The position numbers and the translations under genes were made by a program. The notes below the pieces were generated by a model, which saw only the letters and a list, made by a program, of their open reading frames with translations, did not search any database and was not told the origin of the DNA. Of a stretch of DNA of 64,000 nucleotides, positions 1 through 64,000 are shown in pieces (positions within the stretch are counted from its first letter, which is position 1; every line of letters starts with the position of its first letter). Source of the DNA: Sphingomonas hankookensis (GTDB taxonomy: Bacteria; Pseudomonadota; Alphaproteobacteria; Sphingomonadales; Sphingomonadaceae); assembly GCF_028551275.1 (NCBI RefSeq), contig NZ_CP117025.1, forward strand, positions 3,412,001-3,476,000, in the 5' to 3' direction.

Positions 1-920
1 TGCAGCACGCGCTGCCGATAGAGGGGGTCGGCGATCGACAGCGTGTTGCGCTCGTACCAGCGCGGCGCCGGCACGCCCTTTTCCCACGCCATCGCCTCCA
101 GCCGGTTGCCCTGTGCCGACGGAGTATCGGGCTGCGCCTTCGCGATCGGGTCGCGATAGGCCGCGTCGGCGGTCACGATCTCCCATCCCTTCGCCCGCAG
201 CCCGGCGACCAGGTCGGCGATCCAATAGGCGGCAAGGTCGGTTTCGTGCAGCAGCATCACCTGCACCGGCTGCCGCCCCAGTGCCTTGCGGGCGAGGGCG
301 TCGGCAAACTCGGCGGATTGGACATGAGTCTCCACATAGAGGTCGCGCAGGGCGGCCATGTCGATCGGCTTGCCCACCTTGCGCGCGTCGGCGGTCAGGT
401 TTTCGATGTTCCAGTCCGACCCGTCGACCGTGACATAGCCGTTCGACAGCTTGCGCGCGGCAAGTCCGGCGCGAACCGCATCGCGCTTCGCCTTGTCGGT
501 GCCGCCTTCATCGAGGAAGGGAAAGCGGAACCATGGACGCAGCCCCCGGCGGCCCATCAGCCAGCCGCTCGCCCGATCAATATCGGCGAGATAGGCCTCG
601 GCCGTCATCGACTTGAGCGCGGGGTGGCTGAAGCTGTGGTTGGCGATGACGTGCCCCGCCCGGACATAGGCCGCGATCCGCCGCTCGCCCCCCACCCCGT
701 CCGGCGTCGCCAGATTGCCCGGCACGACAAAGAAGGCGGCCTGCCGCACCTTCGCCTCGCGCAGCCCGGCGATGATCCGCTCGGTCCGTTCGTCGGGCGT
801 CAGAAACGGTCCGCGTGAGCGCGGCGCATCGTCGAAGGTCAGCGCGATACGTTTCTGGGCGATGGCGGGGACGGCCGTCGCCAGCACCATCAGCATGGCC
901 ATGATCAGACGTCGCAGCAT
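1..920 (-). CDS. Polysaccharide deacetylase family protein (partial, runs off window start)
   Basis: Secreted NodB-fold deacetylase, probably removing acetyl groups from a glycan. The start at 920 opens MLRRLIMAML followed by a hydrophobic stretch ending VPAIAQ, a signal peptide. The first catalytic motif follows directly (RIALTFDDAPRS, with the metal-binding Asp). HVIANHSFSHP supplies the two metal-binding histidines, and WFRFPFLDEG matches the next family motif. The frame stays open to base 1, so at least 306 residues are present and the C-terminus is outside. Substrate (peptidoglycan, chitin, xylan or other) cannot be told. Family call is confident; the gene is incomplete only because the window ends. 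Confidence 0.85.
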   Translation of the reverse strand, partial: MLRRLIMAMLMVLATAVPAIAQKRIALTFDDAPRSRGPFLTPDERTERIIAGLREAKVRQAAFFVVPGNLATPDGVGGERRIAAYVRAGHVIANHSFSHPALKSMTAEAYLADIDRASGWLMGRRGLRPWFRFPFLDEGGTDKAKRDAVRAGLAARKLSNGYVTVDGSDWNIENLTADARKVGKPIDMAALRDLYVETHVQSAEFADALARKALGRQPVQVMLLHETDLAAYWIADLVAGLRAKGWEIVTADAAYRDPIAKAQPDTPSAQGNRLEAMAWEKGVPAPRWYERNTLSIADPLYRQRVL

Positions 921-980
921 CTTAGCAATCCCCTCGGGCACAGCGTGACCAGTCGACATGGTGCGATTAGCCCCCCTTCT

Positions 981-1064
981 CGTCACCCCGGACTTGATCC
1001 GGGGTCCCGCTTTTTCTCGTCCGCCGCAGAAGGAGCGGGACCCCGGGTCAAGCCCGGGGTGACG
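981..1064. repeat. Intergenic inverted repeat, CACCCCGG type (copy 1)
   Basis: Two arms of about 30 bases (CGTCACCCCGGACTTGATCC... and its near-complement ending GGGGTGACG) flank a roughly 20-base centre. The same arms recur at 6489-6520 and 30197-30280. This is the REP-like repeat class common between genes in sphingomonads. It lies between the deacetylase start and the end of the dehydrogenase gene. Confidence 0.85.
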
Positions 1065-1102
1065 GGGAGAGGCGATGTCGGGACGCACGTGACCGACCAT
1101 CT

Positions 1103-2632
1103 TCACCCCATCGTGGGAATGACGAACGCATCCTGCGTCCGCGCCGCCGCGCCGTCCTCGGCCTGGGTGCCCATCGCCGATCCGTCGGGCCAGCGCTGGG
1201 TGATCGTCTTCACCTTCGTCCAGAAACGCACGCCTTCTTCGCCATGCTGGTTCACGTCGCCGAACGCGCTGCGCTTCCACCCGCCGAAGCTGTGATAGGC
1301 GACCGGCACCGGGATCGGCACGTTGATGCCGACCATCCCGACATTCACGCGGGCCGCAAATTCGCGCGCGGCGTGGCCGTTGCGGGTGAAGATCGCGACG
1401 CCGTTGCCGTACTGATGCTCGCTCGGCAGGCGTACGGCGCTTTCAAAATCGTTCGCGCGGACGATCTGAAGGACGGGGCCGAAGATTTCCTCGCGATACG
1501 ATTCCATCTGCGGCGTGACATGGTCGAACAGCGTCGGGCCGATAAAGAAGCCGCGCTCATGGCCCTGCAGGCTGAACCCGCGTCCGTCGACCACCAGTTC
1601 GGCGCCTTCCTCGACACCCTTGGCGATCCAGCCTTCGACCCGCGCCTTGTGCTGGGCGTTGACCACCGGGCCGTAATGCGCCTCGGCATCGGTCGACACC
1701 CCGACGCGCAGCGCGGCGATGGCGGGAATCAGCTTCTCCCGTAGTGCCTCGGCGGTCTTGTCGCCGACCGGCACCACGACCGGCAACGCCATGCAGCGCT
1801 CGCCCGCCGATCCGAACGCCGCACCGGCCAGATCGGCAACCACCTGGTCGAGATCGGCGTCGGGCATGACGATGCCGTGGTTCTTGGCCCCGCCCATCGC
1901 CTGCACGCGCTTACCCGCCGCGACGCCGCGCTTGTAGACATAATGGGCGATGTCGGACGACCCGACGAAGCTGACCGCGCCGATCGCCGGATGGTCGAGG
2001 ATTGCGTCGACCACCGTCTTGTCGCCATGCACGACCTGCAGGATGCCCTCCGGGGCGCCCGCCTCCAGCATCAGTTCAGCGAGGCGCACCGGCACCGATG
2101 GGTCACGCTCGCTGGGTTTCAGGATGAAGGCATTGCCGCACGCGATGGCGACGCCGAACATCCACATCGGGATCATCGCCGGGAAGTTGAACGGGGTTAT
2201 GCCCGCACCGATACCCACGGGCAGCCGCATCGAATAGACATCGATCCCCGGCCCGGCGCCCTGGGTGTAATCGCCCTTCAGCAAATGCGGCACGCCGCAG
2301 GCGAATTCGATGACGTCGAGGCCGCGCTGGATATCGCCTTTGGCGTCGGCGATCACCTTGCCATGCTCACTCGACAGCAGTTCGGCCAGCTCCTGCATGT
2401 TCGCTTCGACCAGCTGCTTGAACGCGAACAGCACGCGGGCGCGCTTTTGCGGGTTGGTCGCGGCCCAGCCGGGCTGCGCGGCCTGCGCCGCCGCCACCGC
2501 GCGGTCGAGATCGGCGGCGGTGCCGAGGCGGACATGCGCCTGCACCTCGCCGCGATTGGGATCGAACACCGCGCCCGTCGCGCCGTCCGTTGCCGTCTTT
2601 TCGCCCGCGATCACATGATCGATGACCCGCAT
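1103..2632 (-). CDS. mmsA: Methylmalonate-semialdehyde dehydrogenase (CoA-acylating)
   Basis: A cytoplasmic aldehyde dehydrogenase that converts methylmalonate semialdehyde (or malonate semialdehyde) with NAD and CoA to propionyl-CoA (acetyl-CoA) and CO2, in valine, thymine and inositol breakdown. It is 509 residues, normal for the family. The N-terminus MRVIDHVIAGEK, the region PFNFPAMIPMWM, the catalytic cysteine in FGSAGERCMALP and the C-terminal FWTKVKTITQRWP are all typical of MmsA/IolA. The ATG at 2632 was preferred over an upstream in-frame ATG at 2677 because an AGGAG sequence sits just before it and family proteins begin there. No other valine-pathway genes are adjacent. Confidence 0.93.
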   Translation of the reverse strand: MRVIDHVIAGEKTATDGATGAVFDPNRGEVQAHVRLGTAADLDRAVAAAQAAQPGWAATNPQKRARVLFAFKQLVEANMQELAELLSSEHGKVIADAKGDIQRGLDVIEFACGVPHLLKGDYTQGAGPGIDVYSMRLPVGIGAGITPFNFPAMIPMWMFGVAIACGNAFILKPSERDPSVPVRLAELMLEAGAPEGILQVVHGDKTVVDAILDHPAIGAVSFVGSSDIAHYVYKRGVAAGKRVQAMGGAKNHGIVMPDADLDQVVADLAGAAFGSAGERCMALPVVVPVGDKTAEALREKLIPAIAALRVGVSTDAEAHYGPVVNAQHKARVEGWIAKGVEEGAELVVDGRGFSLQGHERGFFIGPTLFDHVTPQMESYREEIFGPVLQIVRANDFESAVRLPSEHQYGNGVAIFTRNGHAAREFAARVNVGMVGINVPIPVPVAYHSFGGWKRSAFGDVNQHGEEGVRFWTKVKTITQRWPDGSAMGTQAEDGAAARTQDAFVIPTMG

Positions 2633-2764
2633 AGTCTCTCCTGTCGGCTCGCGGTGGCTGGTCTGTCGCCGACTCATCCGCGTGTAATTTTATTGCTTCT
2701 GGCATAGCCGTACCCAGCGGGCAATCGCCGGAACCAGATTCCGGCGCGGTCGCTTGGGGCTGCG

Positions 2765-3043
2765 ATGAACGACACCTCTCCCCCGGCCCGCGCGCAAGAG
2801 ACGGTGAAGGTCCGGTCGCGCTTTCGCTACCGCCTGACCTCTTCGGTCATCAACGCACTGATCTTTTCCTCACTGATCGGCGCGGTCAGCGCGCTGGTTC
2901 GGGTGGGGCCTGCGGGCTTTTGGGACGCGTTCGTTCAGGGCGCACCGATCGGCTTCATGACCGCGCTTCCCGCCTCGCTGCTGGTCGTGCCGCTGGTGCA
3001 GCGGCTCGTCGACCGGCTGTTCGGCATCGACCCGCCCGAATGA
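2765..3043 (+). CDS. DUF2798 family small membrane protein
   Basis: A 92-residue inner-membrane protein. After a polar, proline-containing N-terminus there are two hydrophobic segments (about residues 30-48 and 58-80), with the LTSSVINALIFSSLIG and GFMTALPASLLVVPLVQRLV patterns seen in DUF2798 proteins. Role unknown. It is transcribed divergently from mmsA, with a 132-base gap, and converges on the metallophosphoesterase gene. Confidence 0.75.
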   Translation: MNDTSPPARAQETVKVRSRFRYRLTSSVINALIFSSLIGAVSALVRVGPAGFWDAFVQGAPIGFMTALPASLLVVPLVQRLVDRLFGIDPPE

Positions 3044-3065
3044 CGGGAAGCGCGGGCAATCACCC

Positions 3066-5024
3066 CTACCCCAGCTTGAACTCATCGAACTTGATCGGAT
3101 CGCGCGCCGGATAACGCGTGTCGAACGCATAGGAGGTGACCAGTCCGGTCGCAGTATCGAACACGGTATAGGCGGTGATGTCGTTGCTGGTCAGGAACGG
3201 CACGTTCTGCGTCGCGCCGGCCAGCTCGACCTGCGGGTTGCGCAAGGTCGGCAGCGCCATCGGCCGGTCGTGGGGATCGTCCTCGCGCGGGTAATCGTCG
3301 GGGTTCCAGCGCAGCGAGGTAAGGCTGGCAACCTGCGCCTCGGTCGGCGGACCCGAACGGCGCGGCGACAGGTTGCTGACATAGGCGCCATAGCTGTTCC
3401 CGACGTTCGACGTCTCGATATAGTGCATGTTGCCGACCTTGCTGCGGCACCACAGATGCGAATGGCCGACCTGCACCAGCTGCACCCCCGCCGCGGTCAG
3501 CAGCGGTTCGATATCGCTTCGCCACAGGTCATTCGACAGCGGATAGTCATATTTGACGTAGCGCATCCGCCCGGCGTCCAGCACCGGCTGAATCTGCCCG
3601 TTCCATGTCGCGCGGTCGATCGGGAAGGCGAACGGCCCCATGGTGCGGATCGCACCGGTCGCGTCAGTGTACTCGAACGTCGCCTCGGTCTGCGCCATGA
3701 CCGGCGTGGCATTGTCGCCGAGGCCGAACACCGACTGGTGGACGAGCACGATCTTGTACTTGGCCGAACGGAAGGCGTCGCTGGCCAGCACTTCCTGCAA
3801 CCACTGATATTGCCGTGATCCTCGCGCAAAGGGATGGAACTGGAAATCGCCGAAGCCCCAGGCGGACGGATCGTTGATCGCCGCCGTCGCCTCGGTCAGC
3901 TTGCCGCGGCTGTTGGCGGTCCAGCTGCGCCAGATGCGGTTGCCGTCCATCGCGATCAGGAAGGTGTCGCCGATCCGCTGCGCATAATAGCGCCCGCCCT
4001 CCGGCCCCTGCGGCAGGGTGAAGATCTCCTCGTAGGAAATCGTCTCGTAGCTATTGTCCTGGATCCAGCGTTCGCGGATCGCGGCGTCGCCCGACGGGTT
4101 CACCGTCGCCGCGACGCGGTCATAGCGCAGCTCGGCATACCAGCGCGGCTGCGGATCGTTGAACATGGCGTTCAGGTTGTTCGCCGGGTTCCACCGCCCC
4201 GAATATTCGTGGTTGCCGAGGATCGGATAGATCACTCCGCTCTGGAGCAGCGGCCCGCCGGTATAGGTCGATGCCGGCTGCCATTTGCGCATCGTCCCCT
4301 GCAACGCGCCGAAGAACGGCGGCAGGTTGAGCGTGCCATTGTCGAACCATTCCAACGCCCGGTTGGGCACGTTGACCAGATCGCCTGCGAACAGCACGAC
4401 GTCGATCGGCGCCAGCGTCTCCGCCACGCGTTCGTAATTGGCCGACGCCATCTTCTTGAGCTGCAGGTCCGACGTCAGCAGGAACCGCGTCGCCTGTCCC
4501 GCCGCCGGCAGCGGTTGCAGCGTGCCTTCGCTGCTGCGCATCGTCTTGTTGCCGTCGCTGCTGATCGCGACATAGCGCTGCCGCCCGGCCGATGCCGACA
4601 GGCCGGTGACGACCGCTTCGTGCCGCCAGATGTCGCGCTGGGTCAGCCCCGCATAGCTGCGGCCGGTAACGGTCGAGCTGGCATCCTCATACATCCGCGA
4701 CAATTTGGTCGAGGTCGCCAGCACCTGCTGCCCGAACCCGCTGCCGTAGCGGACGGCATGGTCCCTGCCCCGGAATTCGGTGAACCACACCACCCGCACC
4801 GAATCGGTGGTCGGCAGTTGCAGGAACGGTTCGGTCAGCACCAGCGGCTCGGCGACGAACGTCTCGGTCGGCAGCGCCGCGCTGGTCGGGGTCGGCGTGG
4901 GAGTGGGCATCGGTGCCGGCCCGGCGATCAGCCCGCTGCCGCCATCGTCGCACCCGACCAGCAACCCGCTGGTCGCCGCCGCGATCAACCACCCCGTCCG
5001 CTTCGTGAAACTGCGCCGATCCAT
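3066..5024 (-). CDS. Secreted metallophosphoesterase (purple acid phosphatase-like), Tat/lipoprotein signal
   Basis: A calcineurin-like phosphoesterase of 652 residues exported to the cell envelope. The start at 5024 gives MDRRSFTKRTGW, a twin-arginine pattern, followed by a hydrophobic run and LLVGC, a lipobox. A proline/threonine linker follows. An Ig-like N-terminal region (about 60-170) precedes the catalytic domain, where the metal motifs can be read in order: DVVLFAGDLVN, LGNHEYSG, LVHQSVFG and VGHSHLW. A longer open frame reaches 5129 but begins with non-signal sequence, so it was rejected. The substrate is unknown. The location next to the GH27 gene suggests phosphate release from organic matter or a shared regulon, which is inference only. 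Confidence 0.85.
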   Translation of the reverse strand: MDRRSFTKRTGWLIAAATSGLLVGCDDGGSGLIAGPAPMPTPTPTPTSAALPTETFVAEPLVLTEPFLQLPTTDSVRVVWFTEFRGRDHAVRYGSGFGQQVLATSTKLSRMYEDASSTVTGRSYAGLTQRDIWRHEAVVTGLSASAGRQRYVAISSDGNKTMRSSEGTLQPLPAAGQATRFLLTSDLQLKKMASANYERVAETLAPIDVVLFAGDLVNVPNRALEWFDNGTLNLPPFFGALQGTMRKWQPASTYTGGPLLQSGVIYPILGNHEYSGRWNPANNLNAMFNDPQPRWYAELRYDRVAATVNPSGDAAIRERWIQDNSYETISYEEIFTLPQGPEGGRYYAQRIGDTFLIAMDGNRIWRSWTANSRGKLTEATAAINDPSAWGFGDFQFHPFARGSRQYQWLQEVLASDAFRSAKYKIVLVHQSVFGLGDNATPVMAQTEATFEYTDATGAIRTMGPFAFPIDRATWNGQIQPVLDAGRMRYVKYDYPLSNDLWRSDIEPLLTAAGVQLVQVGHSHLWCRSKVGNMHYIETSNVGNSYGAYVSNLSPRRSGPPTEAQVASLTSLRWNPDDYPREDDPHDRPMALPTLRNPQVELAGATQNVPFLTSNDITAYTVFDTATGLVTSYAFDTRYPARDPIKFDEFKLG

Positions 5025-5159
5025 GTTCGCCCCCATGCCGTTCGCTCGAACGTCGCTACGCAGCGGCGATGACGGGGGCGTAACGAGCCCGTGACAGTTC
5101 GAGGACGCCCATAACGCGCGGCTATGCACTCATGCCCGAGCGCCGTTCGTCGCGCGCCA

Positions 5160-5189
5160 TTGACAACGCAGTCAGATTAATAAGATAAA
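5160..5189 (+). promoter_or_regulatory. Candidate promoter and overlapping operator for the alpha-galactosidase gene
   Basis: TTGACA (5160-5165) and GATAAA (5184-5189) are separated by 18 bases in an unusually AT-rich stretch, 49 bases ahead of the GH27 start. The -35 element overlaps the imperfect palindrome TGACAACGCAGTCA (5161-5174), whose left half matches the site before the TonB receptor gene (13303-13316). A LacI-type repressor site is a possible reading. Confidence 0.45.
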
Positions 5190-5237
5190 TTGATTGCATA
5201 AATCCGGACGACTGCGTCATGGGTCAAGGAGAGGCAG

Positions 5238-6470
5238 ATGCCGGCACGTTTTTCGACCATCCTCGCCATGCTCTGCGCGGGAGTGTGCGCCGTTCAGCCG
5301 GCCGCAGCGCAGGAGGTGCTGGACACCGATCCCAACACGCTGGCCCCGTCGAAGGACCACAAGCGCATTCCCAACGGCCTGGCGCAGACGCCGCCGATGG
5401 GGTGGAACAGCTGGAACAAGTTCGCCTGCAACGTGAACGAAAAGGTCATCCGCGCCACCGTCGACGCCATCGCATCGAACGGCATGCGGGAAGCGGGCTA
5501 TGAATATGTCGTGATCGACGATTGCTGGCATGGGATGCGCGACGCCAACGGCTTCATCACCGAGGATCGCGAGCGCTTCCCGAGCGGACTGAAGGCGCTG
5601 GGCGACTATATCCATAGCAAGGGGCTGAAGTTCGGCATCTATTCGGATGCCGGCACCAAGACGTGCGGCGGTCGGCCCGGCAGCCAGGGGCATGAGTATC
5701 AGGACGCGATCCAATATGCCCGCTGGGGGGTCGATTACCTGAAATACGACTGGTGCTCGACCGGGGTCCGCAATGCCGAGGAAGCCTATGCCACCATGGC
5801 CGACGCGCTGAAGGCGAGCGGCCGGCCGATCCTGTTCTCGATCTGCGAATGGGGCAACAACCGGCCGTGGCTGTGGGGCCAGAAGATCGGCAATATGTGG
5901 CGCACGACCGGCGACATCACCGACAAATGGACCGGTAAACATAATTACAGCTGGGGCGTGGCGTCGATCGTCGACATGAACGAGCCGCTCTGGCCCTATG
6001 CCGGACCAGGCCACTGGAACGACCCCGACATGCTCGAAGTCGGCAATGGCGGCCTGACCGACACCGAATATCGTGCGCATTTCTCGCTCTGGGCGATGAT
6101 GGCCGCACCGCTGATCGCGGGCAACGACGTGGCGACCATGAACCAGGCGACGCGCGACATCCTGCTCAACCGCGAGGTGATCGCAGTGGATCAGGACAGG
6201 CTGGGCCAGCAGGGTCGCCGCGTGGCGCGCGACGGCACCAGCGAGGTGTGGGTCAAGCAGATGGCCGATGGCGGGCGTACTTTGCTGTTGTGGAACCGGG
6301 GCGAGACGCCGGCGCGGATCACCGCCGAGTGGACGACGCTGGGCCTGCCCGCCGACGTCCGGTTGAAGGCGCGTGACCTGTGGACGCACAAGGATCTGGG
6401 CCGGATGGCGCGGCGGTACAGCGCGGAAGTCGCGCCGCATGGCGTGGCGATGGTGCGGTTGAATCCTTAG
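5238..6470 (+). CDS. Alpha-galactosidase, glycoside hydrolase family 27
   Basis: Exported 410-residue enzyme expected to remove alpha-1,6-galactose side groups from galactomannan or its oligomers. A signal peptide ends around AQPAAAQ (residue 25). The (beta/alpha)8 domain shows the GH27 signatures TPPMGWNSWNKF, YVVIDDCWHG, YLKYDWCS (nucleophile Asp171), WRTTGDI (acid/base Asp226) and GHWNDPDMLEVGN. A short beta domain follows. The start has a GGAG sequence just upstream. It lies beside a metallophosphoesterase and a CE2-like esterase and is 13 kb from a GH5 mannanase, which supports a role in galactomannan use. Confidence 0.93.
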   Translation: MPARFSTILAMLCAGVCAVQPAAAQEVLDTDPNTLAPSKDHKRIPNGLAQTPPMGWNSWNKFACNVNEKVIRATVDAIASNGMREAGYEYVVIDDCWHGMRDANGFITEDRERFPSGLKALGDYIHSKGLKFGIYSDAGTKTCGGRPGSQGHEYQDAIQYARWGVDYLKYDWCSTGVRNAEEAYATMADALKASGRPILFSICEWGNNRPWLWGQKIGNMWRTTGDITDKWTGKHNYSWGVASIVDMNEPLWPYAGPGHWNDPDMLEVGNGGLTDTEYRAHFSLWAMMAAPLIAGNDVATMNQATRDILLNREVIAVDQDRLGQQGRRVARDGTSEVWVKQMADGGRTLLLWNRGETPARITAEWTTLGLPADVRLKARDLWTHKDLGRMARRYSAEVAPHGVAMVRLNP

Positions 6471-6488
6471 GGTTGGCCATCGACCTTT

Positions 6489-6638
6489 CGTCACCCCGGA
6501 CTTGATCCGGGGTCCCGCTTCTACCGACGCTGGCGTCCAATCAATATTGACCGGACGGCATCCCAGCGAAGGCTGGGATCTCCCGGTGGCAGCACGGCGC
6601 AGGAGCCGCTGGAGACTCCAGCCTTCGCTGGGGTGACG
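6489..6638. repeat. Composite intergenic inverted repeats between convergent genes (copy 2)
   Basis: The first part (6489-6520) matches one arm of the CACCCCGGACTTGATCC repeat seen at 981 and 30197. The second part (6559-6638) holds a different inverted pair, CCCAGCGAAGGCTGGGATC and CCAGCCTTCGCTGGGGTGAC, which also is a common sphingomonad intergenic type. It lies between the convergent GH27 and esterase genes and could form strong hairpins in both transcripts. Confidence 0.75.
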
Positions 6639-6646
6639 CCCAGTAT

Positions 6647-7777
6647 TTACCGCGCCCACACGCCCTTGCGGCCGTCGATCGCCTTGCCGATGGCGTCGGC
6701 GATCTTCGTGTCGTCGGCGACGTTCGGGTGGAAGTGGCAACCACCGAAGCTCAGCCCCGTCACCGGCACCACCGCGAGGCGGGTTTCGCCGGCCGCGCGC
6801 AGCTTGTCGCCGACCTTGCCGACTTCGCGTGCGATCTCGCCCCCGGCCAGATCGGTCGCCCACAGCACGAAGAACGCCTGCGGGCTGCGGCGGCGCAGGT
6901 CCTGCACGAAGCGGACATAGCGGTTTTCGTAATCGGCATGGAGCGCGTCGCGGCTCTTCCAGCGCTCCTCCGGTTTCAGCGGGGTGGAAAAGTCGTTGGT
7001 GCCGAGCGCAATGACGATCACCTGCGGCTGCCAGTCGGCATCGTCGGCGGGCGTCTTTCCGTCGAACAGCGCGTATGGATAAGCCTCGGGCACGGTCGGC
7101 GCGGCGAACCCGCCATAGTTGCGCACGATCCCGCGCCCGGAAATGGCGTTGACCTGGTAGGCCGCACCGTAGCGGCGCGACAATTGCCCGGCGATGCCTT
7201 GCGACGTATCGGTCGTCTCCCACACCTGCCCCTCGGTACAGTCGCGGGTGGGTGAGGCGTTGCCATAGCCGACGGTGTGCGAATCGCCGATGAATTCGAT
7301 CGCGCGCGCCCGGACGGCCGGGGCGGCGAGCGGGGTCGATCCGGCGGGCGCGAACAGGCCGCCGAACGCAGTGGCGCCGGCCTGCGATTCGCTGACCACA
7401 TCGACGCGGACGCGGTGGCGCCCCGGCCCGTTCGCCTTCACCCGGTAGCGGCCGGGCGCGGGCCGGACCAGCGCGACGGGGGCGGCGTCGTCGATGCGGA
7501 CGCGCAGCGATACCTCGCCCGGCCCCACCGCGACATCGACCGCCGGCCCCTGAAAGCTGCCTTCGAAATAGGTGCCGGGCCATTGCCGGCGATAGCGCGC
7601 CAGATTGCCCTCCCCTGCGACCACCCGGCCACCGATGCGTAACGGTAGCGCGCGGCCGGCGGGGGCATCGGCGGGCAGCGGGCGCAGCGCGAGATCGGCG
7701 GGGGTCTGCGCCGGCGCAGCGGCAGCACCCAGCACCAGCATCAGCGGCAGGCCCGCGCGGAACAGGAACAGGGGCAT
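6647..7777 (-). CDS. SGNH-fold acetyl esterase, carbohydrate esterase family 2-like
   Basis: Exported esterase of 376 residues, likely removing acetyl groups from acetylated mannan or xylan. The start at 7777 has a strong GGAGGAG sequence and opens a signal peptide ending APAQ. CE2 enzymes have a beta-sandwich in front of the SGNH domain, and about 120 residues of beta-rich sequence (GTYFEGSFQGPAVDV) fit this. The catalytic domain then shows IEFIGDSHTVGYGN (Ser block), VIVIALGTNDFS (GxND block) and GGCHFHPNVADD (catalytic His). Upstream in-frame sequence to 7966 is low complexity and not part of the protein. Family assignment is by pattern; substrate is inferred from the neighbours. Confidence 0.82.
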   Translation of the reverse strand: MPLFLFRAGLPLMLVLGAAAAPAQTPADLALRPLPADAPAGRALPLRIGGRVVAGEGNLARYRRQWPGTYFEGSFQGPAVDVAVGPGEVSLRVRIDDAAPVALVRPAPGRYRVKANGPGRHRVRVDVVSESQAGATAFGGLFAPAGSTPLAAPAVRARAIEFIGDSHTVGYGNASPTRDCTEGQVWETTDTSQGIAGQLSRRYGAAYQVNAISGRGIVRNYGGFAAPTVPEAYPYALFDGKTPADDADWQPQVIVIALGTNDFSTPLKPEERWKSRDALHADYENRYVRFVQDLRRRSPQAFFVLWATDLAGGEIAREVGKVGDKLRAAGETRLAVVPVTGLSFGGCHFHPNVADDTKIADAIGKAIDGRKGVWAR

Positions 7778-7890
7778 CGACGTCTCCTCCAGCCGGCGCG
7801 CAGGCTGCGCCACAAAAACGGTGTCTTTTGCCGCGCATAGCTGGCACGCACCGCCCGTCCAGCGGAAAAGACGGGTGACGGAAGAAGAAG

Positions 7891-8910
7891 ATGAGCGACT
7901 GGATCGACAAGGCCGACCGCGTGACCGAAGCGGCGATTCCGACGGATGCCGCCGGGTTCGATGCATTGCTCGATGCGGCGCGCCCGGTGGTGCTGCGCGG
8001 CCTGGTCGCCGACTGGCGGCGGTGGTGGCGGGGGGGCGCAGGGGCGGCGGCGATGGCGGCCTATCTGCGGCGCTTCGACGGGGGCAAGCCGCTGGGGCTG
8101 TTCGCCGGTCCGCCTGCCATCGACGGGCGTTTCTTCTACCGCGACGACATGCGCGGGTTCAATTTCGAACGCGGCAACATTCCGCTGCCGGTGCTGCTCG
8201 ACGCGCTGCAACAGGCGGCGAGCGAAACCACTCCGCCCGCCTTCTATGCCGGGGCAAGCGCGGCGAAGGATCATTTCCCCGGCTGGACCCGCGACAATGT
8301 CCTCCCGTTGCCGACCGGCGACGCCACCGCGCGGCTGTGGATCGGCAATGGCAGCCGGGTGTCGGCGCATTTCGACATGGCAAGCAATGTCGCGGTGGTG
8401 GTCGCCGGGCGGCGGCGCGTCGTGCTGTTCCCGCCCGAACAGATCGCCAATCTGTATATCGGCCCGCTCGACGTCACCATGGCGGGCCAGCCGGCGACGA
8501 TGGTCGATATCGAGCGGCCCGACCCGGCGCGCTTTCCGCGCTTTGCCGAGGCGCAGGGTCAGGCGATCGTCGCCGATCTGGGACCGGGGGATGCGATCCT
8601 GATCCCGACCTTGTGGTGGCATGAGATTCGCGCGACCGGCGCGCTGAACGTGCTGGTCAATTACTGGTGGACGCGCGGCACCCCCGATGCGCCGTTCCTC
8701 GCGCTGGTCCATGCGATCCTCGCGGTACGCGACCGGCCGGCAGCGGAGCGTGCGGCGCTCAGGACATGGTTCGACCATTATGTCTTCGGCGACGACGCGC
8801 CGGCGGTGGCGGATCACCTGCCGGTCGAGGCGCGCGGGGTGCTGGGGGCGCCGGGGCCGGAGCGCGATGCGCGGATACGGGGGTATCTGCGGCAGATGCT
8901 GGGGGGTTGA
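7891..8910 (+). CDS. Cupin-like (JmjC-fold) protein of a halogenase/TonB-receptor cluster
   Basis: A 339-residue cytoplasmic protein with a cupin_8/JmjC-type core. The N-terminal part (VVLRGLVADW) is the usual opening of this family. An iron triad can be read as H160-x-D162 (SAHFDMASN) and H244 (LWWHEIRATG), suggesting a 2-oxoglutarate/Fe(II) oxygenase or hydroxylase. It is divergent from the CE2-like gene (113-base gap) and converges on the halogenase operon, ending 52 bases from it. Similar proteins accompany halogenase-like and TonB-receptor genes in Caulobacter and Xanthomonas relatives; the target is unknown to me. A GAAGAAG sequence precedes the ATG. Confidence 0.8.
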   Translation: MSDWIDKADRVTEAAIPTDAAGFDALLDAARPVVLRGLVADWRRWWRGGAGAAAMAAYLRRFDGGKPLGLFAGPPAIDGRFFYRDDMRGFNFERGNIPLPVLLDALQQAASETTPPAFYAGASAAKDHFPGWTRDNVLPLPTGDATARLWIGNGSRVSAHFDMASNVAVVVAGRRRVVLFPPEQIANLYIGPLDVTMAGQPATMVDIERPDPARFPRFAEAQGQAIVADLGPGDAILIPTLWWHEIRATGALNVLVNYWWTRGTPDAPFLALVHAILAVRDRPAAERAALRTWFDHYVFGDDAPAVADHLPVEARGVLGAPGPERDARIRGYLRQMLGG

Positions 8911-8962
8911 GGGGCCCCGCTCGTCATTGCTGCACAGGCGGGAATGACGAAGAAGCGGGTCA

Positions 8963-10453
8963 TCACCCCAACCGCGTCAGCACCGCGCCATGCGACGGCA
9001 GGGCGGCGACCGCCGCCGCCGTGGCGCTGCGCATCTGGCGAAGGGCACCGGCCAGCCGCTCCTCGTCCAGCGCATCGGCGACCGGGTCGTGGCCGACCGG
9101 ATCGACCCCCTGCCCCAGCAGCACCGCGACCCAGCTGGGCATCGCGAACAGCTCGTCCTCATAGCGGAACACGCGGCCCTTGTGCCGGAACAGGTCGAGC
9201 TTTCGCGTCAGGCTGTCGGGCACGTCCATCGTGCGAACATGGTCCCAAAAGGGGGAATCGTCGCGTGCCGTCGCGTGGTAATGCAGGATGATGAAGTCGC
9301 GGATCGAACGGTAATTGTCCGCCATCTGCCGGTTATATTCGTTGCGCTCGACAGTTGAGAAGCTGCGGTCGGGGAACAGCGCGAACAGCTTGGATATGCC
9401 CTGCTGGATCAAATGGATGCTGGTCGATTCGAGCGGTTCTAGGAACCCGCCCGACAGGCCGATGGCGACGACATTGCCCTCCCACATCCGATGGCGCTGT
9501 CCGGCGGTGAACGACAGGCGGCGGGGTGCCGCGGTCGGGGCGGAATCGAGGCGGGAGAGCAGCAGTCGTTCTGCTGCGTCGTCGCTTAGGAAGCGGCTGC
9601 AATAGACCACGCCGTTGCCGGTGCGATGCTGCAGCGGGATGCGCCATTGCCACCCGGCGACATGCGCGGTGGCGCGGGTATAGGGCAGCAATGGCTCGGT
9701 CCGTTCGGTCGGCACCGCGATGGCGCGGTCGCAGGGTAGCCAGTGCGACCAGTCCTCGAATCCCACGCCCAGCGTGTCGCCGAGCAACAGCGAGCGAAAG
9801 CCCGAGCAGTCGATGAACAGGTCGCCCGCGATCCGGCGGCCATCGTCCAGCACCACCGCCGCGACATCGCCGTTGTCGGCGCGCTCGACTGAGACGATGC
9901 GCCCTTCGACCCGTGCGACGCCGTCGGCCTCGGCCCGACGGCGCAGGAACGCGGCATAGAGCGTGGCGTCGATATGATAGGCATAGGCCATGCCCGACAG
10001 CGGCGAGCGCGGATCGCCGACCGGCGGGCCGAAGGCGGCGGCGCGGGCGGCGACGGTGCTCGGTGAATAATCGGCGATCGGGCCGATGCCGGCTTGGCCG
10101 CGGAGCTTGAGCCACAGCTGGTGGAAATTGATCCCCTCGATATCGCGGCCGAAGCTGCCGAAGGGGTGGAAATAGCCACTGTCGGGGCGGTGCCAGCCGG
10201 CGAACTCGATGCCGAGCTTGAAGCTGCCCTTCGTCTCGCGCAGGAACTCCGCCTCGTCGATGCCGAGCAGCTTGTTGAAATTGAGGATCGACGGGATCGT
10301 CGCCTCGCCCACTCCGACCGTGCCGATCGCGTCGGATTCGACCAGCGTGATGCGGCGCTGCCCGTCGTCGAGGAAGCGGCCGGCGGCGGCGGCGGTCATC
10401 CAGCCGGCGGTGCCGCCGCCGACGATGACGACATGGGCGATGGGGTCGGTCAT
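8963..10453 (-). CDS. Flavin-dependent tryptophan halogenase family protein (third gene of operon)
   Basis: A 496-residue PrnA/RebH-family flavoprotein. It has the N-terminal FAD motif VVIVGGGTAGWMTAAAAG, the region TKGSFKLGIEF carrying the lysine expected to bind hypohalite, GDLFIDCSGFRSLLLG, and WQWRIP, which satisfies the WxWxIP halogenase signature. By family it would use FADH2, O2 and halide to halogenate an aromatic ring, but members beside TonB receptors have no substrate known to me. The ATG at 10453 overlaps the stop of the preceding gene (ATGA), so translation is coupled. An open frame extends to 10702 but lies inside the neighbouring gene. Confidence 0.88.
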   Translation of the reverse strand: MTDPIAHVVIVGGGTAGWMTAAAAGRFLDDGQRRITLVESDAIGTVGVGEATIPSILNFNKLLGIDEAEFLRETKGSFKLGIEFAGWHRPDSGYFHPFGSFGRDIEGINFHQLWLKLRGQAGIGPIADYSPSTVAARAAAFGPPVGDPRSPLSGMAYAYHIDATLYAAFLRRRAEADGVARVEGRIVSVERADNGDVAAVVLDDGRRIAGDLFIDCSGFRSLLLGDTLGVGFEDWSHWLPCDRAIAVPTERTEPLLPYTRATAHVAGWQWRIPLQHRTGNGVVYCSRFLSDDAAERLLLSRLDSAPTAAPRRLSFTAGQRHRMWEGNVVAIGLSGGFLEPLESTSIHLIQQGISKLFALFPDRSFSTVERNEYNRQMADNYRSIRDFIILHYHATARDDSPFWDHVRTMDVPDSLTRKLDLFRHKGRVFRYEDELFAMPSWVAVLLGQGVDPVGHDPVADALDEERLAGALRQMRSATAAAVAALPSHGAVLTRLG

Positions 10454-11763
10454 GCGATGTCTTTCAGTGCGGCAAGGCGCGCGGCGAGGGTTTCGAGCAG
10501 GCGGGCGGCGTCGGCCGGTGCGACCGACAGCGTGATCGGATCGGGCCGCTCGGGCCGGATCCCCTGCCCCAGCAGCACCGCGGTCCACGCGTCGCGCTGG
10601 ACCAGTTCCTCGTCCGCCGCCACCACCTGCCCCCGCCGCGCGAACTGGGCGAGCAGGCGGTCGAGCGATGCAGGGCGGCTGTTGTCGCGCAGGCGGTGCC
10701 AAAAGGATCCCCGGGTACGTCCGCCGCCATGATAGTGCAGCCCGAGAAAGTCGCGCATCCGACCAGCCTGCAGCCCCGCGCGGCGGTTATATTCGGCCTG
10801 CAACAACGGCTCGGGATCGCGTGCGGGGAGCAGTTCGAGCAGCAGCGCGAGCTGGCCGAGCGCGAGGGTGAAGCCAGCGCGGCCGAGCGGGCCGGGCTGC
10901 ACCGCCGCATCGCCCAGCGCGACGATCCGGCCGGCGAAGGGGGCGGTCAGGCGGCCGGGCGCGATGGCGATGCCTTCGCCGCCGGTTTCGACACGGACGC
11001 CGGGCCAGATCGCGTGCCAGCCCTTGGCGGTCGCGCGGTAGCGGTCGGTCGTGCCGGGGTCGTCGTCGCTCGGGGCGAAGGAGACGTGGTCGGCAGGCAA
11101 AGCGTCACGCCAATCCTCGAACGCGCGGTCGCTGCACAGCAGGCGCGCGGGGCCGCTGGCGTCGATCAGCAGGTCGGCGGCGACGCGCGTGCCGTCCTGC
11201 AGCCGGATGGCGTCGTCTGCCTCTACACCGGCAAGGGGTGCCGCAAAGCGCACCCCGGCCTGTCCGCCGATCGACGCCAGCGCCTGTGCCATGCGGGCAG
11301 GATCGAGATGCAGCGCCGGCTCGACGCGCGGGTCGGCGATTCCTGCCGCCGCCACGACGCAGGCGGGGTTGAGCGCGTGGAACGGCGGCACCCGCTCGCG
11401 CGCGTCGCGCGCGCGCAGCCACAGCGCGGACAGGCGCCCCTCGGCCAGCGTCGCGGCGGCATCGTCGCCGACCATCCAGTCCGCACCGTCGCGGCTCCAG
11501 TCGGCAAAAACGCTGGCATAGCGCGGCCGGGCGACACCGCGCGCCAGCAGCAGGTCGGGCGGCATGCCGATCCGCGCCAGCACGTCATGGACCGACGGCA
11601 GCGCCAGCGGGAAGCGGTCGGCCAGCGCATCGGCCGGGACCGGGGCCGGCACCAACGTCACCTCCGCCGCCGGCAATGCCTGTTTCACCGCCACCGCGCT
11701 CACCAGCGCGACCGGCCCGCCGCCGACCACCGCGACCGATCGCAAGCCCGCGCGCACGTTCAT
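10450..11763 (-). CDS. Divergent halogenase-like flavoprotein lacking the catalytic signatures (second gene of operon)
   Basis: A 437-residue relative of its two neighbours, with the same length plan and the tail motif AVLLGQGIRP that all three share. The FAD motif has become VAVVGGGPVALVSAVAV. The segment where the neighbours carry the catalytic lysine reads RPRYASVFADW, with no lysine, and the WxWxIP position reads GWHAIWPGV. DLLIDASGPARLLCSD and FAGRIVALGDAAVQPG are kept, so flavin binding is plausible while halogenation is doubtful. Start and stop overlap both neighbours by four bases. It may be a non-halogenating oxidoreductase or a partner subunit. Confidence 0.78.
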   Translation of the reverse strand: MNVRAGLRSVAVVGGGPVALVSAVAVKQALPAAEVTLVPAPVPADALADRFPLALPSVHDVLARIGMPPDLLLARGVARPRYASVFADWSRDGADWMVGDDAAATLAEGRLSALWLRARDARERVPPFHALNPACVVAAAGIADPRVEPALHLDPARMAQALASIGGQAGVRFAAPLAGVEADDAIRLQDGTRVAADLLIDASGPARLLCSDRAFEDWRDALPADHVSFAPSDDDPGTTDRYRATAKGWHAIWPGVRVETGGEGIAIAPGRLTAPFAGRIVALGDAAVQPGPLGRAGFTLALGQLALLLELLPARDPEPLLQAEYNRRAGLQAGRMRDFLGLHYHGGGRTRGSFWHRLRDNSRPASLDRLLAQFARRGQVVAADEELVQRDAWTAVLLGQGIRPERPDPITLSVAPADAARLLETLAARLAALKDIA

Positions 11764-13265
11764 GCCAGTCGCTCCAGCGCCGCGTCATGGGTCGGCATCG
11801 CCGCCACCCGATCGGCGATCGCCCGGGCCAGCGACCCCAAAGCCCGGTCCAGCCCGGCAGCATCAGGCAAATCGGCGCGCGGGTCCCAGCCGTCCGGGAC
11901 CACCCCCTGCCCCAGATAGACCGCGACCCAACTCGGTTCGAGGAACAGGCCGTGGCTGTACTTCGACACCTGCGCGCTCCCCCGCCACAGCGCCAGCTTA
12001 TCCGCCAGCGTTTCGGGGATCGCCATGGTGCGGACGTGGTTCCAGAAGGGCGAATCGGCGCGGGTCGTCGCGTGATAATGCAGGATCAGGAAGTCGCGGA
12101 TGCGGTCATATTCGGCATCGATCGCCGCGTTGAACCCGTCGCGATCGACATCGGTCACCCGGCGATCGGGAAAATGCTCGATCAGCGACGTGATTGCCGC
12201 CTGCACCAAATAGATGCTGGTCGATTCGAGCGGTTCGAGAAAGCCCGACGCCAGCCCGACCGCAACGACATTCCCTACCCAGCTCCGCCGCCGCCGCCCG
12301 GCACGAAACCGCAGGAACCGCGGCTCGGCCAGCGCTGGCCCGTCCAGTCCGGCGAGCAGCGCGGCGGCGGCTTCGTCCTCGGACACATGGCCGCTGGCAT
12401 AGACATAGCCATTGCCAACCCGGTGCCGGAGCGGAATGCGCCAGCGCCACCCCGCCGGCATCGCCGTGGCGCGCGTGTAAGGTTCGATCACCTCGTCCGG
12501 GCTGGCACACGGCACCGCCACCGCCCGGTCGCACGGCAGCCAGTGCGACCAGTCCTCCCAGGGTTCCCCCAGCGCATCGCCCAGCAACAGCGAGCGGAAC
12601 CCCGAGCAGTCAACGAACAGGTCGCCCTTGACCCGGCGGCCATCGTCCAGCGTCACGGCGCGCACGGTGTCGCCGTCACGCTCGACCGCGACGATCCGTC
12701 CCTCGACCCGCGTCGCGCCGCGTGCCTCCGACCAGTCGCGCATAAACGGTGCGAAGCGGGTCGCGTCGAATTGATAGGCATAGCCGAACGAGGTCGTCGG
12801 ATCGTTCGGATCGCTGCCCGGCCGTTCGAACCGGCGCTGTTCGGCCGCCGTTACCCCGGCGGAAAAGACACCGATCGGCGGCATCGCCCCCGCCTGCGCC
12901 CGGCGCAGCCAGTAATGATGGAACGCAACGCCCCCCAGCGGCCGGCCATAGGTGCCGAAGGGATGGATATAGCGGTCGCCGATTGCGCCGAAGTCGCGAA
13001 ACTCGATGCCGAGCTTATAGGTCGCCTCGGTCGCCGCCATGAACGCCGCCTCGTCGATGCCGAGTCGTTCGAGATAAAGGCGCAGATGCGGTAGCGTCGC
13101 CTCGCCCACGCCGACGATGCCGATCGCTTCCGATTCGATCAGCGTGACGGTGCAGGCCGCCGGCAGCAAGCCGACCAGCCCCGCTGCCGTCATCCATCCC
13201 GCCGTACCGCCGCCCACGACGACGACCCGGACCGGATTGCACCTATCCTCCATCCCTTCGACCAT
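11760..13265 (-). CDS. Flavin-dependent tryptophan halogenase family protein (first gene of operon)
   Basis: A 501-residue PrnA-type flavoprotein with VVVVGGGTAGWMTAAGL, the lysine region EATYKLGIEFRDF, GDLFVDCSGFRSLLLG and WRWRIP (WxWxIP present). It resembles the third gene of the operon closely enough for a duplication. Three in-frame ATGs (13289, 13265, 13253) are possible. The one at 13265 has a GGGAG sequence at good distance and was preferred. It is the promoter-proximal gene of a three-gene operon with ATGA overlaps and is divergent from the TonB receptor gene, with which it shares the 175-base control region. Confidence 0.87.
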   Translation of the reverse strand: MVEGMEDRCNPVRVVVVGGGTAGWMTAAGLVGLLPAACTVTLIESEAIGIVGVGEATLPHLRLYLERLGIDEAAFMAATEATYKLGIEFRDFGAIGDRYIHPFGTYGRPLGGVAFHHYWLRRAQAGAMPPIGVFSAGVTAAEQRRFERPGSDPNDPTTSFGYAYQFDATRFAPFMRDWSEARGATRVEGRIVAVERDGDTVRAVTLDDGRRVKGDLFVDCSGFRSLLLGDALGEPWEDWSHWLPCDRAVAVPCASPDEVIEPYTRATAMPAGWRWRIPLRHRVGNGYVYASGHVSEDEAAAALLAGLDGPALAEPRFLRFRAGRRRRSWVGNVVAVGLASGFLEPLESTSIYLVQAAITSLIEHFPDRRVTDVDRDGFNAAIDAEYDRIRDFLILHYHATTRADSPFWNHVRTMAIPETLADKLALWRGSAQVSKYSHGLFLEPSWVAVYLGQGVVPDGWDPRADLPDAAGLDRALGSLARAIADRVAAMPTHDAALERLA

Positions 13266-13302
13266 CCGCTCCCGTCGCCCATCTGTCACCGTGAGGACAC
13301 AC

Positions 13303-13340
13303 TGACAACGTTATCGGCAATTGGGAAATTGATTTATACT
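13303..13340 (+). promoter_or_regulatory. Candidate operator and -10 element between halogenase operon and TonB receptor
   Basis: TGACAACGTTATCG (13303-13316) is a near-palindrome centred on ACGT, as LacI-type operators often are. TATACT at 13335-13340 is a good -10 candidate for the receptor gene, which would put the palindrome over the -35 position. The left half TGACAACG recurs at 5161 ahead of the alpha-galactosidase gene. Confidence 0.45.
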
Positions 13341-13440
13341 ATTTCTGTTGTGTTGCTGAAATCGCGGTCCTACCGGGACGATAACCCGCGATTGCGAGGT
13401 TGTTGACCGCGTCCATAAGGGACAAAGGGGAGGAAGCGTG

Positions 13441-16400
13441 ATGGTGGTTCGCCATAAGCAAGTTGCTATGGACGGTTTGAAGGCGCGCAAGCGGCTGGGT
13501 GCGACGGCATCGATGCTGGCGCTGACGGTGGCGGTGCAGCTGGCTGCGACCGGCGCCATGGCCCAGACGACGGTTGCGCCGGCATCGCGCGACGACACGT
13601 CGAAGCCGCAGACCGAAGTTCCGCCGCAGACCGACGGCATTCCCGCCGGCAGCAACGCGGGCAATCGCCCCGTATCAGGCAGCACCTCGATCGAAAACCA
13701 GGGCACCGTCGACCAGTCGAACGTGACGGCATCCGACGTCCAGACCCCGGGCGCCGCTACGACGGACGGAGATGACATCGTTGTCACCGGCCTGCGTCAG
13801 TCGCTGGCGAACGCACAGTCGATCAAGCGCAATGCTGACACCGTTGTCGACGCGATCACCGCCGAAGATATCGGCGCCCTTCCCGACCGTTCGGTCAACG
13901 AAGCGCTGCAGCGCGTCGCCGGCGTCGCGATCACCCGCTTCGCCGCCGCGACCGATACCGCGCACTTCTCGGTCGAAGGATCGGGCGTCACCATCCGCGG
14001 CCTCTCCTATGTCCGCGGCGAATTCAACGGCCGCGACAGCTTCGGCGTCGGCGGCGGTCGCGAAATCGGCTTCAACGACGTGCCGACCGAACTGGTCGGC
14101 TCGGTCGAGGTGTACAAGAACCTGACCGCCGACATGATCGAAGGCGGCATTTCGGGTTCGGTGAACATCAACACCCGCAAGCCGTTCGATACCAAGGATA
14201 CGCTGATCTATCTGTCGGGCAGCGTGAACTATGGCGACTATAACGGTCGCAGCGAACCGGCCGTGGTCGGCCTGTTCTCGAAGCAGTGGAACCTGAACAA
14301 CGGCGGCCGTTTCGGCATCATGGCCAGCGGCAGCTACAACCGCCAGCGCAGCCGGTCGGACTCCGTGTTCTATTCGGCGTTCCTGCCTCGCTACAACGAC
14401 GACAAGAACGGCAATGGCGTGCAGGATGCGGGCGAAGGCCGCGTGCTGAACGCCGGCACCCCGTATCAGTCGACGCTGTTCGACCGCTATCCGGTGCCGT
14501 CGGGCCGCAACCTCGTCTATGTGCCGCTGGGTGCCGGCATGCGCATGCAGGAATTCGACCGCAAGCGTGTCGGTTATTCGGCGGCGGCGCAGTATGAGAA
14601 CGCGTCGCGCAACCTGTTGGTCACCGCGCAGTTCCTGCGCGCCGAATCGTCGCAGACCTGGCTCGACCGGACCGTCGAACCCAATGTCTATTACGCCGAC
14701 GCCAACGCCATCTTCCCGGCGGCCGGCACCACGCCGACCTATGATGATGACGGCATCTTCACCAACGGGACGCTGATCCGCGAGGGCGGCGGCCAGTACA
14801 CCACGCTCGGCAACCGCTACTTCTCGACCAACGGTCATACCCAGGACCAGTCGCTGAACGTGAAGTGGGATCCGACCGATCGCCTGCACCTGAATTTCGA
14901 CGGGCAGTATGTCTATTCGAAGGCGCGCGATTCGGACGACGTCGTCGAACTCGCGAACTTCAACGGCGTGCGGATCGATGGTCGCGGCGACGTGCCGCAG
15001 ATCAACCTGATCCCGGCGAACGGCCAATCGGTGCGCGATTACTTCGCCAGCCAGACCAACACCTATATCCGCGACGCGATGAACAATCGCACCCATGCGG
15101 ATGGCGACGAATGGGCGTTCCGCGCCGATGCGCAGTACGACGTGTCGGACGATTCGTTCCTGCGCAAGGTGCGCGTGGGTGGCCGCTATGCGACCCGCGA
15201 CCAGACGGTGAAGGCCAACGACTACAACAACTGGGGCGCGGTGTCGGACACCTGGACCTCGGCGCTGGCGACCGTCGACAAGTATCGCGACAGCATGTCG
15301 CCGGTGAACTTCGCCGACTTCTATCGTGGGCAGGCGGTCCAGCCGCCGACGGCATGGGGCATCCGCGACAACATCCTGACCGACCATGACGCGCTGACCG
15401 CGCTGCTGCGCACGGCGACCCGTCAGGGCGGCGGCGGCTACACCCCGCTGGAGGATCGCGGCGCGAACCTCGTGGACGGCTATTTCCGGCCGAACGAAGT
15501 CTATCGCATCACCGAAAAGACCTATTCGGGCTATGCGCGTCTCGACTTCGGCGTCGACGAGATCGGTGGCGGCGAAGCCAACCTGTCGGGTAACATCGGC
15601 GTGCGCTTCGTCCATACCGAGGACCAGTCCTTCGGTGCGACGGCGTTCCCGAACATCGCCAACACGCTGGGCGGGTTCCCGACCGTGGCGGCATTCTGCG
15701 CCAGCCCGAACACCACCGGCACCGTCCGCCCGATCTGTACGCTGACCGCGGCGCAGCAGCAGGCGATCGTCGCCTTCTCGAACAACGGCTCGCTCAACGA
15801 CGTCGCTGCGCAGAAGTTCGACAAGTGGCTGCCGAGCCTGAACATCAAGTTCCAGCCGAACTCGCAGCTGCTGTTCCGTATCGCGGCGTCGAAGGCGATT
15901 TCGCGTCCGGGCTTCACCGACCTGCGCAACTTCGTTGGCCTCGCACCCTCGGCGTCAAACACGACCGGCGTCTATGGCTTCTCGGCCAATGCCCGGAACC
16001 CGTTCCTGCGTCCGATCGATGCGAAGCAGGTCGACCTGACCGCCGAATGGTATTTCGCCAAGGTCGGCTCGCTGACCGCGGCCGTATTCTACAAGGAACT
16101 GTCGAACATCATCCTCGACAATTTCGGGTATAGCCGCAGCTTCACCAACAACGGTCAGACCTTCGCCGCCGCGATCAACGGTCCGGTCAACGTTCCCGGC
16201 ACCGCCAACATCAAGGGCGCCGAAATCTCGTACCAGCAAACCTACGACTTCCTGCCGGGCGCGCTGCGCGGGCTGGGGACGCAGGCGACGTTCACCTACA
16301 TCTCGCCGGGTCAGTTGCCTAACGCACGGCCGGACAACCGTCCGGAAGACGGCAACCGTCCGCCGCTCGACGTCGCCGGCCTCTATGACGGCCTGCCGCT

Positions 16401-16737
16401 CGCGCAGCTGTCGAAGTACAACTTCAACGTCTCGGCCTTCTACGATCTGGCCGGTGTCTATGCCCGTATCGCGTATAGCTGGCGCTCGAAGTATCTGCTG
16501 ACCAACCGCGACTGCTGCTTCCCGTTCCTGCCGGTCTATTCGGACGCGACGGGCCAGGCGGACGCATCGCTGTTCTACACGGTCAACCCACAGTTCAAGA
16601 TCGGCATCCAGGTCCAGAACCTGCTCGACGCGACGACCAAGACGTCGTTCGTGCTGAACAGCGACGGCCTCGAGGCGCCCCGCTCCTACTTCAAGAGCGA
16701 CCGCCAGTTCCAGCTGAGCGTCCGCCTGACCCTCTGA
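13441..16737 (+). CDS. TonB-dependent receptor (Xanthomonas/Caulobacter type), probable oligosaccharide importer
   Basis: Outer-membrane receptor of 1098 residues. The signal peptide ends AMAQ near residue 42. A low-complexity linker precedes the energy-coupling region DDIVVTGLRQSLANA, then the plug domain (AEDIGALPDRSVNEALQRV, ITRF, IRGL) and the barrel, ending in a beta strand LSVRLTL as outer-membrane proteins do. Active import would use TonB-ExbBD. The linker plus DIVVTG start is typical of receptors that take up plant polysaccharide fragments. GGAGG lies six bases before the ATG at 13441; a GTG three bases upstream is less likely. The mannan-active enzymes nearby suggest mannan oligosaccharides as substrate. 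Confidence 0.92.
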   Translation: MVVRHKQVAMDGLKARKRLGATASMLALTVAVQLAATGAMAQTTVAPASRDDTSKPQTEVPPQTDGIPAGSNAGNRPVSGSTSIENQGTVDQSNVTASDVQTPGAATTDGDDIVVTGLRQSLANAQSIKRNADTVVDAITAEDIGALPDRSVNEALQRVAGVAITRFAAATDTAHFSVEGSGVTIRGLSYVRGEFNGRDSFGVGGGREIGFNDVPTELVGSVEVYKNLTADMIEGGISGSVNINTRKPFDTKDTLIYLSGSVNYGDYNGRSEPAVVGLFSKQWNLNNGGRFGIMASGSYNRQRSRSDSVFYSAFLPRYNDDKNGNGVQDAGEGRVLNAGTPYQSTLFDRYPVPSGRNLVYVPLGAGMRMQEFDRKRVGYSAAAQYENASRNLLVTAQFLRAESSQTWLDRTVEPNVYYADANAIFPAAGTTPTYDDDGIFTNGTLIREGGGQYTTLGNRYFSTNGHTQDQSLNVKWDPTDRLHLNFDGQYVYSKARDSDDVVELANFNGVRIDGRGDVPQINLIPANGQSVRDYFASQTNTYIRDAMNNRTHADGDEWAFRADAQYDVSDDSFLRKVRVGGRYATRDQTVKANDYNNWGAVSDTWTSALATVDKYRDSMSPVNFADFYRGQAVQPPTAWGIRDNILTDHDALTALLRTATRQGGGGYTPLEDRGANLVDGYFRPNEVYRITEKTYSGYARLDFGVDEIGGGEANLSGNIGVRFVHTEDQSFGATAFPNIANTLGGFPTVAAFCASPNTTGTVRPICTLTAAQQQAIVAFSNNGSLNDVAAQKFDKWLPSLNIKFQPNSQLLFRIAASKAISRPGFTDLRNFVGLAPSASNTTGVYGFSANARNPFLRPIDAKQVDLTAEWYFAKVGSLTAAVFYKELSNIILDNFGYSRSFTNNGQTFAAAINGPVNVPGTANIKGAEISYQQTYDFLPGALRGLGTQATFTYISPGQLPNARPDNRPEDGNRPPLDVAGLYDGLPLAQLSKYNFNVSAFYDLAGVYARIAYSWRSKYLLTNRDCCFPFLPVYSDATGQADASLFYTVNPQFKIGIQVQNLLDATTKTSFVLNSDGLEAPRSYFKSDRQFQLSVRLTL

Positions 16738-16764
16738 TTTCCTTCCCGGAAAACACCTGACCCA

Positions 16765-16845
16765 GGGGTCGCGACCAACCGGTCGCGGCCCCTCACATGG
16801 GAGTTCTCAGGTCAAGAGGCTGTGCGGTAGAGCGTGCAGCCTCTT
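16765..16845 (+). terminator. Two hairpins after the TonB receptor gene, probable terminator region
   Basis: A 12-bp stem with loop AACC (arms 16765-16776 and 16781-16792, one G-T pair) has no T-run. A second stem (AAGAGGCTG 16814-16822, CAGCCTCTT 16837-16845) runs into CTCTTTCCTT and looks like an intrinsic terminator for the receptor transcript. Confidence 0.6.
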
Positions 16846-16858
16846 TCCTTCCGCACAA

Positions 16859-17356
16859 TCATATCTGTTCTACCTTGCCGGTTCGGCTGCCAGCCGCAGC
16901 AATGAACCAAAACAGCGCGCCTGCAATAGCGCCTAATAGGGCAATTTGGCCGACGTAGTAGAAGTTCATCAGCCATCCGTAAGCAGTCAAAGATCCGTCG
17001 ATGACGGTTGATCGTCCATCAATGCTCGCATTATCCGGTCGACTTATTAACGCGAGCACGAGCCAGGGAAGAGCGGCGACCACTGCACCAGTCGCAGCGC
17101 AGTTGATGATTGTCGCATTGACGTGTCGGCGTAACATGAAGAACGCCGGGAGCCCGATGATAAAGGCTGGAGGGTAAGCGCCAAACACGGCAAATGCCAC
17201 AGCGCTCCGCCAGATCCGTTCGAGCGGATCGGTGATGCCCTCATATGCTGGCATAGCAATAGCCATCAACAAGGCGGCTGCGCCCGGGACCACTACAAAG
17301 GCGAGGATCACCCGCCAAATTGAAGGATAGGTGCGCTTGGCTCGTGCGGCGTACAT
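16859..17356 (-). CDS. Hypothetical multi-pass membrane protein
   Basis: A 165-residue protein I do not recognise. Four hydrophobic segments are visible (about residues 15-33, 50-72, 85-103 and 130-155), with a short charged loop RPDNASIDGRST between the third and fourth. Base composition is less GC-rich than the flanking genes, and it sits between the receptor gene and an IS110 element, so it may be imported cargo. The ATG at 17356 follows sequence without a clear ribosome-binding site. It converges on the receptor gene. Confidence 0.6.
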   Translation of the reverse strand: MYAARAKRTYPSIWRVILAFVVVPGAAALLMAIAMPAYEGITDPLERIWRSAVAFAVFGAYPPAFIIGLPAFFMLRRHVNATIINCAATGAVVAALPWLVLALISRPDNASIDGRSTVIDGSLTAYGWLMNFYYVGQIALLGAIAGALFWFIAAAGSRTGKVEQI

Positions 17357-17678
17357 GACGCCAGCTTATCGCTTTGTCGTCGCCATTCCAGATCAATCGT
17401 CAGGAATGGTCAGAGCGTCAGGCCATGGTCGTCCTCCTCAATTTTTGGATCACTGGCCTGAGCCTGTTGCAACAAGCGTCCCGGTGACCGGTCCGCTCTA
17501 ACCTCACATCCGGTCGCCGCTCGTGCGCGGCTGCACCACAATCCCGCTTGCGTCGGGTCTGGCTCAGGAGACGGGACCAACCTTTTTTTCGGCATCTGAA
17601 GCCAACAGGGACCTCCGGTCCGTCCACCTGGATCCGGCAGGGACGATGCCCTGCGGGAACTCGTATCGGGTTACGTGC
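17357..17678. other. Non-coding stretch downstream of the IS110 transposase; possible element end and structured RNA
   Basis: No convincing gene. Two hairpins are visible. TCAGGCCA (17418-17425) pairs with TGGCCTGA (17454-17461), with a further GC pair outside a one-base bulge. GCAGGG (17637-17642) pairs with CCCTGC (17649-17654). IS110-family elements encode a bridge RNA in one non-coding end, and this is the longer of the two flanks here. Short open frames in it have no ribosome-binding site or family features. Confidence 0.4.
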
Positions 17679-18970
17679 TCATGCGGCCTTCAGCAGCGCG
17701 CCTGCGGGCACCACGCCGGCCGAGACGAACTGCCACAGCGCGATCAGCAGCTTGCGTGCGACTGCCACGATCATGACCCGCCGCGCGCGACCACCGTTCG
17801 CGCCCACCCGCTCCGCGTACCACTTCGTCAGCTCCGAGTCCGGCTGATGACGCAGCCACAGCCAGGCGACCTGGATCATGGTCGTTCGCAACCGCTTGTT
17901 GCCCGCCTTGGACACGCCCTGCTCCCGGTCCATGCTGCCGCTTTGCCACGGTGATGGGGCCAGCCCGGCATAGGCGGCGACCTGTCGTCGATTGCTGAAG
18001 CTGCGGAAGAACGCTTCTGCGTGCAGCACGCCGGCGAACTCAGGACCGATGCCGCGCAACTGGATGAGCCGGGGACCAGTGTCCGCCTCACCGGCGGCAT
18101 CCGACCGCGGCTCGAGCAGCGCGTCGCGCTCGGCTTCGACCTGCTTGATCTGGCCGACGACCATCTCCAGCCGGTCCAGCTCGCGCTCGATCTCGCGGCG
18201 AACATGCCGGGGCAGCGGTCGTCCATCGCCGGTCACCAGTTCGTCCAGCCGCGCCCGCCGGTCGGCGCGCAGTGGCTCGTAGTCGCCGACCCCTTGCGCG
18301 AACAGCAGGCCCTTGATGCGGTTGACGTGCCGCACCCGCTCCACGACCAAAGCCCGCCGCTCGCGCGAGATGCGTCGCCGGTCCTCGTCCTCGACGCTCG
18401 GCACCGCCACCATCGCACACACCCGCGGCTCCCCGCGCTTGTAGGCCAGCAGCGTGCGGACCAGCGCCTCGCCGTCGAGCTTGTCCGTCTTGGCGCGCCG
18501 GCTGCGTCGTGAAGCGGCAATCGAGGCGGCGTCGACGACGTAGCTCTCGATACCCTCGCGCACCAGGCAGCGGTGTATCCAGAAGCCGTCGAGGCCCGCC
18601 TCCTGGATGACGACCAACGGGTACTGCTCGCCTGTCCGCTCCCGCGCCTTCGCCTGTAACTGCGCGAACCGCTCCAGGAGTGCCGGCACGTCGCTGCCCT
18701 TCACCTGATGCCGCGAGATCCGCTCGCCGCGACCCGGCGACAGCGACGTCACCAGCCAGGTGGAGCGGCTCAGCTCCAGCGACACGAAGATTGCGTTCAG
18801 CTGCGTGCTGACGGCGGCATGGCATGAGACGGACACGGGCACGGGCAACCTCCTTCACGACAAAGCGGGAAGGTCAGTCTGCCTCAACCGGCGCCAGCCC
18901 GCGCCCATGGGATCTTTTTTCATGCGCGACCCGGATGCGCCGAATAGCAAAAACAAATATCAATATTGTC
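17400..18970 (-). mobile_element. IS110-family insertion sequence (approximate limits)
   Basis: The transposase gene at 17679-18842 is intact. The exact ends cannot be set, because IS110 elements usually lack terminal inverted repeats and make little or no target duplication. The limits given are the nearest plausible ones: after the hypothetical gene on the left, before the mannanase control region on the right. The element interrupts the interval between the receptor side and the mannanase gene. Confidence 0.6.
17679..18842 (-). CDS. IS110-family transposase (RuvC-like DEDD recombinase)
   Basis: A 387-residue DNA recombinase. The N-terminal RuvC-like half shows FVSLELSRSTWLV, VIQEAGLDGFW and RRAKTDKLDGEAL, giving the acidic residues of the DEDD set (with Glu where many members have the first Asp). 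The C-terminal transposase_20 half has LRGIGPEFAGVLHAEAF, VAAYAGLAPSPWQSG and GVSKAGNKRLR, with the conserved serine. A perfect AAGGAGG lies six bases ahead of a GTG at 18842, so that start was chosen over the TTG at 18848. No frameshift or stop is seen, so it may be active. Confidence 0.9.
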   Translation of the reverse strand: MPVSVSCHAAVSTQLNAIFVSLELSRSTWLVTSLSPGRGERISRHQVKGSDVPALLERFAQLQAKARERTGEQYPLVVIQEAGLDGFWIHRCLVREGIESYVVDAASIAASRRSRRAKTDKLDGEALVRTLLAYKRGEPRVCAMVAVPSVEDEDRRRISRERRALVVERVRHVNRIKGLLFAQGVGDYEPLRADRRARLDELVTGDGRPLPRHVRREIERELDRLEMVVGQIKQVEAERDALLEPRSDAAGEADTGPRLIQLRGIGPEFAGVLHAEAFFRSFSNRRQVAAYAGLAPSPWQSGSMDREQGVSKAGNKRLRTTMIQVAWLWLRHQPDSELTKWYAERVGANGGRARRVMIVAVARKLLIALWQFVSAGVVPAGALLKAA

Positions 18971-18977
18971 GTTGACA
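18967..18977 (+). promoter_or_regulatory. Short palindrome ahead of the mannanase gene
   Basis: TGTCGTTGACA is a perfect TGTC/GACA inverted repeat, in an AT-rich patch 81 bases upstream of the mannanase start. Read on the other strand it contains TGTCAACG, one base different from the TGACAACG half-sites at 5161 and 13303. A shared regulator is possible but weakly supported. Confidence 0.3.
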
Positions 18978-19057
18978 GCGGTGACGCGCGCCGACCACTC
19001 TGCCCGCCAGATCGAACGACGCGCCGGCACGGGATCGGCACGCTGGAAGGGGACCTG

Positions 19058-20398
19058 ATGACGACATTCGCCCGCCGCACATTCCTTGGCACGTCCGCGC
19101 TGCTGGCCGGCTGCACCATGGCGCCGCCGGTCGCGACAACGCCTGCCTCGACGAACCGGGCGTTCGTCCGGCGGGACGGTATGCGGTTGATGGTCGGCGA
19201 CGAACCCTATCGTTTTGTCGGCGCGAACATCTGGTATGCCGCCTATCTGGGGGCCGATGCGCCTTATGGTGACCGCGCGCGGCTGGGACGGGAGCTGGAT
19301 GCGCTGGCGGCGATGGGCGTCACCAATTTGCGCGTGCTGGCATCGGCCGAGGAAGGGCCGCTCAGGAATTCGATCAAGCCGGGCTTTCGCGGTCCCGGCA
19401 AGGATTACAACCAGACGTTGCTCGCGGGCCTCGACTATGCGCTCGCCGAAATGGCGAAGCGCGGCATGCGCGCGGTGCTGTATCTGACCAATTTCTGGGA
19501 ATGGTCGGGCGGCATGATGACGTACCTCTCCTACGTCAATGGCGGCCAGTATCTGAACATGAACGATCCGGCGCATCCATGGCCGGAATTCGCCAATTAC
19601 AACGCGCAATTCTATGGCAATGCCCGCGCGATGGAGCTGTATCGCGACTGGATCCGCACCGTCGTCGGCCGGACGAACAGCGTGACCGGCATGCGCTATG
19701 CCGACGATCCCGCGATCATGGCGTGGCAGCTGTCGAACGAACCGCGCCCCTCGGGCGACCTGGCGCATGCCAATCTGCCGCAATTCTACGCCTGGGTCCG
19801 CTCCAGCGCGCAGCTGATCAAGTCGATCGATCGCAATCACCTGGTCTCGACCGGCAGCGAGGGGCTGAAGGGCGGGCTGGAACGCGCCGACATCGTGCTG
19901 GCCGAACATGCCATCCCCGAAATCGACTATCTGACGGTACATATATGGCCCAACAACTGGGACTGGGTGAAGCAGACCGACCTCCCCAACACCGCCGCCC
20001 GGGGTGAAATGTTGACGGACAAATATATTGCCGATCACGTTACACTCGCCCGCCAACTCGACAAGCCGATGGTGATCGAGGAGTTCGGCTATCCCCGCGA
20101 CGGCGGCAGCAACGATCCCGCCGCGCCTACGACCTGGAAAGACCGCTTCTACGGCCGCATCTATGCCGCGGCGCTCAAGAGCATGACCGAGGGCGGGCCG
20201 ATCGTCGGCACCAATTTCTGGGCGTGGAATGGCGAGGCGCGGGCGCAGCACCCAGACTATCGCTTTGCCGAGGGCGACCGGCAATATATGGGCGACCCGC
20301 CCCACGAACCGCAGGGCTGGTACGGGATCTTCACCGGCGACACGACGATCCGGCTGGTCGCGGATCACGCGGCGGCGATCGCGCGGCTACCGCGGTAG
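19058..20398 (+). CDS. Endo-beta-1,4-mannanase, glycoside hydrolase family 5 (GH5_7-like), exported lipoprotein
   Basis: A 446-residue enzyme expected to cut the mannan backbone. The ATG at 19058 follows GGAAGGGG and opens MTTFARRTFLG, a twin-arginine-like signal, then LLAGC, a lipobox. The barrel carries the GH5 signatures: YRFVGANIWYAAYLG at the start, acid/base Glu228 in WQLSNEPRP, and nucleophile Glu342 in MVIEEFGYPRDGG. FWEWSGGM and YLTVHIWPNNW are typical of the mannanase subfamily. Longer upstream frames run into the IS110 flank and are not used. With GH27, CE2 and the receptor it completes a plausible mannan degradation set. Confidence 0.88.
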   Translation: MTTFARRTFLGTSALLAGCTMAPPVATTPASTNRAFVRRDGMRLMVGDEPYRFVGANIWYAAYLGADAPYGDRARLGRELDALAAMGVTNLRVLASAEEGPLRNSIKPGFRGPGKDYNQTLLAGLDYALAEMAKRGMRAVLYLTNFWEWSGGMMTYLSYVNGGQYLNMNDPAHPWPEFANYNAQFYGNARAMELYRDWIRTVVGRTNSVTGMRYADDPAIMAWQLSNEPRPSGDLAHANLPQFYAWVRSSAQLIKSIDRNHLVSTGSEGLKGGLERADIVLAEHAIPEIDYLTVHIWPNNWDWVKQTDLPNTAARGEMLTDKYIADHVTLARQLDKPMVIEEFGYPRDGGSNDPAAPTTWKDRFYGRIYAAALKSMTEGGPIVGTNFWAWNGEARAQHPDYRFAEGDRQYMGDPPHEPQGWYGIFTGDTTIRLVADHAAAIARLPR

Positions 20399-20404
20399 GA
20401 CGGG

Positions 20405-21988
20405 TCAGCGCCGGGTGCCCTCCAGCCCCGGCGCGACCACCGCCTGTGCAAGATAGCGCGGCGCGACCCGCGCCTTGGCGCGCTGCTCATAGGCGTAGCC
20501 TGCCGACAGGATCGCCGCGTCGGTGCCGGCGGTGCCGATGAACGACAGCCCTACCGGCAGCCCCTGCATCAGCCCCATCGGCACGGTCAGGTGCGGATAG
20601 CCGGCGACCGCTGGCAGCTCGGACGCGGACGGACCGCCATATTGGTCGCCATAGACCGGATCGCTGAGCCACGCGGCGGCATAGGTCGGTTCGACCAGCA
20701 GGTCGGCGCGCGCGGTCTTGAGCATCGCATCGATCCCTTCGCGCCCCGCCAGCCGGAGCGACGTCGCGCGGGCGGTGCGATAGGCAGGATCGGCCAGCCC
20801 CTTGGTCTTCGCCGCCTCCTCGAACAGTTCCTGCCCGAAGAATGGCATTTCGGCCGTGGCATGGGCGCGGTTGAAGGCGATGACCTGTTCAAGGGTCCGG
20901 GCCGTCACCGTCGCGGGCGTGGTGGCGAGATAGGTGTCGAGATCGGCCTTCAACTCGGTCTTGAGCACCAGCAACTCCGCCTCGCCCAGTCCGTCGAGCT
21001 TCGGCGGGGTGACATCGACCAGCGTCGCCCCGGCGGCGCGCAGGACCTTCAGCGCCGCATCGAAGCGTTCGGCGAGCGCCGCCGCCATTCCGGTCGGCCG
21101 GATCACACCCACCCGCTTGCCGTTAAACGTCCCCGCCGACAACCCGGCGGCATAATCGCGCGCGACCGTCCGCGCCGTCGCCGGGTCGGTCGGATCGGGC
21201 CCGATCATCGCCGACAGCAGCAGCGCGACGTCGCGGACCGACCGGCCCATCGGCCCCGGCGTGTCCTGGCTATGACTGATAGGCACGATTCGGCTGCGGC
21301 TGACCAGGCCCAGCGTCGGTTTGAACCCGACCAGCCCGTTGATCGACGACGGACACACTACTGAACCATCGGTTTCGGTCCCGACCGCGACCGCAGCCAA
21401 ACTGGCGGCAACGGCCGCGCCTGATCCGGAGGACGATCCGCACGCCGTCCGGTCGAGCGCATAGGGATTGCGTACCAGCCCGCCGACCGCGCTCCACCCG
21501 CTCATCGACCGGGTCGAGCGGATATTGGCCCATTCCGACAGGTTCGTCTTGCCAAGGATCACCGCCCCCGCCCGCCGCAGATAGGCGACGACCGGCGCAT
21601 CGCGACGGGTGACATTGTCTTTCAGCACTAGGCTGCCGGCGGTCGTCGCCATCGGATCGGCGGTTTCGATATTGTCCTTGATGAGGACCGGCACACCGTG
21701 CAGCGGCCCGCGTACCCGCCCGGCGCGACGTTCGTCGTCCAGCGCCTTGGCCTGTGCCAGCGCATCGGGATTAATCGCGATCACGCTGCGCAGCGTCGGC
21801 CCCTGCCGGTCCATCGCCGCAATCCGCGCGAGATAGGCCTGGGTGATGGCGACGCTGCTGGTCGCCCCCGACTGCATCCGCTGTTGCAACTGATCGACCG
21901 AGACTTCCTCGACCGGCTCGGTCTGTGCAGCGACGGGCGCAGCAACCATCGCCAGCGCCGCCACCCCGAAAACTCCGTGCCAGCGCAT
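20405..21988 (-). CDS. Secreted amidase (amidase signature family)
   Basis: A 527-residue amidase with a signal peptide (MRWHGVFGVAALAMVAAPVAAQ). The catalytic Lys lies in GVPVLIKDNIE, the Ser-cis-Ser loop in ACGSSSGSGAAVAASL, and the nucleophile region in GTETDGSVVCPSS, so the Ser-Ser-Lys set is complete. KPTLGLVSRS is also typical. The start at 21988 follows GGGGGAT; an ATG two codons earlier is possible. An open frame continues to 22171 but runs through the tRNA-Val gene and its terminator, so it cannot be coding. The substrate is unknown; related exported enzymes act on peptide or aryl amides. Confidence 0.88.
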   Translation of the reverse strand: MRWHGVFGVAALAMVAAPVAAQTEPVEEVSVDQLQQRMQSGATSSVAITQAYLARIAAMDRQGPTLRSVIAINPDALAQAKALDDERRAGRVRGPLHGVPVLIKDNIETADPMATTAGSLVLKDNVTRRDAPVVAYLRRAGAVILGKTNLSEWANIRSTRSMSGWSAVGGLVRNPYALDRTACGSSSGSGAAVAASLAAVAVGTETDGSVVCPSSINGLVGFKPTLGLVSRSRIVPISHSQDTPGPMGRSVRDVALLLSAMIGPDPTDPATARTVARDYAAGLSAGTFNGKRVGVIRPTGMAAALAERFDAALKVLRAAGATLVDVTPPKLDGLGEAELLVLKTELKADLDTYLATTPATVTARTLEQVIAFNRAHATAEMPFFGQELFEEAAKTKGLADPAYRTARATSLRLAGREGIDAMLKTARADLLVEPTYAAAWLSDPVYGDQYGGPSASELPAVAGYPHLTVPMGLMQGLPVGLSFIGTAGTDAAILSAGYAYEQRAKARVAPRYLAQAVVAPGLEGTRR

Positions 21989-22070
21989 ATCCATCCCCCG
22001 TTCGATCCGACCGGGCCAAGCTATCGCAGCGCACGCCCGGCGCAATGGTCGAAACGGACGCCAGACAGCA

Positions 22071-22104
22071 AAAACCCCGCCAATCCAACGGACTGACGGG
22101 GTTT
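22071..22104 (-). terminator. Intrinsic terminator of tRNA-Val
   Basis: On the minus strand an AAACCCCG arm and a CGGGGTTT arm form a stem followed by GTTTTTG, seven bases downstream of the tRNA 3' end. It is a standard rho-independent terminator. Confidence 0.85.
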
Positions 22105-22110
22105 CCGAAA

Positions 22111-22185
22111 TGGTGGGCGCGGCAAGGATTGAACTTGCGACCCCTGCGATGTCAACACAGTGCTCTACCACTGAGCTACGCGCCC
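22111..22185 (-). tRNA. tRNA-Val (anticodon GAC)
   Basis: The minus strand folds as a full cloverleaf. The acceptor stem is GGGCGCG/CGCGCCC. The D arm reads GCTCAGTGGTAGAGC. The anticodon stem is CTGTG/CGCAG around the loop TTGACAT (anticodon GAC, reading GUC valine). The T arm is GCAAGTTCAATCCTTGC, and the CCA end is encoded. Length is 75 bases including CCA. A terminator follows immediately. Confidence 0.96.
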
Positions 22186-22260
22186 GGCGCTCTCTCTGTT
22201 TCCGGAGAGAGCGAAACCGGAGTGGCGCTGTTAGCGGCGCCGATTCCCGCTGACAAGCCC

Positions 22261-22638
22261 TTAATTGCTCGTTGGGATTCTTTCTCCCTCGAACAGCCGA
22301 TCGACCTCCGCCACCAGCTCGCGCAGGTGGAACGGCTTGGACAGGATGCGTGCGTGCGGCACCTGTCGCCCGGCCTTGAGTGTCACCGCCGCAAAGCCGG
22401 TGATGAACATGACGCGCAGGTCCGGCACCATTTCCCCGGCGCGCTGCGCCAGTTCGATGCCGTCCATCTCGGGCATGACGATGTCGGTCAGCAGCAGGTC
22501 GAACGATTCGGTCTGCAACAACGGGATCGCCGCCGTGCCCCGGTCCACCGCGCTGACGAAATAGCCGGCACGTTCCAGCGCGCGCGTCAGATATTCGCGC
22601 ATCACCTGATCGTCCTCGGCCAGCAAGATTCTGAACAT
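22261..22638 (-). CDS. cpdR: CpdR single-domain response regulator
   Basis: A 125-residue stand-alone receiver domain. The acidic pocket is AEDD (residues 7-10), the phosphorylated Asp is Asp52 in LLLTDIVMPEMDGIELAQRA, and the lysine lies in ILSKPFHLRELV. The segments MFITGFAAVTLKAG and KPFHLR match Caulobacter CpdR almost word for word. By family, unphosphorylated CpdR primes ClpXP to degrade cell-cycle substrates, and the CckA-ChpT relay phosphorylates it. It has no output domain and no kinase beside it, as usual. A second ClpXP adaptor (SspB) is encoded at 33620. Confidence 0.9.
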   Translation of the reverse strand: MFRILLAEDDQVMREYLTRALERAGYFVSAVDRGTAAIPLLQTESFDLLLTDIVMPEMDGIELAQRAGEMVPDLRVMFITGFAAVTLKAGRQVPHARILSKPFHLRELVAEVDRLFEGERIPTSN

Positions 22639-22738
22639 CCGACTCCCTTCGATGCCAGCCCCTTAACTAGGCGAAGGTGGTTAAGATTTTCCAGCCGGAC
22701 GCTCGACAATCGCGACGGAGCGTGATCCTTTGCGACCG

Positions 22739-23605
22739 ATGGAAGCATCCCCCACCCGCCCCACATTCGACCGGTACGGACCGGACGAACCGGTATCGCC
22801 GGTGGTGGTGTCGGTGCCCCATGCCGGGCGGGAATATCCAGCGGCAATGCAGGCGCTGCTGACCGTGCCGGTCGCGCGACTGACTGCGTTGGAGGACCGG
22901 CATGTCGATGCCGTGGCGATGCAGGCGGTTGAACGGGAGGTGCTGTTCGTCGCCCGGCGCGCGCGTGGCTGGATCGACCTTAACCGCTCTCCGCTGCGCG
23001 ACCGCGATCCGCAGGTCGATGCCGGTGCCGATCCGCGCGGCTTTGCGGCGCAGGCATCGGACAAGGTGCGCAGCGGCATCGGGCTCATCCCCCGCCGGGC
23101 GGGCGGGGCCGACAATATGTGGCGGCGCAAGCTGAGCGATGCGGAGGTTACGGCGCGGATCGCCCAGGACCACGCCCCTTATCATGCCGCGCTCGACGGC
23201 GCGCTGGCCTCCGCCCGGGCCCGGTTCGGCGTCGCACTGCTGCTCGATCTCCATTCGATGCCACCGCTGCCCGGCGTCGTGCCGGCGCAGGTGGTGCTGG
23301 GCAATCGCCACGGGCACAGCTGCGCTTCGCTGTTCACCGACACGGCAGCAGCGATCGTGCACGAAACCGGGCTGCGGGTGGCGATCAACCACCCCTATGC
23401 CGGCGGCCATATCCTATCCAGCCATGCCCGCCCGCGTGCCGGTATCCATGCACTCCAACTGGAAATCGACCGCAGCCTGTATCTCGACGAGGAGTTCGAC
23501 CAGCCCGGCGACGGTGTCGCGACCACGGCGGCATGGGTCCGCGCCATGATCGATGCGCTGGCCGAGGCGGCGCTGTCCACCACCCACCGCATCGCGGCAG
23601 AGTAG
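22739..23605 (+). CDS. N-formylglutamate amidohydrolase family protein
   Basis: A 288-residue zinc hydrolase of the HutG/FGase family. Signature stretches are VVVSVPHAGREYP, WIDLNRSPLRDRDP, LLDLHSMPPLPG, LGNRHGHSC and NHPYAGGHILSSH, with the histidine and acidic metal ligands. HutG-type enzymes split N-formylglutamate in histidine breakdown, but no hut genes are nearby, so the substrate is open. The start is uncertain. The ATG at 22739 lacks a close ribosome-binding site, whereas a TTG at 22730 has GGAG nine bases before it and would add three residues. It is divergent from cpdR. Confidence 0.85.
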   Translation: MEASPTRPTFDRYGPDEPVSPVVVSVPHAGREYPAAMQALLTVPVARLTALEDRHVDAVAMQAVEREVLFVARRARGWIDLNRSPLRDRDPQVDAGADPRGFAAQASDKVRSGIGLIPRRAGGADNMWRRKLSDAEVTARIAQDHAPYHAALDGALASARARFGVALLLDLHSMPPLPGVVPAQVVLGNRHGHSCASLFTDTAAAIVHETGLRVAINHPYAGGHILSSHARPRAGIHALQLEIDRSLYLDEEFDQPGDGVATTAAWVRAMIDALAEAALSTTHRIAAE

Positions 23606-23609
23606 CACA

Positions 23610-23714
23610 GAAAAAAGCCACCCCGTGCGGTTGCACGGAGTGGCCAAGGTTCAGGGAGGAGGCGCGTGAAACGCGCCGCACGGCCCAACGAAAGGGGGGA
23701 ACATCGGACCGTGT
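23610..23714 (-). ncRNA. Candidate small RNA with CCTCCTCCC motif and own terminator
   Basis: No gene fits this gap, but minus-strand signals line up. TTGAAC (23744-23749) and TAAGTT (23721-23726) are 17 bases apart. A perfect 6-bp hairpin (arms 23661-23666 and 23672-23677) follows, then an unpaired CCTCCTCCC (23654-23662) that could bind ribosome-binding sites. A strong GC hairpin (23617-23644) ends in TTTTTT. Length is about 105 nt. Small RNAs exposing CCUCCUCCC are known in alphaproteobacteria. It could instead be only the terminator of the cytochrome b561 transcript. Confidence 0.5.
23617..23644 (-). terminator. Intrinsic terminator
   Basis: The minus strand reads GCCACTCCGTGC, a four-base loop region, GCACGGGGTGGC and then TTTTTT. 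It ends either the candidate small RNA or the SapC/cytochrome b561 transcript. Confidence 0.8.
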
Positions 23715-23791
23715 ATCTGCAACTTAGGAAGGCGGTCGCAGGGGTTCAAGACCCATTTTGCGATTGACCGTGACTTTATCGCCACGGCACG

Positions 23792-24322
23792 TCAGCGCAC
23801 CGCGCGTGGCCCCGGCAGCATCCGCGACAGCACGCCGTCGCGCAGCAGGAAATGATGCCGCAGCGCGGCGGCGACGTGCAGCGCGACCAGTCCGAGCATC
23901 GCGAATCCGAGCAGCTCGTGCGCTTCATGCCCCAGATGGGCGAACGACGGCGGGATCGGCAGATAGGGGATCGGGAACAGCGCGAACCAGTCGAGCGGAT
24001 AACGCTTCTCGCCCGACACCATCGCCCAGCCGCTCAGCGGCAGGACGATCAGCAGAAGATAGAGAAGCAGGTGCGTCGCATGGGCGGCCATCCGCTCCCA
24101 TCCCGGCGTTCCGGACGGCAGCGGCGGTGGCCGATGGCCCAGACGCCAGCCGATCCGGCCGAGCGTCAGGACCAGCACGGTGATGCCGATCGCCTTGTGC
24201 GCCGGCATCGATCCGCCGATCAGGCCGATCCAGAGGTTGACCAGCACCAGCGCCGCGATCGTCCAGTGGAACAGGATCGCGATGCCGGAATAGCGGCCTC
24301 CCTGGATCGGCCGGACCGTCAT
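23792..24322 (-). CDS. Cytochrome b561 family membrane protein
   Basis: A 176-residue di-haem b-type cytochrome of the inner membrane, four transmembrane segments. Likely haem-ligand histidines lie in AILFHWTIAALV, SMPAHKAIG, ATHLLLYLLL and ALHVAAALRHHFLLRD. By family it moves electrons between quinol and periplasmic acceptors. The start codon at 24322 overlaps the stop of the SapC gene by one base (TGATG), so the two are translated together. A longer open frame through the SapC gene is not used. Confidence 0.87.
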   Translation of the reverse strand: MTVRPIQGGRYSGIAILFHWTIAALVLVNLWIGLIGGSMPAHKAIGITVLVLTLGRIGWRLGHRPPPLPSGTPGWERMAAHATHLLLYLLLIVLPLSGWAMVSGEKRYPLDWFALFPIPYLPIPPSFAHLGHEAHELLGFAMLGLVALHVAAALRHHFLLRDGVLSRMLPGPRAVR

Positions 24323-25107
24323 CAGAAGGTCGGGACCGCGACCGGCTGCGGCTGCACCTTGCCCTGCTGCATCTGGCGCGCGAAAATGTCGCGCATCAGC
24401 GACAGCGAGAACAGATGGGCGAAGATCAGCGGCAACATGCCCGACTGCTGCATCTTGCGCAGCTGATCGCCGCGCAGTTCGTTCAGCTTTTCCTCGGACA
24501 CCATCTGGAAGCCGCGGTACACGAAGGGCTGGTCGTTGCCTTCCTGCTGGATAGCAACTTCGCCGTCCATCAGCAGGCCCAGTTCCTTGATCTCCTTCAT
24601 GAACATGCCGGTGCGCTGCCCGGCCTGTTCGAACTGTTCGTTGAAGGCGAGGATCTGCTTGGTCACTTCGCTCGGCTGGTCGCCATCGAACAGCGGTTCG
24701 CCATCCTCGAACGGGCCGATGACGTCCGACGTCGGGTCGAAGCACAGCGACAGGTCCTCCGAGTCGGGACGCAGCCGGGCGAGCAGATACGGATAACGGC
24801 GGATATAGGCCGGGATATAGGTGTCGAGGTCGCGCAGGCGGCCGTTATCGTCGAGGAAGGTGTTGACGCCTTCGTTCAGGCCCATCAGCGCCAGCGGCAC
24901 GGGATCGTCACCAACCGAGAACACGATCGGCATCCGGCGCTGTACCAGCGGGAATTCCTCGACGGTCACCGGGATGGCGTGCTGCCCGACCAGGAACGGC
25001 GCGGTCTCGCTCGCGCGGACCTTCCAATTGGCATGCGTCTGGCTCGAAAGCGGTTCGAGCTGGTTGTAGAACAGCGGAAGCGATTGATTCTGCGGCGCGC
25101 TGGCCAT
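24322..25107 (-). CDS. SapC family protein
   Basis: A 261-residue SapC-like protein. Recognised from PLFYNQLEPLSSQTH, YIPAYIRRYPYLLA, LCFDPTSDVI and the C-terminal YRGFQMVSEEKLNEL. In Campylobacter relatives SapC is tied to surface-layer genes; in sphingomonads and caulobacters it is usually found with TonB receptors and halogenase-like genes, with no proven activity that I know of. Here it is separated from the receptor cluster by several unrelated genes and coupled to a cytochrome b561 gene. No signal peptide is seen. Confidence 0.87.
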   Translation of the reverse strand: MASAPQNQSLPLFYNQLEPLSSQTHANWKVRASETAPFLVGQHAIPVTVEEFPLVQRRMPIVFSVGDDPVPLALMGLNEGVNTFLDDNGRLRDLDTYIPAYIRRYPYLLARLRPDSEDLSLCFDPTSDVIGPFEDGEPLFDGDQPSEVTKQILAFNEQFEQAGQRTGMFMKEIKELGLLMDGEVAIQQEGNDQPFVYRGFQMVSEEKLNELRGDQLRKMQQSGMLPLIFAHLFSLSLMRDIFARQMQQGKVQPQPVAVPTF

Positions 25108-25191
25108 TTCAGGGTCTCCAGATACTCTATAGTCGCCCCGGCGATACCATGCCGGGCGGCCGCCCCCCCGGGCGAGCCTCGACCCCCACGT

Positions 25192-26634
25192 CTATGGATT
25201 GGCGCTGCGGGGTGCAAGCGATACGAGCTTGCCGGGATTGAACAGGTTCTGCGGGTCCAGCCCGCTCTTGATGCCCCGCAAAGCCGCCAGCCGCGCGGGC
25301 GGGACGAGCCGTTCCAGTTCGCCGAGCTTCATCTGGCCGATGCCGTGTTCGGCCGAGATCGATCCGCCCGCCGCCGTCACCGCATCATGGACGAAGCGGG
25401 TGATGATCGGCGCGTCCTCTGCATACCAGCGCGCCGGGTCCGCCCCGCCCGGCGCACGGACATGGAAATGGACATTGCCGTCGCCGAGATGGCCGAAGGC
25501 GGTGGCGTGGGTGCCGGGAAAACGCGCCTCGGCCGCTCGCCCGGCCTCGACCATGAAGCGCGGCATGGTGTCGACCGGTACCGAGATGTCGTGCTGGACC
25601 GCCGGGCCGGTCGATTTCTCTGCTGCGGAAAGCGAGTCGCGCAACCGCCAAAAGGCTTCGGCCTGCGCCTCGCTGCTGGCCAGCACCGCGTCGGCGACCA
25701 GCCCCGCCTCGACCCCGCTCGCCAGCAACTCCTCCAGCAACGGTCCCGGTGGCGATTCGCCGGGGGCGGCCACCGCCTCGATCAGCAGCTGCCACGGATG
25801 GTCGCCGGACAGCGGTGGGCGGGCGCCCGGCAGATGCGCGACCGCCAGCGCCAGCGTGTCGGCCGGAATGATCTCGAAACTCTCGATCCGGTCGGTCGCC
25901 GCCTGCATCCGCCGCAACAGGTCCAGCCCCGCCTGCGGATCGGCGATGCCGACCCACGCCACCGCCCGCTCGGCGATCGCGGGGGCGAGCCGCAGCGTCG
26001 CGGCGGTGACGATGCCCAGCGTCCCCTCCGCCCCGACCAGCAGTTGCGTCAGGTCATAGCCGCGATTGTCCTTGGGCAACACCGCCAGCCCGTCATGGAC
26101 CGTCCCGTCGGGCAACACCGCCTCGATCCCCAGCACCAGCCGGCGCATATTGCCCCAGCGCAGCACCTGCGTCCCGCCGGCATTGGTCGACACCAGCCCG
26201 CCGATGGTGGCGCTACCCCGCGCGCCCAGCGTCAGCGGGAAACGCTGCCCCGCCGCCGCCGCCGCCTCATGCAGATGTTGCAGGATGACGCCGGCCTCGG
26301 CCACGGCCTGCCCTTCGCCCAGCTGCCGGAGGCGATTTAGGCGACGCAGCGACAGCAACACCGCCGATCCATCGGCCGGCGGGGTCGCGCCACCGACCAT
26401 CGACGTATTGCCCCCCTGCGGCACCAGCGCGACACCGTGCCGCCCGGCCATCGCGACCACGCTCGCGACCTCGGCAGTATTCGCTGGCTCGAACAGCGCC
26501 GCGCTGATCCCGTGATAACGCCCGCGCCAGTCGGTCAGCCACGGCGCGATCCGATCGGCATCGGTGGTCACGATCCGGTCGCCGAACGCAGCCCGCGCAT
26601 CGGCGACCATGGCGGCTATGGCGTCGGTCGTCAT
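25192..26634 (-). CDS. FAD-binding oxidase of the D-2-hydroxyacid dehydrogenase (GlcD/DLD) family
   Basis: A 480-residue flavoenzyme. The PCMH-type FAD domain shows VALVPQGGNTSMVGGATP and GARGSATIGGLVSTNAGG. The FAD-oxidase C domain has FGHLGDGNVHFHVRAPGG and ends SAEHGIGQMK, GLDPQNLFNPGKLV, all typical. It should oxidise a D-2-hydroxyacid such as D-lactate, glycolate or D-2-hydroxyglutarate and pass electrons to a quinone or ETF. Which one cannot be told. It is divergent from the small exported protein gene at 26711. Confidence 0.88.
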   Translation of the reverse strand: MTTDAIAAMVADARAAFGDRIVTTDADRIAPWLTDWRGRYHGISAALFEPANTAEVASVVAMAGRHGVALVPQGGNTSMVGGATPPADGSAVLLSLRRLNRLRQLGEGQAVAEAGVILQHLHEAAAAAGQRFPLTLGARGSATIGGLVSTNAGGTQVLRWGNMRRLVLGIEAVLPDGTVHDGLAVLPKDNRGYDLTQLLVGAEGTLGIVTAATLRLAPAIAERAVAWVGIADPQAGLDLLRRMQAATDRIESFEIIPADTLALAVAHLPGARPPLSGDHPWQLLIEAVAAPGESPPGPLLEELLASGVEAGLVADAVLASSEAQAEAFWRLRDSLSAAEKSTGPAVQHDISVPVDTMPRFMVEAGRAAEARFPGTHATAFGHLGDGNVHFHVRAPGGADPARWYAEDAPIITRFVHDAVTAAGGSISAEHGIGQMKLGELERLVPPARLAALRGIKSGLDPQNLFNPGKLVSLAPRSANP

Positions 26635-26710
26635 CCGAAGGGGTTAGCATTTCGATCCCCCTTGCCGCCAGTTCATCTGCGGTTAAATTCCGGCATAGGA
26701 TGATATCCGC

Positions 26711-27187
26711 GTGACCGCACTGCCGCTTTCCGCAGCGACCATGATGTTGCTCCTGCTCGCCCTGCCCGGCGCGGCACAGCGTCGTCCTGCCGAGGCGCCG
26801 CCGACGACGACCGTCCGGACCGAGGTGCGGGTACAGCGCGTGATCCTGCGCGTGCCGCGTGCGCCCTTCGCCCCCGTGTCCTACAGCGCGCCCCGCGCGC
26901 TTCCGCCGATCCAATGGGTCGAGAAGCGCACCGACCGCTGCGTACCGCTGCAAAATCTGGCGGCGGTGACGATCAGCCGCACCGACAGCGTCGACCTGCT
27001 GCTCAGCAGCGGCGGTCGCCTGCGCGCCCGGTTGGCCGACGATTGCCCGTCGCTCGATTTCGTGTCGGGCCTGTATATCAAGCCGAGCGGCGACGGGCGG
27101 ATGTGCGCGTCGCGCGACGTCATCCGGTCGCGTTCGGGTGGCCAGTGCCGCATCGCCGCGTTCCGGGCGCTGGTCCCGGCGCGCTGA
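26711..27187 (+). CDS. Hypothetical exported protein
   Basis: A 158-residue protein with a GTG start and a signal peptide (hydrophobic MMLLLLALPGAAQ, cleavage near residue 23). The mature part has a Pro/Thr/Val-rich segment, then RTDRCVPLQNLAAVTISRTDSVDLLL and three further cysteines, which could form disulfides in the periplasm. I do not recognise a family; similar small Cys-containing exported proteins are common in sphingomonads. It ends 95 bases before the helicase gene. Confidence 0.6.
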   Translation: MTALPLSAATMMLLLLALPGAAQRRPAEAPPTTTVRTEVRVQRVILRVPRAPFAPVSYSAPRALPPIQWVEKRTDRCVPLQNLAAVTISRTDSVDLLLSSGGRLRARLADDCPSLDFVSGLYIKPSGDGRMCASRDVIRSRSGGQCRIAAFRALVPAR

Positions 27188-27282
27188 CCCACGGAAAACT
27201 TGACTTTTCCGGTGTTTTTCGCAAGGGCCGGTCGGATTTATCGGAGCGCGGTCGTGTTGCGTTCCCCAGCCATGGAATCGCA

Positions 27283-28683
<1,401 letters not shown>

Positions 28684-28688
28684 TCGCC

Positions 28689-28895
28689 GTGGACGACGAT
28701 CCGTTCGAAACGGTCGCGGTACAGGCGATCGAAAGCCCGTGCGTGCTGGTCTGTTCGATCGATACCGCCACTGGCTGGTGCCTCGGCTGCGGGCGCACCC
28801 GTGACGAGATCGCGCGCTGGACCGCGATCGATTCCGACGCGCGCCGCGCGGTGATGGCGGTGCTGCCGCAGCGGATGGCCGTTCTGGAGCAATAG
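28689..28895 (+). CDS. DUF1289 family protein (Cys-rich)
   Basis: A 68-residue protein with the DUF1289 pattern: [20 protein letters not shown] holds four cysteines spaced C-x3-C-x8-C-x2-C, probably a metal site, followed by RTRDEIARW. The function of the family is not known to me. The start is uncertain. The GTG at 28689, six bases after the helicase stop, gives a typical length, while an ATG at 28635 would overlap the helicase gene. Likely cotranscribed with the helicase. Confidence 0.75.
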
Positions 28896-28961
28896 CTTAG
28901 GCGGACCCTAGGCGCAGCCCGTGCGTTCAGCGCGCGATCTGTAAGCCCTGGGAGTATCGTC

Positions 28962-30176
28962 ATGGCCGTCACGCTCAAGCCGCTATCCGAACAGACCATC
29001 GTCATTACCGGCGCCTCGTCCGGCATCGGTCTCGCCACCGCCCGCCGCGCCGCGCGCGAGGGCGCCCGCGTCCTGCTGGTCGCCCGCAACGAGGACGCGC
29101 TGCGCGAGGCGGTCGAGGGGATTCGCCTGCGTGGCGGCAAAGCCGACCACCTCGCCATCGACGTTACCGCCGCCGATGCGCCCGAACGGATCGGGGCGAA
29201 GGCGCGCGAAGCGTTCGGCGGGTTCGACACCTGGGTCAACGATGCCGCCGTCGCGCTCTATGCCCGGCTGGAGGAAACCGGCATCGACGAACAGCGCCGG
29301 GTGTTCGATGTCGGCTATTTCGCGATGGTCGCCGCGTCGCTCTATGCCGCGCGCGAACTGACCGCGCGCGGGGGTGGTGCGATCGTCAATATCGGATCGA
29401 TCCTGTCGGACCGTTCGGTTCCGGTGCAGGGCGCATACAGCGCGATGAAGCATGCGGTGCAGGGCTTTACCGAAGCCTTCCGCATGGAGGTGGAAGCCGA
29501 TGGCAAGCCGGTATCGGTGACCTTGGTCAAGCCGGCCGCGATCGACACCCCCTATCCCGAACATGCCCGCAACCGCATGGATCAGCCCGCGCGCGTACCG
29601 CCCGTCGTCTACGATCCCGAACTGGTGGCCAAGGCGATCTGCTTTGCCGCCGCGCATCAGAAGCGCGACCTGACGGTCGGCGGGACCGGCTTGGCGATGA
29701 CCAAGATGAGCAACCTGCTGCCGCGCAGCGCCGACCGGTTCATGGAGAAATTTTTCAAGGAAGAGGCGCAGACCACCGACACCCCCGCCACGCCGGGTGC
29801 CAAGGACAATCTGTACGAGCCGCGCGCCGATGGCCGCGCCCGGTCGAATCAGGACCATTATGTCCGCAAGCAGAGCCTGGCGCTCGAAGCGCAGATGCGG
29901 CCGTGGACGACCGCAGCGCTGCTCGGCGGGATCGGCGTAGCGGCGGGTATGCTGCTGTCGCTGCGCGGATCGACGCCGCGTCGGCGGAATGACGAACCGA
30001 AGCTGCTCCCCCCGCCCCGCGCGCATCAGGCGGACGGTACCGACGCCAGCGCGTCCTATGCCGCCGGGATTGCCGATGAAGGGACGGTTCCCGGCAGCGA
30101 GCCGGTATTCTCGGAACGCCCGGCAGGTGCTCCGGTCGCCCCGAACGCGGCGGAGATAAAGGTGGCGCAGCCGTAA
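28962..30176 (+). CDS. Short-chain dehydrogenase/reductase with C-terminal membrane segment
   Basis: A 404-residue SDR. The NAD(P) motif is TGASSGIG (residues 17-24), the structural motif is NDAAV, and the active site is S (NIGSILS) with YSAMKH supplying Tyr and Lys. The core ends near residue 250. The remaining 150 residues are unusual for an SDR: a linker, then one hydrophobic segment (TTAALLGGIGVAAGMLLSL) and a polar tail, so the enzyme may be membrane-anchored. The substrate is unknown. GGGAG lies upstream of the ATG. Confidence 0.85.
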   Translation: MAVTLKPLSEQTIVITGASSGIGLATARRAAREGARVLLVARNEDALREAVEGIRLRGGKADHLAIDVTAADAPERIGAKAREAFGGFDTWVNDAAVALYARLEETGIDEQRRVFDVGYFAMVAASLYAARELTARGGGAIVNIGSILSDRSVPVQGAYSAMKHAVQGFTEAFRMEVEADGKPVSVTLVKPAAIDTPYPEHARNRMDQPARVPPVVYDPELVAKAICFAAAHQKRDLTVGGTGLAMTKMSNLLPRSADRFMEKFFKEEAQTTDTPATPGAKDNLYEPRADGRARSNQDHYVRKQSLALEAQMRPWTTAALLGGIGVAAGMLLSLRGSTPRRRNDEPKLLPPPRAHQADGTDASASYAAGIADEGTVPGSEPVFSERPAGAPVAPNAAEIKVAQP

Positions 30177-30196
30177 GGGCGCACCCGCTCTCTGAT

Positions 30197-30280
30197 CGTC
30201 ACCCCGGGCCTGAGCCGGGGTCCCGCTTCTTGTGCTGCCGTTGGAAGGAAGCGGGACCCCGGATCAAGTCCGGGGTGACG
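30197..30280. repeat. Intergenic inverted repeat, CACCCCGG type (copy 3)
   Basis: Arms CGTCACCCCGGGCCTGAGCC and ATCAAGTCCGGGGTGACG flank a short centre, matching the repeat at 981-1064 in layout and length (84 bases each). It lies between convergent SDR and gmk genes. Confidence 0.85.
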
Positions 30281-30307
30281 TCCTTCTATCGAACGGTCAG
30301 CACGCCA

Positions 30308-30970
30308 TCACTCGCCCGGGCCGCGCATCAGCTTGCGAATGAAGCCGATCACGCCGGTCTGGCGCGACCGGCGCAGGCGTTCGGCGGCGAGGATCGTCTG
30401 CACCTTGCGGAAGCAATCCTCGACATCGTCGTTGACCAGCACATAGTCATAGCCGTCCCAATGGCTGACCTCGGCCGCGGCGCGGGCCATGCGGCCCTCG
30501 ATCACGTCCGCGCTGTCGGTGTTGCGCGACACCAGCCGCTGGCGCAGCTCGGCCATCGACGGCGGCAGGATGAAGACGCGCACCACATCGCCGCCGGCGA
30601 TCTGGAACAATTGCTGCGCACCCTGCCAGTCGATATCGAACAGCACGTCCTTGCCGGCGCTCAGCATCGCTTCGACCGGCGCGCGCGGCGTGCCGTAGCG
30701 GTTGTCGAACACATGCGCCCATTCGAGGAATTCATGGTCGGCGACCATGCGGCGGAATTCCTCGAGATCGACGAAATGATATTCCTTGCCATCGGTTTCG
30801 CCCGGCCGGGGGGCGCGGGTGGTCGCCGATACCGACATGACCAGATCGTCCTCGGCGGCCAGCAGCTTGCGCGCAATGGTCGACTTGCCCGCGCCGGAGG
30901 GCGAGGACAGGACGAACAACACGCCGCGGCGCTTGAAACCGTGGAGGTCGGGGTCGGGCAGATGGCTCAT
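30308..30970 (-). CDS. gmk: Guanylate kinase
   Basis: A 220-residue enzyme that phosphorylates GMP to GDP with ATP. The P-loop is SSPSGAGKST; the GMP-binding region is SVSATTRAPRPGETDGKEYH; DIDWQGAQQL and IFILPPS-like VFILPPSMAEL are standard. Length is normal. The gene is monocistronic as seen here and converges on the SDR gene across repeat copy 3. Confidence 0.96.
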   Translation of the reverse strand: MSHLPDPDLHGFKRRGVLFVLSSPSGAGKSTIARKLLAAEDDLVMSVSATTRAPRPGETDGKEYHFVDLEEFRRMVADHEFLEWAHVFDNRYGTPRAPVEAMLSAGKDVLFDIDWQGAQQLFQIAGGDVVRVFILPPSMAELRQRLVSRNTDSADVIEGRMARAAAEVSHWDGYDYVLVNDDVEDCFRKVQTILAAERLRRSRQTGVIGFIRKLMRGPGE

Positions 30971-31131
30971 GGACCGGCCTATTCGCGCGTACAGGCGGAC
31001 GGCGTCAAGGGGCGACGGTACAAAGCCATCGCCCCTCGATCGGGTTCACACAGATGTGAAGGTCTGTCCGGCCGGTCGCGGGCGGCCCCGTCCGGCACCG
31101 GTCCGCCCGAGCCAGGCGGACCGGGTACGCG

Positions 31132-31338
31132 TCAGTAGCCGCGTCGCATCTTGTCCAGCTTGCGCCGGTCATAGGCCTTCTTGGCCACATAGCCGCCGCC
31201 CAGGATCATGCCCAGCGGCCCCATGCGGCGCATCGCGCTGCCCGCCAGCCAGCCCATCGCAGCACCCTTCGCACCACCACGTCCATCGCGGCGATCCATC
31301 TCACGCCCGACGAGCGCGCCGATAATCCGTCCGATCAT
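31132..31338 (-). CDS. Small glycine-rich membrane-associated protein
   Basis: A 68-residue protein I do not recognise. It has glycine-rich stretches (MIGRIIGALVG, GPLGMILGGGYVAKKAY) that could insert in a membrane, and a basic C-terminus RRKLDKMRRGY. Its ATG overlaps the stop of the upstream 72-residue gene by four bases (ATGA), which argues that both are real and translated together. Confidence 0.6.
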   Translation of the reverse strand: MIGRIIGALVGREMDRRDGRGGAKGAAMGWLAGSAMRRMGPLGMILGGGYVAKKAYDRRKLDKMRRGY

Positions 31339-31553
31339 GCTGCATCCTCCGTTTCGAAGAGTTGTTCCTTCAGTTCGGCGGCACCGCGCAGTACGGCCCA
31401 GCCGACCGCATAGGTTATCGCCATGGGCACGACGACTTTCAGTACATTGGCGACAATGGCACCCTTGATCGCACCATCGACGCTCGAATCGTCATCGCCG
31501 CTCATCTTGTCGATGGCCGCTCCGACCAATGCGCCTATCGTCGTCGCACCCAT
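31335..31553 (-). CDS. Small hypothetical membrane protein
   Basis: A 72-residue protein. It begins MGATTIGALVGAAIDKM, has an acidic spot DDDSSVDG, and then a hydrophobic segment (IVANVLKVVVPMAITYAVGWAVL) ending in an acidic tail. It is first of a two-gene unit with the 68-residue protein. Both share a GALVG element near the N-terminus. Function unknown. Confidence 0.6.
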   Translation of the reverse strand: MGATTIGALVGAAIDKMSGDDDSSVDGAIKGAIVANVLKVVVPMAITYAVGWAVLRGAAELKEQLFETEDAA

Positions 31554-31651
31554 ATTTTCCTCACCGAAGTTATACGGTTACAGCGCAGGAAGCGCCCGGA
31601 TGTTCCCTGTCGGCGCACCATCGGCGCCACGCCCTCACCCCATCGCCGACG

Positions 31652-31790
31652 CCAAAGTTCACTAAGTTCACACTCACCGCGTTTTCGCAGCCTCGCGCGC
31701 CACGGCCGTCAAACAATGGCAAACCAACTCGGCACGACACTCCCCAGCAGGCAGCATGGCATTCGTCCGCCGTGTAGGAAAGCGGCCGGC
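31652..31790 (+). repeat. Dispersed repeat with conserved ends (copy 1)
   Basis: It begins with a 24-base block containing AAGTTCACTAAGTTCAC (31652-31675), continues CGCGTTTTCGC-like, and carries CATGGCAT at offset 103 and GTAGGAAAG at offset 122. The same blocks occur at 44014 with offsets 101 and 121, while the middle differs. It fills most of the gap between the small membrane protein gene and the fumC stop. Confidence 0.7.
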
Positions 31791-31798
31791 GATAGCGG

Positions 31799-33184
31799 CT
31801 ATCCGACCATCGTCTCCGGCCGGACCAGCCGGTCGAACGTCGCCTCGTCGACCAGTCCCAGCGCCAGTCCCGCCTCGCGCAGCGTCAGCCCTTCGCCATG
31901 GGCGTGTTTGGCGATCTTGGCGGCATTGTCATAGCCGATCTCGGGCGCCAGCGCGGTGACCAGCATCAGCGAGCGTTCGACCAGTTCGCCGATCCGCGCG
32001 CGGTTCGGTTCGATCCCGTCGACGCAGCGTGTCGCAAAGCTCGTCATGCCGATCGCCAGCAGGTCGATGGACCGCAGGACCGCCGCGCCGATCAGCGGCT
32101 TGAACACGTTCAGCTCCAGATGCCCCTGCATCCCCCCGACCGTCACCGACAGGTGATTGCCCATCACCTGCGCGGCGACCATCGTCAGCATCTCGCACTG
32201 GGTCGGGTTGACCTTGCCCGGCATGATCGAGCTGCCCGGTTCGTTGGCGGGCAGATCGATCTCGCCCAGCCCGGAGCGCGGGCCGGACCCCAGCAGGCGG
32301 ATGTCGTTGGCGATCTTGGTCAGCGCAACGGCCAGCGTATTGAGCGTGCCCGACAGTTGCACGAGCGGGTCGTTCGACGCGAGAGCCTCGAACTTGTTGG
32401 GTGCGGTGACGAAGGCATGGCCGGTAATCGCCGCGATTTCCGCCGCAACCGCCTCGGCGAACCCCGCCGCGGCGTTAAGGCCGGTGCCGACCGCCGTGCC
32501 GCCCTGCGCCAGGCGCAACAGATCGCCTTCCGCCGATCGCAACCGGCGATAGGCGTCGCGCAACTGCGCGACATAGCCCGAAAACTCCTGACCCAGCGTC
32601 AGCGGCGTTGCGTCCTGCAAATGGGTGCGGCCGATCTTGACGATATCTGCCCAGTCCCGTGCCTTGGCCTCCAGCGATCCTGCGAGACGATCGAGCGCCG
32701 GGAGCAGGTCGCGGTTGAGCGCCACCACCGCCGCGACATGCAGCGCGGTGGGGAAGCTGTCGTTCGACGACTGGCCCTTGTTGACGTGATCGTTCGGATG
32801 GACCGGCGATTTGCCGCCGCGCTTGCCCGTCAGCGCTTCGTTGGCGCGGCCGGCGATGACTTCGTTGGCGTTCATGTTCGACTGGGTGCCGCTGCCGGTC
32901 TGCCAGATGACCAGCGGGAACTGGTCGTCGAGCCTGCCGGCGATCACCTCGCCCGCCGCCGCCTCGATCGCGTCGGCGAGTGTGGCGTCGAGGCCATGGG
33001 CACGGTTCACCCGCGCTGCCGCCTGCTTCACGATGGCGAGGGCATGGACGATGCCGATCGGCATTCGTTCGGACGGGGGGAACGGGAAATTCTCGATCGA
33101 TCGTTCGGTCTGCGCGCCCCAGTAAGCGGCGGAGGGAACCTCGATCGCGCCGATCGAGTCGGTTTCGGTACGGGTATCGGTCAT
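31799..33184 (-). CDS. fumC: Fumarate hydratase, class II
   Basis: A 461-residue oxygen-stable fumarase of the TCA cycle, interconverting fumarate and malate. Signatures seen are [52 protein letters not shown], and the family loop [16 protein letters not shown] with the catalytic serine. The ATG at 33184 gives the normal N-terminus; in-frame sequence up to 33352 overlaps the GNAT gene and is rejected. It is 22 bases downstream of the GNAT gene on the same strand. Confidence 0.96.
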
Positions 33185-33206
33185 GCCGACAAAACCCGTG
33201 GCCGCG

Positions 33207-33623
33207 TCAGTCGATCCGTTTCGACAGGAAGAAGCGGCTATGCCCCGGCGGAAAATCGTCGATCGTGCCGAAATGACCGAACCCCAGCTTTTCGTAGAAG
33301 CCGCGCGCCTGGAAACTGAACGTGTCGAGCCACATGCCGATGCATCCTGCATCCCGCGCCAGCGTCTCGGCCCGCTGCATCAGCGCGCGGCCGATGCCCT
33401 GCCGCTTATGGTCGGGCGATACCGCCAGAAATTCGACGAACAGCCAGCGATAGCCGATCTTGCCCCACAGTCCGCCGGTGATCGTGCCGGCGTCGTCCCG
33501 GACGACGATCGCCACCTGCTGCCGTTCGGTCGGGCCGACCGAGGCTTCGTTATGCGCGACCAGGATGCGCAGGATCGCGTCGCGCTCGGCCTCGCCGGGC
33601 GAAGCGACGACCTCGATCGTCAC
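33207..33623 (-). CDS. GNAT family N-acetyltransferase
   Basis: A 138-residue acetyltransferase. The acetyl-CoA motif is [18 protein letters not shown] (about residues 66-83), and [11 protein letters not shown] near the end is typical of GNAT proteins. The acceptor is unknown. It starts with GTG inside the end of sspB (four-base GTGA overlap), so it is translationally coupled to that gene, and fumC follows. Confidence 0.85.
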
Positions 33624-34102
33624 TTCTTGCGCTTGAAATCCACCGCGACGACGTTCGACCCGTCCTCGCTGGTCGCGATCGGCGCGTCGTTTTCGGGCGG
33701 GTCGTGCGGTTCGGGTTCGTCGCCCGGCTCGTCATTCGCCTGAAAGCGCAGTTCGAAATTGACCGCGGGATCGTGGAAGCCGGTGATCGCGGCATAGGGA
33801 ATGACGAGGGTCGACGGGATGCCGCCGAAGCTCAGGCCGACCGAAAAGCGTTCACCATCGACGGTCAGGTCCCAGAAACGGTGCTGGATGACGATCGTCA
33901 TCTCGTCCGGAAACCGCTCGATCAGCCGCTTGGGGATGTCGACGCCGGGGGCCTGGGTCTTGAAGGTGATATAGAAGTGATGCTCGCCCGGCAGCGCGCC
34001 GGTGGCGGACACCTGCCCGAGGACGCGGCCGACGACGGCGCGCAGGGCTTCCTGGACGATCTCGTCATAGGGGATCAGGCTGTCGGCGACGGGCTGGCTC
34101 AT
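33620..34102 (-). CDS. sspB: SspB-alpha type ClpXP adaptor
   Basis: A 160-residue alphaproteobacterial SspB. The core reads [50 protein letters not shown] and [24 protein letters not shown], and an acidic linker leads to the C-terminal [10 protein letters not shown], the region that contacts ClpX. By family it delivers ssrA-tagged and other substrates to ClpXP. The ATG at 34102 starts the domain correctly; longer upstream sequence lies antisense to hisB. It is divergent from the his operon (81-base gap). Confidence 0.9.
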
Positions 34103-34183
34103 AGCGCCTTGGGTAGCGGCGTTTGCCGGTCCGTCAAGATTCGTTGCGTTGCATGGGATGCGCCACACGCTATGGAGACGCCC

Positions 34184-34771
34184 ATGCGCACCGCCACCAT
34201 CGCCCGCACGACCAGCGAGACGTCGATTGACGTCACGGTCAATCTCGACGGTACCGGCATCTATGACGTGTCGACCGGGGTCGGATTCTTCGACCATATG
34301 CTCGAACAGCTGTCGCGGCATTCGCTGATCGACCTGACCGTGCGGACCAAGGGCGACCTGCATATCGATGCGCACCACACGGTCGAGGATACCGGCATCG
34401 CGATCGGCGAGGCGTTCGCCAAGGCGCTGGGCGACAAGCGCGGCATCCGCCGCTATGGCGACGCGCTGTCGCCGATGGACGAGACGCTGACCCGCGTGGC
34501 ATTGGACATTTCCGGCCGTCCGTGGCTGGTGTGGAAGGTGCAGTTCACCCAGGCGCAGCTCGGCACGATGGATACCGAGATGTTCGGCCATTTCTGCCAC
34601 AGCTTCGCGCAGGCAGCGGGCATCACGCTGCATGTCGAGACGCTCTACGGCACCAACAACCATCATATCGCCGAGAGCATCTTCAAGGGGCTGGCCCGCG
34701 CCCTGCGCACCGCGACCGAAATCGACCCGCGCAAGGCCGATGCCATCCCGTCGACCAAGGGAGTATTGTGA
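34184..34771 (+). CDS. hisB: Imidazoleglycerol-phosphate dehydratase
   Basis: A 195-residue monofunctional HisB, sixth step of histidine synthesis. It shows [35 protein letters not shown] and [19 protein letters not shown], with the manganese-binding histidines. The ATG at 34184 follows GGAG; an in-frame ATG at 34172 is possible but has no ribosome-binding site. First gene of an eight-gene same-strand run, ending one base before the next start region. Confidence 0.96.
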
Positions 34772-34772
34772 C

Positions 34773-35078
34773 ATGGTAGCCCGTCCGATGCAGCCGATGT
34801 GCCTGGCAATGCTGAGCTATGTGAAGCCGCTGGACGAGGTCGACGTCCACCGCGACGCGCATGTCGCGTGGATCAAGGCGGCGATGGACGAGGGCACGAT
34901 GCTGCTGGCCGGGCGTCGCAACCCGCCGACCGGCGGCGTGCTGCTGTTCCGGGGGGAAGAAGACGCGGTGCGCGCGGTTGCCGAGACCGATCCGTTCGTG
35001 GTCAACGGCGTCGCCACGGTCGAGGTCGTCGCCTTCACCATGACGCTGGCGATGGACCAGATCGGCCAGCTGTTTTGA
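34773..35078 (+). CDS. YciI-like protein within the his operon
   Basis: A 101-residue ferredoxin-like fold protein of the YciI family: [33 protein letters not shown] opening with the conserved His (RDAHVAW) and [13 protein letters not shown] near the end. Function is unknown for most members. It sits between hisB and hisH, one base after the hisB stop, and its TGA overlaps the TTG start of hisH, so it is tightly built into the histidine operon. GGAG lies upstream of the ATG at 34773. Confidence 0.82.
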
Positions 35079-35674
35079 TCGCACTGATCGATTACGGCGC
35101 GGGCAATCTCCAGTCGGTCGCCAATGCGCTGAAGGTAGCGGGTGCGGCCGATCTGGCGATCACCGCCGACCCGGATGCGGTCGCGAAGGCCGACCGGATC
35201 GTGCTGCCCGGCGTCGGCGCCTTTGCCGCGTGCATGAACGGGCTGACCGCGATCCCCGGCATGGTCGAGGCGATGCGGTCGCGGGTGCTGAACGGCGGCG
35301 TGCCGTTTCTGGGCGTGTGCGTCGGCATGCAGTTGTTGGCGACTACCGGCGAGGAGTTCGGCAGCCATGCCGGCCTCGGCTGGATCGAAGGCACCGTCCG
35401 GCGCCTGACCCCCGCCCCCGGCGTCACCGTGCCGCACATGGGCTGGAACGACGTGGTGCCGGTCCGCGAGCACCCGCTGCTGGTGCCCGGCGAAGCCTAT
35501 TTCCTGCACAGCTATGCGTTCGAGGGCGAGGATGTACTGGCCACGACCGACCATGGCGGCCCGGTGACCGCGGCGATCGGCCGCGACAATATCCTCGGCG
35601 CGCAGTTCCACCCCGAAAAGAGCCAGCGCTACGGATTGGCGCTGCTGGAGAGGTTTCTCAAATGGCGTCCTTGA
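35075..35674 (+). CDS. hisH: Imidazole glycerol phosphate synthase, glutaminase subunit
   Basis: A 199-residue class I glutamine amidotransferase feeding ammonia to HisF. The N-terminus is [17 protein letters not shown], the nucleophile is Cys in [11 protein letters not shown], and His/Glu lie in QFHPEKSQ. The start is TTG at 35075, overlapping the previous stop (TTGA); no ATG fits the family N-terminus. The 3' end overlaps hisA by 13 bases. Confidence 0.95.
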
Positions 35675-36390
35675 CGGTTTTTCCGGCAATCGACCTCAAA
35701 GGCGGACAGGTCGTCCGTCTGGCCGAGGGCGATATGGACCGTGCCACGGTCTATGGCGACGATCCCGCGCATCAGGCGACGTTGTTTGCCGATGCCGGGG
35801 CGGATCATCTGCACGTCGTCGATCTGGACGGCGCCTTTGCGGGCCAGTCGGTCAATGGCGATGCGGTGGCGGGTATCCTCAAGGCGTTTCCAGGCCGGGT
35901 GCAGCTGGGCGGCGGCATCCGCAACCGCGCCAATGTCGACCGCTGGCTCGACCTCGGCGTCGCGCGGGTCGTGATCGGCACCGCCGCGCTGGAAGACCCC
36001 GATTTCGTGCGCGAAGCCGCCGCCGCCTGTCCGGGACGGATCGTGGTGGCGGTCGATGCGTGGGACGGCATGGTCGCGACGCGCGGCTGGGCGGATGTGT
36101 CGACGGTGTCGGTCACCGACCTCGCCCGCCGGTTCGAGGATGCCGGGGTGGCCGCCGTCCTGTTCACCGATGTCGGTCGCGACGGGATGTTGAAAGGTTG
36201 CAATGTCGAGGCGACGGCCGCGCTGGCCGCCGCCGTATCGATCCCGGTCATCGCCAGCGGCGGCGTGGCGGGGATCGAGGACATCCATGCGCTGAAGGGC
36301 AAGCCCGGCATCGAGGGCGTCATCACCGGCCGGGCGCTGTATGACGGTCGCCTCGACCTCGCCGAAGCGATCCGGGTCGCTGCCGCATGA
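35662..36390 (+). CDS. hisA: Phosphoribosylformimino-AICAR-phosphate isomerase
   Basis: A 242-residue (beta/alpha)8 isomerase, fourth step of histidine synthesis. [14 protein letters not shown] carries the first catalytic Asp; [14 protein letters not shown] and [13 protein letters not shown] carry the second Asp and the phosphate-binding loop. GGIRN and [10 protein letters not shown] match family phosphate loops. It overlaps hisH and its stop overlaps the hisF start (ATGA). Confidence 0.95.
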
Positions 36391-37148
36391 CGGTGCGGGC
36401 GCGGGTCATCCCCTGCCTCGACGTGCATGCCGGGCGGGTGGTGAAGGGCGTGAACTTCGTCGAACTGCGCGATGCGGGCGATCCGGTCGAGCAGGCGCGC
36501 GCCTATGATGCGGCGGGCGCGGACGAACTGACGTTCCTCGATATCGGCGCCAGCCATGAAGGGCGCGACACGATCATCGACGTGGTGCGGCGGACGGCGG
36601 AGGTGTGCTTCATGCCGCTGACCGTGGGGGGCGGCGTGCGATCGCCCGACGATGCCCGCGCGCTGCTGCTGGCCGGAGCGGACAAGGTTGCCGTCAATTC
36701 CGCCGCCGTGGCGCGGCCCGAACTGGTCGCCGACATCGCCGACCGCTTCGGCAGCCAGTGCGTCACCGCGTCGGTCGATGCCCGCCGGATCGACGGGCGC
36801 TGGGAAGTGTTCACCCATGGCGGTCGCCGCGCGACGGGGATCGATGCGGTCGAACATGCGCTGAAACTGGCCGAACTGGGTGCGGGCGAATTGCTGGTGA
36901 CGTCGATGGACCGCGACGGGACGCGCGACGGCTATGACCTCGACCTGATCCGGACGATCGCCGACGCCGTGTCGGTGCCGGTGGTGGCGTCGGGCGGGGT
37001 CGGTACGCTCGACCATCTGGTCGCGGGCGTGACGCAGGGACATGCGAGCGCGGTGCTGGCGGCGTCGATCTTTCATTTCGGGGAAGCGTCGGTGGCGGAC
37101 GCGCACGCCGCGCTGGCGGCGGCTGGGGTGCCGGTTCGCAGCCACTAA
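36387..37148 (+). CDS. hisF: Imidazole glycerol phosphate synthase, cyclase subunit
   Basis: A 253-residue cyclase. Both catalytic Asp motifs are present: [15 protein letters not shown] and [30 protein letters not shown] and [13 protein letters not shown] bind phosphate. It works with HisH to make IGP and AICAR. The start overlaps the hisA stop. A strong hairpin follows it. Confidence 0.96.
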
Positions 37149-37175
37149 ATCCTCCCCGCTCGCGGGGAGGATTTT
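37147..37175 (+). terminator. Strong hairpin with short T-run between hisF and the small membrane gene
   Basis: AAATCCTCCCCGC (37147-37159) and its perfect complement (37162-37174) are separated by TC and end in TTTT. It can act as an intrinsic terminator or attenuator. It would separate hisF from hisE, so read-through or a second promoter is needed for hisE. Confidence 0.65.
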
Positions 37176-37206
37176 CAGGCCTCGCAAAACCCCCTACAGC
37201 CGCCCC

Positions 37207-37359
37207 ATGGCCACTACCGCCCTCGCCGCCCATTCGGGCATTGCGCCGCCCCGCGAAGGCTTTGCCTTTTCCGACGTCGCGACGTTCGTCGCCTTCGTCT
37301 TCATGGTGGTGCTGGCGCGGCGGGCGATCCGCAATCGGCAACGCAGGAACAGGGACTGA
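37207..37359 (+). CDS. Small membrane protein (50 residues) between hisF and hisE
   Basis: It opens MATTALAAHSGIAPP, has one hydrophobic segment FSDVATFVAFVFMVVLA and a very basic end RRAIRNRQRRNRD, a typical single-pass inner-membrane microprotein. The stop lies one base before the hisE ATG, which supports cotranscription. No family recognised. The start could be wrong because no clear ribosome-binding site precedes it. Confidence 0.5.
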   Translation: MATTALAAHSGIAPPREGFAFSDVATFVAFVFMVVLARRAIRNRQRRNRD

Positions 37360-37360
37360 C

Positions 37361-37678
37361 ATGGACGCCTTCGACCGGCTCGAATCGGTGATCGCCAGCC
37401 GGATCGGCGGCGATCCCACCCAATCCTATGTCGCGAAGCTGCACGCGCGCGGCACGGCGAAGATCGCGCAGAAGGTCGGCGAGGAAGCGGTCGAATGCGT
37501 CATCGCGGCGTGCGGCAACGACCGCGCCGGGCTGATCGGCGAGGCCGCAGACCTGATATTCCACCTGACGCTGCTGCTGCAGACCCAGGGCATCGCGCTG
37601 GACGATGTCCGCGCTGAACTGACCCGCCGCGACGGGCTGTCGGGCATCGCTGAAAAAGCGTCCCGTCCCAAGGAGTAA
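37361..37678 (+). CDS. hisE: Phosphoribosyl-ATP pyrophosphohydrolase
   Basis: A 105-residue all-alpha hydrolase, second step of histidine synthesis, here separate from HisI. It shows SYVAKLHARGTAKIAQKVGEE-type sequence (with KVGEEAVE) and EAADLIFHLTLLL, carrying the acidic metal ligands. Standard length. It lies four bases upstream of the HIT gene. Confidence 0.95.
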   Translation: MDAFDRLESVIASRIGGDPTQSYVAKLHARGTAKIAQKVGEEAVECVIAACGNDRAGLIGEAADLIFHLTLLLQTQGIALDDVRAELTRRDGLSGIAEKASRPKE

Positions 37679-37682
37679 GTCC

Positions 37683-38060
37683 ATGCCGATCGACGCGACC
37701 CAGCCCTATGACGCCGACAATATCTTCGCCCGCATCCTGCGCGGGGAGATACCGGCCAAGCGGGTATATGAGGACGAACATGCCCTCGCCTTTCACGATA
37801 TCGCCCCGCAGGCGCCGGTGCATGTGCTGGTGATCCCCAAGGGCGCTTATGTGTCGTGGGACGATTTTTCCGCCCGCGCACCCGATGCCGAAATCGCAGG
37901 ATTCGTCCGCGCCGTGGGCCATGTCGCGCGCGAGCATGGGCTGGTCGAACCGGGCTATCGCCTGCTCGCCAATATCGGCGGACATGGCGGACAAGAGGTG
38001 CCGCACCTGCACGTCCATCTCTTCGGCGGCGCGCCGCTGGGACCGATGCTGGCGAGATAG
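37683..38060 (+). CDS. HIT family nucleotide hydrolase (HinT-like)
   Basis: A 125-residue histidine-triad protein. The triad is HLHVHLFGG, and IFARILRGEIPAKRVYED is the usual N-terminus. Members hydrolyse nucleoside phosphoramidates such as adenosine monophosphoramidates. It ends the his gene cluster, as in many alphaproteobacteria. Confidence 0.92.
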   Translation: MPIDATQPYDADNIFARILRGEIPAKRVYEDEHALAFHDIAPQAPVHVLVIPKGAYVSWDDFSARAPDAEIAGFVRAVGHVAREHGLVEPGYRLLANIGGHGGQEVPHLHVHLFGGAPLGPMLAR

Positions 38061-38167
38061 GACAGCTTTATTGCACGAAAGGAATTGCGCGGGGCGGATT
38101 TGCGGGTAGGTTTACGCCTTTGTAATCTCGCGGCCCCGCAAGAAGGCGCCGCGTTTGGGGGGCCTGC

Positions 38168-39706
38168 ATGATTTTTGGCCGTATCAAGCCACTCGATGCG
38201 ATCCTTGCGACCGCAGAGAAGAAATCGCTTACCCGCACCCTGGGTGCGTTCCAGCTGACCATGCTGGGCGTCGGCGCCATCATCGGCACCGGCATCTTCG
38301 TTCTGACCGCCGAAGCCGCGCAGAAGGCGGGACCAGGCATGATGATTTCGTTCATCATCGCCGGCCTCGTCTGCGCGGTCGCCGCCCTGTGCTACGCCGA
38401 AATGTCGTCGATGGTCCCGGTATCGGGATCGGCCTATACCTACAGCTATGCCGTCATGGGCGAGATGCTGGCCTGGATGGTCGGCTGGGCGCTGGTGCTC
38501 GAATATGCCGTTGCCGCCGGCGCCGTTTCGGTCGGCTGGTCGGGCTATTTCGTCGGGTTGCTCAGGGAATTTGCCGGCATCGACCTGCCCACTGCGCTGA
38601 CGCTCGGCCCGATCGATGGCGGCATCATCAACGTGCCGGCCTTCATCATCGCGCTGCTCGTCACCTGGCTGCTGGTGATCGGAACCAAGGAATCGGCGTT
38701 CATCAACGCGATCCTCGTCGCGGTCAAGATCGGTGCGCTGATCCTGTTCTGCGCGCTGGCGCTGCCGGTGATGCAGTCGAAGAATTTCGAGCCGTTCGCG
38801 CCGTTGGGCTTCGGCGGCATTTCCGCCGCCGCCGCGTCGATCTTCTTCGCCTATGTCGGGTTCGACGCGGTGTCGACCGCGGCCGAGGAGACGAAAAACC
38901 CGCAACGCAACATGCCGATCGGCCTGATCGGCAGCCTTGCCATCTGCACCATCTTCTACATTCTCGTCGCTGCCGGCGTCATCGGCACCGTCGGCGCACA
39001 GCCGCTGGTCGATGCGGCGGGCAAGGGCATCGCGCCGGGCAGCACCGAATTGGCGGCTGCCTGCGCCAATATCGGCAGCCAGGCCGTCGTCTGCTCGAAG
39101 GAAGCGCTGGCATGGACGCTGCGCGAGATCGGCTGGCAGCAGGTCGGCAACCTGATCGGCCTCGCCGCCGGGCTGGCGCTGCCCAGCGTCGTGCTGATGA
39201 TGATGTTCGGCCAGACACGCATCTTCTTCGTGATGAGCCGTGACGGTCTGCTCCCGGCCAAGCTGTCGAAGGTGCACCCGAAATACGGCACGCCGCACGT
39301 GGTGACGATCATCACCGGCGTGTTCGTCGCCTTCTTCGCCGCGCTGTTCCCGGTCGGGGCGCTGGCCGATATCTCGAACTCGGGCACGTTGTTCGCCTTC
39401 GCCATGGTCGCGATCGCGGTGCTGGTGCTGCGCAAGACCGATCCGAACCGTCGTCGCCCGTTCCGCACGCCGGCGGTCATGGTCGTCGCTCCGCTGGCGG
39501 TCGCCGGCTGCATCTACCTGTTCTTCAGCCTGTCCTTCTACACGCTCGCGCTGTTCTTCGGCTGGGCGTTCTTCGGGCTGCTGGTGTATTTCGGCTATAG
39601 CCGCTCGCGCAGCCATGTCGGGCGCGGCATCGTCGACACCCATGAGGACGATGCGGGCGTTCCGCCCCTGCCGGTGCCGCCGCTGCCGGGCAGTCCCAAG
39701 GACTGA
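38168..39706 (+). CDS. APC-superfamily amino acid permease
   Basis: A 512-residue inner-membrane transporter with about 12-13 hydrophobic segments. The substrate-binding first helix reads MLGVGAIIGTGIFVLT; CYAEMSSMVPVSGSAYTY and FFAYVGFDAVSTAAEETKNPQRNMP are signatures of the cationic amino acid transporter (CAT/YhdG-like) group. The C-terminal tail is cytosolic and proline-rich. The substrate is unproven. GGGGGG precedes the ATG. A strong terminator follows. Confidence 0.9.
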   Translation: MIFGRIKPLDAILATAEKKSLTRTLGAFQLTMLGVGAIIGTGIFVLTAEAAQKAGPGMMISFIIAGLVCAVAALCYAEMSSMVPVSGSAYTYSYAVMGEMLAWMVGWALVLEYAVAAGAVSVGWSGYFVGLLREFAGIDLPTALTLGPIDGGIINVPAFIIALLVTWLLVIGTKESAFINAILVAVKIGALILFCALALPVMQSKNFEPFAPLGFGGISAAAASIFFAYVGFDAVSTAAEETKNPQRNMPIGLIGSLAICTIFYILVAAGVIGTVGAQPLVDAAGKGIAPGSTELAAACANIGSQAVVCSKEALAWTLREIGWQQVGNLIGLAAGLALPSVVLMMMFGQTRIFFVMSRDGLLPAKLSKVHPKYGTPHVVTIITGVFVAFFAALFPVGALADISNSGTLFAFAMVAIAVLVLRKTDPNRRRPFRTPAVMVVAPLAVAGCIYLFFSLSFYTLALFFGWAFFGLLVYFGYSRSRSHVGRGIVDTHEDDAGVPPLPVPPLPGSPKD

Positions 39707-39730
39707 TCGGCAACGACGCTTCGATACAGG

Positions 39731-39767
39731 AAGGGCCGGGGAATCGCTTCCCCGGCCCTTTCTTTTT
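39731..39767 (+). terminator. Intrinsic terminator after the permease gene
   Basis: AAGGGCCGGGGAA (39731-39743), loop TCGC, TTCCCCGGCCCTT (39748-39760), then TCTTTTTG. It is a very stable rho-independent terminator in the convergent gap with the adenosine kinase gene. Confidence 0.9.
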
Positions 39768-39787
39768 GTCGGTGATGGATAGGCGGA

Positions 39788-40789
39788 TCAGCCGTCCAGC
39801 TTGTCGGCCATCAGCTTCGTCAGGTCGACCTCGGGACGCGCGCCATAGTGCGAGATGATCTCGGCGGCGCACAGCGCACCCAGCTTCAGCGAGCGTTCGA
39901 TGTCATACCCATGCGACTGGCCGTGCAGGAAACCGGCGGCGAACAGGTCGCCCGCGCCGGTCGTGTCGACCACGCGCTCGATCGGCTGCGCGGGCACGCT
40001 GGTCCGCTTGCCCTCCGTCACCGCGATCGCGCCATGTTCGCCGCGCGTGACGACCAGCACCGGCACCTGGCTCGCGATCTTGTCCACTGCCGCGTCGAAA
40101 TCCTCGACCTGCGCCAGCGCGAGCAGTTCGTTCTCGTTGGCGAACAGGATGTCGACCTGCCCCTCGGCGATCAGCGCGCGGAAGTCGTCGCCGTGGCGCG
40201 AGATGCAGAAGGTGTCCGACAGGGTGAAGGCGACCTTGCGCCCGGCATCGCGTGCGATGCGGATGCCGGCGCGCATCGCGGCGCGCGGCTCTTCCGGGTC
40301 CCACAGATAGCCTTCGAGATACAGGATCGCGCCGCTGGCGATCAGGTCGGCATCGAGCGCCGCTTCGGGCAGGAACTGCGACGCGCCGAGAAAGGTGTTC
40401 ATCGTGCGCTGCCCGTCAGGCGTGACGAAGATCATGCAGCGCGCGGTCGCCGGCTCGCCCGCACGCACAGCGGTGTCGAAGCGGACGCCGGCGGCGCGGA
40501 TGTCATGGGCGAACACCGCCCCCAGCTGATCGTCGGCGACCTGGCCGATGAAGCCGGTCTTGCCGCCCAGCGCGGCGATGCCGGCAACGGTGTTGGCGGC
40601 CGACCCGCCCGACACTTCGCGGCCCGGGCCCATCTTGGCATAGAGCGCGTCGGCATCGGCCGGCGAGAAGACGAGCTGCATCGACCCCTTGGTCATGCCC
40701 TCCGCTGCGAGGAACGCGTCGTCGGACTGGGCAAGGATATCGACGATGGCGTTGCCGATCGCAACGACGTCGAGCGTGGGCTGGGTCAA
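39788..40789 (-). CDS. Adenosine kinase (PfkB family)
   Basis: A 333-residue ribokinase-fold sugar kinase. The start AIGNAIVDILAQ, the substrate region GGSAANTVAGIAALGG and the anion hole/catalytic Asp in VDTTGAGDLFAAGFLHG are clear. The sequence follows the adenosine kinase pattern of alphaproteobacteria, which phosphorylates adenosine to AMP. Another nucleoside or sugar substrate cannot be excluded. Confidence 0.88.
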   Translation of the reverse strand: MTQPTLDVVAIGNAIVDILAQSDDAFLAAEGMTKGSMQLVFSPADADALYAKMGPGREVSGGSAANTVAGIAALGGKTGFIGQVADDQLGAVFAHDIRAAGVRFDTAVRAGEPATARCMIFVTPDGQRTMNTFLGASQFLPEAALDADLIASGAILYLEGYLWDPEEPRAAMRAGIRIARDAGRKVAFTLSDTFCISRHGDDFRALIAEGQVDILFANENELLALAQVEDFDAAVDKIASQVPVLVVTRGEHGAIAVTEGKRTSVPAQPIERVVDTTGAGDLFAAGFLHGQSHGYDIERSLKLGALCAAEIISHYGARPEVDLTKLMADKLDG

Positions 40790-40925
40790 TCAAGGTCTCC
40801 GAAGAATATCGCCCGGCGACGTCGCGCGGACATTGGTTCGGGCGTTAGCCAGCGGCGCGCGCGCTAGCAAGCGGCAGCCCGGTCGGGCGTTGACGCGCCC
40901 TCCTTGCGCCACCATCGTCGGGTGC

Positions 40926-41624
40926 ATGATCGAGAGCTTTTTCCTGTCCGTCGCGCAGCTTGGCGACCGTGCGTTCCTGCGGGTGCTGGCCAAGTCGCTG
41001 GCGCTCACCCTGGTCCTGCTGGCGCTGGTCGGTGCCGGGCTCGCGTGGGGGGCGCATTGGGCGGTGGCGGACTGGTTCGTGATGGGCGACGATGCCGGCA
41101 CGCTGGCCGTGATCGCCGCCGTCATCGTCGCGATCGGCCTCGCCTGGCTGCTGTTCCGCATCGTCGCCATCGCCGTGATCGGCCTGTTCGCCGACGAGGT
41201 GGTCGAGGCGGTCGAGGCGAAACATTATCCCGCCGCGCTGGCGACCGCGCGCCCGGTGCCGCTCGGCCGGTCGATGGCGATGGGGGGCAAGTCGGTCCTG
41301 CGCACCGTGGCGGTGAACCTGTTCTTCGTACCGCTCTACCTGCTGCTGCTCGCCACCGGCATCGGCACGGCGGCCGTGTTCTTCGTCGTCAATGGTTGGC
41401 TGCTGGGGCGCGACCTGTCCGACATGGTCGCGGCACGCCACCTTCCCGCAGCGGCGATGCCCGCCGAACGTTCGGCCAGCGGCGGTCGGCGGTTTCTTCT
41501 GGGACTGGTGGGAACCGGATTGCTGTTGATACCGTTTGTGAATTTCGTTGCGCCGCTGATCGGCGCCGCGATGGCGACGCATGGCTTTCATCGACGCCGG
41601 GGCAAGGGGGTTGGGAATGCGTAG
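40926..41624 (+). CDS. EI24 domain membrane protein (CysZ-like)
   Basis: A 232-residue inner-membrane protein with hydrophobic segments at about 24-48, 58-88, 125-160 and 195-218, fitting the EI24/CysZ family (RAFLRVLAKSLALTLVLLAL; GFHRRRGKG at the end). CysZ imports sulfate, but no cysteine genes are nearby, so the role is open. Its 3' end overlaps the next gene by eight bases. Confidence 0.75.
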   Translation: MIESFFLSVAQLGDRAFLRVLAKSLALTLVLLALVGAGLAWGAHWAVADWFVMGDDAGTLAVIAAVIVAIGLAWLLFRIVAIAVIGLFADEVVEAVEAKHYPAALATARPVPLGRSMAMGGKSVLRTVAVNLFFVPLYLLLLATGIGTAAVFFVVNGWLLGRDLSDMVAARHLPAAAMPAERSASGGRRFLLGLVGTGLLLIPFVNFVAPLIGAAMATHGFHRRRGKGVGNA

Positions 41625-41994
41625 CGTTGGGATCAGCGTGGGCCTGGCGCTGGCCGTGTCCGCCTGTGCCACGCCCGGTCCCGTCGTGCGTCAGAACGCC
41701 CTGCCGACCCCGCCTCGCCCGAGCTATGGCACGGTCGGGCTGGAACGGGTGATGGGGCAGAACGCCAATGCGCTGACCCAATTGTTCGGCCAGCCGTTGC
41801 TCGACCTGACCGAAGGGGCCGGTCGCAAGCTGCAGTTCGGCTCCAACATCTGCGTCCTCGACGCCTATCTCTATGCCCCGCAGCAAGGCGGAGTCCCCGT
41901 CGTCCGCCATGTCGACGCACGCCAGCGCAGCGGTGCGCCGATCGACCGCGCCAGTTGCGTCGCGGCATTGACCCGGCGCGACGGCGGACGTTGA
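41617..41994 (+). CDS. Putative lipoprotein, hypothetical
   Basis: A 125-residue exported lipoprotein. The ATG at 41617 follows GGGGG, and the N-terminus MRSVGISVGLALAVSAC ends in a lipobox. The mature part includes LERVMGQNANALTQLFGQP and KLQFGSNICVLDAYLYAP, reminiscent of SmpA/BamE-like folds (a residue run before a paired strand), but this is only a resemblance. It is translationally coupled to the EI24 gene. Confidence 0.7.
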   Translation: MRSVGISVGLALAVSACATPGPVVRQNALPTPPRPSYGTVGLERVMGQNANALTQLFGQPLLDLTEGAGRKLQFGSNICVLDAYLYAPQQGGVPVVRHVDARQRSGAPIDRASCVAALTRRDGGR

Positions 41995-42125
41995 CTTCCA
42001 ATAATGCTGCGCTTGCGAAACAAAATGCCGTTTGTTAAGGCGGGCTCAGTAATAATGGATTGCTGCGTCGCGGTAATTCTTGACGGCCTTGCTTTCCAAC
42101 TTCTTGTACAGGAACCTGCTTGACC

Positions 42126-43166
42126 ATGCCGACGATCGTACCCGTGATCCTTTCCGGCGGTTCGGGCACCCGCCTGTGGCCGATGTCGACCCCGGAAACG
42201 CCCAAGCAGATGCTGGCGCTGACCGCCGAGGCGACGATGCTGCAGCTGACCGCCCAGCGCGCGGTCGGCGACGAATTCGGTGCGCCGATCATCGTGGCCA
42301 ATGCCCGCCATGCCGACATGATCGACGAACAGCTGCGCGCGGTCGATGCCACGCCCAGCGCGCTGATCCTCGAACCGGCCGGCCGCAACACCGCGCCCGC
42401 CATCGCGCTGGCCGCACTGGCCGCCGGGACGCCCGATGCCGTGCTGCTGGTCATGCCGTCGGACCATGTGATCACCGACGTGCCGGCATTCCATGCCGCC
42501 GTACAGCGCGCGCTGCCCAAGGTGCAGGACGGCTGGCTCGCGACCTTCGGCATCTCGCCCGACGCGCCGGAAACCGGCTATGGCTGGATCCAGGCCGGCG
42601 AGGAGATTGCCGAGGGCGTCCACCGCGTCGCGCGCTTCGTCGAAAAGCCGCCGCTCGACGCGGCGCAGGCGATGCTGGCGGCCGGCGACCATGTGTGGAA
42701 CGGCGGCATCTTCCTGTTCCGCGCCGACCGCTATCTGGCGGAACTGGGCCAGCATGAGCCGGAGATGCTGGCGGCGTGCGAGCGGGCGATGGACAAGGCC
42801 GAGCGTAGCGGCAACCGCGTCGCCCCCGACGCCGCCGCCTTTGCCGAGGCACCGTCGCAGTCGATCGACTATGCCGTGATGGAAAAGGCCGATCGTGTCG
42901 CCGTCGTGCCGGTCGCGATGGGCTGGAACGATCTCGGCAGCTGGGACGCGCTGCACGCGATCAGCGAGCGCGACGAGACCGGCAATGCGCATCGCGGCGA
43001 AGTGCTGGCGATCGACACCCGCGACTGCCTGGTGCGGACCGACGGCGTCCGCATCCGCATGGTCGGCGTGTCGGACCTGATCGTCGTCGCCAGCGGCAAC
43101 GACATCCTGATCCTGCCGCGCGGCCAGAGCCAGAGCGTCAAGAAGCTGGTCGAAGCGCTCAAATAA
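42126..43166 (+). CDS. manC: Mannose-1-phosphate guanylyltransferase
   Basis: A 346-residue nucleotidyltransferase making GDP-mannose from mannose-1-phosphate and GTP. The signature PVILSGGSGTRLWPMSTPETPKQ-type motif (SGGSGTRLWP) and ARFVEKPPLD are present. It ends near the MannoseP-isomerase linker, so it lacks the fused isomerase domain of long ManC proteins. The ATG at 42126 is used; a TTG at 42120 sits better relative to an AGGAA sequence and would add two residues. A phosphomannomutase gene follows 55 bases later. Confidence 0.92.
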   Translation: MPTIVPVILSGGSGTRLWPMSTPETPKQMLALTAEATMLQLTAQRAVGDEFGAPIIVANARHADMIDEQLRAVDATPSALILEPAGRNTAPAIALAALAAGTPDAVLLVMPSDHVITDVPAFHAAVQRALPKVQDGWLATFGISPDAPETGYGWIQAGEEIAEGVHRVARFVEKPPLDAAQAMLAAGDHVWNGGIFLFRADRYLAELGQHEPEMLAACERAMDKAERSGNRVAPDAAAFAEAPSQSIDYAVMEKADRVAVVPVAMGWNDLGSWDALHAISERDETGNAHRGEVLAIDTRDCLVRTDGVRIRMVGVSDLIVVASGNDILILPRGQSQSVKKLVEALK

Positions 43167-43221
43167 TCCCGGACGGGCGGCGCGGACGTCGCCCGTTCCC
43201 TCTATTCCCGCGGAGTACGAC

Positions 43222-43968
43222 ATGAAGCAACTGGTAGCCTTCGACCTCGACGGCACGCTGGCCGAAAGCAAGCAGCAGCTGACCGAGCCGATGGGCGAGG
43301 CGCTGGCCGACCTGTTGGGCGTCGCGCATGTCGCGATCATTTCCGGCGGCGACTGGCCGCAGTTCGAAAAGCAGGTGGCGACCCGCCTGCCCGCGCGTGC
43401 CGACCTGTCGCGGCTGTGGATGATGCCGACCAGCGGCACCAAGCTGTACACTTATGGCGACGGCCGCTGGAACACGGTCTATGCCGACCTGTTCGACGAC
43501 GCGACCAAGACCAAGATTCTCGAGGCGTTCGACGCCGCGCTGGAGGCGACCGGCTTCGTCCCCGAACAGACCTGGGGCGAGCGGATCGAGGATCGCGGCA
43601 GCCAGATCACCTTCTCGGCACTCGGTCAGCAGGCCCCGATCGATGCCAAGGAACATTGGGACCCCAAGTTCGAGAAGCGCAAGATCATCCAGGCCGACCT
43701 GAAGCAGCGCCTGCCCGGCCTGTCGATCAACATGGGCGGTGCCACGTCGATCGACATCACCAAGGAAGGCGTCGACAAGGCCACCGGCCTCGCCAAGCTG
43801 GCCGATATCAGCGGCATCGCCACCGACGACATGCTGTTCATCGGCGACGCGATCTTCCCCGGCGGCAATGACTACGCGCCCAAGGCGGCGGGGATGGACA
43901 CGGTCAAGATTCGCGACCCGCAGGAAACGCTGGCCGTGATCGAGGCGATCGTCGCCTGCCAGAAGTGA
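43222..43968 (+). CDS. HAD-type phosphomannomutase (eukaryotic PMM-like)
   Basis: A 248-residue HAD-IIB enzyme. Motif I is VAFDLDGTLAES with both catalytic Asp residues, IISGGDWPQFEKQV follows, and the C-terminal loop is FIGDAIFPGGNDYAP. These match the alpha-PMM family of eukaryotes, which turns mannose-6-phosphate into mannose-1-phosphate. Next to manC this fits well. Most bacteria use the unrelated ManB/AlgC fold instead, so this is a notable replacement. Start preceded by GGAG. A terminator hairpin follows. Confidence 0.85.
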   Translation: MKQLVAFDLDGTLAESKQQLTEPMGEALADLLGVAHVAIISGGDWPQFEKQVATRLPARADLSRLWMMPTSGTKLYTYGDGRWNTVYADLFDDATKTKILEAFDAALEATGFVPEQTWGERIEDRGSQITFSALGQQAPIDAKEHWDPKFEKRKIIQADLKQRLPGLSINMGGATSIDITKEGVDKATGLAKLADISGIATDDMLFIGDAIFPGGNDYAPKAAGMDTVKIRDPQETLAVIEAIVACQK

Positions 43969-43975
43969 CGCCGAT

Positions 43976-44008
43976 CCCCCTGCCCCGCTGCGTGCGGGGC
44001 GGGGGTTT
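43976..44008 (+). terminator. Probable terminator of the manC-phosphomannomutase unit
   Basis: A CCCCCTGCCCCGC arm pairs with GCGGGGCGGGGG (one bulged base), followed by TTT. It lies directly before repeat copy 2. Confidence 0.7.
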
Positions 44009-44013
44009 GCGGT

Positions 44014-44150
44014 CCAAAGTTCACTAAGTTCACACTCGCGCGGTGTTTGCGCGTCACCATGGTGTCCCCGGTAAGCGGTTGCATGGTTTCACGGTTTCAA
44101 AAAGCCGGCCGGATCATGGCATGGGCGTGCGGCTGTAGGAAAGCCGGCTG
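44014..44150 (+). repeat. Dispersed repeat with conserved ends (copy 2)
   Basis: The 24-base head block (44014-44037) is identical to that at 31652-31675. CATGGCAT (44115) and GTAGGAAAG (44135) lie at nearly the same offsets as in copy 1, with a different middle. It fills the main part of the 303-base gap between the phosphomannomutase and ASCH genes; the rest of the gap shows no gene. Confidence 0.7.
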
Positions 44151-44271
44151 CTTTCCCCTGACGTTCATGCACATCGACGCGACGGCCTTCGCGGCACATT
44201 TTCGTTTTCGGGAAGGGCAATGCGCCCTACCCTGATTGACGCGGGCAGAGTGCGTCTTTCTATCTGAACGC

Positions 44272-44661
44272 ATGAAAGCATTGTCGATTGTCGCGCCGGG
44301 TGGGGGTCACATTGCCACTGGTAGGAAGACGTTGGAAATTCGGCGCTGGATGCCGGATTTGATGCCGAACGATGATCTTGTGATCGTCGAGAACGGAATT
44401 TTCCTGAATGTCGACGGGGAGGAGGATCGCGATGGTCGTATCGTCGCGGTCGTTCGTGTGGCCGGTGTTCGCCCCTTTCTACAGACTGATGTGAAGCCGG
44501 CCTGTGCCAACTATTTCGAGGAGGGCTGGCTTGCATGGGAGTTGGCTGATGTGCGCCCGGCCTCGTCATCCCGCATGGTGCGGGCTGCTCGGGGCATCTA
44601 CGAACTGGAGCTTCCGGACGACATGTCCATCGGGGGCGTAGTTGCGTCCAACAGCCGATAG
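44272..44661 (+). CDS. ASCH domain protein
   Basis: A 129-residue protein with the ASCH (PUA-like) pattern: ALSIVAPGGGHIATGRKTLEIRRW at the start (substrate-pocket residues Lys and Glu in KTLEIRRW), GRIVAVVRVAGVRPF and a C-terminal ARGIYELELP. ASCH proteins bind or hydrolyse modified nucleosides or RNA. Base composition is less GC-rich than the neighbours, and it lies beside a dispersed repeat, so it may be acquired. The ATG at 44272 starts the domain. Confidence 0.8.
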   Translation: MKALSIVAPGGGHIATGRKTLEIRRWMPDLMPNDDLVIVENGIFLNVDGEEDRDGRIVAVVRVAGVRPFLQTDVKPACANYFEEGWLAWELADVRPASSSRMVRAARGIYELELPDDMSIGGVVASNSR

Positions 44662-44712
44662 GCATTGGCTTCCGCGTTCCCCCCCCCGTTCGACAATGCG
44701 CGATCGCCTACC

Positions 44713-45204
44713 TCACCCATCGAGCGCTGCTGCGAGAGCCGAAATTTCCGCCGGTGAAAATACGGCAATCCCTTGCTGTCGGAGCAGGGCCGCCGTCACG
44801 CCCTCACCCGCAATCCGGCGACCCTCGAAGCTGCCGTCATAGATGAAGCTGCCGCCACAGGACGGACTTCCATCCGTCAGGAGGGCGTGTCTGCAATCGT
44901 GCCGGACAGCATGTTCAAGCGCGATCCGCGCGCCGGCGAGATAGGCTTCGGTCACGTCATTGCCACCCGCCTCGACGATGCGACCGGCCCGTTCGATGAC
45001 CGCTGCTCCGCTCGCCCCACCCGCTATCTCCGCTGGCGGTCGGGGTGTCGGTAATCCCGCCATGACCTCCGGGCACACCGACACGACGCGGCCTTCGCTG
45101 ATCCAGCGGTCCAGCAGCGTGTCATGGAGGGTCTTCGCCGCACCATCATATCGCACCGGCCTGCCAAGGAGGCACGCGCTGACCAGTATCTTGGGGAGCG
45201 TCAT
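44713..45204 (-). CDS. DUF523 family protein
   Basis: A 163-residue protein with the DUF523 marks: LVSACLLGRPVRYDG, CPEVMAGLPTPRPPAEI and LLTDGSPSCGGSFIYDG with conserved cysteines. The biochemical role is not known to me. The ATG at 45204 overlaps the NUDIX stop by four bases (ATGA), so the genes are cotranslated. Confidence 0.88.
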   Translation of the reverse strand: MTLPKILVSACLLGRPVRYDGAAKTLHDTLLDRWISEGRVVSVCPEVMAGLPTPRPPAEIAGGASGAAVIERAGRIVEAGGNDVTEAYLAGARIALEHAVRHDCRHALLTDGSPSCGGSFIYDGSFEGRRIAGEGVTAALLRQQGIAVFSPAEISALAAALDG

Positions 45205-45617
45205 GCGTCCGCCGCGAGCGCAGAGAACAGGGGCAGCACATGGTCCCTGGTCAGCGGCGCCAGCGGCATCGCCTCCGCCGTCGCCAGGTCCGCCCAAACG
45301 GCCTCCTCGATCTCAAGGCTCGGTGCCGGATCCTGTGCGAAACGGACATGGAATAGGTCTGTCCGAACCGATCGCCCCGGCTCGTTCGCGGCCGGCGCGG
45401 TGAAACAGCCCAGATGCCGCGGCATCGCCCGATCGACGGAAAAGCCGATTTCCTCGCGCAGTTCGCGGCAGAGGGCGTCGACCGGCGCTTCCCCCGCCTC
45501 GATCTTTCCGCCGGCCTGCATGAACCACGTCGTACCGGCCTTGCGGACCAGCAGCGTTCGCCCGTCTCCGTCATCGATCAGGGCGGCAGCGATCCGGATG
45601 GTGTCGGCGTCGGGCAT
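45201..45617 (-). CDS. NUDIX hydrolase
   Basis: A 138-residue protein with a complete Nudix box, GGKIEAGEAPVDALCRELREEIGF (key residues G, E, R, E, E, E, G), preceded by IRIAAALIDDGDGRTLLVRKAG. It would hydrolyse a nucleoside diphosphate derivative; which one is unknown. The ATG at 45617 starts the fold; an in-frame ATG at 45674 is an alternative with a GGGGAA upstream. It is first in a pair with the DUF523 gene. Confidence 0.87.
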   Translation of the reverse strand: MPDADTIRIAAALIDDGDGRTLLVRKAGTTWFMQAGGKIEAGEAPVDALCRELREEIGFSVDRAMPRHLGCFTAPAANEPGRSVRTDLFHVRFAQDPAPSLEIEEAVWADLATAEAMPLAPLTRDHVLPLFSALAADA

Positions 45618-45744
45618 GGACCGTTCATTGCGCTGGCGGACCAAAACGGCAAGCGCGAAGGCGTGACGCGGCATTCCCGTTCCCCGTTCCCGAAAGGAGC
45701 GCTTCCCGCGCCGGGCGAAGCCGGTGGAGCGGCGCCATTTCGAC

Positions 45745-46377
45745 CTAGCGCCGCGCCTCCGTTGCCATCCTGACGGCCAGCCCGGCCAGGACGGTCCCCA
45801 TCACCCAGCGCTGGACCAGCGCGAATGTCGGGCGCTGCGTCAGGAACATGGCGATCGACGCGGCCGAAACCGCGATCAGGGCGTTGACGAAGACGCTGAT
45901 GACGATCTGGACGCTTCCCAGAACCAATGCCTGGCCCAGGATACTGCCCTTCGCAGGGTCGATGAACTGCGGCAGGAGGGAGAGGTACATCACCGCGATC
46001 TTGGGGTTCAGCAGGTTGGTCAGGAAGCCCATCAGGAACAGCTTGCGCGGACTATCGGCCGGCAAGTCCTTGACCTGGAACGGCGAGCGTCCGCCGGGGC
46101 GCACCGCCTGCCACGCCAGCCACAGCAGGTAGAGGGCGCCCGCGACGCGGATGGTGTCATAGGCATAGGGCACCGCCAGCACGAGCGCGGTGATCCCGAA
46201 GGCGGCGCACAGCATGTAGAAGACGAAGCCGAGCGCGACACCGCCGAGCGAAATCAGGCCGGCGGTCCTGCCCTGACAGATCGACCGGGAGATCAGATAG
46301 ACCATGTTCGGCCCCGGCGTCAGGACCATGCCGAGGGCGATGGCGGCGAAGGTCAGCACGCTGGCAAGCTCGGGCAT
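45745..46377 (-). CDS. LysE family amino acid exporter
   Basis: A 210-residue inner-membrane exporter with about six hydrophobic segments. LGMVLTPGPNMVYLISRS is the LysE/RhtB signature, and GFLTNLLNPKIAVMYLSLLPQF is also typical. It probably exports an amino acid such as homoserine, threonine or lysine. The start at 46377 opens directly into the first membrane helix; in-frame sequence to 46554 lacks family similarity. Confidence 0.9.
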   Translation of the reverse strand: MPELASVLTFAAIALGMVLTPGPNMVYLISRSICQGRTAGLISLGGVALGFVFYMLCAAFGITALVLAVPYAYDTIRVAGALYLLWLAWQAVRPGGRSPFQVKDLPADSPRKLFLMGFLTNLLNPKIAVMYLSLLPQFIDPAKGSILGQALVLGSVQIVISVFVNALIAVSAASIAMFLTQRPTFALVQRWVMGTVLAGLAVRMATEARR

Positions 46378-46687
46378 CTGCTTTCCCCATATCGGAAGGA
46401 TGCCCAGACGCGCGGCCGATGCCCCCGCGCTCCCCGATGGTGGCCCATCTTTCAGCGTCAGTTGCGCGAGACGTGGAATGTTAGAGCCGTCATCGGCGAT
46501 CTGTAAAGCCAAGTTGGTTGCGACCGCACGCGCGTTGCTTCTCGCCATCGGCAAGTTCCGGGAACGCGACCGCCTTCTCTATCCGGCATCGTCTTCGCTA
46601 GCCGCGCTCCGCTGCGCACCCCAACGAAAAAGGCCGCGCCTCCCATGTCGGAAGACGCGGCCCTTGTCGGCCGTCGCGGGCTACCGC
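46378..46687. other. Gap between lysE-type and aconitase genes
   Basis: A 310-base stretch. It holds the aconitase terminator (46627-46662) and presumably the promoter of the LysE-type gene. I see no gene or clear promoter in the rest. Confidence 0.5.
46627..46662 (-). terminator. Intrinsic terminator of the aconitase gene
   Basis: On the minus strand GGGCCGCG and GCGCGGCC-type arms (GGCCGCG 46632-46638, CGCGGCC 46656-46662) are followed by TTTTTCG. It lies 25 bases past the aconitase stop. Confidence 0.8.
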
Positions 46688-49363
46688 TTACGCGGCCAGC
46701 TTGCGCAGCACATATTGCAGGATGCCGCCGTTCAGGAAATATTCCAGCTCGTTGACGGTATCGATGCGGCACTTGGTCAGGAAGGTTTCGGTCGTGCCGT
46801 CGGCGCGGACCATGATGACTTCGACGTCCTGACGCGGGCGCAGGTTGGCGACGCCCTGGATCGTGAAGGTTTCGTCGCCAGTCAGGCCGAGGGTCTGACG
46901 GGTCACGCCCTCGGCGAACTGCAGCGGCAGCACGCCCATGCCGACGAGGTTCGAACGGTGGATACGCTCGAAGCTTTCGGTGATGACCGCGCGGACGCCG
47001 AGCAGGTTGGTGCCCTTCGCCGCCCAGTCGCGCGACGAGCCGGTGCCATATTCCTTGCCCGCGATCACGACCAGCGGGGTGCCGTCGGCCTTGTGGCGCA
47101 TCGCCGCGTCATAGATCGGCATGACCTCGCCGTCATAGCGGCTCATGCCGCCTTCGACGCCGGGTACCATTTCGTTCTTGATGCGGATGTTGGCGAAGGT
47201 GCCGCGGACCATGACATTGTCGTTGCCGCGGCGCGCGCCGTAGGAGTTGAAGTCGGCGCGCGACACCTGCCGCTCCATCAGCCACTTGCCCGCCGGGCTG
47301 TCCGCCTTGATCGAACCCGCCGGCGAGATGTGGTCGGTGGTGATCGAATCGCCGAGGATCGCCAGCGGCTTCGCCTCGATGATGTCGGCGATCGGGTTCG
47401 GCGTCATCGCCAGCCCGTCGAAATAGGGCGGGTTGGCGATATAGGTGCTGCTGGTCGGCCACTTATAGGTGTCCGAACCCTCGACCGAGATGCCGGCCCA
47501 ATGCTTGTCGCCGGCATAGACATTGCCATAGCGCGCACGGAACATGCCGTCGTCGATATTGGCGGCCATCAGGTCGGCGACCTCTTCGTTCGACGGCCAG
47601 ATGTCCTTGAGATAGACGTCCTGCCCGTCCGAACCCTGCCCGATCGGGGTGGTGACCATGTCCTCGGTCACGGTGCCCTTCAGCGCGTACGCCACGACGA
47701 GCGGCGGCGAGGCGAGGAAGTTGGCGCGGACATCGGCCGACACGCGGCCTTCGAAGTTGCGGTTGCCCGACAGGACCGACGCGGCGACGATGTCGTTGCC
47801 GTTGATCGCCGCCGAGATCGGTGCGGCGAGCGGACCCGAATTGCCGATGCAGGTGGTGCAGCCATAGCCGACGAGGTTGAAGCCGACCGCGTCGAGATCC
47901 TGGGTCAGCCCCGCCTTGTCGAGATAGTCGGTGACGACCTGCGAACCCGGCGCCAGCGAGGTCTTGACCCACGGCTTGGGCTTCAGGCCCAGCTTGTTCG
48001 CCTTGCGCGCGACGAGGCCGGCGGCGACCAGCACCGACGGGTTCGACGTGTTGGTGCAGCTGGTGATCGCGGCGATCACGACGTCGCCGTCGCCGATGTC
48101 ATGGCCTTCGCCATCGACCGCGACGCGCTTGGCCGAATCCTTCTTGTAGACCTTGGCGAGGTCGGCGTTGAACACGTCGTCGACGCTGGGCAGTTCGACG
48201 CGGTCCTGCGGACGCTTGGGACCGGCGAGCGACGGCACGACGGTCGACATGTCGAGTTCGAGCGTGTCGGTGAAGATCGGGTCGACCGCATTCTCGTCGC
48301 GCCAGAAGCCGTTGGCCTTGGCATAGGCTTCGGTCAGCGCGATCACTTCCTCGGGACGCGCGGTCAGGCGCATATAGTCGATCGTCTTGTCATCGACCGG
48401 GAAGAAGCCGCAGGTCGCGCCATATTCCGGCGCCATGTTGGCGATCGTCGCACGGTCGGCGAGCGTCATCGACGACAGACCCGGACCGTAGAATTCGACG
48501 AAGCGGCCGACCACGCCCTTGGCGCGCAGCATCTGCGTGACGGTCAGCACGAGATCGGTGGCGGTGATGCCTTCCTGCAGCTTGCCGGTCAGCTTGAAGC
48601 CGACGACCTCGGGGATCAGCATCGACACCGGCTGGCCGAGCATCGCGGCTTCCGCCTCGATGCCGCCCACGCCCCAACCGAGCACACCGAGGCCGTTGAC
48701 CATCGTCGTATGGCTGTCGGTGCCGACCAGCGTGTCGGGATAGGCGATCGTGCCGCTGCCATCGGTCGATTCCGACGACCACACCGCCTGCGCGACGTAT
48801 TCGAGGTTCACCTGGTGGCAGATGCCGGTGCCCGGCGGTACGACCGAGAAATTGTCGAGCGCCTTCGAACCCCATTTCAGGAATTCATAGCGTTCGATGT
48901 TGCGCTTATATTCCAGCTCGACATTCTCTTCCGCCGCGGTCGGCGTGCCGAATTCGTCGACCATCACTGAGTGGTCGATCACGAGGTGGACGGGGACCTG
49001 CGGGTTGATCTTGCCCGCGTCGCCGCCGAGCGTGGTGATCGCGTCGCGCATCGCCGCCAGATCGACGACGCAGGGAACGCCGGTGAAGTCCTGCATCAGC
49101 ACGCGCGCCGGGCGATACTGGATCTCGCGGTCCGACCGGGCATCCTTCTGCCAGTCGACGATCGCCTGCGCATCCTCTTGCGTGACGGTCACGCCGTCTT
49201 CGAAGCGGAGCATGTTCTCCAGCAGCACCTTCATCGAGAAGGGCAGCCGCGACACGTCGCCGAGCTTGGCCGACGCCTTGGCCAGCGAATAATAAGAATA
49301 GGTCTTGCCGCCGACAGTAAGCGTGTCGCGGGTGCCGAGCGTGTCCTGGCCAATGGCGGTCAT
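46688..49363 (-). CDS. acnA: Aconitate hydratase A
   Basis: An 891-residue TCA-cycle iron-sulfur enzyme interconverting citrate and isocitrate. Cluster cysteines are seen in [14 protein letters not shown] and [47 protein letters not shown] and the C-terminal [16 protein letters not shown] (substrate-binding Ser and Arg) match AcnA/IRP-type aconitase. The ATG at 49363 follows GGAAGGA; in-frame sequence to 49528 is not part of the family. An 888-residue open frame on the opposite strand is a shadow. Confidence 0.97.
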
Positions 49364-49566
49364 GCGGGTCCTTCCCAGTTGGTCATGGCAGCCCGGCCCG
49401 GACGGAGCGGCGTATCCGCTCGCAAGGCCCGCCGCACATGCGAATACGAGCGATAACCGCTGCGCCTTAGCAACCGTGGGCACCGGGGGGAAGGGCATGA
49501 TGCGCCCATAATTCGCGCAAAAGGTCAATCACTTTTGATCGGCATTCGCATTAGCAAGAATCGCCG

Positions 49567-50640
49567 TTACGGAACCCCCGCCCCCAGATTGGGTCGACGA
49601 TAGAAGCGGGACAGCAACGGCTTTTCGATCGCATAGTGGACGACGAACGACCCGATCACCGCCGCGACTACCGTTCCGGCCCAGAACGCCCAGGGCGCGC
49701 GGTCGAACAGGCCGATCCTGCCCGCGATCGCATCGGTCACGCGAATCGTCACCGGGTGCGACAGGTACAGCGCGTAGGACGCATCGCCCCCCAGCACGAG
49801 CAGCCCCAGCCACCGCCCCGGCGTGCCCCGCGGTTCCAGCCCGAACACCGCCCCGCCCAGGATCAGCGCCGCCGGGATGCCGCCGGTCCACAGCCGCCAG
49901 ATATGGTCGTACAGGTCGAGTTGATAGCTGATGACCGCCAGCACCAGCCCGGCGATGACCATCGCCCACCCGGTGCCGCGCGACACCCGCCAGCCGCGCA
50001 GGAACGCGGCCGCCAGACCGATACCGAACAGGAATTCGCCGATGATCGGATAGCCCCAGAAATGCAGCATCGACCACGACGCTGGCACGACCTGTCCGAC
50101 GACGATCAGCCCGAAGATCAGCGCGACGACCACGGCGACGCCGGTCCGCCGCGAAAAGCCCAGCGCGATCGCGAACAGCGCGTAGAACAGCATCTCGTAA
50201 TTGATCGTCCAGCCCAGCGTGAACACCGGGAAGCAATATTCGCCGCACACCGGCCCCGGCAGGAACAGGTAGGAGAACAGGATATTGGTCCAGCCCAAGT
50301 CGATCGCCCCGGTCGCGAGGCCGACCGACAGAACCAGCGTGGTGAACAGCCAGTACATCGGCACCACGCGCACGATCCGGCGGCGCAGGAAGGTCGCGGT
50401 CGCGCCCGGCCGGGCGAACCGGTCGTGCATCAGATAATACATGACGAAGCCCGAGATGACGAAGAACACGTCGACCCCCAGCCCCCAGTCGAGCGGCACG
50501 AACGCATAGCGCCCGGCCCCCGCCCCCAGCCGTTCGAGCAGCGCGTGCTGCGTATGGCCGACCAGCACCAGGAACGCGGCGAAGAACCGCAATATCTGAA
50601 GCGAATCGAGCCGCGAGGTCGCCCGTCCTGCTGTCTTCAC
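49567..50640 (-). CDS. Acyltransferase family 3 membrane protein
   Basis: A 357-residue integral membrane O-acyltransferase with about ten hydrophobic segments. LQILRFFAAFLVLVGHTQH holds the conserved His, FFVISGFVMYYLM and FLRRRIVRVVPMYW hold the conserved Arg, and SYALYLSHP is typical of the end. It would acetylate or succinylate a surface polysaccharide. The start is GTG at 50640 behind GGAAGG. The frame continues open far upstream to 52287, but that part is antisense to the flippase gene. It is divergent from the main polysaccharide gene run. Confidence 0.88.
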   Translation of the reverse strand: MKTAGRATSRLDSLQILRFFAAFLVLVGHTQHALLERLGAGAGRYAFVPLDWGLGVDVFFVISGFVMYYLMHDRFARPGATATFLRRRIVRVVPMYWLFTTLVLSVGLATGAIDLGWTNILFSYLFLPGPVCGEYCFPVFTLGWTINYEMLFYALFAIALGFSRRTGVAVVVALIFGLIVVGQVVPASWSMLHFWGYPIIGEFLFGIGLAAAFLRGWRVSRGTGWAMVIAGLVLAVISYQLDLYDHIWRLWTGGIPAALILGGAVFGLEPRGTPGRWLGLLVLGGDASYALYLSHPVTIRVTDAIAGRIGLFDRAPWAFWAGTVVAAVIGSFVVHYAIEKPLLSRFYRRPNLGAGVP

Positions 50641-50805
50641 GACCCGCCTTCCCCTCTGTATCGCGCGACCGCCCGGTTCAGCCGGGCGCTTTACGCATGG
50701 TTCATAATCGCCTAGCGCAATTTTGCAGTGCAGCAATATCGTTCGATCGCCGGTCCGGCAGTTTTTCGGTTTGCCGGTCCGGCTGAATGGAGTGATGAAT
50801 AGGCC

Positions 50806-52086
50806 ATGGCAGGGTTTGCGGGCAAATTGATGCGCGGCGGGTTGCCGAACATGGCGATTCGCGGGTCGCAGCTCTTCTTCCGTTTCGCCCTGTCCTTCTA
50901 CATCGTCAGCGAGCTGGGGCTGGAGGCGGCGGGCATCTACGGCCTCGCGATCGGCGCGATCGGCATCGTGCCCGCGACGGTCGGCTGGGGCCTCAACTAT
51001 TTCATCTCGCGCGAGGTGGTGGGCCATACCCCGGCGACCGCCGCCGGGCTGATCCGCGACCGGCTGGCCATCACCATCGCGTCGCTGCTGGCCGGGACCA
51101 TCGTCGCCGTGCCGGTGCTGATCTGGATGACCGGGGGGTTGAGCGAGACCGCGATCCTGATCCTGGTCCTGCTGTGGCTGGAGACGCTGGCGCTCGACAT
51201 CTACATGCCGATGATCGGGCTGGAGATGGCGTTGTTCGCCAACGTCATGGTCTTCATCCGCTCGGCGCTGTGGATTCCGATCGTGGTCGGCATCGGCTTT
51301 GTCTATCCGCCGCTCCAGACGCTGAACGCGATCTTCCTCGGCTGGATCGCCAGCCATTTCGTCGCCTATGCGATGCTGTTCGTCTATCTGCGCCGCTGGC
51401 CGATCCGCGAGGGCCTGCGCGAGCGGATGCAGCTCGGACGGCTGGGCAAGCGGGTGCGGACGGCGTGGTACATCTATTTCAGCGACCTGGGCATCGTCGG
51501 TCTCGGCTATGCCGACCGCTTCATCCTGAACGCGCTGCTGGGGCTGACCGCGACCGGTATCTACAGCTTCTATTTCTCGATCACCAATGCGCTTCAGACG
51601 TTGATCGCGACCGCCGTGGTGCAGCTGGCGCTGCCGCGCATGGTGCGTGCCGCTCGCGGTGGCGACCGGGCCGAATGGCGCGCCGAACTGCGCCGGCAGA
51701 TGACCAAGACGCTGACCTATGCCGGGGTGCTGGGCGCGATCATCTTCGTCGCGACCGAGATCATCTTCTATGTCAGCCCCGAAGGGCGCTTCCCGGTCTA
51801 TCGCACGCTGCTGGCGGTGATGCTGCTGGCCGCGACGATCCGGTCGGGGTCGGACCTGCTGAACGTGGCGATCACCAGCATGGGGCGCGACCATGCCTAT
51901 GCCGTGACCAACGTCATCGGCGTCGTGCTGGCGCTGGTGTTCGGCGCGGGGTTCATGTGGGCGTTCGGGTTGATCGGCGCGGGCATTTCCGCCGTCGCCA
52001 CCGCGCTCAGCCTGCTGGTTATCCGGGGCGTCTATCTGCGCAATATCACGCAGCCTGCCATCGGCGCGGAAGGGAGCCCCGCATGA
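50806..52086 (+). CDS. Wzx-like polysaccharide flippase
   Basis: A 426-residue inner-membrane protein of the polysaccharide biosynthesis/MOP superfamily, with about 12 hydrophobic segments. The opening KLMRGGLPNMAIRGSQLFF and DLGIVGLGYADRFILNALLG are typical. It would move a lipid-linked oligosaccharide unit across the inner membrane. It overlaps the next gene by four bases (ATGA), so it belongs to an operon with the acetyltransferase and glycosyltransferase genes. Confidence 0.85.
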   Translation: MAGFAGKLMRGGLPNMAIRGSQLFFRFALSFYIVSELGLEAAGIYGLAIGAIGIVPATVGWGLNYFISREVVGHTPATAAGLIRDRLAITIASLLAGTIVAVPVLIWMTGGLSETAILILVLLWLETLALDIYMPMIGLEMALFANVMVFIRSALWIPIVVGIGFVYPPLQTLNAIFLGWIASHFVAYAMLFVYLRRWPIREGLRERMQLGRLGKRVRTAWYIYFSDLGIVGLGYADRFILNALLGLTATGIYSFYFSITNALQTLIATAVVQLALPRMVRAARGGDRAEWRAELRRQMTKTLTYAGVLGAIIFVATEIIFYVSPEGRFPVYRTLLAVMLLAATIRSGSDLLNVAITSMGRDHAYAVTNVIGVVLALVFGAGFMWAFGLIGAGISAVATALSLLVIRGVYLRNITQPAIGAEGSPA

Positions 52087-52679
52087 CCCGGCCGTCGATG
52101 GGTACCGGCTGGCGGCAGTTCCGCGAAGCGGTGGCGGGCGACCTAGCCCGCTTCGCGCGGGTCGGCGGGCGCCGCACACCGCAACGCGGCTTCCTGCTGA
52201 AGGCGTGGCTGTTCCTGCCCGGGTTCCGGTTCGTCCTGACGCATCGGTTGCAGGCCCTGATCGCGACCGTCCCGGTCGTCGGGCCATTGGTCGCCAAGCT
52301 CTACTGGGCGCGAAGCTGCCGCCGCTATGGTTCGGAAATCGCGCAGATCGCCCGTATCGGGCCGGGCTGCTACATCCCGCACCCCTATGCGGTCGTGCTG
52401 GGCGATTGCACGCTTGGCCGGAACGTGGTGATCCTCCAGAGCGTCACGATCGGGAAACGTGGCGACAGCGCGGCGCATGGCCCGCGGATTGGCGACGAAG
52501 TCGAGATCGGCGCCGGCGCGATCCTGCTCGGCGCGATCACGATCGGCGACGGGGCGCGGATCGGGGCCAATTCGCTCGTCCTGATCGATGTCCCGGCGGG
52601 CGCGATCGCCATGGGATCGCCGGCGCGCATCGTCCAGCCCAAGCCGCCTGCCCCGGAGCAAATCCATGAACGCGCCTGA
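52083..52679 (+). CDS. Hexapeptide-repeat acetyltransferase (serine acetyltransferase-like)
   Basis: A 198-residue left-handed beta-helix enzyme. An N-terminal helical part (REAVAGDLARFARVGG, GFLLKAWLFLPGFRFVL) precedes the hexapeptide repeats GCYIPHPYAVVLGD, GRNVVILQSVTIGKRGD, IGAGAILLGAITIGDGARIGANS and VPAGAIAMGSPARIV. The HPY/H pattern is like CysE and EPS acetyltransferases. In this setting it probably acetylates a polysaccharide precursor. A paralogue lies at 62725-63303. Start and stop overlap both neighbours. Confidence 0.85.
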   Translation: MTRPSMGTGWRQFREAVAGDLARFARVGGRRTPQRGFLLKAWLFLPGFRFVLTHRLQALIATVPVVGPLVAKLYWARSCRRYGSEIAQIARIGPGCYIPHPYAVVLGDCTLGRNVVILQSVTIGKRGDSAAHGPRIGDEVEIGAGAILLGAITIGDGARIGANSLVLIDVPAGAIAMGSPARIVQPKPPAPEQIHERA

Positions 52680-53895
52680 TTCCGGTCACCCGCTTCGTGT
52701 CTTCTATATCGGCGCCGGCGATCCGGTTTCGCCGCGATCGGGCATGGACGTCGTCGCGCGGGGGCATATCGCCGAACTCGCCCAATCGCCCGACATCGCG
52801 CTCAGCGGCGTGTTCGCCACCTTGCCGGCGGATGGTCCCGCCCCCTCGTTCGGCGGGGTGACCGGCTTTCGCGCCGATACCGCCAAGCCCCCCCGCGGAC
52901 GCAAGTTGCGCCACATGCTGTCGGGCAAGTTGCTGATGAGCATCGGCTTCGTGTCCGAAGCCGCCCGCCGCGCGGTCCGCGACGGGCTCGCCGCAAAGCC
53001 GGACATCGTGGTCGTCGACCATATCCAGGCGCTCGCCAACGTGTCGCTTTGGCGCCTGCTGGTCGGGCGCACGCCGTTCGTGTTCGTCGGCCACAATGTC
53101 ACGCCCGACACGCTGCTCGACGCGGCGCGACTGCGTACATCGCGGGCGTCGCGGCTGTTTCTGCGGCTGGAAGCGCTGCAGTCCTGGATCATGGAAGCGG
53201 CCTTGCTGCTGCGCGCTCGCCTGTCGGTCTTCATCTCGCACACCGATGCCGAGCGATACCGCCACTTGACCGGCAGTCGCGCGGTGGCGCTCTGCCCCGT
53301 GATCGAACGCGACGAAAGCGTGGCCAGGACGGGCGACGACCGAGACGCCCGCCGCGTCCTGTTCATCGGAAGCCCCGGCTTTCCGCCGAACCGCAGCGCG
53401 ATCGACTGGATCGTCCGCGAACTGGCCCCCCGCCTGCTGCAGCGCGACGTTCCGGTCACGGTCAGTTTCATCGGCGGCGGAACGCGCGACTATATCGGTC
53501 CGCCGGCGACGAATGTCGAAACGCTGGGGTTCGTGGCCGATGCGGAAATGGAGCGGCTGTTGTCGCAGTGCCTGTGCATGCTCAGTCCCGTCGTTCACGG
53601 CAGCGGCCTGAAGATCAAGGTGCTAGAAGCGTTCGCAGCCGGTGCCCCGGTTCTTGCCACGCCCCTGTCGCTGCAGGGATTTGGATTCATGGGACAGCCG
53701 CCGATGCTGGACCTCGCGGACCCCGATGCCGCGGTCAACCGGATCGCCGCGCTCGCCGCCGACCCCGTCGCCGCGGCGTCGCTGCGCGATCAGGTCCGCC
53801 GCGCATGGAGTGCGCATGTCGCGGCACGGCACGGCGCGCTGGCCGACGCCATCCGCGTCGCAGCCGGACGTCGCCGGGTGCATCGGACAGGATAG
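52666..53895 (+). CDS. Glycosyltransferase (GT4-like)
   Basis: A 409-residue GT-B fold enzyme. The N-domain begins RVFYIGAGDPVSPRSGMDVVARGHI; the C-domain has VLFIGSPGFPPNRSAIDWIV, VETLGFVADAEMERLLS and SGLKIKVLEAFAAGAPVLATPLSLQG with the nucleotide-binding Glu. The sugar is unknown. Overlaps the acetyltransferase gene by 14 bases. Confidence 0.85.
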   Translation: MNAPDSGHPLRVFYIGAGDPVSPRSGMDVVARGHIAELAQSPDIALSGVFATLPADGPAPSFGGVTGFRADTAKPPRGRKLRHMLSGKLLMSIGFVSEAARRAVRDGLAAKPDIVVVDHIQALANVSLWRLLVGRTPFVFVGHNVTPDTLLDAARLRTSRASRLFLRLEALQSWIMEAALLLRARLSVFISHTDAERYRHLTGSRAVALCPVIERDESVARTGDDRDARRVLFIGSPGFPPNRSAIDWIVRELAPRLLQRDVPVTVSFIGGGTRDYIGPPATNVETLGFVADAEMERLLSQCLCMLSPVVHGSGLKIKVLEAFAAGAPVLATPLSLQGFGFMGQPPMLDLADPDAAVNRIAALAADPVAAASLRDQVRRAWSAHVAARHGALADAIRVAAGRRRVHRTG

Positions 53896-53904
53896 GATAA
53901 GGCG

Positions 53905-55053
53905 ATGACCACCGAGATATTGCCGGCCGGCGAAGCACCCACGCGCGCAATCCCCGCCGCTGTCCTCGACCAGAATCTTTCCATCTATCTCGACCTGTTG
54001 CGGCTGGTCGCGGCCGTGGAAGTCGTGCTGGGCCATGCCCGCCATTTCGTCATGCCGCGCCTGCCCGGTTTCCTGTCCGGGCATACGGGAGAAGCGGTCG
54101 CGATATTCTTCGTGCTGTCGGGTTTCGTGATCGCCTTCGTCGCCGACCGCAAGGAACGCACCCTGCGCAGCTACGCCACCGCGCGACTGTCTCGGCTCTT
54201 CTCGGTCTGCCTGATCGCGCTTGCGTCCAATGTCGTGTTCGATGCGATCAGCCGGCATTATGGCGCTCAGCCGCTGACCGCGCTGCCCTATTACAATGGC
54301 GATTACCTCGGCACGCTACCCTTCTCGCTGACGTTCACCAACGAACTGTGGTTCTCGCACCGGGTCTTCGGCACCAACGAGCCCTATTGGTCGCTCGGGT
54401 TCGAAGCGGCCTATTACGCCATCTTCGCGGCGTTCTTCTATGGCGGCCGGCGGCGGGGGGCGATCCTGGGGGTCGGGCTGATGCTGTTCTTCGGGCCGAA
54501 GATCGTCGCCTATATGCCCATCTGGCTGATCGGCTACGCTACCTATCACCTGCTGCGGACGGGACGCATCCGGCTGCATCCCGCGATGGCCGCCGGAGGC
54601 TTCGTGGTGTCGATCGGCCTCTATCTGATGGTCAAACGTACGATGGAGCATTGGGCGTCGCCGATGTTCGAGCCGGTTGCCGCCGAACAGCTGGCACGCA
54701 GCTTCGTCTATTTCGCGATCGTCGGCCTGCTGGTCGCGGTCAATATCGTGGCGTTGCGGCAGCTGGCACCGACACGCAGACTGATACCGGACCGCGTCGC
54801 TGCGGCGATCCGCTGGCTGGCCGGGGCCAGCTTCACGCTGTACCTGGTGCATCAGCCGTTCCTCGTCATGTTGTCGTCGCTGTTCCCCGGCATCCGCACC
54901 AGCGCAGTTGCGGGTGGCGCGGCCATCCTCGCGACGTTTGCGCTTGCCCTGGTGCTGGCGGAACTGGGGGAACGCCGCAAACGCACGTTCCAGTCGGCGT
55001 TCGGGCGGATTCTCGGCGTCGCACCTGCATCGAAGGATATGCCGGCGGCATGA
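53905..55053 (+). CDS. Acyltransferase family 3 membrane protein
   Basis: A 382-residue integral membrane acyltransferase. Conserved elements are LDLLRLVAAVEVVLGHARHF, EAVAIFFVLSGFVIAFV, ATARLSRLFSVCLIA and FTLYLVHQPFLVML. It probably decorates the local polysaccharide with acetyl or another acyl group. It begins nine bases after the glycosyltransferase stop and overlaps the next acyltransferase start by four bases. Confidence 0.87.
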   Translation: MTTEILPAGEAPTRAIPAAVLDQNLSIYLDLLRLVAAVEVVLGHARHFVMPRLPGFLSGHTGEAVAIFFVLSGFVIAFVADRKERTLRSYATARLSRLFSVCLIALASNVVFDAISRHYGAQPLTALPYYNGDYLGTLPFSLTFTNELWFSHRVFGTNEPYWSLGFEAAYYAIFAAFFYGGRRRGAILGVGLMLFFGPKIVAYMPIWLIGYATYHLLRTGRIRLHPAMAAGGFVVSIGLYLMVKRTMEHWASPMFEPVAAEQLARSFVYFAIVGLLVAVNIVALRQLAPTRRLIPDRVAAAIRWLAGASFTLYLVHQPFLVMLSSLFPGIRTSAVAGGAAILATFALALVLAELGERRKRTFQSAFGRILGVAPASKDMPAA

Positions 55054-56117
55054 ACATCGACCGTTCCGAAGCGGCCCCCGTCATCGGTGGCAAGCGTCCC
55101 GGCGTCATGCTGTACAATCTGCACGCGTTGCGCGCGGTGGCGGCGATCCTCGTCATCTTCGTGCATACCACCGACGTGCTGGCGCCGGTCGGACTGCGCG
55201 ACACCAAATTCTATTTCGGCATCGCCGGGGTCGACCTGTTCTTCGTCATCAGCGGGTTCGTGATGACCTTTACCCAGGATCGCAAACCGATCGCCCCGCG
55301 CGAATTCGCGATCCATCGCATCATCCGCGTCGTGCCGCTCTACTGGACGATGACGCTGGCGGTGTTCGCGGCGGCGATGGTCGTGCCATCGCTGTTCGCG
55401 TCGGAGACGGTGACGGTCGCCAAGCTGCTCCAGTCGCTCTTCTTCTGGCCGTACATGAATGATGTCGGCCGAATCCAGCCGCTGCTGTTCGTCGGTTGGA
55501 CGCTGAACTATGAATTCTTCTTCTACCTGATTTTCACGCTCAGCATCGCGCTCTGCGCCGGGCGGCAGCGGGTCGCGCCGTTGCTGTGCGTCGCGTTGCT
55601 GGCGGCGATCGTCGCGCTGGGCGCGGCCGTGCCCGACCTGCCGGTCGCGGCGCAATTCTTCTCCAATTCGGTGATCCTCGAATTCGCGCTGGGCATCGTC
55701 GCGGGCCGGCTGTTCGCGCGCGATGCGCTGCCGCGTGGAGCATGGGCGTGGGCGCTGATGGCGATCGGGTTCGTGGTGCTGCTGGGTGCCGAACAGGCGG
55801 GGCTGCGCGCGCCGCGGGTGCTGGTACAGGGGATCGCGGCGACCGTCGTGGTGGTCGCCGCGCTGGGCATCGAACGCGACGGCCATGCGCTGCGCGGGGC
55901 CTTCGTCCAGTTGCTGGGGGCGGCCAGCTACGCGCTCTATTTGTCGCATCCCTTCGTCATGAAGGCGTTCGGGATCGTCAGCCGCAAGCTGCCGGCGGGA
56001 CCGCTCACGTGGATGCTGGCGCTGCTGGCGATGATCGCGTCGGTGGCCGTCGCGATCGCGATCCACAAGCTGTACGAGGTGCCGGTCACCAAATGGCTGC
56101 GGCGGCGCGCGGGCTGA
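55050..56117 (+). CDS. Acyltransferase family 3 membrane protein
   Basis: A 355-residue membrane acyltransferase, third of this family in the locus. LHALRAVAAILVIFVHTTD carries the catalytic His, DLFFVISGFVMTFT and AIHRIIRVVPLYWTM the conserved Arg, and SYALYLSHPFVMKAF the C-terminal motif. It is coupled to the preceding gene through ATGA. It differs clearly from the preceding one, so a tandem duplication would be old. Confidence 0.87.
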   Translation: MNIDRSEAAPVIGGKRPGVMLYNLHALRAVAAILVIFVHTTDVLAPVGLRDTKFYFGIAGVDLFFVISGFVMTFTQDRKPIAPREFAIHRIIRVVPLYWTMTLAVFAAAMVVPSLFASETVTVAKLLQSLFFWPYMNDVGRIQPLLFVGWTLNYEFFFYLIFTLSIALCAGRQRVAPLLCVALLAAIVALGAAVPDLPVAAQFFSNSVILEFALGIVAGRLFARDALPRGAWAWALMAIGFVVLLGAEQAGLRAPRVLVQGIAATVVVVAALGIERDGHALRGAFVQLLGAASYALYLSHPFVMKAFGIVSRKLPAGPLTWMLALLAMIASVAVAIAIHKLYEVPVTKWLRRRAG

Positions 56118-56251
56118 CCGGCAAGTCCCTGCCGCCGGGCGGCAAGACGTTGCCGGCGCGGTAACCATTTAGGAACACGTTTTCGGAACCGCCCCTGCGG
56201 TAGAGCTGCGGTCCAGGGACAATATGTCTCGTGTAGTGACCGGGAACCGAC

Positions 56252-56698
56252 GTGAACATCAACGCGCATCTCTATCGCCAGGACGATCGCCGTCATGAGG
56301 ATCGGGTACTCGTGGAGCGGGCGGGCACGCTCCGGCTGGCCGAACACCCCCCCGAATCGATCACCATCGCCGACCTGACCCGCGACGGTTGCCGGATCGA
56401 CGCACCGGTGCCGCTGGCCCCCGGTACGCAGATCGGGGTCGGCATCGCCGGCGTCGGCGTGGTGCGGGCCGAAGTCCGGTGGCGCAACGGGTCCGAACAT
56501 GGCTGCGCCTTTGCCGAGCCGCTGCGGTCGGGCGCGGTCACGGCGGCGTTGATGTCGAACGTCCATCCGTTTCCGGGCAGCGCCGAACCGGTCGCCGCAT
56601 CGTCGAAATTGTCGGTCGGCACCAGCAGCGCGGCGTTGTTCGCCATCGCCGCCAGCGGGTGGGGCGTCGTCGCCGCGCTGCTCTGGCTGGTCGACTGA
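56252..56698 (+). CDS. PilZ-like domain protein with C-terminal membrane segment
   Basis: A 148-residue protein. QDDRRHEDRVLVERAGTLRL resembles the RxxxR end of a PilZ domain, TIADLTRDGCRIDAP matches the (D/N)xSxxG segment loosely, and WRNGSEHGCAFAEPL fits the domain end. The C-terminus is one hydrophobic helix. PilZ proteins bind cyclic di-GMP and often regulate polysaccharide export, which would suit the location. The start is GTG. Ligand binding is uncertain because the Ser of the second motif is Thr here. Confidence 0.72.
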   Translation: MNINAHLYRQDDRRHEDRVLVERAGTLRLAEHPPESITIADLTRDGCRIDAPVPLAPGTQIGVGIAGVGVVRAEVRWRNGSEHGCAFAEPLRSGAVTAALMSNVHPFPGSAEPVAASSKLSVGTSSAALFAIAASGWGVVAALLWLVD

Positions 56699-56701
56699 CG
56701 A

Positions 56702-58105
56702 TCAGTCGAACGTCGCGCCGAGCGGAACGCCCGACAGCGCCGACGCGTCGATCACCACCGGGCGCGTGCCGACATCGACCACCGCCGCGGCGGCGGACGG
56801 TGCCGGCTGGCACAGCGGGCGCGCGGCCACCGGTCGGCCGCCGAACGACAGATGGGCGACCTGCCCCTGCTGTTCGGCAAAGGCGACCAGCCGCCGCCCC
56901 TGCGCGCCGTCGAGCTGGATCAGCGTCAGTCCGCCCCCCTGGCGCAGTACCCGCCAGCGGCGCGCGGCATGGACGATCCGGGTGACGTCGGCGACCATGC
57001 AGACCGCCGGCTTCGGCCGGTAGTCGTAATCGAACAGCCCGAAATTATCCTCCAGCTCGGCCGGGTTCCGCCCCTGGTCGCGCAACTGGTAGATCCAAAC
57101 GCCGCCGATCCACGGCGTCGCCGCCGCCCACAACAGGAATTGCGCGGCATTGTCGCCCGCCACCTGGCGCGGAATGTCGCAATGCCCGCCGGTCGTCGTC
57201 GGCCATCCGGTTTCGGTGATGTAGAGCCGGGGAGCCTTCGCCCCCTGCGACGCGACCAGTTTGCGCCGCAGCCCTTCGATCCGGCCGATCGCTTCGGTCG
57301 CGGTGCGGTATCCGGGGCGCAGGCAGTGGTTGTAATAATGGACCGACAGGCCGCTCGCCTGCTGCGCCGCGCCCTGTGCGACGATCGCGTCGGTCCATAG
57401 CCATTGCGGGTCCTCGCCCACCGCGCCGACCAGCACGACCGCGTTCGGATCGGCCTTGCGGATCGCGGCGACGGTCCGCTTGGCCAGCGCGGTGTAGTTG
57501 CCGGCCGAGCGCGGATCGTCCGGCTGTCCGGCATCGGTCAGCTTGGGCCGGCCGAGGACCGCGCCCATATTCCATTCGTTCCACACCTCGTACATCGGCG
57601 GTTTGGCGCGCATCGCCGCCGCCGCCTCGCCGGCAAAGGCCGCGAATTTGGCGCGCCCCTCCTCGTCGATCGGGGAGGCACCCTTGCGGAACGCGGGATG
57701 GCCGTAATCGACCGCCAGCAGCGGACGCGCCGGCGTCGCGGCGATCATCCCCGCCAGGCGCGGCGACAGCGATCCGGGCTGGTCCAGCCCGTTGCGCTTG
57801 AACACCTGCCACGGCAGGTCGTCGCGGAACGAATCGACCCCCAGCGTCGCGATCGCCTTCGCGGTCGGGGTCGCTTCGTAACCGAAGGTGTGGTTCAGCC
57901 CGAAATGCACGCCGACACCCATGGTCAGCGGCGTGGCGCGGGCGGGCAGCGCGGAATAGTCGAGTTTCAGCGACAGCGGTTCGGCGGCGCGCATCGTCCC
58001 GCGCGACCATAGCAGCGACAGCGCGATCGCCGCGACGCCGACCAGCCCGGCCGAAGCGATGGTCGCGCTGCGTCGGCGGTCGGAGCGGTGCCAGGATCGT
58101 TGCAT
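56702..58105 (-). CDS. Exported glycoside hydrolase, clan GH-A (PslG/GH39-like)
   Basis: A 467-residue protein with an N-terminal membrane or signal segment (ATIASAGLVGVAAIALSLLW). The barrel carries the two clan GH-A glutamates, acid/base in YEVWNEWNMG and nucleophile in LYITETGWPTTTGG, and starts with GVHFGLNHTFGYEA. PslG of Pseudomonas, a GH39 enzyme coded in the Psl locus, has this plan and trims its own polysaccharide; the position in an EPS locus suggests a similar job here. A C-terminal beta domain follows. GGAG precedes the ATG at 58105; sequence further upstream to 58318 is not used. Confidence 0.75.
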   Translation of the reverse strand: MQRSWHRSDRRRSATIASAGLVGVAAIALSLLWSRGTMRAAEPLSLKLDYSALPARATPLTMGVGVHFGLNHTFGYEATPTAKAIATLGVDSFRDDLPWQVFKRNGLDQPGSLSPRLAGMIAATPARPLLAVDYGHPAFRKGASPIDEEGRAKFAAFAGEAAAAMRAKPPMYEVWNEWNMGAVLGRPKLTDAGQPDDPRSAGNYTALAKRTVAAIRKADPNAVVLVGAVGEDPQWLWTDAIVAQGAAQQASGLSVHYYNHCLRPGYRTATEAIGRIEGLRRKLVASQGAKAPRLYITETGWPTTTGGHCDIPRQVAGDNAAQFLLWAAATPWIGGVWIYQLRDQGRNPAELEDNFGLFDYDYRPKPAVCMVADVTRIVHAARRWRVLRQGGGLTLIQLDGAQGRRLVAFAEQQGQVAHLSFGGRPVAARPLCQPAPSAAAAVVDVGTRPVVIDASALSGVPLGATFD

Positions 58106-58307
58106 GTTCTTCTCCGCGGCGATTGGGGACGCCTGGACATACCGCATTGCGGCATGACTACCAATGCGCCGGCGGCGGCCGTGGCACGGCCGGTCGGAAT
58201 TATCGCGCATCGGGACGCGGTTAGGCCGGTCGGGAGGCCGCACGGGACTCGATTTCCTTTCGCAGTCGCGGCATAGCCGCCCCATGCCAGCCGATCGGGA
58301 TCGCCCC

Positions 58308-59381
58308 ATGCCGCACATCTACGTCAACGGACGCTTTCTCGGTCGTCCGGTGACCGGCGTCGAACGCTTCGCTCATATGGTGCTGGACCGCATCCACGAC
58401 CGCCAGCCGCAGGACGGTCGCGCGCCGGGGATCACCATTCTCGCCCCGCCGGGAATCGATGCGCCGGCGAAATGGCCGCGCTTCGCCTTTCGCACGGTGG
58501 GCAGCGGCGGCGGCCATCGCTGGGAACAGCTGTCGCTGCCCGGTGCCGCACGCGACGGCATCCTGCTCGGGCTGTGCAACGCCAACCCGGTGCGCAGCCG
58601 CCGCGCGCTGACCGTGATCCACGATGCCGCCGTCTATGATTTCGGGCAGGGTTTCGCGCGCAGCTATCGCCTGCTCCACCGCACGCTCGGCCGGTTGCTG
58701 GCCCGCCGGTCGCATATCGCCACCGTCTCGCGCTTTTCGCAGGCGCGGCTGGCGGCGGTGCTGGGGGTCAAGGGCGAGCGGATCGCGGTGATCCCCAACG
58801 CCGCCGACCATATCCGCGCGATCACGCCGGACGAGACGGTCCTCGAGCGCCACGGCCTGACGCCGGGCAAGTTCCTGCTGATCGTCGGGTCGTTCGCGCC
58901 GAACAAGAACCTGCCGCGCGCGATCCGCGCCTTTCGCGCGATCGCCCGGCCCGACGACCGGCTGGTGCTGGTCGGCGCGGCGGTGCGATCGTTCGCCGAC
59001 AACGCCATGGGCGCGGTGCCCGAAGGGGTGATCCTGCCCGGCCGCATCGGCGACGAGGCGCTGATGACGCTCTACGCCCATGCCCGCGCGCTGGTCTTCC
59101 CCAGCCTGTACGAAGGGTTCGGCATCCCCCCGCTGGAGGCGATGCAGTTCGGCACGCCGGTCGTCGCATCGACCATCGCGCCGGTGCGCGAAGTCTGCGC
59201 CGACGCCGCGCTCTATTGCGATCCGGAGGACGAGGCCGCACTCGGCGCGGCGATGCGCCAGATGCTGGACGACGACGACGTCCATGCCCGGCTGTCCGCC
59301 GCCGCCCGCGCCCGGGCGCTCGCGTTCGACTGGGACGACAGCGCGACACGGCTGCTGGACACGCTCGCCGCCATCGGGTGA
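58308..59381 (+). CDS. Glycosyltransferase family 4
   Basis: A 357-residue GT-B enzyme. The N-terminus is HIYVNGRFLGRPVTGVERFA; the donor site lies in LLIVGSFAPNKNLPRAIRAF and FPSLYEGFGIPPLEAMQFG, with the EGFGIPPLE signature of mannosyltransferase-like GT4 proteins. The ATG at 58308 has GGGA upstream and was preferred over the ATG at 58284. With GDP-mannose genes nearby in the window, mannose transfer is plausible. Confidence 0.88.
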   Translation: MPHIYVNGRFLGRPVTGVERFAHMVLDRIHDRQPQDGRAPGITILAPPGIDAPAKWPRFAFRTVGSGGGHRWEQLSLPGAARDGILLGLCNANPVRSRRALTVIHDAAVYDFGQGFARSYRLLHRTLGRLLARRSHIATVSRFSQARLAAVLGVKGERIAVIPNAADHIRAITPDETVLERHGLTPGKFLLIVGSFAPNKNLPRAIRAFRAIARPDDRLVLVGAAVRSFADNAMGAVPEGVILPGRIGDEALMTLYAHARALVFPSLYEGFGIPPLEAMQFGTPVVASTIAPVREVCADAALYCDPEDEAALGAAMRQMLDDDDVHARLSAAARARALAFDWDDSATRLLDTLAAIG

Positions 59382-59416
59382 CGACAGCGATTTCCTTGCT
59401 CGGGAGGAGCGGGAGG

Positions 59417-59698
59417 ATGACGGAGGCACGCAATCATGCCCGTGCCTTTCCGTGGCTCGGGCGGCGGATACCGGGCTGAATCGCGCTGCTGTCCGGGTTG
59501 CTGCCGGCGTTCGCCATCGGCGTCCTGCTGTGGCGCTATCGCCCGGCGCTGCCGCTTTCGGCACTGGGCGTGCCGTGCATCGCCGGCCTGATGATCGCGT
59601 GCCCGTTGCTCGATCGCTGGTACGACCGCCCGGTCAATCGCTGGCTGAACCGGCGGTTCGGGGGCCGCGCGGATCCGGCGCGGATGGCGGCCCCCTGA
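59417..59698 (+). pseudogene. Small membrane-protein reading frame broken by an in-frame TGA (acyltransferase remnant?)
   Basis: An ATG at 59417 with a good GGGAGG sequence opens 20 codons, then TGA (59477-59479). The same frame continues to a stop at 59698 with two hydrophobic segments (LLPAFAIGVLLW; LGVPCIAGLMIACPLL) and DRPVNRWLNRRFGG. The last part resembles the C-terminal end of acyltransferase-3 proteins. It may be a decayed acyltransferase with its middle lost, or a short protein starting after the TGA at a TTG (59498). Position between a glycosyltransferase and the SGNH gene. Confidence 0.4.
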
Positions 59699-59702
59699 CG
59701 CA

Positions 59703-61010
59703 TCAATAGTCGCTGTCGCGCCGCTTGAGCGCCATCTGCCGCACGACGAACTGGCAGCTGCCCGACCCGGCCGACAGCGCCCGCACCGACAGCTGGGCAA
59801 AGCCGCCGCTGCCGACATTCGCGCGGATCAGGTGCGGGCGGGTGCGCAGCGTCAGCCGCATCGCCTTGTCCACCCCGACATAATTCGCCGCCGCTGGGGC
59901 ATAGAGACAGAAATTGTCGTAGCTCTGCCCGCCCGCCCCGGTATTCTGGGTAAATTGCAGGTAGAGCGAGGCCAGCCCGGACGGCGTGCCGAGGATGTCG
60001 ACGACCGCCACCCCCTCCACGAGGTCGCCGGGCAACAGGTTGGCGGTCGCAACGTCCTGATGCAGCCGCACCTGCGCATTGGCGGCGGTGAAGCTGGCAT
60101 CGATCGCGACGTTGTTGCCCAGGCCATCGGGATCGGCCTGCGTCGCATAGGTAGCACTTGCCCCGGTGCCGGCCGATCCGACGAAGCCGGCCGGGATCGT
60201 GCCGCTCGCCCCGTTCGCCGCCGTGCCGCCATTGGCCGTCACGAACAAAGGGTTGGCGACCAGCTGCCGCCGGCCATTGCCCGACAGCGCGGCGCGCATG
60301 TTGAGCGCGGCCCCCGGTCGCGCTGGCACGATCGCTCCCAGCAGCGCGGCGAGGCTTTCCCCCCAATAGGCAGCACCCCGCCCGTTCAGATGGGTTCCGT
60401 CATAGGCATGGGCGGCGCGGAACTGCACCGCGCTGTCGGAATAGGCGGGCTGCATCGCCACCAGCCTTGCGTCATGGACATGGACGCCCGGCGCGCGTTC
60501 GGCATGGTCGAACAGCATTGCGTTCAGGTCGTTGACCTGTCCGATCTGCGCGGCGGACAGCGCGTTGCTGCCGACCTCCGCCTCGACCACCACGATCATC
60601 CCGGCTGCCCGCGCGGTATCGATCATCGTGCGGATATTGGCGAAGGCGGTCGCCCCGCTGGTCGCGGCGCTGGGATAATTCTGGGCGATGTCGTTCAGCC
60701 CGGCATGGATGTAGAGCAGCCCCGCCCCGGTGCCGATCGCCGACGACAGGCGCGGCAGCATCTGGTCGGTCCGGTCGCCGGACTTGCCGAAACACGCTCC
60801 GATCACCAGCCGCTGCCCCAACAGGGCATTGGCCCAGTTGACCGGCGAGGTCGCGGCATAGCCGCGCTGGCCGCTGTCGATATAGATCGCCGCCGCGCGG
60901 CTGTCGCCCAGCGCTGTCACGACATGCGGCAGCCGGCGATTGGGCAGGACGGACAGCCGGGCGAGGCTGGACGGATTGGCGCCACCGACGGCACCCGAAG
61001 TGCGCGCCAT
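59703..61010 (-). CDS. SGNH hydrolase, probable spike-type esterase next to a GTA-like spike base protein
   Basis: A 435-residue protein without a signal peptide. An SGNH esterase domain fills the middle: VTALGDSRAAA (nucleophile Ser), YIHAGLNDIAQNYP (GxND) and DGTHLNGRGAAYW (catalytic Asp and His). About 190 C-terminal residues look beta-rich (SYDNFCLYAPAAANYVG) like a carbohydrate-binding or trimer part. The absence of export signal, and the gene two bases downstream of a spike-base gene, suggest a virion or gene-transfer-agent spike rather than a secreted enzyme. It could deacetylate the polysaccharide made by this locus. Confidence 0.75.
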   Translation of the reverse strand: MARTSGAVGGANPSSLARLSVLPNRRLPHVVTALGDSRAAAIYIDSGQRGYAATSPVNWANALLGQRLVIGACFGKSGDRTDQMLPRLSSAIGTGAGLLYIHAGLNDIAQNYPSAATSGATAFANIRTMIDTARAAGMIVVVEAEVGSNALSAAQIGQVNDLNAMLFDHAERAPGVHVHDARLVAMQPAYSDSAVQFRAAHAYDGTHLNGRGAAYWGESLAALLGAIVPARPGAALNMRAALSGNGRRQLVANPLFVTANGGTAANGASGTIPAGFVGSAGTGASATYATQADPDGLGNNVAIDASFTAANAQVRLHQDVATANLLPGDLVEGVAVVDILGTPSGLASLYLQFTQNTGAGGQSYDNFCLYAPAAANYVGVDKAMRLTLRTRPHLIRANVGSGGFAQLSVRALSAGSGSCQFVVRQMALKRRDSDY

Positions 61011-61012
61011 GG

Positions 61013-61279
61013 TCAGGCCTCCGCGATCAGGTTGGTCGCGGTCGTCCCGGTCGCGCGGACATATTGCGCGCGCACCGCGACATAGCTGGCGTCGGGAAGG
61101 TTGCGATAGGTGACGTCGGCGCTGCCGCGCACCCCGCGCAGCGTCAGGTCGCCACCGGTCCCGACATAGATCCCCTTGGGCACGACGGGCAGTTCCTGCG
61201 TATCGCTCGGCACGACGGCAAAGGGTGCGGTGGCCGGAGCCTCGGGGCTGTCGGCATGGGCGGAAAAGCGATCGGCCAT
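61013..61279 (-). CDS. Spike base protein, RCAP_Rcc01079 family (gene transfer agent head spike-like)
   Basis: An 88-residue protein with the pattern of the Rhodobacter gene transfer agent spike base: MADRFSAHADSPEAPA, PSDTQELPVVPKGIYVGTGGDL, RGSADVTYRNLPDASY and the end ATGTTATNLIAEA. AGGAGG stands five bases before the ATG at 61279; an in-frame start at 61303 is less likely. It overlaps no gene and is followed two bases later by the SGNH gene, forming a two-gene unit. No other GTA or phage structural genes are in the window. Confidence 0.8.
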   Translation of the reverse strand: MADRFSAHADSPEAPATAPFAVVPSDTQELPVVPKGIYVGTGGDLTLRGVRGSADVTYRNLPDASYVAVRAQYVRATGTTATNLIAEA

Positions 61280-61371
61280 GGTTCCTCCTGTCTCGGCCGG
61301 CACGGTGCCGGCACAGGAGTTCCCGCTATGTTCTCGTCAGGCTAATGTATCCAACAATCGCCCCCGCTCCT

Positions 61372-62562
61372 TCAGGCGGCGTCCCCGGCGTAGAAGGACA
61401 GATAGTTGCCGACGACCTTTTCCTCCGAAAACGCCTCCAGCACCTCGGGCGCGACGCCGCGCACCGCGCGCCAGTCGTCGGCCGATGCGAGCGCGGTCGC
61501 CAGCCGTTCGGCAAGCGCCGCCGCATCGTCCTTGGCATAGATCGCGCCCAGCAGGGCGAGATGGCCGATCTCGGGCGTGCCGCCGGCATCGGAATAGATC
61601 ACCGCCTTGCCGCGTGCCAGGCAGTCGATCATCGTGCGCGGCAACGGTTCGGGCCAGGTCGACGAGATGATGACGACATCGACCCCGGCATAGAAATCAT
61701 CGGCATTGACGAACCCCAGCCAGCGGATGCGCGGATCGGGGTAGCGTGCCTGCAGGTCGGCGACATAGCTGCCCTTGCCCGCGCCCGCGATCACCAATTG
61801 CCAGTCGGGCCGCTCCAGCCGGGCAAAGGCGTCCAGCACGACCTCGATCCCCTTTTCGGGTTCGACCCGCCCGATGAACCCGAACGTCAGCCCGCCATCC
61901 TCGGGCACCGCCGCCGGGGTCGGGGCGGAGCGGACATCGGCGATGTTGAAGATCACGCGCGCATCGGTGTCGTTGAAATAGCCATGGCGACGATGGGTAT
62001 CGATGACATATTGGCTGTTCGACGCGACCGCATCGACCAGCACCGAATTGTCCTTCTTGCGCCCGGTCAGCAGCTTGCAGTCGACGCAGCGCTGCACGCA
62101 GTCATGCCCGCCGCGATAGAGCGAGGCGCGCGCGCACAACAGGCTATAGTCGCGCAGCGTGTGGACGATGCGGATATTGCGCCGTTTGGCCTCGGCCCAG
62201 ATTTCGGTCGAGAACCCTTGCAGGTTGTTGGTGTGCAGCACGTCCGGGCGGATGCGATCCATCAGCGCGACGAGATCGCGGGTCGCCGCCGGATTGCGCC
62301 GGTCGCGCAGATGCCATGCCAGGCGGCGGGGCTTGGATTCGTTGCGTTCGGCGTCGAACGGCCAGTACAGGTTGCGTAGCGGCAAGCGGTGGATCGTCAC
62401 CGCGCCGTCCTGTTCCTCGCGCTGGTCGTCGGCGTCGTGCAGGCTGGCGACATGGACCTCGTGCCCGCGCCGGGCGGCGGCCCGCGCCAGCAGCGCGACG
62501 CTGCGTTCCGCGCCGCCCACGGTCGATGGCGGGTACAGGGTATTGACGATAAAAACCTTCAC
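61372..62562 (-). CDS. Glycosyltransferase family 4
   Basis: A 396-residue GT-B enzyme. The N-domain starts MKVFIVNTLYPPSTVGGAERS and has DVLHTNNLQGFS; a cysteine cluster (CVQRCVDCKLL) lies mid-protein, as in a subset of GT4 enzymes. The donor site is FGFIGRVEPEKGIEVVLDAF and the acidic end SSTWPEPLPRTMIDCLARG. The partial glycosyltransferase at 63352 has the same cysteine cluster and a similar start. It is transcribed opposite to most of the locus. Confidence 0.87.
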   Translation of the reverse strand: MKVFIVNTLYPPSTVGGAERSVALLARAAARRGHEVHVASLHDADDQREEQDGAVTIHRLPLRNLYWPFDAERNESKPRRLAWHLRDRRNPAATRDLVALMDRIRPDVLHTNNLQGFSTEIWAEAKRRNIRIVHTLRDYSLLCARASLYRGGHDCVQRCVDCKLLTGRKKDNSVLVDAVASNSQYVIDTHRRHGYFNDTDARVIFNIADVRSAPTPAAVPEDGGLTFGFIGRVEPEKGIEVVLDAFARLERPDWQLVIAGAGKGSYVADLQARYPDPRIRWLGFVNADDFYAGVDVVIISSTWPEPLPRTMIDCLARGKAVIYSDAGGTPEIGHLALLGAIYAKDDAAALAERLATALASADDWRAVRGVAPEVLEAFSEEKVVGNYLSFYAGDAA

Positions 62563-62724
62563 GACCGCGTCTCCGCCCCTTTTCGACCGATGCCGCCCCG
62601 ACGACGTAGCGGCGCTACTATCAGCTTACGTCCGGTAAGGATATGGTAGCGCAGGAGACGATACGAAGGTTTCATGCCGCACTGCAACCTTGACCCGGTG
62701 CGTGCTTGCGACGAAGGCCCACGC

Positions 62725-63303
62725 ATGACCGATGCATCGTCCCGATCCCCACGATTTCGCACGCTGGTACAGCAGGATATCGCCCATTTCGCCCGGCGCG
62801 ACGGCGAAGCGATCACGCGCGGCTTCCTGCTGCGCCTGTTCCTGCTGACCCAGGGGTTCCAGTTCGTGCTGGCCCGGCGGATCCAGGACGTGTTGCCGCG
62901 CCTGCCGCTCGTCGGGCGACCGGCACGGCGGATCTGGTGGTGGTGGACCTGTCGCCGCTTCGGTGCCGAGCTGGCGATCGACGCGACCTTCGGCGGCGGC
63001 CTCTACATACCCCATCCCTATGGCATCGTCGTCGGCGCCTGTACCGTCGGGCGGGACGTCACGATCCTGCAGAATGTGACGATCGGCACCCGTAGCAGCG
63101 ACGATATCGGTCGCGCAACGATTGGCGATGGAACTTATCTAGCCGCTGGTGCGGTTATACTGGGTCCGGTACGAATCGGTGCCGGCGCAAGGATCGGCGC
63201 AAACGCCGTCGTATTGCAGGACGTCGCGGCGGGGGAGGCCGCAGTCGGCGTGCCTGCGCGAACGGTACGTTCCGCGCATAACGCCGATCTTCACTTGAAT
63301 TAA
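62725..63303 (+). CDS. Hexapeptide-repeat acetyltransferase (paralogue of 52083-52679)
   Basis: A 192-residue serine acetyltransferase-like enzyme. Its layout follows the gene at 52083: LVQQDIAHFARRDGE, RGFLLRLFLLTQGFQFVLARR, then GGGLYIPHPYGIVVGAC, GRDVTILQNVTIGTRSSD and ILGPVRIGAGARIGANAVV. The family call is firm; the acceptor is not known. The ATG at 62725 follows GAAGG; an earlier in-frame ATG at 62674 lacks one. Confidence 0.85.
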   Translation: MTDASSRSPRFRTLVQQDIAHFARRDGEAITRGFLLRLFLLTQGFQFVLARRIQDVLPRLPLVGRPARRIWWWWTCRRFGAELAIDATFGGGLYIPHPYGIVVGACTVGRDVTILQNVTIGTRSSDDIGRATIGDGTYLAAGAVILGPVRIGAGARIGANAVVLQDVAAGEAAVGVPARTVRSAHNADLHLN

Positions 63304-63351
63304 GGACTTTGCCGTTACACGGTCGGCGAGTTGGGGGGCGCGACGAGTTTC

Positions 63352-64000
63352 ATGCGTATATTGGAAGTAAGCGCCTTCTATACCCCGTACATTATCGGTG
63401 GTGCGGAAATCTGTGCCCAGAATTTGACCGAATGGTTCACCGAACAGGGCCATGAGGTCGCGGTGCTGTCGGCCGCGCCGCAACGCGAGCATGAAAGCTG
63501 GGGCACGCCGATGAACGGCTACCGCCTCTACCGCGTCGGCACCCCGCATATCTATCCGGTGTTCCAGGCGAGTACCGCGCCGGGCTGGAAGAAGCCGATC
63601 TGGCACCTTCAGGACATTTACGACCCGCGCAACGAAGCGATGTTCGAGCGGGTGATCGAGGATTTCCGGCCGGATTTCGCCCATATCCACTGGATTCAGG
63701 GGCTGGGCTATAACGGGCTGAAGGTCTTGGCGCGGCACGACATCCCGACCGCGATCACGCTGCACGACCTCGCCTATGTCTGCGTGCGTACGACGATGTT
63801 CCGCGGCGACCATGAATGCGTACGGCAGTGCAAGGGTTGCCGCATGAGCATGAACGCCAAGATCGGCTATCTGGAGGATATCCCCCGGCTCGGCTTCATC
63901 TCGCCATCGCGCGCGAACCTCGACAAGGTCGGCAGCCTGATGCCGATCGCGCAATATCCCTCGTTCCACATCCTCAACCCGATCACCTACCCCGCCCCCA
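63352..64000 (+). CDS. Glycosyltransferase family 4 (partial, runs off window end)
   Basis: The first 216 residues of a GT-B enzyme: MRILEVSAFYTPYIIGGAEI, FAHIHWIQGLGYNGLKVLA, TLHDLAYVCVRTTMF and a cysteine group CVRQCKGC. The acceptor-domain N-terminal half is complete and the donor domain lies outside the window. The cysteine group and HDL-type motif make it a close relative in type of the gene at 61372-62562. Confidence 0.85.
   Translation, partial: MRILEVSAFYTPYIIGGAEICAQNLTEWFTEQGHEVAVLSAAPQREHESWGTPMNGYRLYRVGTPHIYPVFQASTAPGWKKPIWHLQDIYDPRNEAMFERVIEDFRPDFAHIHWIQGLGYNGLKVLARHDIPTAITLHDLAYVCVRTTMFRGDHECVRQCKGCRMSMNAKIGYLEDIPRLGFISPSRANLDKVGSLMPIAQYPSFHILNPITYPAP

What the first reader, a model, noticed from the sequence alone, without database searches (positions are those of the whole stretch)
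59703..61279. Gene-transfer-agent-like head spike pair inside an exopolysaccharide locus
The 88-residue protein fits the spike base family of the Rhodobacter gene transfer agent, whose head spikes bind capsule. It is followed two bases later by a signal-less SGNH esterase with a beta-rich C-terminus. The surrounding genes make and acylate a polysaccharide. Keeping the spike with the polysaccharide genes would let receptor and spike change together when the locus is exchanged.
Basis: partly seen in the sequence, partly recalled or inferred. Interest (0 to 1): 0.75.

Follow-up and report, generated by a model that had tools for sequence, protein, structure and literature searches.

The report
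Gene-transfer spike inside polysaccharide locus
Next to its genes for making a surface sugar polymer, this Sphingomonas-like bacterium carries two genes that look like the exchangeable head spike of its own virus-like gene-transfer particle, so the coat a neighbour wears and the spike that may recognise it can be inherited together.

Summary
The 88-aa protein is an Rcc01079-family spike base (102.6 bits, cut-off 28). Two bases later comes a 435-aa SGNH hydrolase with intact catalytic residues and a carbohydrate-module-like beta-sandwich. The genome holds an RcGTA-like cluster 2.7 Mb away. In 15 of 121 congeneric genomes the base follows the capsid gene; elsewhere base+tip pairs often lie among polysaccharide genes. 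A motif built only from GTA-cluster promoters of other genomes has its best hit in the whole window at the pair's promoter. Tips are modular: different bodies carry one of two kinds of N-terminal head, which follow the end of the base. Close relatives Leaf32 and a MAG keep the locus but have another tip and another decoration module; Leaf9 has another pair in another locus. In R. capsulatus spike genes beside capsule genes are already known, so this is a new variant: an enzymatic, exchangeable spike with a GTA-type promoter. Against: some genomes with a pair lack a capsid gene, the genus-level association of out-of-cluster pairs is weak, the tape-measure gene here is out of frame, and particles, binding and esterase activity are unproven.

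The parts
61013..61279 (-). spike base, 88 aa
   Evidence: NF048002 E 1.1e-29; 6tb9 E 1.3e-9
59703..61010 (-). spike tip, 435-aa SGNH hydrolase
   Evidence: PF13472 E 3.7e-16; model pLDDT 90.8
60957..61010 (-). presumed docking head of the tip (residues 1-18, MARTSGAVGGANPSSLAR)
   Evidence: head kind follows base C-terminus over 83 pairs; residues 1-11 of low confidence in the model
60369..60914 (-). SGNH domain (residues 33-214)
   Evidence: Pfam range; invariant residues
59718..60281 (-). C-terminal beta-sandwich (about residues 244-431)
   Evidence: DSSP of the model; CBM-like matches
61319..61333 (-). GTA-type promoter core GAACATAGCGGGAAC, 54 nt before the base start
   Evidence: top window hit of a matrix from 23 GTA-cluster sites of other genomes
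61344..61358 (-). upstream element ATTGTTGGATACATT, resembling TTTGTTGGATACAAA of GTA-cluster promoters of five congeners, at a different spacing
   Evidence: conserved in Leaf32 and the MAG
61372..62562 (-). GT4 glycosyltransferase upstream of the pair
   Evidence: PF00534 E 6e-23
58164..59381 (+). GT4 glycosyltransferase downstream of the pair
   Evidence: PF00534 E 3e-28
62674..63303 (+). hexapeptide transferase
   Evidence: PF00132 E 2e-12
56702..58318 (-). glycoside-hydrolase-like protein
   Evidence: PF00150 E 7.5e-4, below cut-off
53905..55053 (+). acyltransferase-3, part of the decoration module
   Evidence: PF01757 E 1.8e-21
52083..56117 (+). decoration module absent from Leaf32 and MAG: second hexapeptide transferase, glycosyltransferase, two acyltransferase-3 genes (those other than 53905-55053 named by inspection)
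   Evidence: no matches in L090/L089; first three genes 65-69% identical in G061/G070/G034
50806..52086 (+). flippase-like protein (by inspection), locus marker
   Evidence: used

Best explanation
The two genes encode the head spike of the strain's own RcGTA-like gene transfer agent, kept as a receptor cassette inside an exopolysaccharide locus. The 88-aa protein would form the spike base on capsid vertices. The 435-aa SGNH protein would be the exchangeable tip: its flexible N-terminal head (MxRTSGxxGG...LAR) docks on the base, its sandwich binds the polysaccharide, and its esterase removes acyl groups placed by the acyltransferases of the same locus, so that particles attach to, and perhaps thin, the coat of cells with the same locus. 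A GTA-type promoter 54 nt upstream would switch the pair on together with the capsid cluster. SHOWN by sequence: family of the base, SGNH residues, GTA cluster in the genome, place in the locus, promoter match, agreement between head and base end, tip exchange. INFERRED: assembly on particles, docking as physical contact, activity on this polysaccharide, and that linkage of lock and key is selected.
For: Base family. RcGTA-like cluster in the same genome, C1:743744-758233, 15 of 16 ORFs looked at open. In 15 of 121 congeneric genomes the base directly follows the capsid gene. No genome has both an in-cluster base and an intact out-of-cluster pair (0 of 15 against 15 of 71, one-sided p 0.04); the own cluster has no base between g5 and g6. 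Base goes with GTA capsid: 36 of 86 against 6 of 35 in the genus (p 0.007), 59 of 246 against 14 of 151 in the family (p 1e-4). Promoter matrix from 23 GTA-cluster sites: top window hit is the pair's promoter; 12 of 51 out-of-cluster pairs exceed the best of 1904 control pieces, 0 of 15 in-cluster bases do. Bases ending E[AG] carry SG-head tips in 22 of 27 pairs, others in 2 of 56, both read wrongly by my pattern. Leaf9's tip and the tip of this genome's second, phage-like pair are 79% identical over 436 aa but have different heads. Genes round 15 out-of-cluster pairs are rich in polysaccharide families, control genes are not.
Against: No particle, transcript or enzyme data. In the genus sample G060 and G076 (2 of 17 hand-picked intact out-of-cluster pairs) have no capsid match, and 4 of 18 named genomes with out-of-cluster bases have none. 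The out-of-cluster association is weak in the genus: 15 of 71 against 2 of 35 (p 0.03), but p 0.06 with G035 and G097 added and 0.15 with weaker or decayed pairs added. No test is corrected for relatedness. G003 has a capsid but a truncated base. The own tape-measure gene is out of frame. 31 of 51 out-of-cluster pairs stay below the 99% control level of the promoter matrix. The tip shows no similarity to Rcc01080 and lacks its IALGLGLGL peptide. The locus exists without a pair in GTA-bearing G061 and G070.
Confidence: 0.73

Rival explanations
1. A host surface enzyme: the SGNH protein trims the cell's own polysaccharide and the small jelly-roll protein is its scaffold, without any GTA particle.
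For: Lies in the locus; relatives of the tip body with signal peptides exist (P0030, P0051, P0053, P0054, by inspection); some genomes with a pair lack a GTA capsid match; several pairs lie by type I secretion genes.
Against: No signal on the own tip; GTA-type promoter; base next to the capsid gene in 15 congeners; head and base end agree across different bodies.
Confidence: 0.12
2. A relic or capture of a phage spike with no present role in a GTA.
For: The base family occurs in phages (up to 40.5% identity; phrog_12296); a second pair of this genome lies in a phage-like region; the own g11 is out of frame.
Against: Purifying selection (dN 0.043, dS 0.308); no phage genes seen beside it; base 48-56% identical to the in-cluster GTA bases in A1, more than to any phage.
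Confidence: 0.08
3. It is a GTA spike, but its place in the polysaccharide locus is an accident of a recombination-prone region, not a linked lock and key; the tip acts on something else.
For: The locus occurs without the pair in G061, G070 and G034; G111 has the same tip kind with other decoration genes; in-cluster bases do without such linkage.
Against: Polysaccharide families round pairs of many lineages; Leaf9 has another pair in another polysaccharide locus; the R. capsulatus precedent (PMC10218006).
Confidence: 0.25

Closest known systems
RcGTA head spike GhsA/GhsB (rcc01079/rcc01080) beside the capsule genes rcc01081-01086 of Rhodobacter capsulatus
   Same: Same base family; two-gene spike encoded outside the GTA cluster next to surface-polysaccharide genes, described as adjacent and co-regulated (PMC10218006, passage); spike genes triggered with other late GTA genes (PMC9638019, passage).
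   Different: The tip here is an SGNH hydrolase with another head, with no similarity to Rcc01080 found; tips are exchanged between relatives; pairs lie in several unrelated polysaccharide loci, and in some congeners the base lies inside the GTA cluster.
SGNH/GDSL esterases of phage particles (e.g. Rhodococcus phage ReqiPine5 gp21, Gordonia phage Lambo esterase)
   Same: Closest whole-chain fold matches; phrog_6102 'lipase'; sequence matches to phage esterases.
   Different: Here the enzyme has a head that goes with a GTA-type spike base, and the genes lie in a host locus with a GTA-type promoter.
RcGTA tailspike TspA (PMC13420450)
   Same: Polysaccharide- or biofilm-degrading enzyme on a GTA particle (abstract start in listing; passages).
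   Different: Attached to the baseplate and a different protein; the passages seen do not mention an esterase head spike.

Membership tests
RcGTA-type head spike base (NF048002 / Rcc01079) | scores above the curated NCBIfam cut-off | tested here: met
   102.6 bits against 28
RcGTA-type head spike base (NF048002 / Rcc01079) | related to the solved spike base of RcGTA | tested here: met
   6tb9 E 1.3e-9 over residues 3-83
RcGTA-type head spike base (NF048002 / Rcc01079) | genome encodes an RcGTA-like capsid cluster | tested here: met
   capsid g5 at C1:748234-749259 matches Rcc01687 at E 3.5e-81; cluster
RcGTA-type head spike base (NF048002 / Rcc01079) | sits on particles as a capsid-vertex pentamer | not testable with these tools
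   needs particles
RcGTA head fibre GhsB (Rcc01080) | N-terminal IALGLGLGL peptide binding five pockets of the base | tested here: not met
   own tip starts MARTSGAVGG; LGF/LGL-type heads occur with other bases
RcGTA head fibre GhsB (Rcc01080) | sequence relatedness to Rcc01080 | tested here: inconclusive
   not among PDB matches of the tip, but I did not check that full-length Rcc01080 is in that library
SGNH/GDSL hydrolase | PF13472 match with S, G, N and H blocks | tested here: met
   60.6 bits against 32.9; S37, G78, N106, D204, H207 invariant in 30 sequences
SGNH/GDSL hydrolase | esterase activity on an acylated polysaccharide | not testable with these tools
   assay needed
RcGTA-like gene transfer agent cluster | complete, open set of packaging, head and tail genes | tested here: inconclusive
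   15 of 16 ORFs open; g11 out of frame in this assembly
GTA regulon | promoter like that of the GTA cluster | tested here: met
   top window hit of the GTA-promoter matrix
GTA regulon | response to a GTA activator (GafA/GafYZ type) | not tested
   no search for the activator gene was made; no expression data
prophage | phage structural or replication genes beside the pair | tested here: not met
   neighbours are polysaccharide genes

The most novel reading that the evidence does not exclude
Sphingomonads keep GTA head spikes as movable lock-and-key cassettes: a base plus an exchangeable carbohydrate-active tip, run from a GTA-type promoter and parked in whichever polysaccharide locus the strain carries. 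Receptor synthesis and receptor recognition are then inherited as one unit, a greenbeard-like device that aims DNA donation at cells with the same coat. Tips are traded between phage-type and GTA-type spikes by swapping a short N-terminal head.
Probability: 0.45. Interest if true: 0.86.

Novelty: new variant of a known kind. Interest (0 to 1): 0.74.

Why it matters
GTAs must reach kin to be worth their cost, and what aims them is known mainly from one species. Here one clade offers a natural experiment: the spike base inside the GTA cluster, outside it in several polysaccharide loci, absent, or with a swapped tip. That makes testable whether gene donation is aimed by a genetically linked receptor and spike, and it gives a short promoter motif and a head/base rule with which GTA accessory genes can be sought in other genomes.

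Tried and rejected
Prophage reading: rejected on neighbours, selection and promoter. Plain LexA/SOS-box reading of the -54 site: GAAC-N7-GAAC is the alphaproteobacterial LexA motif (PMC8565304 passage), and 6 of 10 tested genomes have an exact one at a promoter-like distance from recA, but none of the four own-clade genomes does. GTA-cluster promoters carry forms such as GTACATAACGGGAAC, which is not a perfect repeat, so a GTA promoter element fits better; a share of LexA is not excluded. TCCTACA lies upstream of 34 of 51 out-of-cluster pairs, 0 of 15 in-cluster bases and 0 times in 143,696 control bases; its meaning is unknown, and the own promoter lacks it. 'Esterase tips only outside the cluster': dropped, since Chakrabartia (L132, in-cluster) seems to have a GDS-bearing tip (by inspection). 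'Receptor and spike always change together': not upheld (G111; G061, G070, G034). I first called several tips lectin-like or lyase-like by eye; Pfam found no family in four of them, so I no longer do. My portal coordinates were in the wrong frame; one search shows the portal open. Rows dropped by hand: three phage-like capsid matches G030, G092, G107; from the list of intact out-of-cluster pairs G035, G066, G097, pairs in phage-like contexts and decayed pairs (effect of putting some back); two of 96 control genes; two duplicate promoter sites (G014, G064) left out of the matrix.

Full report
WHAT IS THERE. On the minus strand, 61013-61279 encodes an 88-aa protein and, after two bases, 59703-61010 a 435-aa protein. 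The first is a spike base of the Rcc01079 family (NF048002, E 1.1e-29, 102.6 bits against a cut-off of 28; solved RcGTA base 6tb9, E 1.3e-9). The second is an SGNH hydrolase (PF13472, E 3.7e-16). In an alignment of 30 of the 58 sequences at hand (own plus 29 of 57 hits) D36-S37, G78, N106, D204 and H207 are invariant. The model (pLDDT 90.8, pTM 0.89) has a low-confidence N-terminus, an alpha/beta domain and a beta-sandwich. Foldseek gives SGNH acylhydrolases and carbohydrate-binding modules (6r31, 2c26, 4d0q); the best whole-chain matches are phage proteins. Flanking genes include GT4 glycosyltransferases, acyltransferase-3 and a hexapeptide transferase.

THE GENOME HAS A GTA CLUSTER. A first probe found a tail-completion gene at C1:750226. 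The stretch C1:743744-758233 holds terminase, portal, protease, capsid and tail genes (gene names by inspection and recall, apart from the capsid, which matches Rcc01687 at E 3.5e-81, and the gene). Of 16 ORFs looked at, 15 are open. No base lies between g5 and g6. g11, the tape-measure gene, is in two frames in this assembly, while Leaf32, the MAG, Leaf9 and G117 have it open; error or real break cannot be told.

THE BASE IS A GTA PART IN CONGENERS. Of 121 genomes of the genus, 42 have a base and 89 a capsid match at E 1e-20, 86 after I left out three phage-like ones. In 15 genomes the base directly follows the capsid gene, 26 to 275 nt between the two matches; behind it stands a tip in some and g6 without an adjacent tip in others. 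No genome has both an in-cluster base and an intact out-of-cluster pair (0 of 15 against 15 of 71, one-sided p 0.04). Base and capsid go together: 36 of 86 against 6 of 35 (p 0.007). For out-of-cluster pairs alone the genus sample gives 15 of 71 against 2 of 35 (p 0.03), but p 0.06 with G035 and G097 added and p 0.15 with weaker and decayed pairs added. In the family sample of 397, any base: 59 of 246 against 14 of 151 (p 1e-4); strong bases not seen in the cluster: 39 of 235 against 9 of 151 (p 0.001). The match list was cut; if 12 of the 39 were in fact in-cluster, p is 0.03. No test is corrected for relatedness. Decay: in G038, without capsid or g12/13 match, base and tip are disrupted; in the incomplete genome G020 the tip is short; G060 has an open pair but only pieces of g12/13. 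Against: G076 has an open pair and only a scrap of the cluster; G003 has a capsid but a truncated base; of 18 named genomes with out-of-cluster bases 14 have a capsid match, while N. resinovorum, Q. sphaerica, N. umbonatum and S. indicum BiD32 have none.

A SHARED PROMOTER. Upstream of the first gene, 30 of 35 GTA clusters examined have a G(T/C/A)AC..A....GAAC core (17 of 20 fetched, 8 of 10 in-cluster ones, 5 of 5 of the own clade; not seen in G003, G010, G027, L052, L054), typically TTGACA...GTACATAACGGGAAC, in five genomes TTTGTTGGATACAAA...GTACATAACGGGAAC. The own cluster has GCACAAAACAGGAAC 86 nt before its first ORF. The own pair has ATTGTTGGATACATT and, 54 nt before the base start, GAACATAGCGGGAAC; the stretch is conserved in Leaf32 and the MAG, though the MAG's core differs at one base. 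A matrix from 23 GTA-cluster sites outside the own clade, run over both strands of the window, scores the pair's site 16.8 and the next best 4.1. Of 51 out-of-cluster pairs (dereplicated at 80% base identity, phage-located ones included) 12 exceed the best of 1904 control pieces and 20 the 99% level; of 15 in-cluster bases none does. The form GWACATANNNGGAAC is absent from 287,392 control positions (both strands of 14 places) and occurs once in the window, here. In Caulobacter an activator works at about 18 accessory GTA promoters (PMC11150451, passages); the R. capsulatus spike genes are triggered by CtrA and GafA (PMC9638019, passages). That this site binds such an activator is inference.

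MODULAR TIPS. Of ten partners scanned with Pfam, five show SGNH (two only below E 1e-3), one a weak SASA match, one the T4 gp9/10 head, and the others no family (L040, L052, L043, L045 none). First residues fall into two kinds, SG-rich (MxRTSGxxGG...LAR) and hydrophobic (LGF/LGL, compare IALGLGLGL of Rcc01080, PMC7296036 passage). Over 83 pairs with an adjacent partner, bases ending E[AG] have SG heads in 22 of 27, other bases in 2 of 56, and those two (L164, L165) are LGF-type by eye; five E[AG] bases have another kind of head (related pairs counted apart). Relatives of the own tip body occur with SG heads, LGF-type heads, other heads or signal peptides (by inspection). Leaf9's tip and the tip of this genome's second, phage-like pair (C1:213110) are 79% identical over 436 aa but differ in the first residues. 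A short head thus appears to be the coupling, and bodies are traded.

LOCK AND KEY. Among 111 genes round 15 out-of-cluster pairs (of 205 genes round 28 pairs) Pfam finds GT4 in 9, acyltransferase-3 in 8, GT2 in 6, pyruvyl transferase in 5, flippase in 4, WecG in 3, Wzy_C in 3; among 94 control genes from 13 places (of 96 from 14) none of these is in the 25 families shown of 177. Three contrasts: (a) Leaf32 and MAG S2C13626 match the own locus from 46688 to 71220 at about 70-97% identity per gene, except the tip (another SGNH kind) and the decoration module 52083-56117. The own tip kind recurs in G027 and G111 (43-46%), three module genes in G061, G070 and G034 (65-69%), so both changes most simply fall on the Leaf32/MAG branch. 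(b) Leaf9, as close by capsid (94%), lacks the flippase marker of this locus and has another base (71%) and tip beside polysaccharide genes; the gene before that base is absent from own, Leaf32 and MAG. (c) G061, G070 and G034 have the locus with no pair between the two GT4 genes, so the pair is optional.

WHAT IS KNOWN. In R. [quoted passage not shown]). Kin restriction through receptor genes has been argued (PMC10883770 passages), and ectopic GTA loci as faster-evolving (PMC13420450 passages). A LexA-type site at a GTA cluster was predicted in D. shibae (PMC6473078 passages). A GTA cluster in a Sphingomonas is in print (PMC8067484 passages). Matches of spike genes to Rhodobacter phages are in print (PMC8601537 passages). 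Searches for GTA with Sphingomonas and head spike (43 papers, 25 listed) and for spike base, SGNH and head fibre (8 listed) showed me no report of esterase head spikes or of this arrangement in sphingomonads; most subscription papers are not held, and the 2016 J Mol Biol spike paper was not seen. Of PMC6209664, PMC11409702, PMC8565304 and PMC9632790 I saw passages.

VERDICT. A GTA head spike with an exchangeable esterase tip, kept in the polysaccharide locus under a GTA-type promoter: a new variant of a known kind. Confidence in the best explanation was lowered by 0.01 from my draft after the recount; the bold reading stands.

Noticed in passing
G000:C1:752122-752666 (L007:12122-12666): The tape-measure gene g11 of the GTA cluster is in two frames in this assembly, open in four close relatives.
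   Followed up: partly
G000:C1:203001-223000 (L039): A second spike base (25% identical) with an SGNH-like tip lies in a low-GC3 region with phage-like and insertion-sequence-like genes (named by inspection); its tip body is 79% identical to Leaf9's tip.
   Followed up: partly
upstream of out-of-cluster pairs (e.g. L097, L100, L111, L143): TCCTACA precedes 34 of 51 out-of-cluster pairs and no in-cluster base, often 17 nt before the GAAC core where both occur; meaning unknown.
   Followed up: partly
window 59498-59698: Short ORF that looks like the end of an acyltransferase-3 gene (by inspection) directly behind the tip gene; possible recombination scar.
   Followed up: no
L110 (Sphingomonas sp. 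ATCC 31555): In this strain (a welan gum producer, recalled) the spike base lies in the GTA cluster.
   Followed up: no
L057, L063, L075, L076: Pairs lie beside type I secretion genes (ABC, HlyD, in two of the four OEP) and in some cases RTX or cadherin-like proteins; whether this is only because such genes sit in polysaccharide loci is open.
   Followed up: no
L090:14970-16070: Leaf32 has acyltransferase-3-like sequence (by inspection) in two reading frames at the decoration module; looks degraded.
   Followed up: no
L096, L099: Tips of 167 and 173 aa where relatives have 384 aa, with matches in two frames: decaying spike tips in a MAG and in S. phyllosphaerae FA2.
   Followed up: no
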